Of a stretch of DNA of 64,000 nucleotides, positions 1 to 64,000 are shown piece after piece; the stretch's first letter is position 1, and each line of letters opens with the position of its first letter. The stretch is from Alphaproteobacteria bacterium LSUCC0684 (GTDB lineage Bacteria > Pseudomonadota > Alphaproteobacteria > Puniceispirillales > UBA1172), in assembly GCA_041228335.1 (NCBI GenBank), contig CP166130.1, positions 2,513,001 through 2,577,000 of the forward strand, in the 5' to 3' direction. A program made the position numbers and the translations under genes. The notes beneath the pieces are model-generated. The model was not told the origin of the DNA. It saw only the letters and a program-made list of their open reading frames with translations, and searched no databases.

Positions 1-2
1 AT

Positions 3-596
3 GTAACCGGCGCCGAAACCATCGCTCAGGCGAAAGACAGGCTTCAAGAAATCGAACCTGATCTGATCCTGCTTGATGTCTCTCTGCCGGATGGCGACGG
101 CCGGGATGCCTGCCGGTGGATACGGGGGAAAGGATATACGATCCCGATCCTGATGCTCACCGCACAGGATGGAGAGCTTGATACGATCGAAGGGCTTGAG
201 GCCGGGGCCAATGACTATATCGCCAAGCCACTCAGGCTGGGAGAACTGATTGCCCGCATCAGGCTTCACCTTGATCAATATCAGGCGCGCGCCGATGCCC
301 GCATCACCATCGGAGCATTTGTTTTCAGCGCGGGCAGCAAGACACTCACCCATCGTGAAACCGCCAAGGATCTGTCCCTGACGGAAAAGGAAACCGCCAT
401 TATCAAATACCTTCTGAAACGAGAGGGGGCCGAGGTTGGCAAAGTCGAGCTGCTTGAAAATGTCTGGGGATATAACGAGCGCATCACCACCCACACGCTG
501 GAAACACATATATACCGGCTGCGGCAGAAAATTCATCTGATCGATGAAAGCCCGTTTCTTTTGACCCGGAACAAAGGCTATTGCCTCAGCCTTTGA
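3..596 (+). CDS. Two-component response regulator, OmpR/PhoB type (5' end cut by window)
   Basis: The gene runs in from outside the window; frame 3 is open from base 3. The visible 197 residues hold most of a receiver domain: the phospho-acceptor Asp in LLDVSLPDGDG (fragment residue 25), the conserved Thr in MLTAQD and the conserved Lys in AKPLR. A winged-helix DNA-binding domain follows (about residues 100-197), with LTEKETAIIKYLL and a C-terminal THTLETHIYRLRQKI recognition region. OmpR/PhoB proteins bind DNA as phosphorylated dimers. A partner kinase would lie upstream, outside the window, so the signal is unknown. Confidence 0.9.
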   Translation, partial: VTGAETIAQAKDRLQEIEPDLILLDVSLPDGDGRDACRWIRGKGYTIPILMLTAQDGELDTIEGLEAGANDYIAKPLRLGELIARIRLHLDQYQARADARITIGAFVFSAGSKTLTHRETAKDLSLTEKETAIIKYLLKREGAEVGKVELLENVWGYNERITTHTLETHIYRLRQKIHLIDESPFLLTRNKGYCLSL

Positions 597-627
597 CGAT
601 ATCAATTGGAAATGGGGAAAGATTAGC

Positions 628-702
628 TGGCTGGGGCGGTAGGATTCGAACCTACGGTACACGGTACCAAAAACCGCTGCCTTACCACTTGGCTACGCCC
701 CA
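628..702 (-). tRNA. tRNA-Gln (anticodon UUG)
   Basis: On the minus strand the sequence folds as a 75-nt tRNA. The acceptor strands TGGGGCG and CGCCCCA pair, the D-arm contains GCCAAGTGGTAAGGC, the anticodon loop reads TTTTTGGT with anticodon TTG, the T-loop is GGTTCGAATCC, and CCA is encoded (628-630). The anticodon and the U1-A72 type acceptor end match tRNA-Gln. It lies downstream of ispE on the same strand but has its own promoter. Confidence 0.97.
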
Positions 703-713
703 GCAAGCAACGC

Positions 714-742
714 AACATAGCGGCTTGCGATTAAGCGTTCAA
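714..742 (-). promoter_or_regulatory. Sigma-70-type promoter of tRNA-Gln
   Basis: On the minus strand a -35 element TTGAAC (737-742) is separated by exactly 17 bases from a -10 element TATGTT (714-719). The expected start lies a few bases upstream of the mature tRNA 5' end at 702. Spacing and position support a dedicated tRNA promoter; not tested. Confidence 0.65.
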
Positions 743-823
743 GTCACTTTATCGGATTTTTTTCATGCACCATTACGCTCGAGGATATAATCAGTGCCGG
801 GATGGCCTGATCGCCATTTTCCT

Positions 824-1747
824 TCAGGTTGAAATACCGCAAACACCGCCGGCCCAGCACCATCCCGGTATCTTTTCAGATGATTTCAGCGCCGATATGG
901 CAGCATCGGCATCGGTAAACAGAGCAAAGCAGGTAGCGCCGCTGCCGCTCATCCCCGATGCAATAAACCCGGGGCAGGATTTCATGGCGGTGAGGTCATC
1001 AAGGCTTTTGGCAATGCCCGGGGCAACCGTGATTGCCGGTAAAAGCAGATCATTGCCACCGGTGATCCAAGCGCCCAAGGCAGAAAGATTTGCTGATCCG
1101 GGAAAGGGATGAGGCGTTGAATAGAGTTTCTGGGGCGCATCGCAAGACCCATCATCAATGGCGCCGAACGCGGCAAACACATCTCTTGTGGCAACCTTGG
1201 TCCCATTATTTACAAGGACAATCCCAAGGTTTGTGATGGCGGGCAGCGGTTCAATCAGCTCCCCTATGCCGCGCATGCGCCACATCCCGCCCTCAACAGC
1301 CTTGAGGCAGACGGGCACATCGGCGCCAAGACCAAGGGCCATATCCGCAAGCGCGGCCGGAGCAAGAGGTGTTGGCGCAAGACGGTTGAGCAATCGCAGC
1401 ATGGCCGCTGCATCGCTTGATCCGCCACCTATTCCCGCCGCCACGGGCAGGTCTTTGCGAAGCGTAATCTCAAAAGCCTGGTTCCATCCCGTAGCACCCC
1501 GGAAAGCGGTCAGGCTTTGCCAGACACTGTTTTCAGCTCGCGGCGCATCAGCGAGGTCCTCAGCAAAATCACCGGTAATCTCCAGCTGATCGATATCGCC
1601 GGGCTTGAGGCTGATCCGATCGCCGATGGCGGCAAAAATCACGGCCGAATCAAGCATGTGATACCCGTCCTTCCGGCGGCCGGTAACCGCCAGCGTGAGG
1701 TTGATCTTGGCGGGGGCGGTTTCGTGGTGGGCAGGCGTGTTCGGCAT
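824..1747 (-). CDS. ispE: 4-diphosphocytidyl-2-C-methyl-D-erythritol kinase
   Basis: A 307-residue GHMP kinase. It phosphorylates CDP-methylerythritol with ATP in the non-mevalonate (MEP) isoprenoid pathway in the cytoplasm. The N-terminal APAKINLTL motif and the glycine-rich ATP loop LPVAAGIGGGSSDAAAML are clear, as is LGADVPVCL with the catalytic-region Asp. Length fits the family. Its ATG shares one base with the TGA of the upstream TPR gene (TGATG at 1745-1749), so the two are probably translationally coupled, although the partner has no known MEP role. Confidence 0.95.
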   Translation of the reverse strand: MPNTPAHHETAPAKINLTLAVTGRRKDGYHMLDSAVIFAAIGDRISLKPGDIDQLEITGDFAEDLADAPRAENSVWQSLTAFRGATGWNQAFEITLRKDLPVAAGIGGGSSDAAAMLRLLNRLAPTPLAPAALADMALGLGADVPVCLKAVEGGMWRMRGIGELIEPLPAITNLGIVLVNNGTKVATRDVFAAFGAIDDGSCDAPQKLYSTPHPFPGSANLSALGAWITGGNDLLLPAITVAPGIAKSLDDLTAMKSCPGFIASGMSGSGATCFALFTDADAAISALKSSEKIPGWCWAGGVCGIST

Positions 1748-3477
1748 CAGGGCTGTTCTGGCGGCGTCTCGGCACGGATCTTGTGCCGGATGGTTTCGAT
1801 ATCGGTATCTTCATTGGCATAAATGAGCGCCCTTTCCCAGTGAAACCTGGCCTCGCGGAGTCGCCCAAGTTTGGCATAGGCATCGCCCAGATGATCGGTG
1901 ATCACCGGATCAACAGGTTGTATCGTCACCGCCCTTTCAAGATAAAGGACAGCTTTGTCGTATTGGCCAAGTTTGAAATATCCCCATCCGAGGGAGTCGA
2001 CGAAATACCCGTTCTGTGGCTGCTTCTCCACGGCCTTGCGGATCATCCCGAGGGCTTCAACCGGGGCCTTGTCCTGTTCAAGCAGCCAGTAGCCAAAATA
2101 ATTGAGCGCGTAGGCATCGTTCGGATCAAGAGAAACAGCCTTGCGGAAGGCAACCTCGGCTTCGGTTTCGCGCCCAAGCCGATCAAGACATATTCCGCGA
2201 TAATAATGAAGCCGCCCATTGGTCGGATCAAGGTCAAGAGCAGTATCGTATTTGGGCAAGGCCATCTCATACCTGCCGCCCCATCGGTCGTTATCCGCGG
2301 ATTGCTGCCAGAGTGAGACGTTTTCAGCATCATTGCTGAGCAATTGGGTATAGATCTGTGCTGCGCCTTCCGTGCCACCCGGCTGGCGGCTCAGATGCCG
2401 GGCCGTCAATATCAGGCCAGGCTGAAGCCAGATGCTTGTCTGCGGCATTCTGGAAAGCTGCTGCTGCGCTTCCTCCGGATAGCCGAGCTGGAAAAGCTCC
2501 TGCCCCAGCATGTAGATCAGCCGGCCGTAATCTGCGTCGAGATACGAAGCAAGATGAAGACGTGCCAGCGGATGAATCTGCTTGCTGTCGTCGAGCTGGC
2601 TTGCTTCGATGACCGCATTGGCAAGAAGCTGGTTGCGGGTTGGCGGCGGGAACAGGGAAAGTGCACCGCTTTCAATGTCACGGCGCAGTCGCGGTTTGTC
2701 AAAAAGCGGACCAAGAGACGGGTCAAGCCGTCTCAAGGCCTCTTGCCCGGCCCCGCCACGGGCAAGGATCCCGGCCATGAGGATGCGGCTCGCAACAGGT
2801 GCCCCCTCCGTCTTCAGCACGTCGCGGGCAAAAGCAAGCGCGTCATCAGGTCGTTTGAGGTATTCCGCCATAAGGGCAGATTGTGATTTCAGGATGATGT
2901 CGGCACCGTGATGCTCAAGCGTGGCAAGATCGAGAAGTTGCGACAGACCGGCATCACCCTGGTCACGAAACGCCAGCGCCCAGGCCCCCAGTACGATGCC
3001 CAGCGGCTGGCTTGCCCGGTCAGCCCAGAGATGATCGGCAAGGACGTCAAGACCTTCCCAGTCCTCATTTCTGGCAGCGATCGCGGCGGCGGGTTCTCCC
3101 CCCAGTTCCAGCGGCCGGCTGATCTGCTCGATCCGGCTTGCTATGGCGGCGGCATTCTCGATCTGGCCGTTGATATAGAGCATCCGGAAGGACCGTTCGA
3201 GAAGTGTGAGATTTGACGGATCTTTCGCCAGCGCGGCGGTATAGCGCTCCGCCGCCTGAGGCAGGTCAAGATCATAACTTGCGATATGCGCGACCAGATA
3301 CGCCCCGGCATCAAGATTGTCCTGCGGGGATGTCTCAACGACGCTTGCCTCCGGCGCAACGGCAATAGATATCGAAGATGAAGTTGACCCTTCAATGTTC
3401 TCAGGACGCTGGCATGAACCGGTGGCCAGAACAAGCGCCGCCAGCAGAACGCAAAGGCCAGGCCGGGCGCGCGTCAT
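1747..3477 (-). CDS. TPR-repeat exported protein, probable lipoprotein
   Basis: About 576 residues from the chosen ATG, which places a basic n-region (MTRARPG) directly before a hydrophobic stretch ending LATGSC. That looks like a type II signal peptide, although -3 is Thr rather than Leu. The same frame stays open to 3546; M6/M7 near 3528 have a nearby GAGG and cannot be excluded. The rest is helical TPR repeats, for example YYRGICLDRLGRETEAEVAF and YFGYWLLEQDKAPVEALGMI in the C-terminal third. TPRs bind proteins; the family is a common unassigned alphaproteobacterial periplasmic or outer-membrane lipoprotein. It precedes ispE with a one-base overlap. Confidence 0.8.
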   Translation of the reverse strand: MTRARPGLCVLLAALVLATGSCQRPENIEGSTSSSISIAVAPEASVVETSPQDNLDAGAYLVAHIASYDLDLPQAAERYTAALAKDPSNLTLLERSFRMLYINGQIENAAAIASRIEQISRPLELGGEPAAAIAARNEDWEGLDVLADHLWADRASQPLGIVLGAWALAFRDQGDAGLSQLLDLATLEHHGADIILKSQSALMAEYLKRPDDALAFARDVLKTEGAPVASRILMAGILARGGAGQEALRRLDPSLGPLFDKPRLRRDIESGALSLFPPPTRNQLLANAVIEASQLDDSKQIHPLARLHLASYLDADYGRLIYMLGQELFQLGYPEEAQQQLSRMPQTSIWLQPGLILTARHLSRQPGGTEGAAQIYTQLLSNDAENVSLWQQSADNDRWGGRYEMALPKYDTALDLDPTNGRLHYYRGICLDRLGRETEAEVAFRKAVSLDPNDAYALNYFGYWLLEQDKAPVEALGMIRKAVEKQPQNGYFVDSLGWGYFKLGQYDKAVLYLERAVTIQPVDPVITDHLGDAYAKLGRLREARFHWERALIYANEDTDIETIRHKIRAETPPEQP

Positions 3478-3547
3478 TCTGCACCAGGGGGGTCGTGTGT
3501 CATCATTTGGGCGTTGACCGGGTTTCATCATCCTCGCATCCCTCATA

Positions 3548-3573
3548 CCAGACCAGCATAGGGGCTGGTCCGG
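3548..3573 (-). terminator. Strong stem-loop between ETF-QO and the TPR gene
   Basis: GACCAGC (3551-3557) and GCTGGTC (3564-3570) form a perfect 7-bp stem with a 6-nt loop, extended by CCA/CGG (one G-U) on the outside. It sits 18 bases past the stop of the ETF-QO gene. There is no U-tract, so it is at best a weak or processing-type terminator. It also makes the most upstream TPR start (3546) unlikely. Confidence 0.4.
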
Positions 3574-3591
3574 TCTCGGGTAAAGAGGTGA

Positions 3592-5220
3592 TTACATATT
3601 CGGGTAGGCTGGCCCGCCCCCGCCTTCCGGCGTGACCCAGGTGATATTCTGGGTGGGGTCCTTGATATCGCAGGTTTTACAGTGAACGCAGTTCTGCGCG
3701 TTGATCTGAAGCCTTGGATTGCTGCCATCGTCGTTGCGCACAATTTCATACACGCCTGCCGGGCAATAGCGTTGCTCCGGGGCATCGTAGATGGCAAGGT
3801 TGTGATCAACAGGTATCGAGGCGTCTTTCAGCTGCAGATGTGCCGGCTGGTTTTCCTCATGATTTGTTCCCGACAGATAGACCGAGGAATTGCGGTCGAA
3901 ACTGACCACATTATCCGGCTTCGGGTATTCGATCTTCGGCATCTGGTTTGCGGGCATGAGCGCTTTGTGGTCTTCATGGTGATGGAAGGTCCATGGGGCG
4001 CGTCCACGCAGGAGATAGGTGTCGATACCGGCATAGGCCATGCCGAACCAGAGCCCTTGCGAGAAGGCTGGCCTGATATTGCGCACCCGGTAGAGTTCAT
4101 CCCAGAGCCAGGAGCTTTCGATCTTCTCGCCATAGGATGCGGGTTCAAGGCCCTCGCCATCAATGGCCTCGAAGACCGCTTCTGCCGCCAGCATACCGGA
4201 TTTCATGGCCGTATGCGTACCCTTGATCTTGGGAACATTGAGAAAACCGGCCGTGCATCCCACCAGACATCCACCGGGGAAAGTCAGTTTCGGGATCGAC
4301 TGGAAGCCGCCTTCGTTGAGGGCGCGTGCACCATAGGAAACCCGGCGGCCTCCTTCAAAGACTTCCCGCACCTTTGGGTGCGTCTTGAAACGCTGGAATT
4401 CCTCGAATGGCGAAAGATGCGGGTTCTTGTAATCAAGCCCGATGACGTAGCCGACCGCAACCTGATTGCCGTTCAGATGATAGAGGAACGATCCGCCATA
4501 GACATCGCTTGAAACAGGCCAGCCCACCGAATGCCAGACTTTTCCGGGCTCGGATTTGGCCGGATCAATATCCCACAACTCCTTGATCCCGATCGCAAAG
4601 GTCTGGGGGTCCTTGCCTTCGCGCAGGTTGAATTTATCAAAAAGAGTTTTGGTCAGATGACCGCGGCAGCCTTCGGCGAAAATCGTCTGCTTGCCGAGGA
4701 GTTCCATTCCCGGCTCATAGCCGTCGGTTTTCTCGCCGTCCTTGCCGATACCCATATCGCCGGTGGCAATCCCGCGGACATGTCCGGCTTCGTCATAAAG
4801 GACTTCAGCAGCCGGGAAGCCGGGATAGATCTCAACGCCAAGGGCTTCGGCCTGTTCGGCCAGCCAGCGGCAGAAATTGCCAAGGCTGATGATGTAATTG
4901 CCGTGGTTGTTCATCTGCGGCGGGGTTGGCAGCCGGAACGAGCTTTTTTCCGTGAGGAACATGAACCGATCTTCGGTCACCGGCGTGTCGAGCGGCGCGC
5001 CAAGGTCTTTCCAGTCAGGCAGAAGTTCATTGAGGGTCCGCGGTTCAAGAACAGCACCGGACAGGATATGCGCCCCCACTTCTGCGCCTTTCTCGATCAG
5101 GCAGACATTGAGCTCGCGCCCGGCATCATTGGCAAGTTGCTTAAGGCGGATGGCAGCAGACAGGCCAGATGGCCCGCCGCCGACGATCACCACATCAAAT
5201 TCCATGGATTCGCGTTCCAT
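3592..5220 (-). CDS. Electron transfer flavoprotein:ubiquinone oxidoreductase
   Basis: A 542-residue membrane-associated flavoprotein that passes electrons from ETF (fatty-acid, amino-acid and choline-type oxidations) to ubiquinone. The N-terminal FAD dinucleotide fold is [16 protein letters not shown] (residues 8-23). The C-terminus has the [4Fe-4S] ligands: one Cys in RYCPAGVYE and three in [13 protein letters not shown], ending [17 protein letters not shown], the family's characteristic tail. Start at 5220 is supported by GGGAGAG just upstream; M6 is an alternative. It is divergent from the uracil-DNA glycosylase gene across about 165 bases. Confidence 0.96.
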
Positions 5221-5385
5221 GTTCTCTCTCCCGTTGCCTGGCCTGGTTGAGCTGCTTGCGTATCAGGCCGGATAGTTTAAAAGACAGGCAGTGAAGACAA
5301 GCTTGCACAACCGGTATCACCCATTACATTCTATATACTAGCTTGCATGGCTTGTGCAAATCGCCATTACCGGACAGAAAATATC

Positions 5386-6213
5386 ATGATGACGCCTCAA
5401 AAAGACCGGAAACTGAGCCAGGCGGAAATGCTGGAAATGCTCCGGCTTCAGGTCGAGGCCGGGGCGGATGAGTGTATTCTTGATCAACCTTCCATCCCTG
5501 CTGCCGCCGGAGATGAGGCAAGAGAAGCCGCAAGCCCCATGGCTTCGGCCCCTTCCGGGGCGGCGCCTGCACCCTGCACCCCATCTGTCGCAAGCCCATC
5601 CAGTCCAGGTCTGCCGCTTGCCCCAGAGGGGTTTGAGACGGCCGAAACCCTTGATGCGCTGAGAGATGCCTGCGCCGCATTTGAAGGATGTGATCTCAAG
5701 AAAACCGCAACCAACATGGTGTTTGCGGATGGCAATCCTGAGGCAAAGGTCATGCTGATCGGCGAAGCTCCGGGCGCGGATGAGGACCGTCAGGGCAAGC
5801 CCTTTGTCGGGGTCAGCGGCCAGTTGCTTGACCGGATGCTTGCCTCTATCGGCCTTGACCGCAGCCAGGTCTATATCACCAATATCCTTCTCTGGCGTCC
5901 GCCGGGAAACCGGACCCCGACCACCGAGGAAATCGCGCTTTTTCTGCCCATTATCCGGCGTCATATTCAGCTTGTTGCCCCGCAGGTTCTGGTAACGCTT
6001 GGCGGGTCAGCTTCAAAAGCCCTCCTGGGCACGTCCACGGGAATCCTCAAATTAAGAGGCCGGTGGCATGGGTTCGACGATGGGGCTGGAAGAGAAATTC
6101 CTCTTCTGCCAACCCTGCATCCAGCCTATCTGCTTCGCACCCCTGGACAGAAAGCCCTTTCCTGGCACGATCTCCGCCTTCTTCGTCGCCAGTTGGCTGA
6201 AGATGGATCTTGA
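5386..6213 (+). CDS. Uracil-DNA glycosylase, family 4-like
   Basis: About 275 residues. It should excise uracil from DNA in base-excision repair. Visible motifs are TATNMVFADGNPEAKVMLIG, then GEAPGADEDRQGKPF (catalytic motif A), WRPPGNRTPT, and TLHPAYLLR (motif B). The N-terminal third is Ala/Pro-rich linker after a helix (LSQAEMLEMLRLQVEAGAD). Oddity: classical family-4 enzymes use four Cys for a 4Fe-4S cluster; only the first pair (CAAFEGC) is present, and the third position is Trp in LLWRPPGN. The start is uncertain, as the frame is open to 5347 and no clear ribosome site is seen. Confidence 0.88.
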   Translation: MMTPQKDRKLSQAEMLEMLRLQVEAGADECILDQPSIPAAAGDEAREAASPMASAPSGAAPAPCTPSVASPSSPGLPLAPEGFETAETLDALRDACAAFEGCDLKKTATNMVFADGNPEAKVMLIGEAPGADEDRQGKPFVGVSGQLLDRMLASIGLDRSQVYITNILLWRPPGNRTPTTEEIALFLPIIRRHIQLVAPQVLVTLGGSASKALLGTSTGILKLRGRWHGFDDGAGREIPLLPTLHPAYLLRTPGQKALSWHDLRLLRRQLAEDGS

Positions 6214-6332
6214 TCTATATGGGCGGGATGAAACCGGCAGGATAAAAAATCTACGCTTTCGGTTGATTGACCAACCGGATGATGCGTAGACTGTTTGGAC
6301 ATCAGTACCATGAATACAGAGATTATTACCGA

Positions 6333-8159
6333 ATGAGCCATCGTCGCCTTACGTTGCTGTGTGCTTCAATCTGGCTTGTGCTTGGCATTGCCTGGGGTGG
6401 AATTGTCCCGGGCGGGGAAGCGGTGGCCAAGGAAACCGTGCCCTTTTTGCCCCAGTCAATATCCCTGCCGACACCGCTCAGCCCGGCCGACGCAGATCGC
6501 TACCGGAAAATCTTTGATCTCCAGCAGGATAAAAAATGGAAGGAAGCGGACAAGATCATCGACGCGCTCGAGGATGATTTGCTGCTGGGGCGCGTTCTCT
6601 CGCAACGCTACCTGCACCCAACCGGCTGGCGGTCCACCTACAAGCAGCTGCGCGACTGGCTTCTTGAATACAGTGATCATCCCGCCGCGAGCCGGATTTC
6701 CTGGCTAGCGCAAAAACGCCGCCCCGCCAACGCCAAACCTCTGCCTGATCCCAAAAGCGGATATCTCAATGGTTATGGCAGAACATCATTGGGCCGGCAC
6801 TATGTCACAATCCCTGAATCTTCACAGGGGCGGGCATCTCCAGCCAAGACAAGATCGATCGCAAGAGATATCCGGCGCCGTATCCGTTCCGGCTGGCCGA
6901 GCGGTGCTGTAAGTCTCCTGACCCAGGAAAATCTGCGCTACCTGACCAAATTCGAGGAAGGTGTGTTACGGGCAGATATCGCCCATGGCTATTTCATCTA
7001 TGGCAAGGATCTGAAAGCAATATCGCTGGCCAAGCAGGCAATTGCCCTTGGCGGGGCATCTGTTCATCAGGCGTATTGGACAGCCGGTATCGCCGCCTGG
7101 CGGCATGGAAATATCGACCTTGCCATGACCTTTCTCCGGACATTGGCCGATCATGAAGATGCTCCCGCAGCGCTGGTGAGCAGCGCGGCCTTTTGGGCCA
7201 GCCGCGGTGCCCTCCGTAAAGGTGAGGTTCAGGAAAGTTTCCGCTTTCTCGATATCGCCGCCCGGCATCAGGATACATTTTACGGAACTCTTGCCGCCGA
7301 AGCTCTGGGGCAGGATATCCGCCTTGATTTTACCCTGCCGGAAATGGATCCGGCGTTCATCGCCTGGCTTTCCGATCAGCCCGGCGGTCGGCGGACATTC
7401 GCTCTTCTTCAGGTTGGCGAAACCTACCACGCCAGCCGCGAGCTCAGGTATCTGTGGAAGGAAATGAACTGGGAACAGCGCCATCAGGTGATGGCACTGG
7501 CGGCCCATACCCATATGGCCGGTCTGTCTTTTCGGGCCGCGGATATCTTCCGGCGCGAAATCGGCGAGACATGGTATGGCGCGCTCTACCCGGTCCCTGA
7601 TTTTGAAACCAGCGCACCGATCCGGGTGGATCAGGCATTGCTTCTGGCGGTGATGCGGCAGGAATCCGGCTTTAACCCGCGGGCAAAATCATGGGCAAAG
7701 GCAAGTGGCCTGATGCAGCTGATGCCCGCAACCGCGGCGTTCATTGCCCGGGACCGCCGCTTCCGTGATACCAAGCGGCATGATCTGATGGTGCCTGAAA
7801 TCAATATCAGGCTGGGGGAGGAATATATCCTTCACCTTCTTGAAGAGCCGCTTATTCAGGATGATCTTGTGCGCCTCTTGGCCGCCTATAATGGCGGGCC
7901 CGGCAATCTGAGGAAATGGACAAAGAATATCAATCATGGTGGTGATACCCTGATGCTGCTTGAATCCCTGCCGTCCAGGGAAACCCGGTTCTACGTCAAG
8001 AACGTGATGACCAATCTGTGGATCTACCGCAAGCGGCTTGGCCAGGATGCAAGATCGGTGGCATCGCTGGCTTCTGGCAAGGTGGCCGAATATTCACCAT
8101 TTGCATTCAACGGCGGGGCCCATTGCATGCTGACACGACTGTCGGAACGCTGCCGTTGA
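6333..8159 (+). CDS. Soluble lytic murein transglycosylase
   Basis: About 608 residues; the frame is open to 6267 but the ATG at 6333 gives a proper signal peptide (MSHRRLTLLCASIWLVLGIA...EAVA). A long alpha-helical superhelical region like Slt70 precedes a C-terminal SLT domain with VMRQESGFNPRAKSWAKASG (catalytic Glu in RQESGF), LMQLMPATA and LLAAYNGGPGN. It cleaves the MurNAc-GlcNAc bond of peptidoglycan in the periplasm, forming 1,6-anhydro ends. moaB follows 10 bases later. Confidence 0.93.
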   Translation: MSHRRLTLLCASIWLVLGIAWGGIVPGGEAVAKETVPFLPQSISLPTPLSPADADRYRKIFDLQQDKKWKEADKIIDALEDDLLLGRVLSQRYLHPTGWRSTYKQLRDWLLEYSDHPAASRISWLAQKRRPANAKPLPDPKSGYLNGYGRTSLGRHYVTIPESSQGRASPAKTRSIARDIRRRIRSGWPSGAVSLLTQENLRYLTKFEEGVLRADIAHGYFIYGKDLKAISLAKQAIALGGASVHQAYWTAGIAAWRHGNIDLAMTFLRTLADHEDAPAALVSSAAFWASRGALRKGEVQESFRFLDIAARHQDTFYGTLAAEALGQDIRLDFTLPEMDPAFIAWLSDQPGGRRTFALLQVGETYHASRELRYLWKEMNWEQRHQVMALAAHTHMAGLSFRAADIFRREIGETWYGALYPVPDFETSAPIRVDQALLLAVMRQESGFNPRAKSWAKASGLMQLMPATAAFIARDRRFRDTKRHDLMVPEINIRLGEEYILHLLEEPLIQDDLVRLLAAYNGGPGNLRKWTKNINHGGDTLMLLESLPSRETRFYVKNVMTNLWIYRKRLGQDARSVASLASGKVAEYSPFAFNGGAHCMLTRLSERCR

Positions 8160-8169
8160 GGGGGAAGAG

Positions 8170-8724
8170 ATGACAGGAAAAATCGATGAAACCATCCCGT
8201 TTCAGCCCATCGGGATCGCGGTGATGACGGTTTCGGATACGCGCACCAGGAATGATGACAAATCCGGTGATCTGCTGGTCGAACGAATACTCGATGCCGG
8301 GCATGCCCTGATCAGCCGGACGATCGTCCATGATGACATAGATGAAATCCGGGCCATGCTGGACGTCTGGATCAAGGATCCGGAGATCGACTGCGTCATT
8401 TCCACCGGCGGCACCGGTGTGACAGGACGTGACGTGACCCCCGAAGCCCTCAAAGGGGTTTTTGAGAAGGAAATCGAAGGTTTTGGTGAGATGTTCCGCT
8501 GGTTGAGTTTTGGCAAGATCGGCACCTCGGCGTTGCAGAGCCGGGCCATCGGCGGGGTTGCTGGCGGCACCTATATCTTCGCCTTGCCCGGATCTCCTTC
8601 CGCCTGCCGCGACGGCTGGGACCAGATTCTCAAATGGCAGCTGGATATCCGGCACCAGCCCTGCAACTTTGTTGAGATCATGCCGCGGCTGATGGAAAGC
8701 GGGATCGGTGGCCGGAAAAGCTGA
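8170..8724 (+). CDS. moaB: Molybdenum cofactor biosynthesis protein B (MoaB/MogA family)
   Basis: 184 residues with the MoCF-binding fold: IAVMTVSDTRTRNDDKSGD near the N-terminus, the substrate loop STGGTGVTGRDVTPEAL and FALPGSPSACRDGWDQIL. Family members adenylate molybdopterin before metal insertion, or play a supporting part in that route. GGGGAAGAG provides a ribosome site. Its 3' end overlaps the probable GTG start of rnhB by 17 bases. Confidence 0.93.
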   Translation: MTGKIDETIPFQPIGIAVMTVSDTRTRNDDKSGDLLVERILDAGHALISRTIVHDDIDEIRAMLDVWIKDPEIDCVISTGGTGVTGRDVTPEALKGVFEKEIEGFGEMFRWLSFGKIGTSALQSRAIGGVAGGTYIFALPGSPSACRDGWDQILKWQLDIRHQPCNFVEIMPRLMESGIGGRKS

Positions 8725-9436
8725 CCGGCTGTCCGGACCTGATTTTCATCTTGAAGAGCAGGCACTTGGTGACCCGGGCGAAGATCTTTTTGCTGCGGCG
8801 TTGCCGAAGATGGTGATCGGCATTGATGAAGCTGGCCGAGGCCCCTGGGCTGGCCCCGTCACCGCCGCCGCGGCATGGATCAATCCTGAATCTGCTGGCG
8901 ATCTTCCGGCTGGACTGAACGATTCAAAGACACTTTCGGCAAAGAAGAGGGCAGCGCTATGGCGCGGGCTGCAAGAGCTTGCTGAAAATCCGGCAATGTT
9001 TCGGGTTCATGTGTCATCGGTTGATGCGGCGACAATCGATCAGATGGGGATTCTTCCCGCCACCTTTCGGGCTATGGAAACGGCCCTTTCCGGTCTTGGG
9101 TTTATGGAGAAAAATCTCCATGTTCTTGTTGATGGCTCGCTGGCACCGCCGTTTCCGGTGGTCCGTTCTGCGCAATCCCTTACCGTTCAACCGGTGGTGA
9201 AAGGCGACAGCCGGTCGCTCAGCATCGCGGCGGCATCCATCGCCGCCAAGGAAACCCGTGACGCCATCATGAGAGAGCTCGATCAGTCCTGGCCTCAATA
9301 TGGATGGCGGAAAAACATGGGATACGGCACCCTGCCCCATGCCGAAACACTGGCAAGCCAGGGGCCCTGCCTGCATCATCGCCTCACGTTCCGGCCGGTG
9401 GCACGCGCCGCCGCTCGCCATGGCTATACCAGATAA
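8708..9436 (+). CDS. rnhB: Ribonuclease HII
   Basis: 242 residues from a GTG. It removes ribonucleotides and RNA primers from DNA. Active-site blocks are VIGIDEAGRGPWAGPV (Asp and Glu), LNDSKTLSAKKR, VLVDGS and YGTLPHAETL. The GTG at 8708 is preferred over the ATG at 8813 because PDFHLEEQAL resembles the usual RNase HII N-terminus before the DEAGRG strand. The terminal HRLTF differs slightly from the usual HRRSF. Confidence 0.92.
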   Translation: MAGKADRLSGPDFHLEEQALGDPGEDLFAAALPKMVIGIDEAGRGPWAGPVTAAAAWINPESAGDLPAGLNDSKTLSAKKRAALWRGLQELAENPAMFRVHVSSVDAATIDQMGILPATFRAMETALSGLGFMEKNLHVLVDGSLAPPFPVVRSAQSLTVQPVVKGDSRSLSIAAASIAAKETRDAIMRELDQSWPQYGWRKNMGYGTLPHAETLASQGPCLHHRLTFRPVARAAARHGYTR

Positions 9437-9510
9437 AGGTATCGGGCCTGCCGCCAACACCATATATAGAAATCACTTTCACTTCATGTTTTAAAGCATT
9501 GACGAATAAT

Positions 9511-9515
9511 GATTC
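9511..9515. promoter_or_regulatory. GANTC methylation site in the ccrM leader
   Basis: GATTC lies 20 bases upstream of the probable ccrM start, in the 98-base gap after rnhB. It is the recognition site of the encoded methylase. In Caulobacter, methylation of GANTC sites at its own promoter restricts ccrM transcription; a similar loop here is inference. One five-base site is easily found by chance. Confidence 0.35.
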
Positions 9516-9534
9516 TTCGGCAAATCATTGCTTC

Positions 9535-10671
9535 ATGAATGCGATCAATACAAAATCATCCGGCTCAAATATTCCTCTCGAAAAGGCAGAGATGAGCGTT
9601 TTTGTCGGCGACTGTCTTGAGGTCATGCGACGTCTTCCCGATGCGTCGGTTGATCTTGTTTTTGCCGATCCGCCCTACAATCTTCAGCTCAGCGGCGCGG
9701 TGCTCACCCGTCCGGATGAAACCGCTGTTTCCGCGGTGCTCGAAGACTGGGACAAGTTTGATACATTCCGCGCCTATGATATGTTCACCCAGGCCTGGCT
9801 TGAAGAAGCCCGGCGTCTTCTCAAGCCGGATGGTACGATCTGGGTGATCGGCTCGTATCATAATATCTACCGGGTCGGCACCATCCTGCAGAATACCGGT
9901 TTCTGGATGCTCAACGATATCATCTGGCGGAAAACCAATCCGATGCCGAATTTTCGTGGCCGACGTTTTACCAATGCCCATGAAATTCTGCTCTGGGCTG
10001 CGCGGGATGCCAGATCTCGCTACACGTTCAATTACGAAAGCATGAAAACCCTCAACGACGATATTCAGATGCGGTCGGACTGGCTGCTGCCGATCTGCAA
10101 CGGCGGTGAGCGGATCAAGGATCAGGGTAACAAGGCGCATCCCACCCAGAAACCCGAAGCATTGCTCGCGCGGGTGCTGATGGCGTCAACCAATCCGGGT
10201 GATCTGGTGCTCGATCCGTTCTTTGGTACTGGAACGACGGGGGCGGTTGCGAAAAAACTGCACCGTAGGTTTATCGGCATCGAACGTGAGGAAAGCTACG
10301 CCGCCATCGCCCGCAGCAGAATAGGCAAGGTCCGGCCCATTGAAGAGCTGGAGATGCTGGCCGCACCCTCGAAACGTACCCAGGCCAAGATCCCCTTTGG
10401 CACTCTTCTCGAACAGGGAATGATCAAGCCCGGCGAAACACTGATCTGCGCCAAAGGCAAGCTCAGGGCCCGGGTCCGGGCGGATGGCAGCCTGATTGAA
10501 GACACGCCATCCACCCTGCCAAGACAGGGCTCGATCCATTCTCTTGGTGCCAAGCTTCAGGGACGTGAGACCTGTAATGGCTGGGCGTTCTGGCACCTCA
10601 AACGTGGAAAACAGGTTATTCCGATTGACGATCTGCGGGCTGAAATGCGGCTCAAGCTTGGTGAGACCTGA
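9535..10671 (+). CDS. ccrM: Cell-cycle-regulated adenine-N6 DNA methyltransferase (GANTC)
   Basis: 378 residues from the ATG at 9535; an ATG at 9592 preceded by AAAGG is an alternative. The catalytic motif DPPYNLQLSG comes near the N-terminus (motif IV before the SAM motif, beta-class order). DPFFGTGTTGAVAKKL is the SAM-binding loop, with KAHPTQKPEALLARV between. The C-terminal extension with GTLLEQGMIKPGETL and NGWAFWHLKRG is the DNA-recognition tail typical of alphaproteobacterial CcrM. It methylates hemimethylated GANTC after replication. There is no restriction partner nearby. Its 3' end overlaps the convergent MFS gene by 20 bases. Confidence 0.95.
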   Translation: MNAINTKSSGSNIPLEKAEMSVFVGDCLEVMRRLPDASVDLVFADPPYNLQLSGAVLTRPDETAVSAVLEDWDKFDTFRAYDMFTQAWLEEARRLLKPDGTIWVIGSYHNIYRVGTILQNTGFWMLNDIIWRKTNPMPNFRGRRFTNAHEILLWAARDARSRYTFNYESMKTLNDDIQMRSDWLLPICNGGERIKDQGNKAHPTQKPEALLARVLMASTNPGDLVLDPFFGTGTTGAVAKKLHRRFIGIEREESYAAIARSRIGKVRPIEELEMLAAPSKRTQAKIPFGTLLEQGMIKPGETLICAKGKLRARVRADGSLIEDTPSTLPRQGSIHSLGAKLQGRETCNGWAFWHLKRGKQVIPIDDLRAEMRLKLGET

Positions 10672-11905
10672 AAGGCAATAGCCAGATCCCCAAAACAAGC
10701 AACGCGATGACCGTGGCCATCCCGGCCCGCTCATTTCCGGTCTGAAGCACAAGCCAGCCATAGACCAGTGGGCCGACAAAGGCGGTGGCCTTGCCGGTCA
10801 GCATCATGAAGCCGAAGACCCGTGCCTCGGCACCAATGGGCGAAAGCCTCAGCGCATGGCTGCGACTTGCCGCCTGAAGTGGGCCGATAAAGATACCAAA
10901 GAGGCTGCCGGCGATCCAGAATAGCGTGGCATTTGGCGCCATAAGTCCGGTCAGTCCAAGCCCGATCAACGCCACAAGGCAGATCCGTATCGTGGCAAGG
11001 CTGCCAAGCCGGTCATCCACCATCCCGCCAAGAACAGCACCAAGCCCGGCGGTGATGTTGAGCACGATGGCAAAACCGATGACCTCGGTCTGGCTGAAGC
11101 CGAATACCTTCGCCGCGAAGATTCCGCCAAAGGCAAACAGCGTGACCAGCGCATCGGCATAGAACATTCTGGCGATCAGAAATCGCAGCAACCCGGGCGT
11201 GTTTCGGACAATGCTCCAGCCATCACGCAGTACCGGGATAAACCGCTGCCCGGACCTTGGCCCTTCCGGCACCAGAAGAAAGAAGGGAATGGCGAAAACA
11301 CCAAACCAGATGGCCGAAAGAGGCATGGTGATGCGGACATGTTCTGCCATCTCGGTCTCAAGCCCGAAGCCGGGAGTTTCAGGCAGAATGAAAACACCAA
11401 GCACCAGCAGAAGACAAACAATCGCCCCGATATATCCGGCCCCCCAGGAAAAACCTGAAACCCGGCCTATCATCTCGCGCCCCGCAACCCCCGGCAGAAG
11501 CGCGTTGTAGAAGACAAAAGCTGTTTCCATTGAGATGATGCTCACCCCGGAAAGCATGAGGGCCAGCGAGGCATAACCCGGCTCAGGCAGAACAAACCAG
11601 AGACAAGCAGTTGCGCCCCCGCCGATGATGCTGGCCAGCAGAAGAAGGGCCTTACGCTGGCCCATCCGGTCCGCCGCCGCCCCCAGAACGGGTGAGATCA
11701 CCGCCACCACAAGAGCAGAAAACGCCGTCATCCACGCCCAGGCGGTGGTGCCGCCATCGGGCATGACGGCGGTGGAAAAATAGACAGCAAAGACAAAGGT
11801 CGCATGCAGGGTGGGCACCGGCGATGAAGCCCAGTCATAAAAGGCATAGGCCAGCATAGTCTTTCGTGACATGGCCGCCGCCGGACGTATGTCGGAATCC
11901 CGCAT
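10652..11905 (-). CDS. MFS transporter, UMF1 (Atg22-like) family
   Basis: About 417 residues. The frame is open to 12001, but the ATG at 11905 has a strong GAGAGAGGG upstream. Roughly 12 hydrophobic segments are seen. The N-terminal YAFYDWASSPVPTLHATFVF is the hallmark of the UMF1 branch, and AADRMGQRKALLLLA is the MFS loop 2-3 motif. Inner-membrane transporter; substrate unknown. It is convergent with ccrM and divergent from the sugar transferase. Confidence 0.88.
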   Translation of the reverse strand: MRDSDIRPAAAMSRKTMLAYAFYDWASSPVPTLHATFVFAVYFSTAVMPDGGTTAWAWMTAFSALVVAVISPVLGAAADRMGQRKALLLLASIIGGGATACLWFVLPEPGYASLALMLSGVSIISMETAFVFYNALLPGVAGREMIGRVSGFSWGAGYIGAIVCLLLVLGVFILPETPGFGLETEMAEHVRITMPLSAIWFGVFAIPFFLLVPEGPRSGQRFIPVLRDGWSIVRNTPGLLRFLIARMFYADALVTLFAFGGIFAAKVFGFSQTEVIGFAIVLNITAGLGAVLGGMVDDRLGSLATIRICLVALIGLGLTGLMAPNATLFWIAGSLFGIFIGPLQAASRSHALRLSPIGAEARVFGFMMLTGKATAFVGPLVYGWLVLQTGNERAGMATVIALLVLGIWLLPFRSHQA

Positions 11906-12034
11906 GATTTTCCCTCTCTCAGGCCCGGGGATTGATCGTGACGGTTTGCAAATCGAAATCGAGTCCAGTAATACTATGGAAAGGCGGGGCAGGAAAGACA
12001 TTCCATTCCCCCGGAAATATTTGGGAATTCATGC

Positions 12035-13315
12035 ATGGATCAGATCAACGCAAAGGTATCCGGGACGGGTTTTCCTGATCTTTTGCCTCATTCCAGGGTT
12101 TTTCTGATCTCGGCCCTGATGGCCATCACCGCGATTGCCCTGATGGTTGGGACGGCCATGGTGATCCATGGACCTGATCTTGCCACCGTGCCCTTGACGA
12201 TTGTGATTACGGCCGGGTTTCTGCTCGCCAGTCATGTGCTGTCCTTGAGCATGCTCGTGCGGTTGTCGCGGATATCAGTATGGGGGGTGACATCCCAGGT
12301 TCTGCCTGTCTGGTTCAGCATGACCATTCTCACCTTGATGGCGATGCTGGTGCTTCGCCTTGAATACTCATCGGTCTATTACGCCGTGAACTGGTGCATC
12401 GGTCTCGGGCTTCTGATTGCCCATGGGCATTTTCTGTCCAGGGCATCGCGGCTCAATGTCGGTGTTTTCACCGGCACGATTGATCCATCCCTCCTGGAGC
12501 CGAACAACGTCTTTCTTGTCGACGAGACCATGCCGATCCCGGCGCGTCTTGATGCGATGATTGTCTGGTCAGAGCAGTTGCAGGATCGCCGCTATGCCGG
12601 TGTTCTCGCCAGACTTGCGATCAACAGCGTGCCGATACTTCCGCTCAATGAATATCAGGAAAAGTTGAGAGGCCGGGTTGATCTGGCCCATACCGATGCG
12701 AGCGCCCTTAACCAGCTTCGTCCGTTGCGGCGCTATGCCGCTTTCAAGCGGCTCAGTGACCTCATCATGGCAATTTCCGGCCTTACGCTGTTTCTGCCCC
12801 TGATGCTGCTGGTGGCTCTTTTGATCCGGCTTGAAACACGGGGCAGCCCCTTGTTCAGCCAGACACGCATCGGCCTGCGCGGGGAGGAATTCACCATGCT
12901 CAAATTCCGCTCCATGGTGGTGGATGCCGAAGCCTCAGGCGCGCAGTTCGCGGCTAAGCGGGATGCCCGCGTGACACGGATCGGGAAGATCATTCGCAAA
13001 TGGCGGATTGATGAATTGCCGCAACTGTTCAATGTCCTGACCGGCTCCATGAGCATCATCGGCCCCAGACCGGAACAGAAGGCTTTTGTCGACACGCTGA
13101 CAAGCGAGATCCCGCTTTATCCTTTTCGCCACGCCGTTCGGCCCGGCATCACGGGCTGGGCCCAGGTCATGCAGGGGTATGCCGATGATGTATCGTCAAC
13201 CGATATCAAACTGTCCTATGATCTTTTCTATATCAAGAACCTGTCCGTGATGATGGACTTCGTGATCCTGTTCAAGACCCTGAAGACCATCTTCACCGGT
13301 TTCGGTGCTCGATAG
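12035..13315 (+). CDS. Polyprenyl-phosphate sugar-1-phosphate transferase (exopolysaccharide initiation)
   Basis: 426 residues. Several N-terminal membrane segments (about residues 15-130) precede a soluble stretch and another membrane helix (LIMAISGLTLFLPLMLLVAL). The C-terminal WcaJ/ExoY-type catalytic domain has SQTRIGLRGEEFTMLKFRSM, RKWRIDELPQLFNVLTGSMS and IGPRPEQ. It transfers a sugar phosphate from a UDP-sugar to undecaprenyl phosphate as the first step of a polysaccharide repeat unit. No flippase or polymerase is adjacent. Its stop lies one base from that of the convergent glcB. Confidence 0.93.
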   Translation: MDQINAKVSGTGFPDLLPHSRVFLISALMAITAIALMVGTAMVIHGPDLATVPLTIVITAGFLLASHVLSLSMLVRLSRISVWGVTSQVLPVWFSMTILTLMAMLVLRLEYSSVYYAVNWCIGLGLLIAHGHFLSRASRLNVGVFTGTIDPSLLEPNNVFLVDETMPIPARLDAMIVWSEQLQDRRYAGVLARLAINSVPILPLNEYQEKLRGRVDLAHTDASALNQLRPLRRYAAFKRLSDLIMAISGLTLFLPLMLLVALLIRLETRGSPLFSQTRIGLRGEEFTMLKFRSMVVDAEASGAQFAAKRDARVTRIGKIIRKWRIDELPQLFNVLTGSMSIIGPRPEQKAFVDTLTSEIPLYPFRHAVRPGITGWAQVMQGYADDVSSTDIKLSYDLFYIKNLSVMMDFVILFKTLKTIFTGFGAR

Positions 13316-13316
13316 A

Positions 13317-15491
13317 TCAGGCGCTTTTGGCTTCGATGCGGCGCCGATGAAGCACAGGTTCGGTATAGCCGGAAGGTTGTTCACGTCCCTTGAAGACGAG
13401 GTCACAGGCAGCCTTGAACGCGACGGAACTGTCGAAATTGCCATCCATCGGCGTATAAGCCGGATCGCCTTTGTTCTGCCCGTCAACCACGGCGGCCATG
13501 CGCTTCATTGTGGACATGACCTGATCTTCCGTGGTGATCCCGTGATAGAGCCAGTTGGCAATATGCTGCGATGAGATCCGCAAGGTTGCGCGGTCTTCCA
13601 TGAGGCCAATATCATTGATATCCGGCACTTTGGAGCAGCCGACGCCCTGATCAACCCAGCGCACCACATAGCCGAGAATACCCTGGGCGTTGTTGTCGAG
13701 TTCAGCCTGGATATCACTCTCTGACCAGTTGGTTTCGCGATCTACTGGAATATTCAGAAGATCTTCGAGCTTCGCCCGGCTTTTGCCCATGAGGTTTTGC
13801 TGAATGCCAAAGACATCGACATCATGGTAATGCAATGCATGCAGCGTGGCGGCGGTGGGTGATGGTACCCAGGCCGTATTTGCGCCAGCCTTCGGATGGG
13901 CGATCTTTTGCTCAAGCATCGCGCTCATCAGATCAGGCATTGCCCACATTCCCTTGCCGATCTGGGCTTTGCCCGAAAGGCCGCAGGCAAGGCCGATATC
14001 CACGTTCCAGTCTTCATAAGCGGCAATCCAGCCCGTGCCTTTCATTTCGGTCTTGCGGATCATTGGGCCTGCTTCCATCGATGTGTGGATTTCATCACCG
14101 GTACGGTCAAGGAAACCGGTATTGATGAAGGCCACCCGGCTTTTGGCCGCGCGGATACATTCCTTGAGATTGACGGAAGTCCGACGTTCTTCATCCATGA
14201 TGCCGATCTTGATGGTGGACGGGTCAAGCCCGAGCAATGCCTCGACACGGGCGCAGATCTCATCGGCAAAGGCGACTTCTTCCGGCCCGTGCATCTTCGG
14301 CTTGACCATATAGACGGAACCGGTGCGGGAATTGCGCAGCCGGCCAAGCCCCTTCAGGTCATAGACAGCAATGGCGGTGGAAATGAAAGCGTCCATGATG
14401 CCTTCAAAGACCTCTTCGCCTTCGGCATCGAGGATCGCGGGGTTGGTCATCAGATGGCCGACATTTCGGACCAGGAGAAGCGACCGGCCATGGAGGGTGA
14501 GGGTTGATCCATCAGGGGCGGTATAGTTGCGATCATCATTCAGCGCCCGGGTTGCGGTCTTGCCGCCCTTCTCGAAGGTTGCTTCGAGATCAGCTTTCAT
14601 CAGGCCGAGCCAGTTGCGATAGGCGTCAACCTTGTCCTCGGCATCAACCGCGGCGATCGAATCTTCAAGGTCAATGATGGTGGAGACAGCCGATTCAATG
14701 ACGATATCGTTGATCCCGGCCGGATCAGCCTTGCCAATCGCCCCGCTCGGGTCAAAAAGGATATCGACATGAAGGTTGTTGACCGCCAGCAGAATGGAAT
14801 CCGGTGACGTCGCATCGCCGGTCCATCCCTTGAACTGGGACGGGGTTTTCAGCACTGCCCCGGCCCCGTCTGAAAGCGTAATCTTGAGCTCGCCATCTTC
14901 AATCCGGTAGCTTACGGCGTCGCCATGGCTGCCTGCGGCAAGAGGAATGGTGCGATCGAGATGCTGCCGCGCCCGAAAGATGACTTTCTCGCCGCGCTTT
15001 GCATTGTAGCCGCCTGCACGGGTAGCGCCGTCATCTTCGCTGATCGCATCGGTGCCATAGAGCGCATCATAAAGGCTGCCCCAGCGCGCATTTGCCGCGT
15101 TGAGCGAATATCTGGCATTCAGCACCGGCACCACCAGCTGCGGGCCGGCGATATGCGCGATTTCATCATCCACATTTGCGGTGGTGACGTGGAAGTCTTC
15201 ACCCTCTTCCACGAGATAGCCGATTTCCTTGAGAAAGGCTTTATACGCGTCCATGTCAAAGCTGCTGCCGCGACGGTCTTTCAGCCAGGTATCGATTTCG
15301 CGCTGAAGCGTGGCGCGTTTTTCCAGCAGCGCCCTGTTTTTCGGGGTCAGGTCAGCGACAGCCTGGGCCAAACCGGCCCAGAATTTATCCGCATCCATAC
15401 CAATACCAGGCAAAACCTCGACATTGATGAATTCAAGAAGATTGTCAGCGACCTTGAGACCGTGACAGTTCGTGCGAGCAGTCATTGGCAT
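13317..15491 (-). CDS. glcB: Malate synthase G
   Basis: 724 residues, the length of the single-chain G form. It condenses glyoxylate and acetyl-CoA to malate. Recognisable blocks are the N-terminal [45 protein letters not shown] (metal and acid residues), [15 protein letters not shown] and [21 protein letters not shown]. Isocitrate lyase is not in the window, so it may serve the glyoxylate shunt or glycolate use. It sits among envelope-sugar genes without obvious link. Confidence 0.97.
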
Positions 15492-15578
15492 ACTCTTCAG
15501 TTTGAGATGAAAATGTTTAGCGGAATATATTGATCCGGATCATGGCTGTAAAGACCATGCGGGGATCAAAATCCTGTT

Positions 15579-16994
15579 TTATCCCTTCCAGTCGAGGCCG
15601 GCCTTGCTGAGACGGGAGCGTATCCGCTCTTTCAGGAGATCGCGGCTTTCCTCATCCCTGCCCTCGGCGCGTGCTACCAGCTCGGCGCCGGTATTCGAGG
15701 CCCTGATAAGCCACCAGCCGAGGGACCCTGAAACCCTGATCCCGTCCATATCCGCGCGCTCAGTCATATCCGGATCAGGGGCGGCTGCAACATCGGCGAT
15801 GACGCGCCTTATCACATCAAATTTTTCTTCATCTGCGCAAGGAATACGCAATTCAGGCGTCGCATAGACCGGCGGCAGGTTGTCAAGAAAACGGGTGATG
15901 CTCTCACCGCTGCGGGCGTATTCCTTGAGGATTGATAGCGCAGCAAACAGCGCATCATCGAAACCGAAATAATTATCGGCGATGAAAAGATGCCCGCTCA
16001 TCTCCCCGGCCAGCGGCGCGCCGGTTTCTTTAAGCCGCATCTTCATGTGGCTGTGGCCGGTCTTCCACAAACTTGGCTTGCCGCCCATAGCCGCCACGGC
16101 ATCAAGGGCCGCCAGCGATGACTTGACATCAAAGATGACATCACTTCCGGGGGTTCTGGCTATCACCCCCCGGGCCAGATAGGCGGTGAGCAGATCACCC
16201 GGCACTTGGCGGCCTTTGCCATCGATCAGCCCGATGCGGTCGCCATCACCATCAAAACCAATTCCCATCATGGCCCCGCTCTCTGCCGCCGCCTGCCGGA
16301 GCATGCCTAAAGTCTCCGGGTCAACCGGGTCAGGATGATGGTTCGGGAAAGTGCCGTCCACTTCCGGGAACAGCACCTCATGGGTTCCGGGCAGATGCGG
16401 GACAAGCGCGGTGACAATCGGTCCGGTTGCGCCATTGCCGCAATCCCAGATCAGTGTTTCCGATGCCAGCAGGTCCAGCGCCCCGCTTGAGGTTTCAATC
16501 CCGGCCTTATCAAGCATGGCGCATAGATAGATATCCGCTATCTCAACGTGCCGGGCCGAGCCGCCTGCCTTTGCGGCAACGCCTCCGGCAAGGCGCTGGC
16601 CAAGCCCGGTGATGTCATCCCCGAAAAAGGGTTTATGGCCCAGCACCATCTTGAAACCGTTATGGCTTGGGGGGTTGTGCGAGCCGGTCACCTGGATGGC
16701 ACCATCCGTGCCATGGTGCTGATCGGCAAAATACAGCATCGGGGTCGGGCCCGGGCCAATATCTAGAACGGTCATCCCGCCGGCAACAAGGCCTTCAATG
16801 AGCGCTTTTGCCAGATCAGGGGAGCTGAGGCGTCCATCCCGGCCGACCGCCACCCTCGTGCCGCCAGCCTCCGCCACGATACTTGCAAATCCGAGGCCGA
16901 TGGCATGGGCATCATCGGTGCCGAGGGTAGTACCGACAATACCGCGAATGTCATAGGACCGCAATACCGTCGGATGAAAGTCATGCCGCATCAT
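15579..16994 (-). CDS. Phosphomannomutase/phosphoglucomutase
   Basis: About 471 residues. The longer open frame (to 17210) overlaps galU and is not used; ATG 16994/16991 begins just after the galU stop and gives the usual HPTVLRSYDIRGIVGTTL N-terminus. The phosphoserine loop is IQVTGSHNPPSHNGFKM, the metal loop GFDGDGDRIG, and the sugar loop AGEMSGHLF. It interconverts hexose 1- and 6-phosphates (AlgC/ManB type) to feed nucleotide-sugar synthesis. galU directly upstream would use its glucose-1-phosphate. Confidence 0.94.
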   Translation of the reverse strand: MMRHDFHPTVLRSYDIRGIVGTTLGTDDAHAIGLGFASIVAEAGGTRVAVGRDGRLSSPDLAKALIEGLVAGGMTVLDIGPGPTPMLYFADQHHGTDGAIQVTGSHNPPSHNGFKMVLGHKPFFGDDITGLGQRLAGGVAAKAGGSARHVEIADIYLCAMLDKAGIETSSGALDLLASETLIWDCGNGATGPIVTALVPHLPGTHEVLFPEVDGTFPNHHPDPVDPETLGMLRQAAAESGAMMGIGFDGDGDRIGLIDGKGRQVPGDLLTAYLARGVIARTPGSDVIFDVKSSLAALDAVAAMGGKPSLWKTGHSHMKMRLKETGAPLAGEMSGHLFIADNYFGFDDALFAALSILKEYARSGESITRFLDNLPPVYATPELRIPCADEEKFDVIRRVIADVAAAPDPDMTERADMDGIRVSGSLGWWLIRASNTGAELVARAEGRDEESRDLLKERIRSRLSKAGLDWKG

Positions 16995-17007
16995 GGATAC
17001 CATATCC

Positions 17008-17895
17008 TCAGAATTTCCGGGTCTTGAGCCAGTCCCCGAGCTCCGGGGCGATATCGTCACGTTCCATCGCAAAGGCGATATTGGCCTTGAGAAAGCCGGT
17101 TTTGGAGCCGCAGTCATAGCGCGTGCCGCTGAAGGTAAAGCCGTGGAAAGGCGCGTGGCCAATGCGTTGCGCCAGCGAGTCGGTGAGCTGGATTTCATTG
17201 CCGGCGCCACGTTTCATCTGGGCAAGTTCGCCGAATACACCCGGCTCGACGATGTAGCGGCCGACCACCGCAAGCTGTGAGGGGGCATCCTCTGGTGCAG
17301 GTTTTTCCACCAGCCCCGTCACTTCGGTAAGGGCGCCATCCTTTGCCCCGGGGGTGATGATGCCGTAGGATCTGGTCTCTTCGGGCGCCACTTCCATGGC
17401 GGCGACCATATTGCCGCCGATACCAGACCAGGCATCAACCATTTCCTTAAGGCAGCCGGGGCTGTTGCGGCGAGGAAGGATGAGGTCATCAGCCAGCAGG
17501 ATGGCTACCGGCTCATCTCCGATAAGATGACGCGCGCACCAGATCGCGTGACCCAGCCCCGCCGGTTCCTGTTGGCGAATATACGCCACCGTGCCAGGTT
17601 CATGGACCATTTCACGGACAAGTTTGAGCGCCTTTTTCTTGTTGTGCCGCGCCAGGGATTCTTCAAGTTCAGCGGAATGATCGAAGTGATCCTCGATCGC
17701 GGATTTTCCGCGCCCGGTGACAAAGATGAACTCCTCGATCCCTGCCTCGGCCGCTTCTTCGACCGCGTACTGGATCAGCGGCTTGTCCACCACGGGCAGC
17801 ATTTCCTTGGGCATGGATTTCGTGGCTGGCAGAAAGCGCGTGCCAAGCCCGCCGACAGGAAAGATGGCTTTTCGGATCTTGGTTAATTGGGCCAT
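17008..17895 (-). CDS. galU: UTP-glucose-1-phosphate uridylyltransferase
   Basis: 295 residues. Makes UDP-glucose from glucose-1-phosphate and UTP. The nucleotide-binding signature FPVGGLGTRFLPATKSMPKEML is near the N-terminus, with KPLIQYAVEEA, LADDLIL and GLVEKP downstream. It is the first gene of a minus-strand unit galU-phosphohexomutase(-glcB) and faces the phosphoheptose isomerase gene across a shared regulatory region with an inverted repeat. Confidence 0.96.
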   Translation of the reverse strand: MAQLTKIRKAIFPVGGLGTRFLPATKSMPKEMLPVVDKPLIQYAVEEAAEAGIEEFIFVTGRGKSAIEDHFDHSAELEESLARHNKKKALKLVREMVHEPGTVAYIRQQEPAGLGHAIWCARHLIGDEPVAILLADDLILPRRNSPGCLKEMVDAWSGIGGNMVAAMEVAPEETRSYGIITPGAKDGALTEVTGLVEKPAPEDAPSQLAVVGRYIVEPGVFGELAQMKRGAGNEIQLTDSLAQRIGHAPFHGFTFSGTRYDCGSKTGFLKANIAFAMERDDIAPELGDWLKTRKF

Positions 17896-17932
17896 GATAT
17901 CTTCGCTTGTTTTTTGAACACTTTAATATCTT

Positions 17933-17960
17933 TAGGTGGATACTAATATATTGCCACCTA
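17933..17960. promoter_or_regulatory. Inverted repeat between galU and the phosphoheptose isomerase gene
   Basis: TAGGTGG (17933-17939) and CCACCTA (17954-17960) are perfect inverted 7-mers with a 14-base spacer. Their centres are 21 bases apart, about two helical turns, as expected of an operator for a dimer. The right arm overlaps the putative -35 of the plus-strand gene. A transcript hairpin is the other reading. Confidence 0.5.
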
Positions 17961-17978
17961 CAATCCAACGGGCATAAT
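17951..17978 (+). promoter_or_regulatory. Sigma-70-like promoter for the phosphoheptose isomerase gene
   Basis: TTGCCA (17951-17956), a 16-base spacer and CATAAT (17973-17978) resemble a -35/-10 pair, about 30 bases upstream of the ATG at 18010. The -35 lies inside the right arm of the inverted repeat, so a protein bound there could block transcription. Confidence 0.45.
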
Positions 17979-18009
17979 GTAAGCACCATATAGAATAGAG
18001 ATTGATCAC

Positions 18010-18594
18010 ATGTCCAGACTTGCCGCTTCCATTGAAACGCATCTCCGGCGTTCGGCCGAAATCAAGATTGATACGGTGGCGGCGTGCCGCGATGCAGCTC
18101 TCGCTTGTGCCGAGTCGATTGCCGGAAGTCTGGCCTCGGGTGGCAAGGTGATGTTCTGCGGCAATGGCGGCTCGGCTGGCGACGCCCAGCATATCGCCGC
18201 CGAATTCGTTGCCACGCTTGATCATCGCCGGCCGCGTCAGGGGCTTGCGGCGCTGGCCCTGACCACCGACACTTCCTTTATCACGGCCTATAGCAATGAT
18301 TTCGGCTATGAAGGTATTTTTTCACGCCAGGTTGAAACCCTCGGCAAGTCAGGAGATGTGCTGGTCGGGATTTCCACCAGTGGAAATTCAGCCAATGTGG
18401 TCAAGGCGCTTGAGGCGGCGAAAGACCTCGGCATCACCACCGTGGCCATGACCGGCAGCGGTGGCGGCAAAATGGCGGGGATTGCCGATATCCTCATTGC
18501 CGTGCCAGCAGTTGAGACACCATTTATTCAGGAATGCCATATTGCGCTGGGCCATGCGATCACCGCGGCGGTGGAAAATCTTCTCGGCCATTAA
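18010..18594 (+). CDS. gmhA: SIS-domain phosphoheptose isomerase (GmhA/DiaA family)
   Basis: 194 residues forming one SIS domain: VMFCGNGGSAGDAQHIAAEF, ALTTDTSFITAYSND, GDVLVGISTSGNSANVVKAL and a C-terminal CHIALGHAITAAVE helix with the His/Glu region. GmhA converts sedoheptulose-7-phosphate to D-glycero-D-manno-heptose-7-phosphate for lipopolysaccharide core. DiaA, a replication initiation factor, has the same fold and cannot be excluded. A gmhB-like phosphatase at 42.8 kb and the sugar-gene neighbourhood favour the heptose role. Confidence 0.85.
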   Translation: MSRLAASIETHLRRSAEIKIDTVAACRDAALACAESIAGSLASGGKVMFCGNGGSAGDAQHIAAEFVATLDHRRPRQGLAALALTTDTSFITAYSNDFGYEGIFSRQVETLGKSGDVLVGISTSGNSANVVKALEAAKDLGITTVAMTGSGGGKMAGIADILIAVPAVETPFIQECHIALGHAITAAVENLLGH

Positions 18595-18622
18595 TCGTTC
18601 TTGTCTGGTTTCGGCCAGCAGC

Positions 18623-19630
18623 TCAGTTGTGAAACTGCCGATACCATTCAACAAAACGCGGGATACCGTCTTCTATCGATGTTGACGGCGTGAAGCCAAC
18701 AGCGTCCTTGAGGGCGGTGATATCTGCCGCGGTGCGGACAACATCCCCGGGCTGCATGGGCTGATAGTCCCGGATCGCGCGCACCCCGAGGTGTTGTTCA
18801 AGAACATCGATGAAATATTCAAGTTCGGTCGGGGAATTGTTGCCGATATTGTAAATCCGCCAGGGTGCCAGGCTTGATGCCGGATCAGGCTCGGCCGGGT
18901 TCCATGCCGGATTGCCGACCGCAGGCTTTTCCACCAGCGCCATGATACCGGCGACAATATCGTCGATATAGGTGAAATCCCGCTGCATCTGCCCCTGACC
19001 GAAAACCGGGATAGGTTCACCGGCAAGGATTTTCCGGGTGAAACTATAATAGGCCATATCGGGGCGTCCCCAGGGGCCATAGATGGTAAAAAACCTGAGC
19101 CCGGTCACCGGCATCCCGTATAGATGGGCATAGGAATGCGCCATCGCCTCATTGGCTTTCTTGGTTGCGGCATAGAGGCTGAGCGGATGATCCACCGTGT
19201 CATCCTCGCTGAACGGATAGGTATGATTGGCGCCATATACCGATGAGGAGGAGGCGTAGATCAGGTGGTTGACTTCTGCCTTTCGGCATCCTTCAAGCAC
19301 ATGCATGAAGCCCGAAAGGTTGCTGTCCCTGTAGGCAAGAGGATTTTCAATGGAATACCGGACCCCGGCCTGGGCCGCGAGATGGATCACCACATTCGGT
19401 GCCGTCTTTTGAAAGACCTCCATCGTGGCGTCATGATCGGCAAGATCAAGGGTTTCCACCCCGATACCGCTGGCCTCAAGATATTCACGCCGCGCCGATT
19501 TGAGCCGCGGGTCGTAATACGTATTCATGTTATCGATGCCGAGGACATGACGGCCAGCAGCTTTCAGCGCAAGGGCTGTGTGAAAGCCGATGAAACCGGC
19601 GATACCTGTAATGAGGATCGGACTGGTCAT
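18623..19630 (-). CDS. NAD-dependent epimerase, UDP-glucuronate 4-epimerase type
   Basis: About 335 residues from ATG 19630, chosen because it places the Rossmann motif ITGIAGFIGFHTALAL at the very N-terminus; the frame is open to 19747. Further motifs are YDPRLKSARREYL, VIHLAAQAGVRYSIENP, the catalytic YAATKKANE and the YGPWGRPDMAYYSFTRKI region typical of UDP-glucuronate epimerases. It would make UDP-galacturonate for surface polysaccharide. It is convergent with the phosphoheptose isomerase gene, 28 bases apart. Confidence 0.92.
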   Translation of the reverse strand: MTSPILITGIAGFIGFHTALALKAAGRHVLGIDNMNTYYDPRLKSARREYLEASGIGVETLDLADHDATMEVFQKTAPNVVIHLAAQAGVRYSIENPLAYRDSNLSGFMHVLEGCRKAEVNHLIYASSSSVYGANHTYPFSEDDTVDHPLSLYAATKKANEAMAHSYAHLYGMPVTGLRFFTIYGPWGRPDMAYYSFTRKILAGEPIPVFGQGQMQRDFTYIDDIVAGIMALVEKPAVGNPAWNPAEPDPASSLAPWRIYNIGNNSPTELEYFIDVLEQHLGVRAIRDYQPMQPGDVVRTAADITALKDAVGFTPSTSIEDGIPRFVEWYRQFHN

Positions 19631-19685
19631 GCCGAACTTATAGCCCATGTGACCGCGGTTGTCCGCAAGTTTTGAGTTTTGTGAA

Positions 19686-20339
19686 TCACCCGGTGAGCAT
19701 ATTGCCGCCGGTAAGATCTGCTGCCAGGTGGCGCAGCACAAACCCAAGCAGCAATATCAGGCCCAGGCCACATCCAAGATGGAGCAATCGCCACAGCCTC
19801 GGGGTCAACCGGGCGCGTGTCCAGGCAATCATTCCCGATGCTATAAAGCACCACAGCACCGAAGAGAACATGAATCCGGCAATAAACACCAGGTAATGAC
19901 TGAATCTCGGGGTTTCGCCGATGACGGCGGCGATCGTTCCTCCCAGCGCCGCCCAGTAGGTGATGTTCAAAGGGTTGCTTACCGAAAGAGCGACGCCGGT
20001 TGCCATCGCCCCGCGGCTTTGCTTGACCGATGCGGTTGCGTTAAGGTCCGGCATGGGCATCCGGCTGTCCCGGAAACTCTGCCAGGCAAGATAGCCAAGA
20101 AGGATGGCGCCGCTCAGCATCAGGGGAATTTTTATATACGAAATCGATATGAGGGCCGCGGCCCCGGCCAGCCCCAGCATGACCCAGAGCCCGTCACCGA
20201 CAAGCGAGCCGATCTGGACCGCCATCGCCGGCATGAATCCGCCTTTCAATCCGCGGCGCAGGCTTTCAGCCAGAATGGCCCCGGGGGCGGCGTTGAAGAC
20301 AAGCCCCAGCATAAAGGCATATAGAAAAAGCCACGGCAT
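19686..20339 (-). CDS. LysE/RhtB-family amino-acid exporter
   Basis: About 217 residues with six likely membrane helices. The N-terminal FNAAPGAILAESLRRGLKGG matches the family's conserved PGP-type loop, here with Ala for the first Pro. The ATG at 20339 gives the usual length; a GTG at 20381 is possible. Family members export amino acids or related metabolites. It ends the minus-strand run after the quinate/shikimate dehydrogenase gene, about 135 bases downstream, so it may be separately expressed. Confidence 0.85.
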   Translation of the reverse strand: MPWLFLYAFMLGLVFNAAPGAILAESLRRGLKGGFMPAMAVQIGSLVGDGLWVMLGLAGAAALISISYIKIPLMLSGAILLGYLAWQSFRDSRMPMPDLNATASVKQSRGAMATGVALSVSNPLNITYWAALGGTIAAVIGETPRFSHYLVFIAGFMFSSVLWCFIASGMIAWTRARLTPRLWRLLHLGCGLGLILLLGFVLRHLAADLTGGNMLTG

Positions 20340-20474
20340 GATAAGGAACCTGTCTGATTGTCTTAAGGCTGGATCAATCACTTTCCTAGGATATGGATGG
20401 AAAGTTGTCCAGCCCCCGGGGGCCGACTTTCCATGTAGCGGGTGATACGATGCTATCGGTGATTATGGTGACGA

Positions 20475-21323
20475 TCACCCCGTCTCCATCTGGGGCAAGG
20501 AAGCCATCAGTGCTTTTCTCAATGCGGATTGATCCCTGACTTCATGGCCCGTGAAAATCAGGAAAGCATCAACCCCCTGATGAAAAAACAGCTCAAACCC
20601 TGAAATGAACTCGGCCTTTCTGCTTTCTGCCAGTTGCTTGAACGGCGTGTTGACAGGTTGGTAGACAGCATCAAAAGCCCATTCAAATCGACGTGGAAAA
20701 TTGTCTTCAGGCAAGGGCAGACCGCCATATCCGTGCATCCCCGAAGGGCTGCAGTTGATAACCGCATCATAGGCAGAGATAGCCCCACGCTCTATGTGCT
20801 CGGCAATGCCGGGCATATGGGTATTGAGCTCATCGGCAAGCTGCACGGCCCTTGATGGATCCTTGTCGATGATCGCCAGATGGGTTGCGCCAAGTTGCAT
20901 CAGGCCGAATGCAATGGAACGGCCGACACCACCTGCGCCGATCAGCAATACACTGCCCACGGGTTTATCACCGCGGATGGATTGATAGCTTTTCAGAAAA
21001 CCCGTGTAGTCCGTATTGAAGCCGGACATATTCTGCCCCTGAAAACAAACCGTGTTGACCGAACCCAGTTTCTGAATGGCAGGGTCATCAATAGTCACCT
21101 GCCTGAAGGCCTTTTCCTTATAGGGCAAGGTGATGTTGACGCCGCTATACCCCTCAAGTCTGACATGGCCAAACGCCTGATCGAAATCAAAACCGAACTG
21201 CGCCGGGATGATCAAATCATAGGTCAGATCCAATCCAAGTTGTGCTGCGGCAAACTGGTGAAGCCTGGGCGCACTTGATGACATGATATTATCGCCGATT
21301 AATCCAAGCTTCACGCATTTCAT
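20475..21323 (-). CDS. Shikimate/quinate dehydrogenase-family protein, NAD-type
   Basis: 282 residues. The AroE fold is clear: KLGLIGDNIMSSSAP, YSGVNITLPYKEKAF (catalytic Lys), LGSVNTV, GFNTDYTGFLKSY (catalytic Asp), LLIGAGGVGRSIAFGL, and FHQGVDAFLIFTG near the end. After the second beta-strand the sequence is IIDKDPSRAVQLADEL. The acidic Asp, instead of the NRT-type motif of NADP enzymes, resembles the NAD-dependent catabolic quinate/shikimate dehydrogenases. It follows the TRAP genes dctPQM in the same direction, suggesting catabolism of an imported polyol acid rather than aromatic biosynthesis. Substrate not proven. Confidence 0.85.
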   Translation of the reverse strand: MKCVKLGLIGDNIMSSSAPRLHQFAAAQLGLDLTYDLIIPAQFGFDFDQAFGHVRLEGYSGVNITLPYKEKAFRQVTIDDPAIQKLGSVNTVCFQGQNMSGFNTDYTGFLKSYQSIRGDKPVGSVLLIGAGGVGRSIAFGLMQLGATHLAIIDKDPSRAVQLADELNTHMPGIAEHIERGAISAYDAVINCSPSGMHGYGGLPLPEDNFPRRFEWAFDAVYQPVNTPFKQLAESRKAEFISGFELFFHQGVDAFLIFTGHEVRDQSALRKALMASLPQMETG

Positions 21324-21361
21324 CAGCTACCACTTTCTGAAGAATGATGATCAAAACCTGC

Positions 21362-22651
21362 TTAATGCCCCAAGGCTCGGGGCAGCCATAAAACGATATC
21401 CGGAAAAAGAATCATGGCCGAAAGAGCAATCAGCAGAACAGCCAGAAAAGCCCAAATTTCGCCAATAATCTCCGTAAGCGGGATTTTGGAAACCGCGCTG
21501 ATCACAAACAGCAAGATCCCGTAGGGTGGCGTGATCAGGCCAATCATCGAATTGACCACAATCACCACACCAAAATGAACAAGGTCAATTTCAAGGGCGA
21601 TGCATGTGGGGATAAAAAGAGGAACAATCACCAGAATGATCACCGTTGCATCCAGCACACAGCCCAATAACAGAACCAGAACATTGACCAGCAGAAGGAA
21701 TGCAAGGGGGCTGATTTCCGCCCCGGCAAACAACGCTGAAATCATCTGGGGGATATTTTCCTGAACCACCACATAAGTCAGGATCATCGACGCACCGATC
21801 ACCAGGCCGACAGAAGCAGCAGATCGAGCAGATTCGACAAAGACTTCGATCAGCGATGTGATCTTGAGCGTCCGATACAATCCCTTGGCAACCAGCAACG
21901 CATAAAGCGCGGCAATCGCTGCCGCTTCGGTCGGTGTTGTGACGCCGGAATAAATACCTGTCAGAAGAATGACCGGCATGAGCAGGGCCGGCGCTGCCCT
22001 GAACGTCACGACAGGGAGTTGCCGCAGCGGGATCGCTTCTTCCTGACCGAAATTCCGGCGGCGTGATATGAGCGCATTCATCCCCATGAGCACAGCCCCC
22101 ATGAGCAATCCGGGGATGATGCCAGCAAGGAACAGGCTGCCGATGGATGTGTTTGAAACCAGGGCATAGAGAACCATCGGGATCGACGGTGGAATGATCG
22201 GGCCTATGGTGGCCGTCGCAGCAGTGATGGCGGCAGCATAGCCGCGGGTGTAGCGGCCACTCTTGATCATCATGTCAATGATCAGCTTGCCGATACCTGC
22301 CGCATCGGCGACGGCAGAACCTGACATGCCTGAAAAGATCAGGCTGGCGACGACATTGACATGCCCGAGCCCGCCTCGGAATCGCCCCACAAGCGCAACA
22401 CAGAAATTCAGCAGCCGGTCGGAAATTGAACCGGCATTCATGATATTTGCTGAAACAATGAATAACGGGACAGCAAGCAGGAGGAAGCCGTCAAAGAGGC
22501 GCTGAACCATGGTTTCACCGGCAATTGCCAGATCCTGCCCGGAATAGCCTAGATAGATGATAACCCCTGCCAGAATCGCATAAGCGACAGGCATGCCAAT
22601 CGCCGCGGCGCCAAACAGAGTGACAATGCCCAGTAGCAGTTCAACGCTCAA
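21362..22651 (-). CDS. dctM: TRAP transporter large permease (DctM/SiaM family)
   Basis: 429 residues with about 12-13 hydrophobic segments and the large-subunit signatures GMSGSAVADAAGIGKLIIDMM and ATIGPIIPPSIPMVLYA. It forms the sodium-driven channel of a tripartite ATP-independent periplasmic importer in the inner membrane. Its ATG overlaps the dctQ stop by four bases. Confidence 0.96.
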   Translation of the reverse strand: MSVELLLGIVTLFGAAAIGMPVAYAILAGVIIYLGYSGQDLAIAGETMVQRLFDGFLLLAVPLFIVSANIMNAGSISDRLLNFCVALVGRFRGGLGHVNVVASLIFSGMSGSAVADAAGIGKLIIDMMIKSGRYTRGYAAAITAATATIGPIIPPSIPMVLYALVSNTSIGSLFLAGIIPGLLMGAVLMGMNALISRRRNFGQEEAIPLRQLPVVTFRAAPALLMPVILLTGIYSGVTTPTEAAAIAALYALLVAKGLYRTLKITSLIEVFVESARSAASVGLVIGASMILTYVVVQENIPQMISALFAGAEISPLAFLLLVNVLVLLLGCVLDATVIILVIVPLFIPTCIALEIDLVHFGVVIVVNSMIGLITPPYGILLFVISAVSKIPLTEIIGEIWAFLAVLLIALSAMILFPDIVLWLPRALGH

Positions 22652-23259
22652 GAGTTTTCCCCTTTTCCCCGGGGTTTTTCAGGGGAAGCAGAACCGTGAC
22701 TGACGTCAGGATCAGCTCGTATCATCAGAAGATAAAACCTGAAACCATAACGAAGGATCGTTGCTACCATGAACATGATGATCGGTGCAAAAAGCCACTT
22801 GATGGCTATCTTGTCGCCGGTAAGGGGTATTCTCAGTGTCTGAATTTTTTTCAGGTTCATCAGCATGCTGCCGAAGATTGCATCATAGGTCGGCCCAAGG
22901 GCGTAGATCATCGTTGCCACCAACAACGCGCAGGTGACCATGGCAAAATATCTGTGCCATTGCGGCGGCAGGGCCATGTAGAAGACATCAAAGATCACGT
23001 GATCCCTGTCACGGACAAAAAAAGAACAGCCGATGAATATCAGCCAGACCCAAAAGAGGGAAATCAGGTTGACTGTCCAGCCGATGGGAACCAGCGATTG
23101 CATCCAGGCTTCGATGCTTGATAGAGGCATAAGCCAGGCAATCTTCGGGGCATAGCGCGTAAAAATCTGTAAAAGGAAAGTGATAAAAATCGCCGCCAAA
23201 ACCATGGCGGCGATGAGTTCGGCAGTGCGGGTGACCTTTGAAACAACTTTTGCAAGCAT
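22648..23259 (-). CDS. dctQ: TRAP transporter small permease (DctQ family)
   Basis: About 203 residues with four membrane helices, for example IAAMVLAAIFITFLLQIFTRYAP and LISLFWVWLIFIGCSFFVRDRDH. The frame is open to 23376, but ATG 23259 has GGGAGA six bases upstream and starts at the family's usual place. It is 31 bases after dctP and overlaps dctM by ATGA. Confidence 0.93.
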   Translation of the reverse strand: MLAKVVSKVTRTAELIAAMVLAAIFITFLLQIFTRYAPKIAWLMPLSSIEAWMQSLVPIGWTVNLISLFWVWLIFIGCSFFVRDRDHVIFDVFYMALPPQWHRYFAMVTCALLVATMIYALGPTYDAIFGSMLMNLKKIQTLRIPLTGDKIAIKWLFAPIIMFMVATILRYGFRFYLLMIRADPDVSHGSASPEKPRGKGENS

Positions 23260-23290
23260 CTGAATCTCCCGCACCATCTGGGTCGTGATA

Positions 23291-24298
23291 TTAGTTGCCC
23301 AGCGCGTTGATCTTGTCCAGCACGCCTGCAGGCCAGCTTTTCGCCACTTCACTCCCGACATACTGTGCCTGGACATGTTCCCGGAAGGCTTTCAGGTCAG
23401 GGGTGTAAATTTCCACACCCTGGCTGCGAATGAACTCGGCAAGGTTGTTTTCCTTGTCGAGCTGTTTCAGCCGGCCATAGGCAGCAGCAGCGTCAGCAGC
23501 TCTCTGAACGGTCATCTGCTGTTCAGCGTTAAGACTGTCCCATGTCTTTTTGGAGAAGGCAATGTAGTTGAGGTCAACAAGATGCGAAGTCAGCGAAATC
23601 TGCTTGGTAACTTCATAGAATTTCTTGTCGACAACGGTTGGCAGCGGGTTGTCCTGACCATCGACAGCACCCGTGGACAATGCGGTATACACTTCATTGA
23701 ATGCAAGCGGTGTCGGTGATGCGCCAAGGGCCTTGCCGAGGAACTGCCATGAATCCGTGCCTGGCATACGGAGATTAACACCAGCCAGATCAGCAGGAGT
23801 CATGATGTTCTTCTCGCTTCTCGGGAAACGAAGATTCACATGACGACGGCCAAGATACATGACGGAAAGGAGTTTAACACCCAACTCTTCTTCAGCTTTT
23901 TTCTTGAAAGGATCCATCAGGGGGTTGTTGAAGACACGCACCTGATGTGCGGCATCCTGGTGAACATAGCCTGTGGCAAAGATAGAGAATTCAGGGAAGA
24001 ACTGGGCCAGCTCCTGCGCTGAAGCAATCGACATGGTCACATTACCACGGCTGATGGCTTCCAGTTCCGTACCCTGGGCAAACAGTGAGCCATTGTATCC
24101 AGCCTTGTAATCAGCAAAGCCGGCAACCATGGGTGCGAAAACTTCCCTCATGGCGACGGAACGCATATCTGTTTCCGAAGCAGAAGTTGCGAGGGTGAAG
24201 GTCATATCTGCTGCATGGCTGGGAAGTGACACCCCTCCAAGCATGCCGACGGCCACCATGGCAGCCATTGCAGAACGACGGTTAATCTTGTTTATCAT
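23291..24298 (-). CDS. dctP: TRAP transporter substrate-binding protein (DctP family)
   Basis: 335 residues. A signal peptide (RRSAMAAMVAVGMLGGVSLPSHA, split here after the basic start) precedes a DctP domain. LGRRHVNLRFPRSEKNIMTP is followed by the conserved ligand Arg region LAGVNLRMPGTDSWQFLGKA and FNEVYTALSTGAVDGQDNP. It captures the substrate in the periplasm; the Arg in NLRMPG normally binds a carboxylate, so an organic acid is likely. GGAGGAG precedes the ATG. Confidence 0.95.
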   Translation of the reverse strand: MINKINRRSAMAAMVAVGMLGGVSLPSHAADMTFTLATSASETDMRSVAMREVFAPMVAGFADYKAGYNGSLFAQGTELEAISRGNVTMSIASAQELAQFFPEFSIFATGYVHQDAAHQVRVFNNPLMDPFKKKAEEELGVKLLSVMYLGRRHVNLRFPRSEKNIMTPADLAGVNLRMPGTDSWQFLGKALGASPTPLAFNEVYTALSTGAVDGQDNPLPTVVDKKFYEVTKQISLTSHLVDLNYIAFSKKTWDSLNAEQQMTVQRAADAAAAYGRLKQLDKENNLAEFIRSQGVEIYTPDLKAFREHVQAQYVGSEVAKSWPAGVLDKINALGN

Positions 24299-24331
24299 TG
24301 TTTCTCCTCCTGGGTGATAAATAAGCGTCCG

Positions 24332-25468
24332 CTAGAACGCCGTCTTGGTGAAAATTGGCTTGGATGCAAGTACTCTCTCAGAATTTTTTTTGAATTCTGC
24401 CAACTCTGTTACGCCGGATTGATTGGCAAGTTGGATTGTTTGGCCAGTTTTGGCTGCAACCTGAATTGCATCAATAACTGCCAGGGTGCGCAAGCCTTCG
24501 CGCCCGGAAATCAATGGTGCTGTATCACCAGCAATAACTTCAGTGAAATGCCTGATCTGGTTGACCAGTGGATCAGAAAAATCACTGGTTTCTGAAACCG
24601 CAGAAATCGGGGACCACCAATCAGGTTCACCATGATGTTTCCAGATCCTCAGATCCGGGATCGAGAGGGAACCGAGGCTGCCGCCGATTTGATATGCGCT
24701 TTCTTCTGTATGGGGATAGACCGGGTTTTCTTTTGAAGTGAATTCCCAGCTCCACGGCGCAGCGATACTATCTGAAACACTAACCGTCCCGATTGCGCCA
24801 TTGGCAAAACAGAATATCGCCGCCGCCACATCCTCGTTCTCATACCCCCTGATTGAAGGCATCATTTGCGCCTGGACATGGGTAATCTCACCACAAAGAT
24901 ATCTGAGCAGGTCAATCTCATGGACAAGATTGACCGAAACAGGGCCCGCACCTCTCAGCTTGCGCCAGGGTGCCGTATCAAAATACTTATCAGGCTTATA
25001 GAACCAGCATTTGGCATGAACAGCGCGCAGAGCACCTATTTTTCCTGCGCTCAGGATTTCCTTGGCCTTCTGGATGATGGGGTTGAAACGGCGATGATGA
25101 CCTACCATCAGGGGGATGCCGGCAGATTCAGATGCCCGCACCAGAATTTCCGCATCATGGAGATCATGTGACAGCGGTTTTTCAACAAGTGTGGGGATAC
25201 CCATCTCGATGCATTCCAGCCCCTGTTTGACATGAAGGTCTGTTGGCGTAGAAAGGATGATCCCATCCGGCTTTTCGGCCTTGATCATTTCTGTGAGGTC
25301 CTGAAAGCAGGTAACGCCCAGATCAGCGGCTTTCTCTTTTGCCTGATGATCAGGGTCAACAACAGCACAAAGTTGAACACCTTCGACATGTCGCATGGCT
25401 TGCGCATGGCGAATACCAACAAGGCCAAGCCCTGCAATAGCCAGACGGATTGGCTGCTCAATAGTCAT
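24332..25468 (-). CDS. Gfo/Idh/MocA-family oxidoreductase
   Basis: 378 residues. The N-terminal Rossmann fold is LAIAGLGLVGIRHAQAM, the EKP motif is TLVEKPLSHDL, and GPVSVNLVHEIDLLRYLCG carries the catalytic-region Asp/His. Members oxidise or reduce sugars, inositols and related acids with NAD(P). It is first in a run with dctP, dctQ, dctM and the quinate/shikimate-type dehydrogenase, 33 bases before dctP, and is divergent from the GntR regulator. No clear Shine-Dalgarno is seen; ACCAG/CTGGT arms lie just upstream of its ATG. Confidence 0.92.
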   Translation of the reverse strand: MTIEQPIRLAIAGLGLVGIRHAQAMRHVEGVQLCAVVDPDHQAKEKAADLGVTCFQDLTEMIKAEKPDGIILSTPTDLHVKQGLECIEMGIPTLVEKPLSHDLHDAEILVRASESAGIPLMVGHHRRFNPIIQKAKEILSAGKIGALRAVHAKCWFYKPDKYFDTAPWRKLRGAGPVSVNLVHEIDLLRYLCGEITHVQAQMMPSIRGYENEDVAAAIFCFANGAIGTVSVSDSIAAPWSWEFTSKENPVYPHTEESAYQIGGSLGSLSIPDLRIWKHHGEPDWWSPISAVSETSDFSDPLVNQIRHFTEVIAGDTAPLISGREGLRTLAVIDAIQVAAKTGQTIQLANQSGVTELAEFKKNSERVLASKPIFTKTAF

Positions 25469-25676
25469 ACCAGTTTAAGAGAGCTGGTCATTGCCGACAT
25501 GTTTCCCCACCCATTTTTTTTCAACGCGGCTGTCAAAGAGGAATAAACCAGATAGCTGCCCTGAATTCATTTGGTATTCAAGTTAAATATCATATATTTT
25601 CAATAATCAATGATTTTATAAGACCTATGACAGTAATGCAAAATATAGTAAGTTCAGCCGAATTCATCTCCGTTCC

Positions 25677-26384
25677 ATGAAATCAAAAAAACAATTCATG
25701 CTTAAAGACCTCGGCAAATTGGGATTTCTTAGCAGCAGCAGACAAAAGACCGTTGCCTATTCCACGTACGAGAGAATCAAGCATGACATCATCTTTGGCA
25801 AACTGAAACCAGGGGCCAAACTGAAGCTTGAAGTGCTGCGAAAAGATTATGCTGCCAGTGTTTCTACCCTGCGCGAGACACTCAATCGCCTTGCCAGTGA
25901 TGGATTTGTCTCAGCGGCCGAGCAGCGAGGTTTTTTTGTCACGCCGGTTTCACCTGATGATCTTGGTGAAATTGCTAATCTGCGTATTCTGCTGGAATGC
26001 CATGCCCTTGAAGAATCTTTCCTCAATGGCGATGAGGACTGGGAAGCAGAAGTGGTCGGCTCATACCATAAACTGAGCAAGGTTGAACGCCGAATGAAGA
26101 ATGGCAGCTCATCTGATCTGGAAACATGGAAACGCTATGACTGGCAGTTTCATCTTTCTTTAATTCGCGCCTGCAATTCAAGAAACCTGTTGGCGCTGCA
26201 CGCCACCTTGTTTGGAAAATACCTGCGCTATCAAATGCTTGTCCTGACCTATCGCGGCGAAATCGCAAGACAGGAACATAAAGCACTCTTTGATTCCGCC
26301 CTCGCACGCGACAGCAAAACGGCAAAGGAAATATTGACGCTTCATATCAGGAACGGGCTGACCCATACGCTCGAATACATGTAG
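25677..26384 (+). CDS. GntR-family transcriptional regulator, FCD-type
   Basis: 235 residues. A winged helix-turn-helix at about residues 28-90 (YERIKHDIIFGKLKPGAKLK and VSTLRETLNRLASDGFV) is followed by an all-helical FCD ligand-binding domain (LGEIANLRILLECHALEES; DWQFHLSLIRAC; LHIRNGLTHTLEYM). FCD regulators usually repress catabolic genes until a small acid binds. It faces the oxidoreductase/TRAP run across 208 bases and is convergent with the lyase/dehydrogenase genes, so it probably controls both. Confidence 0.92.
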   Translation: MKSKKQFMLKDLGKLGFLSSSRQKTVAYSTYERIKHDIIFGKLKPGAKLKLEVLRKDYAASVSTLRETLNRLASDGFVSAAEQRGFFVTPVSPDDLGEIANLRILLECHALEESFLNGDEDWEAEVVGSYHKLSKVERRMKNGSSSDLETWKRYDWQFHLSLIRACNSRNLLALHATLFGKYLRYQMLVLTYRGEIARQEHKALFDSALARDSKTAKEILTLHIRNGLTHTLEYM

Positions 26385-26425
26385 GGTTTTCCGCAGTCCA
26401 AATGCCCCCGGTCAGGACAGCATGA

Positions 26426-27361
26426 TCACGTCTTGCTGGCTGATATTTTGTTTCGGTAATGCTCCGTGCCTTCAATGACTTTCGTAATCACCTCATCAAG
26501 GGCCCAGTATTTCACCTGGATATCATCTTTGACCACACGGCTGTGGGGCGAAGCAAAAGTACCTAGTCTCTGGTGATAAAGTTTGGCCAGTTTCGGATAG
26601 CCCATGGGCTCTGTCGCCGCTGCAAGTGCCAGAAAAATGGCCATCTCATAGGCCAGTTCAGGGTTCGACGGGCCTTCATCCTGCAGCCAGCGGTACAGAT
26701 CAGGATGGAAATTGGTGAAAACACCACAAAACCCGTCCGCCCCCGCTTTCAGTGCATCTGATGCGATCGCGGCATTGGCATTATTGATCGCCAGTGCTGA
26801 TCCTTCAGCCAAGGATAGACGCCTCTTGACGGTGCTGAGATCACAGCTCACATCCTTTAGAAAAACAAACCGCGGATCATCTGCGATAATCTTGACTTCA
26901 TCATCATCAAGAAGCCGCCTGAAGGGCGCCGGGCATTCATATAGCCCCAGCGGCAGGTCATCCGGAAGCGTCGCGGTGATCGCCTTCAAAGATTGAACAA
27001 AGGCTTGCCTGCCGGTATTTGCCGTATCAAGGCGGTTGGTCACCAGAACGAGGCAATCAATCCCTGTATCAGCCAGAGTTTGCAGCTCGATGATTTGATC
27101 ATCCATGGAATCTGCCACATGCCCTGAAGCGAGCACCGGCACACGCCCGGCGACCGTCTTTACCGTAAATCGAGCCAGATCACCGCGTTCAGCGAGCGAT
27201 AAAGCCGCCATTTCTGATGACTGGCAAACCGAAAAAAGGGCCTCGGCACCATGGTCAAGATACCAGTGGATCAGCGCTTCCAGACCTTCCCAATCAATAT
27301 CACCTGTATCCTTAAACGGTGTCAGCATCACCGGGACAATACCGCGGATTGACGTATCCAA
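26426..27361 (-). CDS. Dihydrodipicolinate synthase-family lyase/aldolase
   Basis: 311 residues with the DapA TIM barrel. The Schiff-base Lys is in FVFLKDVSCDL and the family Tyr in LGLYECPAP. The usual GTTGE loop reads VCQSSEMAALSLAER, so this is not lysine-pathway DapA; that loop binds the substrate carboxylate and suggests another 2-keto acid. It is the last gene of a minus-strand trio with two short-chain dehydrogenases, about 55 bases after the nearer one. A retro-aldol or dehydratase step on a sugar-acid-derived keto acid is inference. Confidence 0.88.
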   Translation of the reverse strand: MDTSIRGIVPVMLTPFKDTGDIDWEGLEALIHWYLDHGAEALFSVCQSSEMAALSLAERGDLARFTVKTVAGRVPVLASGHVADSMDDQIIELQTLADTGIDCLVLVTNRLDTANTGRQAFVQSLKAITATLPDDLPLGLYECPAPFRRLLDDDEVKIIADDPRFVFLKDVSCDLSTVKRRLSLAEGSALAINNANAAIASDALKAGADGFCGVFTNFHPDLYRWLQDEGPSNPELAYEMAIFLALAAATEPMGYPKLAKLYHQRLGTFASPHSRVVKDDIQVKYWALDEVITKVIEGTEHYRNKISASKT

Positions 27362-27415
27362 GTTAAACCTCCCGAAATCTCAGCCCGTGTAAGACAAGGT
27401 GTTGAATGGCGTTTT

Positions 27416-28150
27416 TCATGGCAGGCTCAATTTTGTCATGCGGCCACCATCAACGATATAGACCTGACCTGTTATAAAACTGGCATCATCGGAGGCCAGG
27501 AAAGCGATTACAGCAGCCACTTCCTGCGGGTCACCTGCGCGTCCAGCAGGATGAATTTTTCCAAGATCACGACGGAAGGCTTCCGGGTCGTTCATGCTTT
27601 CGATAAAGTCATTGTTCAGGTCCGTATTTATCCAGCCGGGAGCCACGGCATTACAGCGGATACCTTCATGTCCATGATCGACCGCAACAGCACGGGTCAA
27701 CCCATGAAGTCCTGACTTTGATGCACCGTAAGCTGCGTGCATGGGATTGGATCCCAACCCTTCTATTGATCCTGTATTGACGATACAGCCCCTGGTTTCG
27801 CGCAAGAACGGCAAGGCAGATTTGATCATCAAAAAAGGTGCCGTCAGGTTCAGCGCGATCGTCTTTGACCAATCGTCAAGTGACATATCTTCCACCCTGG
27901 CTTCCATCATCATGCCGGCATTGTTGATCAATACATCAATCTGGCCTGTTTTTGAGACCACCTGATCGATGATCTGTTGTGGGGCTTCGGGCTGGCCAAG
28001 ATCAATTGAAATACTTTCAAAATTATCATCTACCCCACGCTGGACAGTAAATACGCGCGCGCCTTCATCTCGCAAACGCTCTGCCGTCGCGCGGCCAATA
28101 CCTGATCCACCGCCGGTGATGATCGCCGTTTTGCCCTTGAATCGCATCAT
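27416..28150 (-). CDS. Short-chain dehydrogenase/reductase (SDR) A
   Basis: 244 residues, classical [14 protein letters not shown] (cofactor loop), NNAGMM, and YGASKSG with the Tyr-x-x-x-Lys pair; the serine lies in VNTGSIEG. Its start overlaps the stop of SDR B by four bases (ATGA). It has a C-terminal [13 protein letters not shown] like many sugar and polyol dehydrogenases. It probably oxidises a hydroxyl of the imported compound; substrate unknown. Confidence 0.9.
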
Positions 28151-28884
28151 GATACAGGCTTTCCACCGTTAACCTCAACCAGAGCGCCTGTCATATAGCG
28201 CGAAGAATCCGAGGCTAAAAACATCACTACATCCGCAATGTCTTCAGGTTCAGCGATACGGCCAAGCGGTACCGTCTTCCCCAAATCATGGACGGCCCTG
28301 TCAGGATCGAAACCACGCTTCTCAAAACCTGAACGCAGCATGGGAGTGTTGACTTCATTCGGACAAACCGCGTTGACCCGGATGCCCTGATGGGCGTGAT
28401 CCATCCCCATGCATTGGGTCAGTGACGCAAGTGCAGCTTTGGTCATGCAATAAAGGGCATGCTTTGGCCCCGGGGCTTTTCCGCCCCAGCATGAAGCTAT
28501 GTTTACAATCACCCCTCCGCCCCTCGCCGCCATAATGGGAATGGCGGCACGGCAAATTCGAAACGGTGCTTCAACATTTACGCCAACAGACAAGGCCCAG
28601 TCGGCGTCACTGGTTTCGGTAACATCACCGCGCGTTATAACCCCCGCATTGTTTATGACGATATCAAGACCACCTAATGTTTCGCTGACATTTTTGGGAA
28701 GGGTATCTGCATAAACCGCATCCAGGAGATCACCCGGAAAACAGGCATCAGCCGAGAGGGTTGACGTATTGCGATCGGCCACGGCAACCTTTGCACCAGC
28801 GGATTTAAGTGCCGTGACAATAGCTTGACCAATGCCACCTGCCGCGCCGGTAACCAGCGCTTTTTTATTGGTGAGTTCAGTCAA
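28147..28884 (-). CDS. Short-chain dehydrogenase/reductase (SDR) B, TTG start
   Basis: About 245 residues. The frame is open to 28935, but a TTG at 28884 preceded by AAGAGGTG begins directly before the Rossmann motif [15 protein letters not shown] and is preferred. Other motifs are [14 protein letters not shown] (catalytic Ser region), YCMTKAAL (Tyr and Lys) and [11 protein letters not shown]. First gene of the SDR B-SDR A-lyase trio. Together with SDR A it could epimerise or sequentially oxidise one substrate; this is inference. Confidence 0.9.
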
Positions 28885-29064
28885 TTGACACCTCTTTCTT
28901 GAACAGGATGAACCAGCATTTTCAACATACATCATCAGGCCAGAGTTTATATTTATACCATGCTTTGGTCACGCCTGCTCGGTGCAAAATATGGAGCAGA
29001 CATCCACGAACTAGAACACCATCTGAAGCCGGCGCCGGGTCATTTTGTTTCGAGACTTGAATGT

Positions 29065-29844
29065 TCAGAGATTGCCGATAAAGCGGATGATCTCGGAGGC
29101 AACAATCTCGCCTGCCTCGAGCAGAAGAGAATGCTTGTATCCGGGCAGAATAACAAGTTCGGCTTTCGGCAACGCTGCGGTGATCTGCTGATTCAGCCGC
29201 GGGTTACAGCCGCCATCATTCTCTCCCGTCAGGACAAGGCTCGGGCATTGAATTTCATGAAGCCACGGGCCCATTTCCGTTCCGGCATAGATGCGGAAGA
29301 CATTGAGAAAAACATCCCCATCGGTCCCGATCACCTGATCAAGCCTGCGGCGAACAACATCCCCGTGATTTGCGATGAACCCGTCGGTGAACCAGCGATC
29401 TGTCAGGGTTTCGAGAACATCGGGAATGCCGCGATCTTCCATGGCCTTGACCACGGCCCAGACCTTGCGGCTATCTTCTTCGGATCGAAAGGCCGCGGTG
29501 GATAGAAGACCCAAGGAAAGCACCCGATGAGGGAAAGCGCGGGCATAGGCAGGCCCGATCATCCCGCCAAGGGAATGGCCGGCAACATGCGCCTGCTCGA
29601 AACCGGTTTGAACCCGGATATGCTCCAGATCGGCAACAAGATCATCAAGGCCAAATTCACCTTCCGGCAGGGGTGAGTTTCCATGACCCCTCAAGTCATA
29701 GGTCACAACGGTAAAATGTGGCACCAGCAGGGGCATAAGCTTGGCCCAGGTGTTCCGGGCAGCGCCAATACCATGGATCAGGAAAAGCGGGGGGCCACTG
29801 CCTTCGACAGAATAGGCGCAATCGACGGGAGCTGGCAGGATCAT
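29065..29844 (-). CDS. Alpha/beta hydrolase, enol-lactonase-like
   Basis: 259 residues. HGIGAARNTWAKLMPLL gives the oxyanion region, GHSLGGMIGPAYA holds the nucleophile Ser, and GENDGGCNP and GYKHSLLLEA place the acid Asp and the His. It resembles 3-oxoadipate enol-lactonases and related aromatic-pathway hydrolases. Its ATG overlaps the stop of the tautomerase gene by four bases, linking the two. Confidence 0.88.
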   Translation of the reverse strand: MILPAPVDCAYSVEGSGPPLFLIHGIGAARNTWAKLMPLLVPHFTVVTYDLRGHGNSPLPEGEFGLDDLVADLEHIRVQTGFEQAHVAGHSLGGMIGPAYARAFPHRVLSLGLLSTAAFRSEEDSRKVWAVVKAMEDRGIPDVLETLTDRWFTDGFIANHGDVVRRRLDQVIGTDGDVFLNVFRIYAGTEMGPWLHEIQCPSLVLTGENDGGCNPRLNQQITAALPKAELVILPGYKHSLLLEAGEIVASEIIRFIGNL

Positions 29845-30035
29845 TTCGGCGACCTTTCGGCAAAGGCAACGCCGCCACGCCCCCAGTCTTCCTGGCTTAT
29901 ATCCTGAAGCACCACATGAACCGCTTCAGGGCTTGCACCCGTTGCGCGGCAGAACCCTTCCGTGACTTCCCTGATAATCCGGCGCTTGTCCTCGCTGTTG
30001 CGCCCCTCAAACATTTCGATACGAATGATCGGCAT
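29841..30035 (-). CDS. 4-oxalocrotonate tautomerase-family protein
   Basis: 64 residues, the size of a single 4-OT subunit. Met is followed by Pro (PIIRIEMFEGR), giving the catalytic N-terminal proline after Met removal; the pattern DKRRIIREVTEGFC and VHVVLQDISQEDWGRGG matches the family. These enzymes ketonise dienols made by meta-cleavage of aromatics. It lies between the luciferase-like monooxygenase gene (25 bases) and the hydrolase (ATGA overlap). Confidence 0.92.
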   Translation of the reverse strand: MPIIRIEMFEGRNSEDKRRIIREVTEGFCRATGASPEAVHVVLQDISQEDWGRGGVAFAERSPK

Positions 30036-30059
30036 GACCCGTTTCCATTATCCTCAGCA

Positions 30060-31100
30060 TTATTCGGCCGCCAGCGGAGAGCTCGGGGCAAAAACCGGCA
30101 TCACCTCTTCGGCAAAGGCGGTGATCGTCTCCATTGTCTCACGTTGATCAAGGCCGAAATTCGGGTTGAGTATCACGCGGTCTATCCCAAGTTCGGCGTA
30201 AGGTGCGAGTTTGTCGATCATCTCCTGGGTATTGCCGATCAACAGGCTTTCCCCAAGCTCCTCGATTGGGGTCTTGCAGGGCAGGGGTTTTATCATGCCG
30301 TTGCGGACAATGCCCGGGCCGGTGAAAACATTGTCAAATCTGCCGTAATACTGATGCGCTGCCTCAATCTTGCGCTTCTTCTCGGTTGCGCTTCTGGCCA
30401 TATGACCAACGCGCGACAATGTCAGCGTCACTTCCCCCGGTTTGGCGTCCATCTCGGCCTTGGCGCGGTTGAAGGCCGAGACCTGATCTTTGAGCAATTC
30501 ATGATTGCCGGAAAGCGGTGTTGTCTGGATATGAAAGCCTCGTTTTGTGCACTGGTAGATCCCTTCCGGGTTCATGACCGCCATCATGATCGGCGGACCG
30601 CCAGGCCGGACCGGCCGCGGCATGATGGTCAATGAATCAAACTTGTAATAGGTACCATCCCAGGAAACCTCTTCTTCATTCAGCAACGCCTGCAGCACAT
30701 CAAGGGATTCGTTGAACTTGTGTTGTGTTTCATCCATCGGAACACCGAGGCGCTCCATCTCATATTTGAATGCACCCCGGCCGACACCAAGCATCAGGCG
30801 GCCTTCGGTAAAGATATCTGCAACCACCACCTCACCTGCATAGACACGCATATCATGCAGGGGCAGCACCACGATCGACGTCATGATGTTGATACGTTTG
30901 GTCATGGCGGCAATCTTGACGGCAAACTGGAGCGGTGCCGGCATCATCAGGCAGTTCATGAGATGATGTTCGGTTATCGAAACAGCATCAAACCCGAGCC
31001 TGTCCGCCAGAACAGCCTGATCCAGCATATCCGCATAAACGCGGTCTCCCCCATAGGACTTGTCAGGATAGTCGGATGAAAGCTGGATGGAAAATTTCAT
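30060..31100 (-). CDS. Luciferase-like (LLM) flavin-dependent oxidoreductase
   Basis: 346 residues with the bacterial luciferase TIM barrel: LGFDAVSITEHHLMN, LPLHDMRVYAGEVVVADIF, GRLMLGVGRGAFKYEMERLG and a C-terminal LGIDRVILNPNFG. Family members use FMNH2 (or F420) to oxygenate small organic substrates. It is the first gene of the trio with the tautomerase and hydrolase. An oxygenase, tautomerase and enol-lactonase in series would suit ring or dienol catabolism; substrate unknown. Confidence 0.9.
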   Translation of the reverse strand: MKFSIQLSSDYPDKSYGGDRVYADMLDQAVLADRLGFDAVSITEHHLMNCLMMPAPLQFAVKIAAMTKRINIMTSIVVLPLHDMRVYAGEVVVADIFTEGRLMLGVGRGAFKYEMERLGVPMDETQHKFNESLDVLQALLNEEEVSWDGTYYKFDSLTIMPRPVRPGGPPIMMAVMNPEGIYQCTKRGFHIQTTPLSGNHELLKDQVSAFNRAKAEMDAKPGEVTLTLSRVGHMARSATEKKRKIEAAHQYYGRFDNVFTGPGIVRNGMIKPLPCKTPIEELGESLLIGNTQEMIDKLAPYAELGIDRVILNPNFGLDQRETMETITAFAEEVMPVFAPSSPLAAE

Positions 31101-31251
31101 GTTTATTCCTGTTGATCACGCCAATATCATTCAGGAATAGCTGGAAAACATCAATAGCCAAACACCACCTTACGGATTTCTGTTTCAGCCTTAACGCATC
31201 CTGGTTCTTGCACCCGGATTGTTATGCCTCTCATCCATTCTGCCTTGTTGT

Positions 31252-31276
31252 TTGTCTTGGCTGTTTTTCAAGACAA
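31252..31276. promoter_or_regulatory. Perfect 8-bp inverted repeat upstream of the LLM operon
   Basis: TTGTCTTG (31252-31259) and CAAGACAA (31269-31276) are perfect inverted 8-mers around a 9-base spacer, 152 bases upstream of the LLM start. On the plus strand GAATAATTTTT follows, so it could be an intrinsic terminator, but no plus-strand gene leads into it. On the minus strand it lies between the exported-protein stop and the LLM gene with no U-tract after it. Operator or bidirectional terminator are both possible. Confidence 0.45.
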
Positions 31277-31305
31277 GAATAATTTTTGACAGGTGAAGTA
31301 CAGGC

Positions 31306-31956
31306 CTACCCTTCCACAGGGAAGCCGAAAACAATCAACACGGAATAAATCTTTCGATTGCACAGGCTGACCGGTGGCAACTGTTCACCGGGCTTCAGGG
31401 GAAAAGCAGATAAATCTGCGTTTTCCGGGGTGCATGTGCCGCTTTCGCCTATTGGCGTGTAGCGCGCGGATCGGCATGGTCCGTGGGTGACATTACCGAT
31501 CGTCTTGCCATCGGATAGAGACCATTTTTGTTTTCCATCCTTGTCAGGTTGCTCGATGGTCAGAAGTGATGCGTGGTCTTCCCCGTTTGTCACCAAATAT
31601 TTCCCTGGTGAAATTGGAAAATCAGGGGCTTTCATGATAAGCCCGTTCTCATCAAGCCACCAGTCGTCAATATCGAATCTCCACCCGGCGGGAGCAATGT
31701 TACCTGCCTTGCGCAATATTTTGTATAACCGAAGCCAGACCCCGATGGGTCCGGGATCAACCCGCCAGATCCCCCAGGTTTCCGCACCAGTTCCTGAGGT
31801 GGCATCCGCTGGGGCAAGGGCGGCAATGTATTGGCTGCGCACGGGACGGTATTTTATTTGCGCAAAAACCGGGGTGACGATGCTTGCTCCAAGAAAAGAG
31901 AGAGTTGAAAGCAACCACCTGCGCCGCGATATGTTTCTGGGTATTTTCATGAACAA
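31306..31956 (-). CDS. Unknown exported protein, possible Tat substrate
   Basis: 216 residues; I do not recognise the family. The N-terminus NISRRRWLLSTLSFLGASIVTPVFAQ is a signal peptide with twin arginines before a hydrophobic core and VFA cleavage site, so Tat export is possible. The mature part has many Trp, Pro and Gly residues, DIDDWWLDENG, and three Cys spaced through the second half (GPCRSAR, GTCTPEN, LCNRK), which could form disulfides in the periplasm. It stands alone, about 390 bases from the next gene upstream of it. Confidence 0.7.
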   Translation of the reverse strand: MFMKIPRNISRRRWLLSTLSFLGASIVTPVFAQIKYRPVRSQYIAALAPADATSGTGAETWGIWRVDPGPIGVWLRLYKILRKAGNIAPAGWRFDIDDWWLDENGLIMKAPDFPISPGKYLVTNGEDHASLLTIEQPDKDGKQKWSLSDGKTIGNVTHGPCRSARYTPIGESGTCTPENADLSAFPLKPGEQLPPVSLCNRKIYSVLIVFGFPVEG

Positions 31957-32344
31957 CTACCACCACTTTGAAAAGCCATAGGCAGAAAACGTAAATCTGC
32001 ATCAGTGCATATGATCAACGTTGCCCGCCCGCTTGGTTTAAATGTCTTGCCGGACCGTAACTGGATTTGCATTATCGACGGTCACCAAGGGTAAATATGG
32101 GTGAAAACTACAAAACTGCAAGTGATGCAATGACCAAAGTCAGAACCCGCAGCAGTATGGATCTTCCGGGGTGAAGTCCCCCCTTTGATGATTTTTTCTG
32201 CTCCCCTTAATTTTTTTCTGCTCAAGGTGTCTGTTTCCATGGATCGAAACCCGAGATTGCTCTGGAAATTGAAAATCGCATGATGTGGGTGAAACACGCA
32301 TATTTCATATCGGTAAAAGATCAGCTCGTGCTAAGGTTCATGTA
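31957..32344. other. Gene-free, AT-rich interval with small repeats
   Basis: 388 bases between the divergent exported-protein and aminotransferase genes. No convincing small gene is seen. It holds a GGGG/CCCC hairpin near 32169-32183, two copies of a 12-base T-rich direct repeat, and presumably the promoters of both flanking genes, though I find no clean -35/-10 pair. Confidence 0.5.
32192..32223. repeat. Direct repeat TTTTTTCTGCTC, two copies 20 bases apart
   Basis: TTTTTTCTGCTC occurs at 32192-32203 and again at 32212-32223. The 20-base period is close to two helical turns, so it could be a tandem binding site upstream of the aminotransferase-ureohydrolase unit. The T-runs make slippage or chance a real alternative. 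Confidence 0.5.
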
Positions 32345-33709
32345 ATGGTTAAAAAAGCAGGTTTACCTCAGGATCATTTCTACGCTCGATCCAATATCGT
32401 GCCCCTGCCCCTGATTGTCCGGGCCGAGGGCGTTCGCATGTGGGATGAGGAGGGCCATGAGTATATTGATCTGTCTTCAGGGCCTGTTGTAAGCAACATC
32501 GGTCATGGAAATGAGCGGGTGGCCGAAGCGATGGCACATCAGGCAAGAGTAATGGATTTTGCCTATAGCCGCGTTGCCAGGCATCAGCCGAACATGGATC
32601 TGACGGCGATGATCTCCAACATGGCGGGGACTGGATATGAATCGGTCGCACTGGCCTCAGGAGGCTCAGAGGCGATGGAAATCGCCCTTAAATTTCTGCG
32701 TCAGTATGTTGTTGCGACAGGTAAGGCATCGCGCAGGAAAATCATCACGTTGTCGCCGTCCTATCATGGCGGGACGATTGCGACCTTGGGGATTACCGGA
32801 GACCCGGATCTCGATGCGTTTCTCGATGGCTTTGCCATCAAATCAGAGAGGATACCAGCGCCTTGGCAGTATCGTCTTCCCGAGGGAGAAACGCCGGCAG
32901 GTTTCCGGATGAAATGCGCCGATGCGCTCGAAGATAAAATCCTCGAGCTTGGCGCTGAAAATGTGCTCTGTTTTGTCGTTGAACCCATCGGCGGTCTTGC
33001 CACGGGCGCCATGCCGATGGAGAAGGATTATCTGAATCGTATCCGGCAGATCTGCACCCGGCATGGTGTTTATCTTGTCTATGACGAAATTCTTTGTGGC
33101 ACCGGACGTTCCGGAGAATTTCTTGCAAGTCAATCTTTCCCCGATGCCCGGGCGGATCTGGTTGTTCTGGCCAAAGGGCTTGGCTCAGGCTATGCCCCGC
33201 TGGGGGCTGTGCTGATGCCCGGGGCCATGGTCGATAAACTGGCAGAACTCACCGGGTTCAATTATTCGCATACCTATAACGCGAACCCCATTACCTGCGC
33301 GGTAGGTATTGCCGTGCTCAAGGAATATCAGGATCACGACCTTATGGGGAATGCCCGGAAACGTGGCGCCCAGATCAGGGCAGGCCTGGAAAAGCTTGCA
33401 CATAGCCATCCTGTTATTGGCGATATACGGGGGAGGGGATTGCTTCTCGGGGTAGAACTGGTCACAAGTCAGAAGTCAAAAGGGAAGTTTCCGCCCGATT
33501 TCCCCCCGACGGAACATATCCGGCGTTGCGGGCTTGAACATGGTCTGATCATCTATTCGCGGCGGACAGCTAACGGCAAGAACGGGGACTGGTTTATTGT
33601 TGCGCCGCCGCTCACCATAACGGAAGATGAAGCGGATGAATTGCTGGAAAGGTTGGATGCTACCTTGCAGGAATTTGAAACCCTTGCGTCATCATACCTG
33701 GAAGATTGA
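32345..33709 (+). CDS. Class III aminotransferase 1
   Basis: About 454 residues from ATG 32345 (open to 32285 but the MVKKAGL start fits the family). PLP-dependent fold type I: VALASGGSEAMEIALKFLRQ, YHGGTIATLGITG, LVYDEILCGTGRSGEF (PLP Asp) and VVLAKGLGSGYAPLGAVL (Schiff-base Lys). Such enzymes move the terminal amino group of omega-amino acids or polyamines to pyruvate or 2-oxoglutarate. The ureohydrolase gene follows 51 bases later, suggesting a shared route for a guanidino or amino acid. Confidence 0.92.
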   Translation: MVKKAGLPQDHFYARSNIVPLPLIVRAEGVRMWDEEGHEYIDLSSGPVVSNIGHGNERVAEAMAHQARVMDFAYSRVARHQPNMDLTAMISNMAGTGYESVALASGGSEAMEIALKFLRQYVVATGKASRRKIITLSPSYHGGTIATLGITGDPDLDAFLDGFAIKSERIPAPWQYRLPEGETPAGFRMKCADALEDKILELGAENVLCFVVEPIGGLATGAMPMEKDYLNRIRQICTRHGVYLVYDEILCGTGRSGEFLASQSFPDARADLVVLAKGLGSGYAPLGAVLMPGAMVDKLAELTGFNYSHTYNANPITCAVGIAVLKEYQDHDLMGNARKRGAQIRAGLEKLAHSHPVIGDIRGRGLLLGVELVTSQKSKGKFPPDFPPTEHIRRCGLEHGLIIYSRRTANGKNGDWFIVAPPLTITEDEADELLERLDATLQEFETLASSYLED

Positions 33710-33760
33710 TGCCGCAAGCTTTTTCGCCGCACGAATATTGTTTTGAAAGGAAGCCCGGTT

Positions 33761-34711
33761 ATGCCTGATCCAAAATACCAGCCTGTTGACGCCGCACAGG
33801 TTCCACGATTTTCCGATGTGGCAACATTCATGCGCACCAAACGTGTTGAACCAAACCCCGAGATCGGCATCGGACTTGTCGGAGTGCCTTTTGATATCGG
33901 GCTGAATTATCGTTCTGGCCCGCGCGAAGCTCCCGGGGCCGTGCGTCATGCTTCCCGACTGATCCGGATGGCGCATCCGACAACAGGTGTTGAGCCCTAT
34001 AAGAACTGCAACATTGCCGACCTTGGTGACGCCCCTGTCAATCCACTCAATTTTGACGAATCCATCCAGAATATTCAGGATTTTTTCGCCAGATTGAAAT
34101 CGCTGGACATACGCCCTGTCGCCATAGGTGGTGATCATACGATTCCGACACCTATTCTGCGGGCGCTGGCGGTTGATGGTCCGGTTGGGCTCCTCCAGAT
34201 TGACAGCCACGCCGATGTTCTGGATGAAATGTGCGGCACAAAGATCAATCACGCCACTTTCATGCGTCGCGCCACCGAAGAAGGCCTGATTGATCCTGCC
34301 AGAACTGTTCAGCTGGGCCTCCGCGGAAGTCGTTTCGTGCCCGAAGATATCCAGTATGGATATGACCATGGCTTTACCATGATCCCCATGGATGATTACG
34401 AGGATATGGGCAGATCCAACGCCATAGAAACAATTCGCACGACGCTGATGGGTGGGCCTGTTTATATCACCATCGATATTGATGGGCTTGATCCTTCATA
34501 CTGCCCGGGGACGGCGGTGCCGGAGATAGGCGGGATAACGCCGCGGGATACACAGAAGATCCTTCAGGGGCTGATGGGCCTTGATATCATTGGCGCTGAC
34601 ATCTGCGAGGTTGCCCCGTGCTACGACCCGACGGGCATTACCAGCGTGACCGCTGCAAACCTGATGTTTGAGCTGACCTGCCTGATCTCACATTCCATCA
34701 GGGGCAAATGA
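33761..34711 (+). CDS. Ureohydrolase, agmatinase/guanidino-acid hydrolase family
   Basis: 316 residues from ATG 33761, which has GAAAGGAAG eight bases upstream (a TTG at 33743 lies inside that site and is rejected). Mn ligands are in GGDHTIPTP, QIDSHADVLDE and ITIDIDGLDPSYCPGTAVPE. The family hydrolyses guanidino groups to urea plus an amine: agmatine, 4-guanidinobutyrate or 3-guanidinopropionate. The DSHAD sequence departs from the usual DAHxD. Placement between two aminotransferases favours a guanidino acid whose amine product is then transaminated; this is inference. Confidence 0.9.
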   Translation: MPDPKYQPVDAAQVPRFSDVATFMRTKRVEPNPEIGIGLVGVPFDIGLNYRSGPREAPGAVRHASRLIRMAHPTTGVEPYKNCNIADLGDAPVNPLNFDESIQNIQDFFARLKSLDIRPVAIGGDHTIPTPILRALAVDGPVGLLQIDSHADVLDEMCGTKINHATFMRRATEEGLIDPARTVQLGLRGSRFVPEDIQYGYDHGFTMIPMDDYEDMGRSNAIETIRTTLMGGPVYITIDIDGLDPSYCPGTAVPEIGGITPRDTQKILQGLMGLDIIGADICEVAPCYDPTGITSVTAANLMFELTCLISHSIRGK

Positions 34712-34753
34712 GCTGAAGAAAAAATGATTTGATTGATAGAATCTGGGGGGAGC

Positions 34754-36079
34754 ATGCCGGATCAACGTCGAAATCTGACTCTCAAGACAGCTCTGGATGA
34801 GGCCAGGGTGGCCTATAAGGATGCCCATTCCGTCAGTTTTGATCTGTTTCAGAAAGCCCGGAATTCCATGCCGGGTGGGAATACCCGCACGGTTCTTCAT
34901 TACTCCCCTTTCCCCTTCACCGTGGCCCGGGGTGAGGGATCGGTCATCTGGGATGCTGAAGGAAATTGCCTGACGGATTTCCTTGGCGAATACACGGCCG
35001 GCCTTTTCGGGCACAGTAATCCGGTGATTGCCGCCGCCATCGCCGAGGCGCTTGAAAAGGGAATTGTTCTCGGCGGTCCCAATCTTGTTGAAAGCAGGTT
35101 TGCCCAGCTGATCTGTGATCGCTTTCATGCCGTGGAACGACTTCGGTTTACCAATTCCGGGACCGAATCCAACATGATGGCTATTTCCGCGGCAAGGGCG
35201 TTCACCGGCCGGGAGGAAATCCTGGTGATGAATGGCGCCTATCATGGCGGGTTGCTCTCCTTTGAAGGGGCAGGCAAGATGAACGCGCCGTTCAAGTACA
35301 ATTTTTCTGACTACAATGATACCGATCAGGCTGTTCACCTGATCATGTCACGCGGTGATGCGCTGGCCGCCGTGATTGTTGAGCCGATGGTCGGTGCGGG
35401 CGGCGGCATGCCGGCATCAGCCGAATTTCTGGGTGCCTTGCGGGATGCAACCCGAAAGACCGGCGCGCTGCTGATCTTTGACGAGGTGATGACGTCACGT
35501 CATACCGGCGGGGGGTTGCAGGGGTTTCACCAGATCACGCCTGATCTGGCAACATTCGGAAAATATATTGGTGGCGGGTTAACCCTCGGAGCTTTTGGCG
35601 GGCGCGCGGATATCATGGATCGTTTTAATCCCGGCCACCCCGCCGCTTGGGGACATGCAGGCACGTTCAACAACAATATCCTTTCCATGAGCGCAGGGTA
35701 TGCAGGATTAAGCCAGGTCTATACAAAAGAGGTAGCCGATGAATTTTTCCGTAAAGGGAACGCTTTCCGCAACGCGCTCGCTTCTGACCTTGCCCGCATA
35801 GATATTCCCATTTCCGTTGCCGGACTTGGTTCAATGATGGTGTTTCATTTCCGTGAAACACCGCCGGAAAAACCTCTTCTCGGCAAGGATAAACCGCCTC
35901 AGGAACTGCTAGAACTTCTTCATCTTGATATGATCGAGCGCGGGCATTTCTACGCGCGGCGCGGGATGATCAATCTTTCCATTGAAACGACGCCGGAACA
36001 GATGCAAGCCTTCCGTCACGATCTGGGCGAGGTCATGGAAACACGAGCGCCGTTGATCAGGGAGGTTTTCGGCTTCTGA
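34754..36079 (+). CDS. Class III aminotransferase 2, glutamate-1-semialdehyde aminomutase-like
   Basis: About 441 residues from ATG 34754, right after GGGGGGAG. Motifs: ARNSMPGGNTRTVLHYSPFP at the N-terminus, RFTNSGTESNMMAISAARAF, LIFDEVMTSRHTGGG (PLP Asp) and TFGKYIGGGLTLGAFGG (PLP Lys). These are the GSA-aminomutase subgroup features, but catabolic context and divergent N-terminus argue against a heme-pathway HemL. It ends the three-gene unit. Confidence 0.9.
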   Translation: MPDQRRNLTLKTALDEARVAYKDAHSVSFDLFQKARNSMPGGNTRTVLHYSPFPFTVARGEGSVIWDAEGNCLTDFLGEYTAGLFGHSNPVIAAAIAEALEKGIVLGGPNLVESRFAQLICDRFHAVERLRFTNSGTESNMMAISAARAFTGREEILVMNGAYHGGLLSFEGAGKMNAPFKYNFSDYNDTDQAVHLIMSRGDALAAVIVEPMVGAGGGMPASAEFLGALRDATRKTGALLIFDEVMTSRHTGGGLQGFHQITPDLATFGKYIGGGLTLGAFGGRADIMDRFNPGHPAAWGHAGTFNNNILSMSAGYAGLSQVYTKEVADEFFRKGNAFRNALASDLARIDIPISVAGLGSMMVFHFRETPPEKPLLGKDKPPQELLELLHLDMIERGHFYARRGMINLSIETTPEQMQAFRHDLGEVMETRAPLIREVFGF

Positions 36080-36221
36080 TACATTGCCATCAATCCGGGT
36101 ATCTTCGTTTCCGGATCCTGAAAGTCATCCGGTGTTCATCAAGTCAGGATGTGATTGCGATTGCTATTTTTTCTGCTTCTTTCAGGTGCAAGCGGGGCAA
36201 ATGCTTGCAACTGATTGAAAT

Positions 36222-36251
36222 AGCCTGGTGAAGAGGCTCCGTTTAAGGAGC
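36222..36251 (-). terminator. Possible terminator hairpins downstream of tRNA-Gly
   Basis: On the minus strand, just past the tRNA 3' end, GCTCC/GGAGC (36236-36251) and AGCCT/AGGCT (36222-36238) form two mutually exclusive 5-bp hairpins; the second is followed by ATTTC. Stems and U-tract are short, so this is a weak call. Confidence 0.3.
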
Positions 36252-36254
36252 GTA

Positions 36255-36329
36255 TGGAGCGGGTGATGAGATTCGAACTCACGACCCTAACCTTGGCAAG
36301 GTTATGCTCTACCCCTGAGCTACACCCGC
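36255..36329 (-). tRNA. tRNA-Gly (anticodon GCC)
   Basis: The minus strand folds as a 75-nt tRNA: acceptor GCGGGTG/CACCCGC, D-arm GCTCAGGGGTAGAGC, anticodon arm AACCTTGCCAAGGTT with anticodon GCC, T-arm GTGAGTTCGAATCTCAT, discriminator U and encoded CCA (36255-36257). These are tRNA-Gly features. It closes the accessory block on its right side. Confidence 0.97.
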
Positions 36330-36342
36330 ATCCGATGGGTGG

Positions 36343-36370
36343 AATATAGCCATCCGAAAGCGATACGCAA
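36343..36370 (-). promoter_or_regulatory. Sigma-70-type promoter of tRNA-Gly
   Basis: On the minus strand TTGCGT (36365-36370), a 16-base spacer and TATATT (36343-36348) lie 14 bases upstream of the tRNA 5' end, giving a start point just before the mature end. The -35 is close to the stop of the aminotransferase gene upstream. Confidence 0.55.
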
Positions 36371-36385
36371 GAAAAAAATCATCGA

Positions 36386-37522
36386 TCAGGCAAGCACCTC
36401 CCGAAGGGTGGTGATGATGTAATCCTGGGTTGCTGCATCGAGGTAGGGATGCATGGGCAGCGCCAGCACCCGGCCACAGAGATCCTCGGTCACCGGCAGC
36501 CCGTTGCCGGCAACCGGATACATTTCATAGGGCGGCTGCTGGTGCATGCCTTTCGGGTAGTAGATCGCCGTTGGAATGCCTTTGTCCTTGAGCGCGGCCT
36601 GCACTTCACCACGGTCAGCACCGGGTGCAAGGGTGATGGTGTATTGCGCCCAGCTTGAGCTATTGCCCGCCGCCAGCCGCGGGGCGGTGATGATATCGGA
36701 AAGCCCGGCCTCATAACGATCTGCGATTTGCTGCCGGCTGGCAAGCTCGTCTTCAAATATCTCAAGCTTCTCAAGCAGGATGGCGGCCTGAATCGTATCA
36801 AGACGGGCGGTCATGCCGATCCGTTCATGGCTGTAGCGTTCCTGCCCCATACCATGAATCCGCGCCGAGCGCATGATGGCGGCAAAGTCATCATCATCGG
36901 TGAAAACCGCCCCGCCATCGCCATAGCAGCCAAGAGGTTTGGCAGGAAAGAAACTGGTGGCGGTAAGTGGCGCCAGCGTGCCCACCGGCCGTCCCTTGTA
37001 GCTGGCCCCGAAAGATTGCGCGGCATCATCCAAAACCCACCAGCCTTCCTTTTCGGCAAGATCCGTGATGGCGTCCATGTCGGCAGGCTGGCCGAAAAGC
37101 CCGACGGTGATGATTCCCACTACCCGGATACCGGCCTTGTCGGCGGCGGCCTTTGCACTTGCAACACTGCCCGGGCTCAGGTTGAACGTGACCGGATCAA
37201 CATCGGCAAAAACAGGCACGGCGCCAAGGCAGGGGAGAACTTCGGCCGATGCCGCGAAGGTGAAGCTCTGAACAATGACACCATCACCCGGGCGGACGCC
37301 AAGCGCCATCAACCCTAGCATCAGCGCATCGGTCCCGCTGGAACAGCTGATGACGTGGCGGCAGGAACAGAACGCCGCAAGCGCCTCTTCCAGCGCGCCG
37401 ACTTCCGGTCCCATGATATACTGGCCATGATCCAGCACGCGGGCGACGGCCGCATCGACGCGGTCGCGGATACGGACCTGCTGGCTGGCAAGATCGATCA
37501 ACGGAATATCGGGGTTGGTCAT
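36386..37522 (-). CDS. DegT/DnrJ/EryC1-family sugar aminotransferase (WbpE-like)
   Basis: 378 residues. PLP-dependent; the Lys is in SFFPAKPLGCYGDGGAVF. Other blocks are PLIDLASQQVRI, YIMGPEVGALEEALA, CSSGTDALMLGLMALG and LDDAAQSFGASYKG. It aminates a 3-keto or 4-keto nucleotide sugar. It overlaps the upstream oxidoreductase by ATGA. That pairing is like WbpB/WbpE, which make UDP-3-amino-GlcNAc uronate for lipopolysaccharide O-units. The acetyltransferase and UDP-GlcNAc dehydrogenase are not adjacent. Confidence 0.92.
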   Translation of the reverse strand: MTNPDIPLIDLASQQVRIRDRVDAAVARVLDHGQYIMGPEVGALEEALAAFCSCRHVISCSSGTDALMLGLMALGVRPGDGVIVQSFTFAASAEVLPCLGAVPVFADVDPVTFNLSPGSVASAKAAADKAGIRVVGIITVGLFGQPADMDAITDLAEKEGWWVLDDAAQSFGASYKGRPVGTLAPLTATSFFPAKPLGCYGDGGAVFTDDDDFAAIMRSARIHGMGQERYSHERIGMTARLDTIQAAILLEKLEIFEDELASRQQIADRYEAGLSDIITAPRLAAGNSSSWAQYTITLAPGADRGEVQAALKDKGIPTAIYYPKGMHQQPPYEMYPVAGNGLPVTEDLCGRVLALPMHPYLDAATQDYIITTLREVLA

Positions 37523-38496
37523 GCAGCGGCTCCTGTCCTGATCGCGGTTTCCATTCGTGTCATGATGGCCTGAACATAGAGGGCTTCGGCCAGTCCGGTC
37601 CTTGGCGGGCTTCCCTTCGCCACATCCAGAAAATGTGCCATTTCTGCCTTGAGCGGCTCACTCTCCTCAAGCGGGATGGGCTGGGCATCCCCGCGGTCAA
37701 GGGTGATGGCGCCGTTATCTTTGGTGACGGCGAAAGGATGGCGCTTCAGTTTTGCTTTCCAGGGCTTTGTATCGTCGAAAACCAGCGCCGCGGTGCTTCC
37801 GATCACCGTCAGGTTGTGGATCTTGACCGGATTATACCAGTTGGCCTGAACCGAGGCCGTTATCCCGGAAGAAAACTCGAGCTGGGCCGTGACCATATCA
37901 TCGATACCCGGGGTGATGTGGCTGATGGCATGGGCCTCAACCCGGGACGGGATTTCCTCACCCGTCAGGGCGGCAATCAGCGCAAGATCATGGGGGCAGA
38001 GATCATAAAGAGCGGATTCCGTATCCCGGATACGCCCCGGCGCAAGGCGGCTTGCGCGGATGTGTCGAAGATCACCGATCTCCCCTGCCCTGATGCAGTC
38101 CAGCATCGTCTCGAAAGCGGCGTGATACCTGATCAGATGGCCCACGACCACGGGATGACCTGTCTCTGATGAAACCCGGGCAATGGCCTCGGCTTCATCA
38201 AGGCAAAGCGCAAGCGGCTTTTCGACGAAAACCGGTTTGCCCGCCTCTAGGGCCCGTGTCACGAGATCATGATGCGACGGAGCCGAGGTGACGATCGCCA
38301 CCGCATCAATCTCCTGGCTTGAAACTGCGTCCTCAACACTCATGGCGCGGCAGCCAAAAGTGTCAGCAAAGGTTTGCGCGGCCACGGGATCAGCATCAAC
38401 CACGGCCTCAAGACAGTTGAGCTCATCCAGATTGCGGGCAATGTTCCGGCCCCACATCCCGCAGCCAAAGAGCGCAACGCGAACATCTTTTCCCAT
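37519..38496 (-). CDS. Gfo/Idh/MocA-family oxidoreductase (WbpB-like)
   Basis: About 325 residues from ATG 38496, which puts VRVALFGCGMWGRNIARNL at the N-terminus (the frame is open to 38643). The EKP motif is PVFVEKPLALCLDEA, and LYDLCPHDLALIAALTG holds the catalytic-region His. It probably oxidises C3 of a nucleotide-sugar uronate, supplying the keto sugar to the overlapping DegT-family aminotransferase. Confidence 0.88.
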   Translation of the reverse strand: MGKDVRVALFGCGMWGRNIARNLDELNCLEAVVDADPVAAQTFADTFGCRAMSVEDAVSSQEIDAVAIVTSAPSHHDLVTRALEAGKPVFVEKPLALCLDEAEAIARVSSETGHPVVVGHLIRYHAAFETMLDCIRAGEIGDLRHIRASRLAPGRIRDTESALYDLCPHDLALIAALTGEEIPSRVEAHAISHITPGIDDMVTAQLEFSSGITASVQANWYNPVKIHNLTVIGSTAALVFDDTKPWKAKLKRHPFAVTKDNGAITLDRGDAQPIPLEESEPLKAEMAHFLDVAKGSPPRTGLAEALYVQAIMTRMETAIRTGAAA

Positions 38497-38748
38497 ATTG
38501 ATCTTCACCCATACAAATCTTCTCTGGTTGCTAGCGAATGCCGGGATTCCCGTCAATCGTTGCATTTTGTAACCTGATGTGAAGGAAAAATACCGGCAGA
38601 TAACCCGGCAGGACAGCAACGGGTGACGTCCGGCATGCGACACTCCGCCACAGGTTCGGGTGGGTAAAGCTTGATACTATGTGACCACAAGGCCGAATAC
38701 TCGAATTAATCAACAAAACCAACAGCAAGCAATAAAGATATTTGAGCC

Positions 38749-39294
38749 ATGTCAGCGATCGCCGCATCACCAGAGGCCGATGCATCCTCTGAATTTGAAG
38801 ACAGCCTTCCCACATCATCCGTTCAGATGATGGGGATACTGGATGATCTCGGCATCTCCTATACGCTCCATACCCATCCACCGTTGAGAACAGTTGAAGA
38901 TTCCCGCGCGCTCCGTGGAGATATCGATGGCGCACATATCAAGAATCTCTATCTCCGCGACGGCAAGAAGAAGAATTTTCTTGTTGTTGCAGAAGAAAGC
39001 CGTCCGATTGACCTCAAGGAGCTGGGTATTGCGATTGGCGGCAGTCGCCTCTCCTTTGGCAGCCCCGACAGGTTGATGGAATTTCTCGGGGTTCGCCCGG
39101 GGGCTGTTTCGCCCTTGACCCTGATCAACGATACGGCCCGTGACGTTACCCTGATCTTCGATGAAAGCCTCGATCAGGCGGAAATGATCAATGTTCATCC
39201 ACTGGTGAATGACAAGACATTGTCTCTTTCCACCCCTGGGCTGCGGCAATTTCTTGAACATACCGGGCATTGGGCTGGCCGGATCGTGATCTGA
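38749..39294 (+). CDS. proX: Prolyl-tRNA editing protein (ProX/YbaK family)
   Basis: 181 residues. The YbaK fold shows LHTHPPLRTVEDSRAL, GAHIKNLYLRDGKKKNFLVV (with the conserved editing-site Lys), LSFGSPDRLMEFLGVRPGAV and LINDTARDVTLIFDESL. Free-standing ProX hydrolyses alanyl-tRNA(Pro) made by mistake by prolyl-tRNA synthetase. The first 20 residues are extra and low-complexity. About 250 bases separate it from the divergent oxidoreductase gene. Confidence 0.93.
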   Translation: MSAIAASPEADASSEFEDSLPTSSVQMMGILDDLGISYTLHTHPPLRTVEDSRALRGDIDGAHIKNLYLRDGKKKNFLVVAEESRPIDLKELGIAIGGSRLSFGSPDRLMEFLGVRPGAVSPLTLINDTARDVTLIFDESLDQAEMINVHPLVNDKTLSLSTPGLRQFLEHTGHWAGRIVI

Positions 39295-39435
39295 TGAAGG
39301 GATGAGGGGGATGAAATTGATATTAATGAATAACTTGCCAGCGGTTGCCAACGCCCCATCTCATAGGGTAATACCCGAATTTTTGTGTTACCCGAGGACA
39401 GTTTCCGCATTGAAGACGCAGGAGATCATAGACTA

Positions 39436-40347
39436 ATGGTGCTGATTGAACAGAATGCCACCGGCAGTGATGTGAGCATTATCGATGTATCCACCGCAGA
39501 TTTCATGGCGGAGGTCATCGAAGCATCGAAGGAAAAACCGGTCATCGTTGATTTCTGGGCGCCCTGGTGCGGGCCCTGCAAGCAATTGATGCCGGTGCTG
39601 GAAAAATGCGTCGCCGAAGCCGGTGGGGCCGTGAAACTGGCCAAGGTCAATATCGATGAAAATCAGGCAATTGCCGCGCAGTTGCGCGTGCAATCCGTGC
39701 CCACGGTCTATGCCTTCATCGATGGTCAGCCAGTGGATGGTTTTGCCGGTGCCCAGCCGGAATCGGCGGTTCGCCAGTTTGTCGACCGGCTGGTTCAGCA
39801 GGCTGGCGGCGCGGCGGCATCGATGGATGATCTGCTCGCGGCCGCCGAAGAGGCGATCGGCAGAAGAGACTTTGCATCAGCTTCCGCCATTTTTCAGGAG
39901 ATGCTTGCCCAGCGCCCCGACAGCGCCGAAGCCATGGCCGGGCTCATCCGGTGCCTCACCGGGGCGGGGGAATACGCGCCTGCCCGCGACATGCTGGCCG
40001 CCATGACCGATGAGATGCAGGCAAGCGACGCCGTCCAGAAGGCCATCAAGGGACTTGATATGGCGGAACGTGGCGCTGAAGCGGCAGGTCAGCTGGCGGA
40101 ACTCGAAGCCCGGGTTGCCGCCGATGAGAAAGATATTCAGGCCAGGTTTGATCTGGCCATGGCCCAATATGGCGCCGGCATGTCCGAAGATGCGATTGAA
40201 AGCCTGCTTGCCTGTATGCGGCTCAACCGGTCGTGGAATGATGATGCGGCGCGGCTTCAGCTGCTTGAGATTTTTGCCACCCTCGGGCCTGCCGCCCCCG
40301 AAGTGCTTGAGGGACGGCGTAAACTTTCGTCACTTCTGTTTTCATGA
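39436..40347 (+). CDS. cnoX: Thioredoxin-TPR co-chaperone (CnoX/YbbN family)
   Basis: About 303 residues from ATG 39436, with AGGAGA upstream; a GTG at 39385 is possible. A thioredoxin domain (residues 15-120) with an intact active site VDFWAPWCGPCKQLMPVL is followed by TPR-like helices (DLLAAAEEAIGRRDFASASA onward). CnoX combines holdase and redox functions to protect proteins from over-oxidation and hand them to GroEL. E. coli YbbN lacks the CGPC motif; alphaproteobacterial forms keep it, as here. The LON-domain gene follows. Confidence 0.92.
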   Translation: MVLIEQNATGSDVSIIDVSTADFMAEVIEASKEKPVIVDFWAPWCGPCKQLMPVLEKCVAEAGGAVKLAKVNIDENQAIAAQLRVQSVPTVYAFIDGQPVDGFAGAQPESAVRQFVDRLVQQAGGAAASMDDLLAAAEEAIGRRDFASASAIFQEMLAQRPDSAEAMAGLIRCLTGAGEYAPARDMLAAMTDEMQASDAVQKAIKGLDMAERGAEAAGQLAELEARVAADEKDIQARFDLAMAQYGAGMSEDAIESLLACMRLNRSWNDDAARLQLLEIFATLGPAAPEVLEGRRKLSSLLFS

Positions 40348-40375
40348 TGAAGGCCGTTGAAAGGAAACCGGCATA

Positions 40376-41053
40376 ATGAAACGTAGCGCCATCATTCCTG
40401 ATCTTCAGGATCTTCCGGAAACGATACCCGTGTTTCCGTTGAACGGTGCTCTCCTGCTGCCCGGAGGGCGGTTGCCGCTCAATATTTTCGAGCCGCGCTA
40501 CCTCAATATGATCTCCGATGTGCTCACCAGCCCGACCCGCCTCATGGGGATGATCCAGAGCACCACCTCAACCGGACAGAATGAAGTTGCCCCAAGCCTC
40601 TTTTCAATCGGTTGCGTCGGCCGACTTTCCAGTTTTGAGGAAACCACCGATGGCCGCTATCTCATCTCTCTTGACGGGGTGATCCGCTTTCGTGTTGAAA
40701 GCGAAATTGACATGAAGGATGGGTATCGCCGGTTGAAGGTGGATTACAGCACCTTCACCGATGATCTTCTGGTTCAGGATAACAGCATCAATCGGGAAAA
40801 ACTGCTGAAGGCATTGCGCCGGTTCTTTGACCTCAAGGGCTTCACCGCGGACTGGGAGGCCATCAAGGTCTGTGAAAGCGAAAAACTCGTGACAACCCTG
40901 TCGATGATCTGCCCGCTCGAAGTTTCCGACAAACAGGCGCTGCTCGAGGCACCAACGACGTTTGAGCGAGCTGAAATTCTGACAACAATGCTTGAGATGC
41001 AGGTCTCGAGCCATGGCCTCATCTCCGAGAATCAAGGCCATGTCCGCCACTGA
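40376..41053 (+). CDS. LON N-terminal substrate-binding domain protein
   Basis: 225 residues made only of a Lon N-domain: [40 protein letters not shown] and a helical C-terminal half ending in [16 protein letters not shown]. There is no ATPase or protease part. Its role is unsettled; it co-occurs with CnoX and a Trm112-like protein, suggesting protein quality control. It overlaps the next gene by 14 bases. Confidence 0.9.
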
Positions 41054-41249
41054 AAACGAAGATGCAAGACCACTTGATCCGATCTTGCTCGATCTGCTCA
41101 TCTGCCCGGTCAGCCGCGGCCCGCTCACCTATGATCGGACCAGCCGGGAACTGATCAGCCGTCAGGCTGGACTTGCCTATCCTGTCCGAGACGGGGTGCC
41201 GGTGCTGCTCAAGGAAGAAGCCAGGACCCTCGACGGGGCGGAAAGCTGA
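41040..41249 (+). CDS. Trm112-family small protein
   Basis: 69 residues from ATG 41040, preceded by AAGG; longer starts at 40992 and 41013 are unlikely. [22 protein letters not shown] and [17 protein letters not shown] are the family pattern; the usual zinc-knuckle Cys are reduced to one here. In eukaryotes Trm112 activates methyltransferases; bacterial members have no settled role. It sits between LON-domain and DUF971 genes. Confidence 0.9.
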
Positions 41250-41251
41250 TA

Positions 41252-41629
41252 ATGTCGGCATCGGCCACAACCCCGGAGCCATGGCCGACGGCCATTTCCC
41301 TCAATCCGGAGAAAAACACCCTCAGCGTTGTGTTTGATACCGGCGAGATTTTCAATCTCGAAGCAGAGCTTCTGCGGGTTGAATCGCCGTCAGCCGAAGT
41401 TCAGGGCCATAGTGCAAGCCAGAAAACCACCCCCGCCGGCAAGCGCAAGGTCAAGATTACCGATATCAAGCAGGTGGGGCATTACGCCATCCGGCTGGTC
41501 TTCAGCGATGGCCATGACAGCGGGCTCTTTACCTGGACGACACTGCATCGATACGGCCGCGACAGGGATGATCTCATGGCCCGGTATCTGGCCCGGCTGG
41601 AGGAACAAGGGCTCAGCCGCGACGGTTAA
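41252..41629 (+). CDS. DUF971 domain protein
   Basis: 125 residues. A single DUF971 (GBBH-like N-terminal) domain: PTAISLNPEKNTLSVVFDTG, DIKQVGHYAIRLVFSDGHDSG and FTWTTLHRYGRD. In gamma-butyrobetaine hydroxylases the same fold binds zinc; the free-standing form is unassigned, often near iron-sulfur or ubiquinone genes. Its last 17 bases overlap the convergent UbiH-family gene. Confidence 0.85.
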   Translation: MSASATTPEPWPTAISLNPEKNTLSVVFDTGEIFNLEAELLRVESPSAEVQGHSASQKTTPAGKRKVKITDIKQVGHYAIRLVFSDGHDSGLFTWTTLHRYGRDRDDLMARYLARLEEQGLSRDG

Positions 41630-42839
41630 GCCCGCCGCTTGCCATTTTCATCGCCAGCGCCTTGAAGGGAGACCGATCCATCGCGGCCATGGCCATCCCC
41701 GCCGCGGAGCGGAGACTTTTCGGCCCGAAGGAGAAGAGCCGGTTGAGCCCGTCGGTTGCAACGGTCATGGCCGCGGTTTCGACAAACCGCTGCCTTGCAT
41801 AGCGTTCCAGCACCATCGGGTCGCCGAAATCAGCCCCGTGCTCCATGGCCCAGGCCAGCGCATCTGAAATGGCCGCCGCATCACCGAGGGCAAGATTATA
41901 GCCCTGACCGGCAAGGTGGTGAATGCTGTGGGCCGCATCACCCACCAGCACCAGCCGATGCGCGAAAGGACGGATCGCATGGCAGAGCCGCATCGACCAG
42001 GAATGGCGTTCGCTTGCCAGGCTGAGCTCGCCGAAAGCAGGGCCGAATTCTTCTTCAAGAACCTGCCCGAACATCAGCGGATCTGCCTTGAGCATCACCG
42101 CAGCGTCTTCATCCCGGAGGGTCCAGACAAGTGAGGAAAGATGGGGATCGTCCAGCGGCATCAGCGCCACCGGACCGCCGTCAACAAATCGTTGCCAGGC
42201 GATATGCCGATGCGGCAGGCTTGAGCGGATATCGGCAACGATCGCGGTCTGGCCTGGACTTCGCCGGATTGTCCGGATCAGGGCAGCTTCCCGAAACGGG
42301 CTTCGGCCGCCATCTGCCGCAATCACCAGGGGTGTTTCCACCACCTCGCCATCATCAAGGTCAAGGCGGTGACAACGTGTATCTTTATGCTGAAATACAT
42401 CCGGCGCTGGCGGGGTTGCCCTGCTGTTGCGGATACGGATCAGGGGATGCGCTGCGGCCAGATGCATCAGGGCGGCAATCACGGCACTGTTCCGCATGAC
42501 ATGGGCAAGCGGGCCGGTTGCGCTGTCATCCTCGCCCCATGACAGGAGCGTATCTTTCACCGCGTAACCTGGACGCGGTTTCTGGGCATCGCTCACCCGG
42601 ATCTCACGCACCGGGGTGATGGCATGACCTTGATCATCCATGACCTTGAAGACACCGAGCCGATCAAGAAAAGCATGACTGGCGGGATTGATCGTGCTGG
42701 TGCGGATGGTATCGGTCCTGCCCGCGGCATGATCCAGCACAAGGCAGGAAACACCTCGATCGGCAAGCGCCAGCGCCGTGGCCAGCCCGGCCATGCCGCC
42801 ACCGACTATCACGATATCATGCGTGTTGCTCTTATCCAT
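41613..42839 (-). CDS. UbiH/UbiF/COQ6-family FAD monooxygenase
   Basis: About 408 residues from ATG 42839 (GAGG six bases upstream). FAD-binding HDIVIVGGGMAGLATALALA is at the N-terminus, and the second FAD motif RLVLVGDAAHSIHHLAGQGYNLALGD holds the GD. It hydroxylates the benzoquinone ring during ubiquinone synthesis; which carbon cannot be read from sequence. Its start overlaps the stop of the gmhB-like gene by eight bases. Confidence 0.92.
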   Translation of the reverse strand: MDKSNTHDIVIVGGGMAGLATALALADRGVSCLVLDHAAGRTDTIRTSTINPASHAFLDRLGVFKVMDDQGHAITPVREIRVSDAQKPRPGYAVKDTLLSWGEDDSATGPLAHVMRNSAVIAALMHLAAAHPLIRIRNSRATPPAPDVFQHKDTRCHRLDLDDGEVVETPLVIAADGGRSPFREAALIRTIRRSPGQTAIVADIRSSLPHRHIAWQRFVDGGPVALMPLDDPHLSSLVWTLRDEDAAVMLKADPLMFGQVLEEEFGPAFGELSLASERHSWSMRLCHAIRPFAHRLVLVGDAAHSIHHLAGQGYNLALGDAAAISDALAWAMEHGADFGDPMVLERYARQRFVETAAMTVATDGLNRLFSFGPKSLRSAAGMAMAAMDRSPFKALAMKMASGGLNRRG

Positions 42840-43359
42840 CCTGTCCCTCATCCAGCCGTGCCAGCACATGGCGCATCATCTCATCGAGATTGCCGCCATC
42901 GAAAAGAAAAGCCCGGACACCGGCGGCTTCACCAGCTTCGAGATCTGTTATGCGGTCGCCGATCATGGCGCTTTCATTCATGGCGATATCATATTTTTCC
43001 GCCAATTCAAGAAGCATCCCCGGCAGAGGCTTGCGGCATGAACATTGCCTGAGGGCCGGATCAGGGGCAGACGGATGATGCGGGCAGAATGAAATCGCAT
43101 CCAGGACGGCGCCATCTTCTTCCAGCAATCTTGCCAGATGCACGTTGAAATGAAGGAGTGCCGCCTCATCGTAATAGCCAAGGGCAATCCCCCCCTGATT
43201 GGTCACGACAGCGATCATGTATCCGGCATCACGGGCACGTCGGATAGCCGCCGCGGCGCCGGGGATCAACCGGCAGTCCTCGATCTTGTGGGGATAGCCG
43301 GTATCGACATTGATCACGCCGTCCCGGTCAAGAAAAATGGCCCGTGTTTTCTTTTCCAT
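42832..43359 (-). CDS. gmhB: D-glycero-beta-D-manno-heptose-1,7-bisphosphate 7-phosphatase
   Basis: About 175 residues from ATG 43359. HAD phosphatase with the nucleophile in AIFLDRDGVINVDTGY, the zinc-binding CPHHPSAPDPALRQCSCRKP that distinguishes GmhB, and MIGDRITDLEAGEAAG for the acidic motif. It removes the 7-phosphate in ADP-heptose synthesis and complements gmhA at 18.0 kb. It overlaps ubiH-type gene by eight bases. Confidence 0.93.
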   Translation of the reverse strand: MEKKTRAIFLDRDGVINVDTGYPHKIEDCRLIPGAAAAIRRARDAGYMIAVVTNQGGIALGYYDEAALLHFNVHLARLLEEDGAVLDAISFCPHHPSAPDPALRQCSCRKPLPGMLLELAEKYDIAMNESAMIGDRITDLEAGEAAGVRAFLFDGGNLDEMMRHVLARLDEGQDG

Positions 43360-43525
43360 TAAAGAGAGATAAGCCGGAAACCCCATAAGCGCAATCGGTG
43401 AGGTGAGTTTTCTCGGGAAAAACTCAGCATCTTGTGGAAGCAGCAGGTGCAAACCTCTATATATTTGAGGTACAATTTGCTATGGCTTGACATCAAGGAA
43501 GGAAAAGCGAGGCTTTCACCCAACC

Positions 43526-45877
43526 ATGAATGATCCCAAGACGGCGACACCGTTTATCTCTGCGGGCCTCAAAGGTTTCCTGCAACGGCGAATGGAGGAG
43601 ATCTTCGGCCTGATCTGCCTTGGCCTTGGCGGTGTTGTCCTGGCCATGATCGTCAGTTACGATCCGGCCGATCCGTCCAGCCACACCATCTCAAGCATCA
43701 GCACCGGCGAGATATCAAATCTTCTCGGGGTGGTCGGGGCTGAAATTGCCGCGCATCTGGTGGCGGCGATGGGCCAGCCCGCGGCGATTGCCCTTGGGAT
43801 TGCTTTTCTCATCTGGGGTATCCGGCTGATCCGGCATGCCCGGCCGGAGCGGATGCGCCGCCGGTTTCTGGTGCTGCCGGTTGCGCTCTGCCTGCTTTCA
43901 TTTTCGGCCAGCGCCTGGCTTGGTGAAAGTTACGGCGGAGCGATCGGCCGGATGCTGGTGGCGCCGCTTCTGACCATGCCGGAGCTTAATCTGTCTTTGC
44001 CGGAACCGCTGGAGATGATCAAATACGGCCATCTGCTCATGGCCGCGCTGACGGGTCTCGGCCTCGTGGTCTATCTTTATGCCGCGGCGATTGATCGTGG
44101 GGAAATGCGTCTTGTCTCTCGTCTTCTGGGCCTGATGCGGCAGGGCATGCTTTATCCGGTGCGGTCACTGAAGGCGCTGGCCGCCCGGTTCTGGCAGGAA
44201 AGCCGCACGCCAAAAGACAGCAGCGCCAAGCGGCGGCAGAAGCCAAAGCCTCGGCGGGAGCCCGTGGTGGTTACACAGGAAAGTGCTGAAGATGACACGC
44301 CTTCCCTGACAGCCGCCAGGCGTCGCAAGCCGCGGGGCAATAGCGGGCAGGGATCGCTTGATCTTGAAAATGCCAGCGGCTATCGCCTGCCGTCGCTCAA
44401 TCTTCTGGCGCCGCCGAACAAGGCGCTGGCCGGGCCCGACAAGGATGTGCTGGATACCAATTCCCGCATGCTTGAAAGCGTGCTGGCGGAATTCGGTGTC
44501 CGGGGCGAGATTGAAAAAGCCAGGTTCGGGCCTGTCGTCACGCGCTATGAGCTGTCTCCGGCCCCGGGCACCAAAACCCAGCGGGTGATTGGCCTTGCCG
44601 ATGATATCGCCCGGTCCATGTCGGCGTTATCGGTGCGGGTTGCGGTGGTGCCGGGCCAGAATGTCATTGGTATTGAGTTGCCAAACACCGACCGGCAGAC
44701 CGTGCTGATCCGGGATATTTTCGATGGTGATCGCTGGTCCGAGCAGTCGGCCTCCCTGCCGATGGCGCTGGGGATGGATATTGCCGGGCATCCGGTGATT
44801 GCCGATCTTGCCCGGATGCCGCATCTCCTGGTTGCCGGCACCACCGGTTCAGGCAAGTCGGTCGGGATCAACGGGATGATCCTGTCGCTTCTCTACACGC
44901 ATACGCCGGAAACCTGCCGCCTGATCATGATAGACCCGAAAATGCTCGAACTTTCGGTCTATGACGGCATCCCCCATCTCCTGACCCCGGTGGTGACGGA
45001 TCCCGGCAAGGCGGTCACCGCACTGAAATGGACGGTGCGGGAGATGGAAACCCGCTACCGCAACATGTCCAAACTCGGGGTACGCAATATCGACGGCTAC
45101 AACAAGCGGCTTGAAGAGGCCCGTCGCAAGGGGGAAACCCTCACCCGCCGGGTCCAGACCGGCTTTGATGCGGAAACCGGCAAGCCGGTCTTCGAGGAAC
45201 AGGAACTTGATCTCAATCCCCTGCCCTTCATTGTCGTGATCATCGATGAAGTGGCGGATCTGATGCTTGTTGCCGGCAAGGATATTGAGGCGGCGGTCCA
45301 GCGGCTCGCGCAGATGGCGCGGGCGGCGGGCATCCATGTGGTCATGGCGACCCAGCGGCCGTCGGTGGACGTGATTACCGGCACCATCAAGGCCAATTTC
45401 CCGACCCGGATATCGTTCCAGGTGACGTCGAAAATCGACAGCCGGACGATCCTCGGCGAACAGGGGGCCGAACAGCTTCTCGGCAAGGGAGATATGCTCT
45501 ACATGGAAGGCGGCGGCCGGATTGTCCGGGTGCACGGCCCGTTTGTAAACGATGGCGAAGTGGAGAAAGTGGCCAATTTCCTTCGTCAGCAGGGTGAACC
45601 TGTCTACGATGACAGCGTCACCGAAGAGGTTGATGCCGATGCGCCTCTTTCGGCCATGGGCGGGTTGCCCGAAGACAACGGCGATGCCGGCCTCTACGAT
45701 CAGGCGGTGCAGCTGGTGGCAAGGGAAGGCAAGGCGTCCACCTCCTTCATTCAGCGTCATCTTCGGATCGGCTATAACAGGGCGGCAACCATCATCGAGG
45801 AAATGGAACGTCGCGGTGTTGTCAGCGCCGCCAATCATGCCGGCAAACGTGAGGTGCTGATCGATGCCCGGGATTGA
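43526..45877 (+). CDS. ftsK: DNA translocase FtsK
   Basis: About 783 residues from ATG 43526. Four N-terminal membrane helices (residues 20-190) anchor it at the septum, followed by a basic, variable linker (SSAKRRQKPKPRREP). The RecA-like motor has LLVAGTTGSGKSVGINGM (Walker A), PFIVVIIDEVADLMLV (Walker B) and MATQRPSVDVITGTIKANFP. The C-terminal gamma winged helix (YDQAVQLVAREGKASTSFIQ onward) reads KOPS. It pumps DNA toward dif during division. The 3' end overlaps lolA by 14 bases. Confidence 0.96.
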   Translation: MNDPKTATPFISAGLKGFLQRRMEEIFGLICLGLGGVVLAMIVSYDPADPSSHTISSISTGEISNLLGVVGAEIAAHLVAAMGQPAAIALGIAFLIWGIRLIRHARPERMRRRFLVLPVALCLLSFSASAWLGESYGGAIGRMLVAPLLTMPELNLSLPEPLEMIKYGHLLMAALTGLGLVVYLYAAAIDRGEMRLVSRLLGLMRQGMLYPVRSLKALAARFWQESRTPKDSSAKRRQKPKPRREPVVVTQESAEDDTPSLTAARRRKPRGNSGQGSLDLENASGYRLPSLNLLAPPNKALAGPDKDVLDTNSRMLESVLAEFGVRGEIEKARFGPVVTRYELSPAPGTKTQRVIGLADDIARSMSALSVRVAVVPGQNVIGIELPNTDRQTVLIRDIFDGDRWSEQSASLPMALGMDIAGHPVIADLARMPHLLVAGTTGSGKSVGINGMILSLLYTHTPETCRLIMIDPKMLELSVYDGIPHLLTPVVTDPGKAVTALKWTVREMETRYRNMSKLGVRNIDGYNKRLEEARRKGETLTRRVQTGFDAETGKPVFEEQELDLNPLPFIVVIIDEVADLMLVAGKDIEAAVQRLAQMARAAGIHVVMATQRPSVDVITGTIKANFPTRISFQVTSKIDSRTILGEQGAEQLLGKGDMLYMEGGGRIVRVHGPFVNDGEVEKVANFLRQQGEPVYDDSVTEEVDADAPLSAMGGLPEDNGDAGLYDQAVQLVAREGKASTSFIQRHLRIGYNRAATIIEEMERRGVVSAANHAGKREVLIDARD

Positions 45878-46487
45878 TCTCAACTCTTGTCTTCGGCGTC
45901 TCCTCCTTCGGGTTTCGGGCGCGGTGCTTGCGGGGCTGGTGATTTCTTCGTCTGCCATGGCCACATCCCTTGAAAAGGCCGAAGCATGGTTCAGCAGCAT
46001 CACCACGCTTGAAGCCAGGTTTATTCAGGTCTCTTCCGATGGCAGTTCGGCCGAGGGGCAATTCTATCTGTGGCGACCCTATCGCAGCCGGTTCGAATAT
46101 GACGACCCGGTTCCGCTTACCCTGATCACGACCCGGACCTGGCTGCATGTCGACGAAGAAGACCGGCGCCAGATAACCAGCTATCCGGTAAGCGAGACAC
46201 CTCTTGCGGTGATTCTGGCAGATCCGGTCCGGCTTGAGGGGGAAGGTTTCACCACCCGCGCCGAAAGCAGGGATGGAGTAACCCGGATCACCCTTGATCA
46301 GCCCGAAGGTGAGGCGGCGGGCCGGATCGTGCTTGAATTCACTGAACAGCCATTTGTCCTTCGCCGCTGGCTTGTGACCGATGCCAATGGCATCACCACG
46401 TCCGTATTGCTGAGCAATATCACCAAAGGCCATAAACTCTCGCCGCGTCTGTTCGTGCCGACCGAGTATCCGGATACCAGAAACTAG
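45864..46487 (+). CDS. lolA: Outer-membrane lipoprotein carrier protein LolA
   Basis: 207 residues. A signal peptide (LLLRVSGAVLAGLVISSSAMA) precedes a LolA beta-barrel: LEKAEAWFSSITTLEARFIQ, SAEGQFYLWRPYRSRFEYDD and TWLHVDEEDRRQITSYPV. It ferries lipoproteins across the periplasm from LolCDE. Downstream of and overlapping ftsK, the usual alphaproteobacterial order. Confidence 0.93.
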   Translation: MPGIDLNSCLRRLLLRVSGAVLAGLVISSSAMATSLEKAEAWFSSITTLEARFIQVSSDGSSAEGQFYLWRPYRSRFEYDDPVPLTLITTRTWLHVDEEDRRQITSYPVSETPLAVILADPVRLEGEGFTTRAESRDGVTRITLDQPEGEAAGRIVLEFTEQPFVLRRWLVTDANGITTSVLLSNITKGHKLSPRLFVPTEYPDTRN

Positions 46488-46506
46488 CGCGCCACCATCT
46501 TCACCG

Positions 46507-46529
46507 GGCCAGCATGGCCGGGGCTGGCC
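46507..46529 (+). terminator. Stem-loop downstream of lolA
   Basis: GGCCAGC (46507-46513) and GCTGGCC (46523-46529) form a perfect 7-bp GC-rich stem with a 9-nt loop, 19 bases past the lolA stop. There is no U-tract, so termination would be weak or Rho-assisted. Confidence 0.4.
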
Positions 46530-46590
46530 ATTCCCGTCCGCTCAATCTAGGATAGTCACCGTAGCAGGTTTTCATTTCAGGGGGATGAAG

Positions 46591-48711
46591 ATGACTACGC
46601 TTGCAACCATGCCGCTGGAAAAACTGCCGCTGGCGTCGATTGATCTTGAAACAACCGGCCTTTCACCTGCCCGGGACCGCATTGTCCAGATCGGCATGAC
46701 CGATCCCTGGGATGAAACGCATCAGCTCGATCTGCTTGTCAATCCGGGTATGGCCATTCCTGAAAAAAGCACGACCATCCACGGCATTGACGATCAGCAG
46801 GTCAAGACGGCCCAAAGCATCGCCCATGTCCTGCCCCATTTCCGCGCTCGGCTCAACGGGCGGGTGCTGATCGGCTATAATATCGGCTTCGATCTGGCGG
46901 TGTTGTCGGCCGAAGCGGAAAGATACGGGCTTGAATGGGAATGGAGTGCCGCTCTATGCGTCCGCCAGCTCGGGGTGATTGCCCTCGGCAATGAGGCGAT
47001 GTTGATGATGGGGGATCTCAACGCCCTGGCGGAACATTACGATATCAGCATCAGTGATCGGCACACCGCCCTTGGGGATGCCAGAATCACGGGCCGGATC
47101 TTTCGGGCGATGCTGCCTGATCTCAACGGTAAATCCATCGTCACGCTGGCCGATGCATTGCGTTCGGTATCCGGTCTTGATGATCTGAGGCTGTCATCGA
47201 CCCGGGCCGGGTGGGTGGATGTGGCAAGCGGGCTGTATCAGCCGTCGCAGACCCGGCCGGTGGAACGCATCGACCCCTATCCCTACCGCCACCGGATCAG
47301 GGAGATCATGCTGACGGATCCGGTTGTCCTGCCGCCGGAAACACCCATCCAGATAGCCGCCGTGACCATGAAGGATCGAAAAACGGACTGTGTCTTCATC
47401 GGCCCTTCCACGAATAAGATTGATGGCATTGTCTCCGAACGTGATCTCGTTCACACCATGGCGCTGCCAATCGAGGAAGTCGGGCATGCACGGGCAATCC
47501 CGATCGGTCAGGTCATGTCGTCGCCGGTGATCACGGTCCGTGAGGATGATTTCATGCATGTGGCGCTGGGCCGGATAAGCCGGCTTGATATCCGCCATCT
47601 TGGTGTTGTGGGCGCGTCAGGGGAGCTGGTGGGCTGGATTTCCACGCGTGAGCTGATCCGCCAGCGCGTGACCGGCGCCATGGTGATCGGTGACCAGATT
47701 GCGACGGCCCGGGATTCAGCGGAAATTGCCGCGGCATTGAAGGCATTGCCCATGCTGGCAAGCTCCCTTCTTTCCGATGGCGTTGAGGGCCATCTGATTG
47801 CCGCGGTGATCAGCAGCCAGTATCGGGCGGCGCTGGCCCAGGCCGCCCAACTGGCCGAAGCCAGGATGGAAACGCCGCCGCCAAGGCCCTATGCCGTTCT
47901 GGTGCTGGGCTCGGCCGGGCGTGGCGAAAGCCTGCTTGCCGCCGATCAGGACCACGCGATCATCTATGACGATGGTATCGAAGGGGATGGCGCAATGCCC
48001 GATGATGCCGCGGTGCAGGCCTGGTATGAAACCCTTGGCGGGCATATTTCCGATTTCCTTGATGAGGCCGGAATTCCCTATTGCCAGGGCGGGGTGATGT
48101 CGCGTCACGCCAAATGGTGCCGATCGATTTCCGGCTGGCGTAGCGCCCTCAGTGACTGGGTGAAACTGGCACGGCCGGAAGATCTGTTGAGTGTTGATAT
48201 CTTCTTTGATTTCGAGCCTGTCTATGGCCAGGTGGAACTGGCCTCCCTGTTGCGGCTTGCCATGGAAGGGCGGGCCACACGGCGGCCGGATTTTCTTAAA
48301 AGGCTGGCGGGAAGCGCGGCCAATGCCCAGGCCGGAACGACACTGTTCGGCGGCCTGAAGACGGAGGCCGGCCGCTACGATATCAAAAAATATCTGCTTC
48401 TGCCTTTGATCGAAACCTTGCGCGTTCTTTCCATCTCACGCGGAATTTCGGAACGCAGCAGCGCCCAACGTGCCGAAGCGCTGTATCGAACGAATACCGT
48501 GCCGCCGGAAGTACCCCTCCTGGCCGAAGATATTCATTTCGCGCTGAAACTTGTTCTCCGCCAGCAGATCAGTGATATATCCGCAGGACTGCCGCCCGGA
48601 ACAAGGATTGAAATCACCGCATTGAGCCCGGCGGAAACAAAATTGCTCAAATCGATCCGCGGGCGGGTCAACCGGCTTGAGCCGATGCTTCAGGATTGCC
48701 TTTTCGGGTAA
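46591..48711 (+). CDS. Exonuclease-CBS-DUF294 nucleotidyltransferase fusion
   Basis: About 706 residues from ATG 46591 (CAGGGGG six bases upstream; ATG 46585 also possible). Three parts. Residues about 10-180 are a DnaQ-like 3'-5' exonuclease: SIDLETTGLSPARDRIVQIG, LIGYNIGFDLAVLSAEA and SDRHTALGDARITGRIF give the DEDD(h) set. Residues about 225-355 are a CBS pair (IREIMLTDPVVLPPETPIQI; IGQVMSSPVITVREDDFMHV). The rest is a DUF294 nucleotidyltransferase with LVLGSAGRGESLLAADQDHA, i.e. GSxGRxE and DxD. CBS pairs usually sense adenyl nucleotides. Substrate and role unknown. Confidence 0.88.
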   Translation: MTTLATMPLEKLPLASIDLETTGLSPARDRIVQIGMTDPWDETHQLDLLVNPGMAIPEKSTTIHGIDDQQVKTAQSIAHVLPHFRARLNGRVLIGYNIGFDLAVLSAEAERYGLEWEWSAALCVRQLGVIALGNEAMLMMGDLNALAEHYDISISDRHTALGDARITGRIFRAMLPDLNGKSIVTLADALRSVSGLDDLRLSSTRAGWVDVASGLYQPSQTRPVERIDPYPYRHRIREIMLTDPVVLPPETPIQIAAVTMKDRKTDCVFIGPSTNKIDGIVSERDLVHTMALPIEEVGHARAIPIGQVMSSPVITVREDDFMHVALGRISRLDIRHLGVVGASGELVGWISTRELIRQRVTGAMVIGDQIATARDSAEIAAALKALPMLASSLLSDGVEGHLIAAVISSQYRAALAQAAQLAEARMETPPPRPYAVLVLGSAGRGESLLAADQDHAIIYDDGIEGDGAMPDDAAVQAWYETLGGHISDFLDEAGIPYCQGGVMSRHAKWCRSISGWRSALSDWVKLARPEDLLSVDIFFDFEPVYGQVELASLLRLAMEGRATRRPDFLKRLAGSAANAQAGTTLFGGLKTEAGRYDIKKYLLLPLIETLRVLSISRGISERSSAQRAEALYRTNTVPPEVPLLAEDIHFALKLVLRQQISDISAGLPPGTRIEITALSPAETKLLKSIRGRVNRLEPMLQDCLFG

Positions 48712-48741
48712 GGCCGTTTTCCCGCAAAAACCTTTTCGGCA

Positions 48742-48757
48742 TTAAGGATTTGTTAAC
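48742..48757. promoter_or_regulatory. Consensus CtrA box upstream of the ankyrin gene
   Basis: TTAAGGATTTGTTAAC is an exact match to the full alphaproteobacterial CtrA consensus TTAA-N7-TTAAC. It lies in the gap after the exonuclease fusion, 41 bases upstream of a 16-codon leader ORF and 88 bases upstream of the ankyrin ATG. No other full site was found in the window's intergenic DNA by eye. Confidence 0.6.
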
Positions 48758-48770
48758 CATCCTTCTGCTA

Positions 48771-48775
48771 GAGTC
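48771..48775. promoter_or_regulatory. GANTC site next to the CtrA box
   Basis: GAGTC, a CcrM methylation site, lies 13 bases downstream of the CtrA box and 23 bases upstream of the leader ORF, where a -10 region would be expected. Co-location with a CtrA site is typical of cell-cycle genes, but a single site is common by chance. Confidence 0.35.
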
Positions 48776-48797
48776 TCGGCAAGGAAGGTGAGCCGCC

Positions 48798-48848
48798 ATG
48801 CGCTGGCTCGTGCCCCGTAAAGGGGAGATAACAATGGAGGGAAGATGA
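48798..48848 (+). CDS. 16-codon leader ORF overlapping the ankyrin start
   Basis: ATG at 48798, preceded by AAGGAAGGTG, encodes MRWLVPRKGEITMEGR and stops at a TGA that shares bases with the ankyrin ATG (ATGA at 48845-48848). A CCCC/GGGG hairpin lies inside it. Its stop being fused to the next start suggests translational coupling or control. Whether it is translated is not known. Confidence 0.4.
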   Translation: MRWLVPRKGEITMEGR

Positions 48849-49708
48849 TGCTTCGCAGGATGGTTCAAACTATATTGAAGAAGGTACATCTTCTGGTGGA
48901 GATGAAACCAGACGTTGCTACGGTCAAAGAGAACCCATGCGCTGGATTGGATGATGAGGAGTGGAGGAAAAATGCTAGCGCTGAGAGCGTGAAAGCCGAA
49001 TTGGCAGAGGAAGCCGACGCGAACGTCCACGCCGAGGATGGCATCACCCCGCTCCATCATGAGGCGGCATTCGGCACGTCTGAAAATATCCAAGCACTCA
49101 TTAAGGCCGGGGCAGAGATAGAAGCCCGCACCCTAAGAGGCTATACCCCGCTTCATTTGGCGGCTGCAGAGGGCACACCTGAAAATATCCAAGCACTCAT
49201 CAAGGCTGGAGCAGAGGTAAACGCCCGGACCAAGAATGACGGCACCTCGCTTCATCTGGCGGCGGCAGATGGCACGCCTGAGAATATCCGCGTGCTCATC
49301 AAGGCCGGGGCAGAGGTAGACGCCCGCACCGAGTATGGCGGCACCCCGCTTTATCAGGCGGCGGCAGTCGGAACGCCTGAGAATATCCGTATGCTCATCA
49401 AGGCTGGGGCGGAGATTGAGGCCTGTAGCGAGAATGGCACCACCCCGCTTCATGCGGCGGCTGGATTAGGCACACCTGAGAATGTCCGTACGCTCATCAA
49501 GGCCGGGGCGAATACCAGAGCCCGCACTGAAGGCGGGGGATTCCCGCAGATCTGGCCGAAGACAACGATAAGGTCAAAGGCACTGATGCCTATTGGCAAT
49601 TGCATGAAGCGCGGTATGACTAAAGTTGAACCTATCTTTTCGGGTAGTCTTTCTACTCAACCCAGGCAGAGCTTCGCCGCCGCATATCGCCATTCATCAT
49701 GCTGCTGA
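48845..49708 (+). CDS. Ankyrin-repeat protein with an apparent 3' frameshift
   Basis: The frame as read gives 287 residues: about 75 N-terminal residues, then five to six 33-residue ankyrin repeats (TPLHLAAAEGTPENIQALIK type) up to residue 231. After a run of five Gs (49535-49539) the frame yields an unrelated, Ser/Arg-rich tail to 49708 that overlaps the next gene. One base less in frame, codons from 49540 read IPADLAEDND...GTDAYWQLHEARYD and stop at TAA 49621-49623, which looks like a genuine ankyrin C-terminus. So one base is missing, by mutation, phase variation or sequence error. GGAGGGAAG precedes the ATG. Ankyrins bind proteins; no signal peptide is obvious. Confidence 0.8.
   Translation: MMLRRMVQTILKKVHLLVEMKPDVATVKENPCAGLDDEEWRKNASAESVKAELAEEADANVHAEDGITPLHHEAAFGTSENIQALIKAGAEIEARTLRGYTPLHLAAAEGTPENIQALIKAGAEVNARTKNDGTSLHLAAADGTPENIRVLIKAGAEVDARTEYGGTPLYQAAAVGTPENIRMLIKAGAEIEACSENGTTPLHAAAGLGTPENVRTLIKAGANTRARTEGGGFPQIWPKTTIRSKALMPIGNCMKRGMTKVEPIFSGSLSTQPRQSFAAAYRHSSCC
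49036..49534 (+). repeat. 99-bp tandem coding repeats of the ankyrin gene
   Basis: The block GA[AG]AAT[AG]TCC recurs at 49082, 49181, 49280, 49379 and 49478, exactly 99 bases (33 codons) apart, with high nucleotide identity between units. This close identity suggests recent duplication or gene conversion among repeats. Confidence 0.9.
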
Positions 49709-49898
49709 TGGCTTCGGCAAGGTTTTTCTGAGCCTCGCGGTTTTTCTTCAGCGTTGGATCAAGCGGGATGACGATATCTCCATCTGCCCGCAGAATAGGT
49801 GACTGATAATCGGAAAAATCCGCCAGCAGCGTCTTCAGGCTGGCGATGAGTTCGTCTTCCTGATGATTATCTCTTTCCCGGGTTTCATCATTGGCCAT
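49653..49898 (-). CDS. Small acidic protein of unknown function
   Basis: 81 residues, not recognised. Charged N-terminus (MANDETRERDNHQEDELIAS), then LKTLLADFSDYQSPILRADGD and a helix KKNREAQKNLAEAISSMM; no membrane segment. AAGGGGAG lies upstream of the ATG. It is convergent with the ankyrin gene: with the frameshift corrected the two do not overlap, which supports both calls. Confidence 0.6.
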   Translation of the reverse strand: MANDETRERDNHQEDELIASLKTLLADFSDYQSPILRADGDIVIPLDPTLKKNREAQKNLAEAISSMMNGDMRRRSSAWVE

Positions 49899-50074
49899 GA
49901 TATGTTTCTCCCCTTGGGTCCATCTCGTTGCATTGAATTTCTCAACTCATCAGAGGTTGACTTGCAAAATCTGTACCTGAAGAACTAAGGATATCATTAC
50001 ATGATGGGGCAATGCTATTCTTTGTTTCCCTGTAATGGCAGGATATTCGCAATAACAACAAATCTTGGATACAC

Positions 50075-50857
50075 ATGAAAATCATCACCTGGAACATAAA
50101 TTCGGTGCGGCTGCGGCAGGGACTGGTGCTTCGGCTTCTCGAAGAAGAAACCCCCGATGTCCTCTGCCTGCAGGAGACGAAATGCCCCGATGAGGCTTTT
50201 CCCGCATCGGTTTTTGACAAGGCAGGCTATCCCCATCAGGCCATCCGCGGGGAGAAGGGATATAACGGTGTTGCCATCCTCTCACGCCGGCCTTTTCAGG
50301 GTCACCGGCATCTTGACTGGGTCGGGCGTGGCGATTGCCGGCATCAGGCGGTGACGCTCGATGGCGGCATTCATCTGCATAATTTCTACATTCCGGCAGG
50401 GGGAGACGTGCCGGATCGCGAAGCCAACCTCAAATTCGATCACAAACTCAGGTTTCTTGATGAAATGATGACCTGGTCGAAAACAGCGTCGGATACATCC
50501 TCCATACTGGTTGGTGATCTCAATATCGCCCCCCGTGAAGATGATGTCTGGTCACATAAGCAGTTGCTCAAGATCATCAGTCATACGCCGGTTGAAACCG
50601 AAGCACTGGCAGCGGTGATGGCGATGGGCGGCTGGCATGATGCCGTGCGCAAGGCCATTCCCGAAGGCAAACTCTATTCCTGGTGGTCCTACCGAGCCCG
50701 GGACTGGGATGCGGCAGACAAGGGCCGCCGCCTTGATCATATCTGGGTGACGTCGAAACTGGGTCATAGCGTCAAGGCGGCCAGGGTGTTGCGAGAGGCG
50801 CGGGGATGGGAACAGCCATCGGATCACGCGCCGGTGATCGCCGAGATCATGACCTGA
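50075..50857 (+). CDS. xthA: Exodeoxyribonuclease III / AP endonuclease
   Basis: 260 residues. Catalytic blocks: ITWNINSVRLRQG, CLQETKCPDEAFP (metal Glu), VGDLNIAPREDDVWSH (Asp, Asn), RLDHIWVTSKL and SDHAPVIAEI (His). It nicks DNA 5' of abasic sites and removes 3' blocks in base-excision repair. The 176 bases before it hold nothing I recognise. Confidence 0.95.
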   Translation: MKIITWNINSVRLRQGLVLRLLEEETPDVLCLQETKCPDEAFPASVFDKAGYPHQAIRGEKGYNGVAILSRRPFQGHRHLDWVGRGDCRHQAVTLDGGIHLHNFYIPAGGDVPDREANLKFDHKLRFLDEMMTWSKTASDTSSILVGDLNIAPREDDVWSHKQLLKIISHTPVETEALAAVMAMGGWHDAVRKAIPEGKLYSWWSYRARDWDAADKGRRLDHIWVTSKLGHSVKAARVLREARGWEQPSDHAPVIAEIMT

Positions 50858-50894
50858 TCTTTTCAAATGCGTCCAGAAGGCGTATATCGGCCTG

Positions 50895-51737
50895 ATGGAA
50901 CGTTCTTTTGTCAAGATGCATGGGCTGGGCAATGATTTCGTGATCTTCGATGCACGGGAGGAGCCGCTTACCCTCAATGCCGATCAGGCGGCGATGATCG
51001 CCGACCGGCGGCTTGGAGTCGGTTGCGACCAGATTCTCATCATCCGGGGGTCAGACATCGCCGATATCGGTCTCGTCATTCTGAACAGCGACGGTTCCGA
51101 GGCCGCGGCCTGCGGCAATGGCAGCCGCTGCGTGGCCGATCTGGTGATGCGGCAGACCGGCGGGCAGAATCTGACCATGGATACAAAAGGCGGCGTCATA
51201 AGTGCCTTGCGGGAGGAAGATCTCGTCACCATCGATATGGGCCCGGCCCGGCTTGACTGGCAGGATATTCCGCTGCTCGAGCCGGGTGATACCGCTTGTG
51301 TCGATCTTGGCCTTGCGGGCCTGCCGCCGGCGGTCTGCGTGAATATGGGCAATCCCCATGCCGTTCATTTTGTTGCTGACGCCGAGCAGATCGATCTTCC
51401 GGCCATCGGCCCGAAAGCTGAACGTCACCGGCTTTTTCCGGATCGGGCCAATATCGAATTTGTGTCAGGCCTCGGCGAAAACCGGCTACGCATGCGCGTC
51501 TGGGAACGCGGGGTCGGGATCACCCGGGCCTGCGGGACGGGGGCCTGCGCGGTGGCGGTGGCGGCGGCACGCACCGGACGGACTGGCCATGAAGTGGAGG
51601 TTGTGCTTGATGGCGGAAGCCTCGGCATTATCTGGCAGGAAGACGGGCCCCTGGCCGGGCATGTCTTCATGCGCGGGCCGACGGCAGAAGTGTTCAGGGG
51701 CCATATGATACTGACCGAAAAGGGGATCGGATCATGA
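50895..51737 (+). CDS. dapF: Diaminopimelate epimerase
   Basis: 280 residues. Interconverts LL- and meso-diaminopimelate for lysine and peptidoglycan. The two catalytic Cys are in AACGNGSRCVADL and TRACGTGACAVAVAA; the N-terminus FVKMHGLGNDFVIFDA is typical. Its TGA overlaps the mtaB start by four bases. Confidence 0.96.
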   Translation: MERSFVKMHGLGNDFVIFDAREEPLTLNADQAAMIADRRLGVGCDQILIIRGSDIADIGLVILNSDGSEAAACGNGSRCVADLVMRQTGGQNLTMDTKGGVISALREEDLVTIDMGPARLDWQDIPLLEPGDTACVDLGLAGLPPAVCVNMGNPHAVHFVADAEQIDLPAIGPKAERHRLFPDRANIEFVSGLGENRLRMRVWERGVGITRACGTGACAVAVAAARTGRTGHEVEVVLDGGSLGIIWQEDGPLAGHVFMRGPTAEVFRGHMILTEKGIGS

Positions 51738-53059
51738 TGAAGCCGCCCCCCCGGATAGAAACCTTCGGCTGCCGGCTCAATATCTGGGAGAGCGAGGTCA
51801 TCCGCCGCCATACATCATCCGCGGGGCTTGAAAATGCGGTGGTGATCAACACCTGCGCGGTGACCGCCGAAGCCGAAAGGCAGGCACGTCAGGCGATCCG
51901 GAAAGCCCGCCGCGCTGATCCGGATGCGCGGATAATCGTGACAGGCTGCGCCGCCCAGATCCATCCGGATAGCTGGCGCGACATGCCGGAAGTCGATGCC
52001 GTTCTCGGCAATCACGAAAAACTCGAACCTGAAACCTGGCATCGTCTGGCCCGGAACAACAGCCCGGATCTGCCGTCGCTGGTCGGGGATATCATGGCGG
52101 TCCGGGAAATCGCGCCGCATCTTCTTGAAGGGTTTGAGCATCACACAAGGGCATTTCTGCAGATCCAGCAGGGATGTGATCATCGTTGCACCTTCTGCAT
52201 CATCCCGTATGGCCGCGGCAACAGCCGTTCCGTGCCCATGGCCGTGATTATTGATCACGTGGCGAAGATTGCCGATTCCGGCACGGCCGAAGTGGTGCTT
52301 ACAGGTGTTGATGTCACGTCCTGGGGGCAGGATCTCGATGGCAAGCCCGGGCTTGGCCAGCTGGTCAGGAATATCCTTGCCGAAGTCCCGCAACTGGAAA
52401 GGTTGCGGCTTTCCTCGATTGATCCCGCGGAAATTGACCGTGATCTGCTCGATGTGCTCGGCAATGATCCGCGGCTGATGCCGCACTTGCATCTTTCGGT
52501 CCAGCACGGCGATGATCTGATCCTGAAACGGATGAAACGTCGCCATGGCCGCAAGGATGTGCTCGCCCTTGTCGCCGAAGCAAGGCAGGCAAGGCCGGAT
52601 GTCATCTTCGGGGCTGACATGATCGCGGGCTTTCCCACCGAGGATGAGGCGGCCCACAGCGCCAGTCTTGATCTGATTGAACGCGCCGGGCTCACCTGGC
52701 TTCATGTGTTTCCGTTCTCGCCTCGTGATGGTACCCCTGCCGCACGCATGCCGCAAGTTGCCGGAGATGTAATTCGGGCTCGTGCGGCGGCGCTTCGGTC
52801 GGCGGCGACGGATCGGGAACAGGCGTTTCTGTCAAGCCGCATCGGTGCGGTGGATGATGTGTTGATGGAAACAGGCGGGATCGGCCACACGCAGCAGTTT
52901 GCCAGGGTCAGGATCCTGAGTGATCACAACCCCCGGGCAAAGACAGGCCAGACGCATATCCATTGTGACCGGCCCGTCACGGATCTTGCTGTCGGCAAGG
53001 TCTATCCCGCCCTCATCACGGCGGTGGCTGACGGGGTTCTTGAAGCGGAGTTGAGGTAA
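51734..53059 (+). CDS. mtaB: tRNA t6A37 methylthiotransferase MtaB
   Basis: 441 residues. Radical-SAM methylthiotransferase: the N-terminal UPF0004 domain has ETFGCRLNIWESEVI, NTCAVTAEAERQARQ and VTGCAAQIHP (three Cys for one cluster), then QQGCDHRCTFCIIPYGRGNSR holds the CxxxCxxC SAM cluster; a TRAM-like end follows. It adds methylthio to t6A37 of ANN-decoding tRNAs. Between dapF (ATGA) and ftsY (one-base overlap), as in many alphaproteobacteria. Confidence 0.95.
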   Translation: MMKPPPRIETFGCRLNIWESEVIRRHTSSAGLENAVVINTCAVTAEAERQARQAIRKARRADPDARIIVTGCAAQIHPDSWRDMPEVDAVLGNHEKLEPETWHRLARNNSPDLPSLVGDIMAVREIAPHLLEGFEHHTRAFLQIQQGCDHRCTFCIIPYGRGNSRSVPMAVIIDHVAKIADSGTAEVVLTGVDVTSWGQDLDGKPGLGQLVRNILAEVPQLERLRLSSIDPAEIDRDLLDVLGNDPRLMPHLHLSVQHGDDLILKRMKRRHGRKDVLALVAEARQARPDVIFGADMIAGFPTEDEAAHSASLDLIERAGLTWLHVFPFSPRDGTPAARMPQVAGDVIRARAAALRSAATDREQAFLSSRIGAVDDVLMETGGIGHTQQFARVRILSDHNPRAKTGQTHIHCDRPVTDLAVGKVYPALITAVADGVLEAELR

Positions 53060-54609
53060 TGGCGATTTTCGGCTTTCTGAAAAAATTGACCGGAAAAGAC
53101 AAGGCGGAGAAAGCCGCCGCAGATGAAACGCTGCCCGAAAGTGATGCCGCCGAAGAGGCCGCCGCGGCCGACGCCCCCGAGACTGCCGATGCCCCCGAGG
53201 CCGCCGATACGGATGTTGTTGAAACGCCCGCACCACGGGCAGAAGATCTGCCCCCCGCCCCAGAATCTGTCCCCGCAGAATCTCCCGCTGAAATGCCGGT
53301 CCCGGATGATCTGCCCCCCGAAGACACCACCCCCGAAGATACCGTTCCGGAAGACGCTGCTCCTGAAACGCCGGCTCCGGAAGCCGACATCTCGGAAGAC
53401 ACCGGGCCCGATAAGGTTGGAAAAAGCCTTCCCGAAGATGCGGAAATTGCTTCTGCCGGGGGCGAGGACACCGCCGAAGACCCTGCCCCGGAAGATGCCG
53501 TTCTTCCCGAAGATGAACCATCCGTGGAAACTCCCGCTGAAACGCCGGTCCCGGATGATCTGCCTGCCGAAGACGCTGCTCCCGAAGACACCGTTCCAGA
53601 AGACCCTGCTCCCGAAAGCGCCGCCCCCGAACCTCCGGCGCCCGATGCCGGGGATAAAGCTGACGAACCTTCACCTGAACCTGCCCGTAAAAGCTGGTTT
53701 GGCCGGCTCAAGGAAGGGCTCGGCAAATCCGCTTCCAAGATCACCGAAGGCCTTGCCGGCATCATGGGCAAGCCAAAGCTTGATGCCGCCGATCTGGACG
53801 AGATTGAAGATGCGCTGATCATGGCCGATCTCGGGGTGGCGGCGGCAGGGCGTCTCACCGAAGGCCTCAAGGGACGGTCCTATCCCGATGGCGTCAATGC
53901 CGCCACCCTGGCCGAAGCGCTGGCCGAAGAAGTTGGCGCCATTCTTGCCCCGGTGGCAAAACCCCTCGAAATTCGGGCCGAAAACAAGCCTCATGTGGTG
54001 TTGATGGTGGGCGTCAACGGTTCGGGCAAGACAACCACCGCCGGCAAACTTGCCGAATACTGGCGCTCCGAAGGCCGGAGCGTGATGCTTGCCGCCGCCG
54101 ATACGTTCCGTGCCGCGGCGGTGGAACAGCTCAAGATCTGGGGGGAGCGCACCGGCACCACCGTGATCGCGGGGGAGCCGAACGCCGATGCCGCCGCGGT
54201 GGCCTATCAGGCGCATGAGGCGGCCATCCGCGAGAAAGTGGATGTGCTGATTGTCGATACCGCCGGCCGTCTTCAGGCCCGGGCGGAGCTGATGGAAGAG
54301 CTTGGCAAGATCACCCGCGTGCTGGGCAAGCAGGACGCCGCCGCCCCCCATGACAGCATCATCGTGCTTGATGGAACAGTCGGCCAGAATGCGTTGTCGC
54401 AGGTTGCCGCATTTCAGGAAGTGGCAAATCTGTCGGGCATGATCGTCACCAAACTTGACGGCAGTGCCCGGGGTGGCGTGGTGGTGGCGCTGGCCGAGGA
54501 ATTCGGCCTGCCCATTCACGCGGTCGGCGTGGGCGAAGGCAAGGATGATCTGCGGCCGTTCGATGCCGCGGATTTCGGCCGGGCGCTGGCCGGGCTGGGC
54601 AACACTTGA
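53059..54609 (+). CDS. ftsY: SRP receptor FtsY with long acidic A domain
   Basis: 516 residues. A short N-terminal helix (IFGFLKKLTGKDK) precedes an acidic Pro/Glu/Ala domain (about residues 15-210) containing two near-identical copies of PAE-PVPDDLP-ED--PEDTVPED-APE at about residues 73-108 and 155-190. The NG GTPase follows: MVGVNGSGKTTTAGKLAEYW, AADTFRAAAVEQL, VDTAGRLQARAELMEEL and TKLDGSARGG. It docks SRP-bound ribosomes at the membrane. ffh follows after 160 bases. Confidence 0.96.
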   Translation: MAIFGFLKKLTGKDKAEKAAADETLPESDAAEEAAAADAPETADAPEAADTDVVETPAPRAEDLPPAPESVPAESPAEMPVPDDLPPEDTTPEDTVPEDAAPETPAPEADISEDTGPDKVGKSLPEDAEIASAGGEDTAEDPAPEDAVLPEDEPSVETPAETPVPDDLPAEDAAPEDTVPEDPAPESAAPEPPAPDAGDKADEPSPEPARKSWFGRLKEGLGKSASKITEGLAGIMGKPKLDAADLDEIEDALIMADLGVAAAGRLTEGLKGRSYPDGVNAATLAEALAEEVGAILAPVAKPLEIRAENKPHVVLMVGVNGSGKTTTAGKLAEYWRSEGRSVMLAAADTFRAAAVEQLKIWGERTGTTVIAGEPNADAAAVAYQAHEAAIREKVDVLIVDTAGRLQARAELMEELGKITRVLGKQDAAAPHDSIIVLDGTVGQNALSQVAAFQEVANLSGMIVTKLDGSARGGVVVALAEEFGLPIHAVGVGEGKDDLRPFDAADFGRALAGLGNT

Positions 54610-54769
54610 CATTTGCCGCCTTTTCGATCAAGAAAGGCGCATACCGGCACGCAAGAAGCCAGACCTTGACGGGTCCCGTCTGTCCCTGAGTTTCAGGCAC
54701 AGGCGATTTTCTGCTTTGCCGGTGCGCAACGTTGATGAAGACCAAGATCAGGTAAGACCGGAAAAGGCC

Positions 54770-56281
54770 ATGTTCGATCGGCTGAGTGACAAACTGGGAT
54801 CTGTCCTGGACAAGATCAGGGGCCGCGGCGCCCTCACCGAAGCGGATGTTGATACAGCGCTTCGGGAGGTGAGGCTCGCCCTTCTTGATGCCGATGTCGC
54901 CCTGCCGGTGGTGAAATCCTTCATCGCCCGGGTGCGGGAGCAGGCGGTTGGCCAGGACGTGCTCAAATCGATCAAGCCGGGCCAGATGGTCATCAAGATC
55001 GTGCATGATGCGCTGGTCGAAACACTTGGCCCCGGCGACGCTGAACTGAATATCAGCAAACGCCCGCCGGCGGTGATCCTGATGGTCGGCCTTCAGGGAA
55101 GCGGCAAGACAACCACCACCGGCAAACTGGCGCGGCAGCTCAAGACCCGGCAGAAGAAATCCGTCATGCTGGCCTCCCTCGACGTCACCCGTCCGGCAGC
55201 GCGGGAACAATTGCGCCTGCTCGGCACCGAAGCCGGGGTTGACGTCTTGCCGGAACAGGATGGCGATACACCGCTCAGCATCACCAAACGTGCGCTCAAT
55301 GCCGCGCGGCTGAAATCTTCCGATGTGCTGATCCTTGATACCGCGGGGCGGACAACAATCGACGAAGCCCTGATGGCTGAAGTCCGTGAAGTGGCGACCC
55401 AGGCTGAACCGGCCGAAGTGCTGCTTGTCGCCGATGCCATGACCGGCCAGGATGCCGTCACCACGGCGGCGGCGTTCAAGGAAGCGGTGGGGATCACCGG
55501 CATTGTGCTGACCCGTGCCGATGGCGATGCCCGCGGCGGCGCGGCGCTGTCGATGCGGCAGGTCACCGATTGCCCGATCAAGTTTCTGGGTGTGGGTGAA
55601 AAACAGGACGCGCTTGAGGAATTCAACCCCGAACGCATGGCCGGCCGGATCCTCGGCATGGGCGATGTCGTCGGGCTGGTGGAAAAAGCAGCCGAAACCA
55701 TTGAGGCCGAAGATGCCGAACGCATGGCAAAGCGCATGGCATCCGGCCAGTTCGACATGAACGATTTTCTCTCCCAGCTTCGCCAGCTGAGGAAAATGGG
55801 CGGCATGGGCGGGCTCATGGGAATGCTCCCCGGGATCGGCAAACTCAAGAAACAGATCGAAGCCGCCGGCATCGATGATAAACATTTCAACCGCCAGGAA
55901 GCGATCATCCTGTCGATGACCAGGCGCGAGCGGGTGCAGGTCGCGCTCCTCAACGCATCGCGGCGCAAGCGGATTGCCGAAGGATCGGGAACCTCGGTTC
56001 AGGATGTGAATAAACTCGTCAAGCAGTATCAGGATATGGCCAGGATGATGAAACGCCTTGGCAAGATGGGCGGCGGTGATCCGGCTGCGCTTGCCTCGAT
56101 GCTGGGCGGCGGCGACACCCCCTCGGCTGGAATGCCGGGGATGGGCTCTGGCATGGGCTCAGGCATGGGCGGGTTGCCCGGTCTTGGCGGTAAAGGTTTC
56201 CCCGGCGGATTACCAGGTGGATTGCCAGGCGGGTTTCCCGGCCTCGGCATGCCGAAGGGTGGAAAGAAAAGAAAACGGTAG
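54770..56281 (+). CDS. ffh: Signal recognition particle protein Ffh
   Basis: 503 residues from ATG 54770 (AAAGG upstream); the frame open to 54455 overlaps ftsY and is ignored. N domain MFDRLSDKLGSVLDKIRG, G domain LMVGLQGSGKTTTTGKLARQ, DTAGRTTIDEALM and TRADGDARGG, then the Met-rich M domain binding 4.5S RNA (MGGMGGLMGMLPGI; SRRKRIAEGSGTSVQDVNKL). It ends in a long Met/Gly/Pro-rich tail (about 50 residues) with a basic KKRKR terminus. The 54610-54769 gap carries no SRP RNA. Confidence 0.97.
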   Translation: MFDRLSDKLGSVLDKIRGRGALTEADVDTALREVRLALLDADVALPVVKSFIARVREQAVGQDVLKSIKPGQMVIKIVHDALVETLGPGDAELNISKRPPAVILMVGLQGSGKTTTTGKLARQLKTRQKKSVMLASLDVTRPAAREQLRLLGTEAGVDVLPEQDGDTPLSITKRALNAARLKSSDVLILDTAGRTTIDEALMAEVREVATQAEPAEVLLVADAMTGQDAVTTAAAFKEAVGITGIVLTRADGDARGGAALSMRQVTDCPIKFLGVGEKQDALEEFNPERMAGRILGMGDVVGLVEKAAETIEAEDAERMAKRMASGQFDMNDFLSQLRQLRKMGGMGGLMGMLPGIGKLKKQIEAAGIDDKHFNRQEAIILSMTRRERVQVALLNASRRKRIAEGSGTSVQDVNKLVKQYQDMARMMKRLGKMGGGDPAALASMLGGGDTPSAGMPGMGSGMGSGMGGLPGLGGKGFPGGLPGGLPGGFPGLGMPKGGKKRKR

Positions 56282-56337
56282 AGCATCCCGCTCTGCCCAT
56301 GGCAAAGAGAGTTCTCAGTTCAAGGAAAGGATAGAAC

Positions 56338-56895
56338 ATGGCACTTAAAATCAGACTGGCCCGTGGTGGCGCCAAAAAGCGTCCCTATTACCGCATTGTT
56401 GTTGCCGAAGCATCGGCACCGCGGGATGGCCGTTTTGTCGAACGCGTAGGATCCTATAACCCGATGGTCCCGAAGGATCATCCGGAACGGCTAAACCTTG
56501 ATTCCGAACGGGCAATGTACTGGATCTCCAAAGGGGCAAAGCCGACCGAACGGGTGCAGAAGATGATGGCCCAGCTTGGGCTCATCGAGGCGCCGGCCCT
56601 GCGCGATCAGCCGAAGAAATCCGCACCGGGCAAGAAGCGCCAGGAACGTGAGGCCGAGGCCGCCGCCGCCGCCGCCGCTGCTGCTGAAGCCGCCGCCGAA
56701 GCCGCCGCTGCCGCCACTGAAGCTGAAGAAGCTCCCGCCGCGGAAGCCCCAGCCGAAGAAGCTGCTGCAGAAGAAGCTGCTGCAGAAGCTCCGGCTGAAG
56801 AAACCCCTGCTGAGGAAGCCCCCGCCGCAGAAGCTCCAGCCGAGGAAGCCCCGGCTGAAGACGCCGCTGCTGACGAGGACACGGCACAGAGCTAA
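56338..56895 (+). CDS. rpsP: 30S ribosomal protein S16 with Ala/Glu-rich tail
   Basis: 185 residues; S16 is usually 80-110. Residues 1-85 are the S16 core: [38 protein letters not shown] and [17 protein letters not shown]. From about residue 103 comes a low-complexity tail of Ala, Glu and Pro ([29 protein letters not shown]). Alphaproteobacterial S16 often carries such tails; its use is unknown. rimM begins on the next base. Confidence 0.96.
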
Positions 56896-57426
56896 ATGGT
56901 AGCGCGGAAGGTCTGTCTTGGTGCGATTGCCTCACCCCATGGGGTGAGGGGCATGGTCCGGATCAAGCCCTTCACCGAAGAGGCGGAGAATATCGGGGCG
57001 TATGGGCCGGTCAGTCTGGCCGATGGGCGCCGGTTTTCCCTCTCGGTGCGGAGCGTGGCCAAGGGGATGGTGCTGGCCTCGCTGGAGGGCATTTCCAGCC
57101 GGGACGACGCCGAAGGGTTGAAGGGCGAGCTGATCTATGTTGATCAGGACGCCTTGCCCGACCCTCTCGCCGAAGAGATCTATCACGCCGATCTCATCGG
57201 CCGGATGCTTGTCGATCCATCGCTCGGGGTCATCGGCCGTATCACCGGGGTTTATGATTTCGGGGCCGGATCCATGCTTGAGGTTCAGAGAGACAAGGGC
57301 AGGCCCGTGATAATTCCATTTCCCGAAACGAACCCAATTTCACCCGGAATGGATGATGCCGGAGACGAAATCGTAACGCTCAAGGTTGATCCGGTCTGGC
57401 TGGAAGATGGAGCCGGAAATGGCTGA
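56896..57426 (+). CDS. rimM: Ribosome maturation factor RimM
   Basis: 176 residues. Helps mature the 30S head around S19. N-terminal CLGAIASPHGVRGMVRIKPF and the PRC-barrel region LIGRMLVDPSLGVIGRITGV and GAGSMLEVQRDKGRPVIIPF are clear. Start abuts the rpsP stop; its TGA lies inside the trmD start (eight-base overlap). Confidence 0.95.
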   Translation: MVARKVCLGAIASPHGVRGMVRIKPFTEEAENIGAYGPVSLADGRRFSLSVRSVAKGMVLASLEGISSRDDAEGLKGELIYVDQDALPDPLAEEIYHADLIGRMLVDPSLGVIGRITGVYDFGAGSMLEVQRDKGRPVIIPFPETNPISPGMDDAGDEIVTLKVDPVWLEDGAGNG

Positions 57427-58162
57427 AGGGGGTAGGAAAGGGTCAGATACGGCGTGCTGGCAGGTTCGCATCTGCACGCTTTTCCCGGAGATGTTTCCGG
57501 GCCCGCTCGGCCAGTCGCTTGCGGGCAAGGCGCTTCGGAACGGGATCTGGTCGCTTGAACTGATCGATATACGGGATCATGGCATTGGCCGGCATCGGAT
57601 GGTCGATGATACGCCCTTTGGTGGCGGGCCGGGGATGGTGATGCGGCCGGATGTGATGGATGCCGCGCTCAATACCGCGATGGAGGGGTTCGGCAAAGAC
57701 ACGCCGAGGATTTACTTCTCGCCCCGCGGCCGAAAGCTTGATCAGGCGATGGCCGAGGAGCTTGCCGCCGAGCCCCGGGTGATCATGATTGCCGGCCGCT
57801 ATGAGGGCCTTGACCAGCGGGTGATCGATCATGCCGGGCTTGCCGAGGTCAGCATCGGGGATTATGTGCTCTCAGGCGGTGAACTGCCGGCTCTTGTTGC
57901 GATCGATGCGGTGGTGCGGCTCCTCCCAGGTGTCATGGGTAACGCCAACGCCCATGCCGAAGACAGTTTTTCCACCGGGCTTCTGGAACATCCGCTCTAC
58001 ACCCAGCCCCGGGAATGGCAGGGGATGGAGGTGCCATCGGTACTGACAGGCGGCAACCATCAGGCGATTGCCGACTGGCGGCTTGAAGAGGCCATTGCCG
58101 TGACCCGGGCGCGCCGCCCGGATCTGTGGCAGGCGTGGCAGAACAAGGAAAGCAAGAAATAA
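57419..58162 (+). CDS. trmD: tRNA (guanine-37-N1)-methyltransferase
   Basis: 247 residues from ATG 57419 (GGAG upstream; open to 57386). The knotted SAM site is visible as IAGRYEGLDQRVID and VSIGDYVLSGGELPALV; also DDTPFGGGPGMVMRPDVM and EHPLYTQPREWQGMEVPSVL. It makes m1G37, preventing frameshifts. Coupled to rimM by overlap. Confidence 0.96.
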   Translation: MAEGGRKGSDTACWQVRICTLFPEMFPGPLGQSLAGKALRNGIWSLELIDIRDHGIGRHRMVDDTPFGGGPGMVMRPDVMDAALNTAMEGFGKDTPRIYFSPRGRKLDQAMAEELAAEPRVIMIAGRYEGLDQRVIDHAGLAEVSIGDYVLSGGELPALVAIDAVVRLLPGVMGNANAHAEDSFSTGLLEHPLYTQPREWQGMEVPSVLTGGNHQAIADWRLEEAIAVTRARRPDLWQAWQNKESKK

Positions 58163-58164
58163 GT

Positions 58165-58200
58165 GCCATGCCATCCCTTTGGGGGTGACAGACGGCATGG
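58165..58200 (+). ncRNA. Stem-loop between trmD and rplS, possible leader structure
   Basis: CCATGCC (58166-58172) pairs with GGCATGG (58194-58200); inside, ATCCC can pair with GGGGT around a CTTT loop. There is no U-tract, and it lies 70 bases before the rplS ATG. It could be a ribosomal-protein leader or a processing/attenuation element. Not matched to a known family by eye. Confidence 0.35.
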
Positions 58201-58269
58201 ACAGTGATATATGGGCGTTCACCGCATTAAAAGGTAGCGCATCGAACCTTGGAATAAGGAGACAGGGCC

Positions 58270-58665
58270 ATGAACATTTTGGATCGTATTGGCCAGAAGG
58301 AAATGGAAAAAGTTGTTGCCGAACGTGAGATTCCGGATTTCGCTCCGGGTGATACGCTTCGGGTTGACGTGAAGGTTGTTGAAGGCACGCGTGAACGCAT
58401 CCAGGCCTTTGAGGGCGTATGCATCGGCCGCAAGGCTGCGGGCGTCAATTCCTCTTTTACGGTGCGCAAGATTTCCTATGGTGAAGGTGTTGAGAGGATC
58501 TTTCCGCTCTACTCCCCTCGTGTTGCCGGCATCACCGTGATGCGCCGAGGCAAGGTTCGCCGTGCCAAACTCTACTATCTGCGTGGCCGGACAGGTAAAG
58601 CTGCCCGTATCGCGGAAAAGACACGTGAGCGCACCACCAAGACCAGCACCGAAGCCAGCGCTTGA
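58270..58665 (+). CDS. rplS: 50S ribosomal protein L19
   Basis: 131 residues. Signature [52 protein letters not shown] and [21 protein letters not shown]19 lies at the 30S-50S interface. AAGGAGA precedes the start. Fourth gene of the rpsP operon; leuC follows after 99 bases. Confidence 0.97.
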
Positions 58666-58764
58666 CGAAAACCCCCGTCATCGCCATTGGACACGGAACT
58701 CAGGTGTCGTGACGATGGCGGGATCTCTTCTGCCCGTGATGGGCGGATCTTGAGGAGGGGGCCA

Positions 58765-60168
58765 ATGTCCGAACCACGTACACTTTTTGATAAAATCTGG
58801 GATGCCCATCTCGTTCACAAGGATGAAGACGGCTCCAGCCTGATCTATATTGATCGGCACCTTGTTCATGAAGTCACCAGCCCCCAGGCTTTTGAAGGGC
58901 TTCGCCAGGCTGGCCGCAAGGTCGCCTGCCCTGAGCGCACCCTTGCGGTCGCTGACCACAATGTCCCGACGTCAAGCCGGTCCGAGGGCATTGCCGACGT
59001 CGAATCCCGGATACAGGTCGAAGCTCTTGAAAAGAATGCCGCCGATTTCGGGGTGCCGTATTTCGGCATGGATGATATCCGGCAGGGAATAGTCCATGTT
59101 ATCGGGCCGGAGCAGGGCTTCACCCAGCCTGGCATGACCATTGTCTGCGGCGATTCCCATACCGCAACCCATGGTGCCTTTGGTGCGCTGGCTTTCGGCA
59201 TCGGAACATCCGAAGTCGAGCATGTGCTCGCCACCCAGACCCTGATCCAGCAACCGGCCAGAAATATGCGGATTACCGTGGATGGCCTGCCGGGCCCGGG
59301 GGTTACCGCCAAGGATATCATCCTTGCCATCATCGGGAAAATCGGCACTGCCGGCGGCACCGGCCACGTCATCGAATATGCCGGTGAAGCTATCCGCAAT
59401 CTGAGCATGGAAGGCCGGATGACGGTCTGCAACATGTCGATCGAGGCTGGTGCCCGGGCTGGCATGATCGCCCCGGATGAGGTGACGTTCGAATATATCA
59501 AGGGCAAGCCGATGGCGCCCCAGGGCGAGATGTGGGACAGGGCGGTTGCCTGGTGGAAGACACTGCCTTCGGATGAGGGCGCAACCTACGATAAGGAAGT
59601 GGTGATCAAGGCCGCAGATATTGCGCCTACCGTTACCTGGGGAACAAGCCCGGAAGATACGGCGCCGATCACCGGCCATGTACCTGATCCCGCCAAGGTG
59701 TCGAATCCGGCCCAGAAGGCAAAGATCGAGCGTGCTCTTGACTATATGGGGCTGACCCCGGGGATGGCGATCACGGATATTGCCATCGACACCGTCTTCA
59801 TCGGCTCCTGCACCAACAGCCGGATCGAGGATCTGCGCGCCGCCGCCCAGATTGCCGAAGGCCGCAAGGTTGCCGAAGGTGTTCGGGCGATGATCGTGCC
59901 AGGTTCCGGCCTCGTCAAGAAACAGGCTGAAGATGAAGGTCTTGATGCGATCTTCCGTGCCGCAGGCTTTGACTGGCGTGAAGCCGGATGTTCGATGTGT
60001 CTTGCCATGAATGCCGACCGGCTTTCCGAAGGCGAGCGCTGCGCATCGACGTCGAACCGGAATTTCGAAGGCCGTCAGGGCCGTGGCGGACGCACGCATC
60101 TGGTAAGCCCGGAAATGGCAGTTGCCGCAGCCGTCACCGGCAAGCTTGCCGATGTCCGGTCACTCTAG
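58765..60168 (+). CDS. leuC: 3-isopropylmalate dehydratase large subunit
   Basis: 467 residues from ATG 58765 with GAGGAGGGGG upstream (frame open to 58687). Aconitase-type [4Fe-4S] Cys: [14 protein letters not shown] and [10 protein letters not shown]. Also [20 protein letters not shown]. With leuD it isomerises 2- to 3-isopropylmalate. A small hairpin (GACAC/GTGTC) sits in the gap after rplS. Confidence 0.97.
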
Positions 60169-60180
60169 GGAGAACAGATC

Positions 60181-60786
60181 ATGCAGAAATTTGACAACCA
60201 CAAGGGTATTGCCGCCCCGCTCGATATCATCAATATCGACACCGACATGATCATCCCGAAGCAGTTTCTGAAAACGATCAAGCGGACCGGGCTCGGCGCC
60301 AATCTTTTTGATGAGATGAGGTTTGCTCCCGATGGGTCCGAAAAACCTGAATTTGTCCTCAACAAGGAGCCGTGGCGTCATGCCAGCATTCTTGTTGCCG
60401 GGGATAATTTCGGTTGCGGGTCAAGCCGTGAGCACGCCCCCTGGGCGCTCCTCGATTACGGTATCCGGGCGGTGATCTCCACCAGTTTTGCCGATATCTT
60501 CTATAATAACTGCTTCAAGAACGGCATTCTGCCGATCGTCGTTTCCGCCGAAGAACGTGATGCGCTCATGGCGGATGCCCGGGATCCGGAAAATCCGGAA
60601 CTTGAAGTTGATCTCGTCGGGCAGGTCATTCACCGCCCCAATGGTGCGTCGGTATCTTTTGAAATAGATCCTTTCCGCAAGCAGTGCCTGCTTGACGGCC
60701 TTGATGATATCGGGCTGACCATGGAGAAGGATTCCAAGATTACCGCTTTCGCGACGGACCGTCAGCAGAGCCATCCCTGGCTTTGA
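60181..60786 (+). CDS. leuD: 3-isopropylmalate dehydratase small subunit
   Basis: 201 residues. Swivel domain with [39 protein letters not shown] and [20 protein letters not shown]. Partner of leuC, 12 bases upstream; GGGAGAAC provides the ribosome site. Confidence 0.97.
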
Positions 60787-60809
60787 TTTCTGGGACAAGG
60801 ATTACTGAA

Positions 60810-61925
60810 ATGGCATTGAACAAGAAACTCATGGTTATGGCCGGTGACGGCATCGGCCCTGAAGTCATGGCAGCAACACTCAAGGTCGCGGACTGGATGG
60901 CCAAGCACCGGTCCCTGAATTTTGATATTTCCGAAGGCTTGGTAGGTGGTGCGGCCTATGATGCCCATGGCACCCCTCTTTCCGATGAAACCCTGGCGGA
61001 TGCCATGGCCGCGGATGCGACTCTTTTTGGTGCGGTGGGTGGCCCGCAATATGATGATCTTCCTTTTGAGTTGAAGCCTGAGCGCGGACTTCTGCAGCTT
61101 CGCAAGGAAATGGATCTCTTTGCCAATCTGCGTCCGGCCATGGTGTTTCCGCCGCTGGTCTCGGCGTCGACCCTGAAACCTGAAGTGGTGTCCGGGCTGA
61201 ATATCATGATCCTCCGGGAATTGACCGGCGGGGTCTATTTTGCCGAACCGCGTGGCCGCCGCACCCGCGAAGACGGCATGGTCGAGGCGTATGATACCAA
61301 TCTTTACACCCCGCCTGAAATTGAGCGTATCGGCCGGGTCGCTTTTGATCTGGCCCGCAAGCGGGATTCCCGGGTGACCAGTGTTGAGAAAGCCAACGTG
61401 ATGCATTCCGGGGTTCTCTGGCGTGAAGTGATGACCGCCCTGCACAAGGCGGAAGGCGAAGGCGTCCGGCTTGATCACATGTATGCCGATAACTGCGCGA
61501 TGCAGCTTGTCCGCAACCCCAAACAGTTTGATGTCATTGTCACGGATAATCTTTTCGGTGATCTGCTCTCGGATTGTGCGGCGATGCTCACGGGATCGCT
61601 CGGGATGCTGCCTTCGGCGTCTCTCGGGGCACCTGATCCGGTAACCGGCAAGCGCTATGCCCTTTATGAGCCGGTTCATGGCTCGGCCCCTGATATCGCG
61701 GGCAAGGGTCTTGCCAATCCCTTGGCGCAGGTTCTCAGTTTCTCGATGCTGCTGCGCTATTCCTTTGATCAGGGTGCTGAAGCAGATCTGCTTGAGGCAG
61801 CGGTCGACAAGGCGTTGAGCGGCGAGGCCCGGACCGGGGATATCATGGCCGAAGGATGCACCCAGACAGGGACAGATGGCATGATCAACGCCGTACTTGA
61901 CGGGTTGGACCAGCTGGCGCGGTAA
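60810..61925 (+). CDS. leuB: 3-isopropylmalate dehydrogenase
   Basis: 371 residues from ATG 60810 (AAGGA nine bases upstream). NAD-dependent beta-decarboxylating dehydrogenase: [64 protein letters not shown] and [15 protein letters not shown]. Third step of leucine synthesis, after leuCD. Confidence 0.97.
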
Positions 61926-61965
61926 ATTTGACCCTTTACAAGGGATATATCGAAAGGACATGGCC

Positions 61966-62991
61966 ATGGGCTATAATATTGCGGTTGCCGGAGCCACGGG
62001 CGCGGTCGGGCGCGAAATGCTCCAGACATTGGCGGAACGGAATTTCCCGGCTGATTCTGTCCATGCCCTGGCCTCACGCGGGTCGGTGGGCAAGATGATT
62101 TCCTATGGTGAAGATAGGGATATCACCGTTGAAGCATTGGAGAGTTTTGACTTCTCAAAGGTTGATATCGTGCTGTTTTCCGCCGGTGGCAGCGTGGCCA
62201 AGGAATACGCCCCCAAAGCCGGTGCCGCCGGAGCGGTGGTGATCGACAATTCGTCGGCTTTCCGTATGGATGATGACGTCCCGCTCATCGTTCCCGAAGT
62301 CAATGGCGATGTGCTGGATGCCTTTCTTGCTGATAAGAACCGCCGCAACATCATCGCCAACCCGAACTGCTCGACCGCCCAGATGGTGGTGGCCTTGAAG
62401 CCGCTGCACGAAGCCTATGGGATTCGCCGGGTGGTGGTATCAACCTACCAGGCGGTTTCCGGTGCTGGCCGTGCGGCGATGGATGAGCTCTTCAACCAGA
62501 CACGTGGCGTCTTCGTGAATGAGCCGGTTCCGCCGGAGCAGTTCACCAAGGAGATCGCTTTTAACGCCATCCCGCATATCGATGTTTTCCTTGATGATGG
62601 TTTCACCAAGGAAGAGTGGAAAATGTCGGCTGAAACCAGGAAGATTCTTGATCCTGCCATCAATGTGGTGGCCCATTGTGTGCGGATTCCCGTCTTCATC
62701 GGACATAGCGAGGCGGTCTTCATTGAATGCGAGAAACCGCTTGATGAAGACGCCGCCCGCGATCTTCTTCGCAAGGCCGAAGGCGTGATCGTGATCGATC
62801 ACCGAGTTGATGAAGGCTATGTAACGCCAAAGGAAAGCGCGGGGGAGGATGCGGTCTATATCTCAAGGCTACGGCGTGATCCAACCGTTGAAAACGGCCT
62901 CGTCTTCTGGTGTGTATCCGATAACCTGCGCAAAGGTGCGGCGCTCAATTCGGTTCAGATTGCCGAAGAACTCGTCAAGCGTGGTCTCTGA
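61966..62991 (+). CDS. asd: Aspartate-semialdehyde dehydrogenase
   Basis: 341 residues. Of two in-frame ATGs (61960, 61966) the second has AAAGGA at better spacing. NADP fold IAVAGATGAVGREMLQTL, catalytic Cys in ANPNCSTAQMVVAL, and HCVRIPVFIGHSEAVFIE. It makes aspartate semialdehyde for lysine/DAP, threonine and methionine, so feeds dapF's pathway. Its end overlaps the convergent pdxY by 17 bases. Confidence 0.96.
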   Translation: MGYNIAVAGATGAVGREMLQTLAERNFPADSVHALASRGSVGKMISYGEDRDITVEALESFDFSKVDIVLFSAGGSVAKEYAPKAGAAGAVVIDNSSAFRMDDDVPLIVPEVNGDVLDAFLADKNRRNIIANPNCSTAQMVVALKPLHEAYGIRRVVVSTYQAVSGAGRAAMDELFNQTRGVFVNEPVPPEQFTKEIAFNAIPHIDVFLDDGFTKEEWKMSAETRKILDPAINVVAHCVRIPVFIGHSEAVFIECEKPLDEDAARDLLRKAEGVIVIDHRVDEGYVTPKESAGEDAVYISRLRRDPTVENGLVFWCVSDNLRKGAALNSVQIAEELVKRGL

Positions 62992-63808
62992 TACGGCTGG
63001 CCGTCTGGCGGACGGCATCGAGCGATATATTGTTCAGATTTTCATTATCGCTGTGCCGTAGCACGTCATCTGCAAGCTGGCTTGCAGAGGTGGCAGCGTC
63101 TTTCCAGCTGGCACCGTTCAGCCAATGGACCATCAGCAGGGCAGCAAAGAGATCGCCAGCACCGGAATACCCGCCACGGTTACGAACAAGAGCAGGTTTT
63201 TCAAATACCGTCATGCCAGATCGGTCGATCCACGCATCAGCGATGCCTGATGGCAGCGCAATACCGGTCACGGCAACACCTTCGATATTGGGATGTGTTG
63301 CGATGATACCGAAAGCGGCCTTTTCGGCGGCCTCCGGGCCGGTGATAGAAGAAGAAGTCAGGTAGCCAAGCTCAAAGGCGTTAGGGGTCAGGATGCTGGC
63401 CTCGGGCAGCAGGCACTCAAGCACGCCGTCTGCCACCGCCTTGTCGACATAGATCCGGCCATGATCACCGATGGCAGGATCAAGAAGCACCGGACCGTTA
63501 CTTTCCTGCCGGTAGCGGGCAAGGGCATCTTTGATGGGGGTAACCTGCCCGGCCCGGCCAATATAGCCGATCATGATCGCGGCGAAATCTGCCCAGATGC
63601 CAAGCTTGGAAAGACCACCGAGAAGATCGGCAAATTCGGTATCAGGCAGCGAGCCCCCGGCGCGAAATCCATGCCCGGGATGGGCTGTCAGTTGGACGGT
63701 ATCAATCCGGCAGAGATGATGTCGTGATCCGGCCATCACCAGTTCTGCCATGGTATTTCCCACCGCCCCGTAAGTGACCGCGGACTGAATTGAAAGAAGC
63801 GCCGACAT
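62975..63808 (-). CDS. pdxY: Pyridoxal kinase
   Basis: About 277 residues from ATG 63808 (open to 63874). Ribokinase-like: LLSIQSAVTYGAVGNTMAEL, IGYIGRAGQV, LLDPAIGDHGRIYVDKAV, LTPNAFELGYLT and the anion-hole/base motif GYSGAGDLFAALLM, where the family usually has GTGD. It phosphorylates pyridoxal to PLP, the cofactor of the several aminotransferases here. Divergent from sdhC. Confidence 0.9.
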   Translation of the reverse strand: MSALLSIQSAVTYGAVGNTMAELVMAGSRHHLCRIDTVQLTAHPGHGFRAGGSLPDTEFADLLGGLSKLGIWADFAAIMIGYIGRAGQVTPIKDALARYRQESNGPVLLDPAIGDHGRIYVDKAVADGVLECLLPEASILTPNAFELGYLTSSSITGPEAAEKAAFGIIATHPNIEGVAVTGIALPSGIADAWIDRSGMTVFEKPALVRNRGGYSGAGDLFAALLMVHWLNGASWKDAATSASQLADDVLRHSDNENLNNISLDAVRQTASRIRDHA

Positions 63809-63893
63809 GAAAGTCTTTCTGCGTTTTTTGAAAACGTCGTTCCGGATAATCTCTCCAAGGCCCAAACGCGACAATTTAGTCTTCTGCTAACAT

Positions 63894-63923
63894 TGACTAA
63901 GGGCATATGATAGATGATATATA
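63894..63923 (+). promoter_or_regulatory. Sigma-70-type promoter of sdhC
   Basis: TTGACT (63894-63899) and TATATA (63918-63923) are 18 bases apart, 24 bases before the sdhC start, with GAGGAAAGG (63931-63939) as ribosome site. It is the best -35/-10 match of the protein-gene leaders examined here. Confidence 0.6.
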
Positions 63924-63947
63924 TCTTGTAGAGGAAAGGTTGACAAC

Positions 63948-64000
63948 ATGGTGCAGGAACGCCCGCTTTCACCACATTTGATGATTTACCGTCGGCAACT
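63948..64000 (+). CDS. sdhC: Succinate dehydrogenase cytochrome b556 subunit (3' end cut by window)
   Basis: Only 17 codons are in the window: MVQERPLSPHLMIYRRQ. RPLSPHLxIYR is the highly conserved N-terminus of SdhC, the membrane heme-anchor of complex II. A strong GAGGAAAGG sits eight bases upstream and a promoter precedes it. The rest of the sdh operon should follow outside the window. Confidence 0.85.
   Translation, partial: MVQERPLSPHLMIYRRQ

Follow-up and report, generated by a model that had tools for sequence, protein, structure and literature searches.

The locus studied here lies in a window of 64,000 nucleotides, the whole stretch of DNA that was analysed, from a SAR116/Puniceispirillales genome of 2.70 Mb in a single contig. 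SAR116 is an abundant clade of the ocean. On the forward strand of the window, a gene for an exonuclease (DnaQ)/CBS/DUF294 protein (46585-48711, assigned by Pfam) is followed by an ankyrin-repeat open reading frame (48845-49708, 287 amino acids as called, Pfam Ank_2 E-value 1.8e-29). The sequence TTAAGGATTTGTTAAC (48742-48757, forward strand) is located between the stop of the former, which ends 30 bases before it, and the start of the latter. It is an exact match to TTAA-N7-TTAAC, the full box of CtrA, a master regulator across the Alphaproteobacteria.

This box is both the sole exact TTAA-N7-TTAAC and the sole TTAA-N7-TTAA in the 64-kb window, for which dinucleotide shuffles give expectations of 0.03 and 0.16, respectively. 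Thirteen bases past the box lies GAGTC (48771-48775, forward strand), a GANTC site of the CcrM type. Both the exact consensus match and the GANTC site at this distance had been described in the first-pass annotation, and both were borne out. The ankyrin promoter region carries the full TTAA-N7-TTAA motif of CtrA-activated promoters, and a scan of the region for sigma-70 promoters and terminators returned nothing, including no sigma-70 -35/-10 pair. An Rfam scan of the window found two tRNAs only, and no known riboswitch or leader RNA.

N7 boxes across genomes

The genome scan for TTAAN7TTAAC that the first-pass annotation had proposed revealed an excess of the N7 spacing. The whole genome contains 24 copies of TTAA-N7-TTAAC, making N7 the modal spacing, whereas the other spacings between 2 and 14 have 4.9 copies on average and no more than 12 (pattern searches, strand-counted, with palindromic sites counted on both strands). 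A similar excess occurs in the relative G002, with 34 N7 boxes as opposed to at most 12 for any other spacing. In the relative G003, N7 is not the modal spacing (8, versus 12 for N6), yet both ankyrin genes of that genome carry an N7 box. The ctrA gene itself has no box in the 1 kb upstream of it.

Ankyrin genes as a class

There are four ankyrin loci in this genome and three of them carry an N7 box, the fourth being without one. The two box-bearing loci outside the window, paralogues A and B, are found at 1.21-1.22 Mb and have the boxes TTAACCATTTATTAAC and TTAACTATTTCTTAAT. In G007 and G005 the DUF294 orthologue is not followed by the ankyrin gene, nor does that gene precede xth at loci L064 and L065; the comparison was therefore based on paralogues rather than on conserved synteny. 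For this comparison 25 ankyrin genes were found by Pfam in nine genomes, with neighbouring open reading frames as controls and a zone of -200 to +60 for both; being paralogues, the ankyrin genes are not independent samples.

Within the family, which here comprises three genera, conservation upstream of homologous genes was evident: an N7 box precedes 9 of 14 ankyrin genes as compared to 3 of 135 neighbouring-gene controls (p=5e-9), and the genes behind the three control matches seem to lie divergently to a box-bearing ankyrin gene and to share its box. When the same 14 ankyrin genes were searched with control spacings, 5, 6 and 9 gave no match and 8 gave one. The conservation in relatives on which the first-pass annotation had made its reading depend is thus present in this family. 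Ankyrin genes and controls do not differ significantly in the other families of the order (2 of 11 ankyrin genes, 8 of 107 controls), and a class-wide sample of 30 ankyrin loci, several of them truncated ahead of the gene start, showed no N7 box. The link between box and ankyrin genes is therefore lineage-specific.

State of the ankyrin gene

Many of the ankyrin relatives look exported by eye, having a hydrophobic N-terminus resembling a signal peptide and, in several of them, a C-x-x-L-C motif. The copy in the window has neither the signal peptide nor the second conserved cysteine. It is preceded by a 16-codon upstream reading frame, MRWLVPRKGEITMEGR (48798-48848, forward strand), which as read from the sequence stands behind a AAGGAAGG-type ribosome site and has a stop overlapping the ankyrin start; this frame is possibly the remnant of a lost signal-peptide start. 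At the other end of the gene, to judge from translation in three frames and from how paralogue B ends, the family C-terminus leaves the frame at or near a GGGGG tract (49535-49539, forward strand), with the family-like end PADLAEDNDKVKGTDAYWQLHEARYD read in another frame up to a stop at 49623. In paralogue B (locus L175, reverse strand 4490-6247; G000:C1, about 1211254-1213011), about 116 codons are followed by an in-frame TAA, and beyond it lie more intact repeats. The state of the window gene may point to decay, or in part to sequencing error.

It is thus conceivable, if clearly the lesser possibility, that the promoter is functional while the gene it serves is a pseudogene and the site a relic. 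The missing signal peptide, the lost cysteine and the frameshifted C-terminus are in keeping with such an explanation, as is the in-frame stop of paralogue B, but about 690 bp of ankyrin repeats are still open in the window copy, and the box is intact in all nine of the box-bearing ankyrin promoters. Separately, the ankyrin protein also matched NCBIfam models of secreted effectors, but these matches are all far below cut-off and reflect generic repeats, so that an effector role is not proposed.

Promoter geometry

Counted from the first base of the box, a TANNNT hexamer begins 26-27 nt downstream in every one of 10 promoters, namely those of the nine ankyrin genes and one Sel1 gene. When the downstream sequence was shuffled, never more than 4 of the 10 promoters had TANNNT at offset 26 or 27 in 20,000 trials, a figure that serves as a guide since the choice of hexamer followed inspection of the promoters. 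In the window, the likely -10 hexamer is TAGAGT (48769-48774, forward strand), whose first base is 27 nt after that of the box, and in paralogues A and B the distance from the box to the corresponding GCTAG/GCTAC is equal to that of the window copy. With the hexamer set at -12 to -7, the box is predicted to start at -38/-39 among these promoters and at about -39 in the window, a placing that follows the mapped promoters of Caulobacter (PMC4287350). Full CtrA motifs that activate in Caulobacter have their 5' base near -35, and at -39 in ctrA P2 (Zhou et al. 2015, PMC4287350).

Inheritance of the boxes together with duplicated ankyrin genes, and their retention through recent descent alone rather than selection, would be in keeping with the genes being paralogues. 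This explanation also fits the two promoter pairs that can be clearly aligned (C41/C64 of G003 and C108/C4b of G002). For most promoter pairs, however, the flanking DNA is unalignable while the box and its -10 geometry persist, and we therefore conclude that the box outlived its surroundings and consider recent descent alone unlikely.

Regulators and the GANTC site

The presence of ctrA, without which the first-pass reading would have failed, was confirmed. The genome encodes a CtrA orthologue with 52% identity over 224 residues to Caulobacter CtrA. The stretch KIIDVFICKLRKKLA of its DNA-binding domain is identical to that of Caulobacter, and the recognition helix is conserved. GcrA is also encoded. 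The CcrM methylase that had been reported in the window was found as a CcrM-like adenine methylase (9304-10671, forward strand), which matches the NCBIfam CcrM model with an E-value of 6.4e-174 and 578 bits, under the 830-bit cut-off of that model. Because the NCBIfam scores of both proteins are below the cut-offs of their models, which are named for Rhodobacterales (CtrA) and for Caulobacter (CcrM), both were assigned as orthologues by best match and key residues. ChpT (PF10090) and SciP (PF06627), which a CtrA circuit driving the cell cycle as in Caulobacter would be expected to have, had no Pfam match in the genome at an E-value of 1e-3. CtrA may therefore not run a Caulobacter-style cell cycle in this bacterium.

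GANTC is depleted about 3.6-fold in the window (88 sites seen, 317 expected), and this depletion is stronger between genes than within them. The GAGTC beside the box overlaps the -10 hexamer. A dual promoter, in which CtrA acts together with CcrM and GcrA and the methylation state at the -10 sets the timing in the cell cycle, would make use of this overlap and of the encoded GcrA and CcrM-like enzyme, and intergenic GANTC sites are rare enough (one per 1438 bases) that the chance of one within 20 nt is about 1.4%. Yet the overlap needs no more than a C after TAGAGT, ChpT and SciP were not found, and GANTC is not a common property of the homologous promoters: from -40 to +110 of the box, the site is missing in all eight of the other ankyrin promoters that carry a box. 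These points make a dual promoter improbable, although an effect confined to this one gene is conceivable, and GANTC most likely arose here as a side effect of the -10 sequence. That a ccrM gene is encoded at a distance of about 38 kb is no evidence on the ankyrin promoter.

The first-pass annotation had proposed that CtrA and CcrM together place the ankyrin locus under cell-cycle control. Its CtrA part is well supported by the conserved CtrA helix, the N7 enrichment, the count of 9 of 14 against 3 of 135 and the fixed -10 spacing, from which we infer CtrA control of the gene; its CcrM part is unsupported, with GANTC in 0 of 8 other promoters and, here, inside the -10 hexamer. A chance pair of TTAA sequences with no regulatory role, for which one could cite the single site, the partly degenerate look of the window gene and the AT-rich surroundings of some genomic N7 boxes, is very improbable given the low expectation in the window, the genome-wide N7 enrichment, the ankyrin association in three genera and the constant distance to the -10.

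A proposed ankyrin branch of the CtrA regulon

Taken together, the site is quite probably a genuine CtrA-activated promoter element and one of a set shared by ankyrin genes, and our best reading is that these would form a branch of a CtrA regulon, made up of ankyrin genes, that has gone unreported. The box, its enrichment, the ankyrin link, the fixed -10 spacing and the CtrA gene were computed, and from them we infer binding, activation, timing and start site as follows. Bound to the TTAA-N7-TTAAC box, at about -39 to -24, phosphorylated CtrA would stand in for the missing -35 hexamer and bring the housekeeping RNA polymerase to the -10 TAGAGT, such that transcription would start near 48781 and the ankyrin gene would be expressed. 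According to this model, the CtrA regulon of this SAR116 family would have, as a recurrent branch, ankyrin-repeat proteins that are mostly exported.

The predicted promoter resembles the 52 full-motif promoters of Caulobacter, ctrA P2 being among those discussed, in its TTAA-N7-TTAA motif, the lack of a -35 hexamer, the CtrA recognition helix and the position of the 5' base, predicted at -38/-39 here (PMC4287350). It differs in its predicted targets, which are ankyrin-repeat genes, and in that ChpT and SciP were not detected; the word ankyrin is absent from the main text of Zhou et al. 2015 (PMC4287350). The promoter also resembles Caulobacter promoters of the CcrM/GANTC (GcrA) type, such as ctrA P1 (PMC4287350), in having a GANTC near the predicted start in a genome with GcrA and a CcrM-like enzyme, but here the GANTC overlaps the -10 and is not common to the paralogous promoters. 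The CtrA regulons of Rhodobacterales (Dinoroseobacter shibae, PMC6473078) are similar in that CtrA boxes are predicted before genes for regulation, motility and the cell surface in a setting that is not of the Caulobacter type. A search of a literature library found no paper on CtrA targets in the SAR116 clade and, as judged by titles, none was recognised that links CtrA to ankyrin genes in free-living Alphaproteobacteria.

A conserved link between CtrA and ankyrin genes, if true, would tie a family of protein-interaction proteins to a switch that elsewhere serves motility and development. With this in mind, one may speculate, with some doubt, that in one SAR116 family a CtrA lacking detectable ChpT or SciP took over a repertoire of exported ankyrin-repeat proteins as well as Sel1, adhesin-like, secretion and competence genes, becoming a switch for surface or interaction proteins and not for the cell cycle. 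Our results also supply a list of candidate CtrA promoters. Genes adjoining N7 boxes include dprA, rpoN and those for a Sel1-repeat protein, an outer-membrane efflux protein, a cadherin/Ig-like (adhesin-like) protein, a subtilase, a DNA methylase and a histidine kinase. The boxes beside the adhesin-like cadherin/Ig, outer-membrane efflux, Sel1-repeat and subtilase genes suggest a surface-protein regulon.

The D. shibae paper, which mentions no ankyrin gene, gives a LexA site for the competence gene dprA (PMC6473078). Here, a TTAA-N7-TTAA box precedes dprA both in this genome (locus L011) and in the relative G033 (locus L190), and dprA may be a conserved CtrA target in the two.
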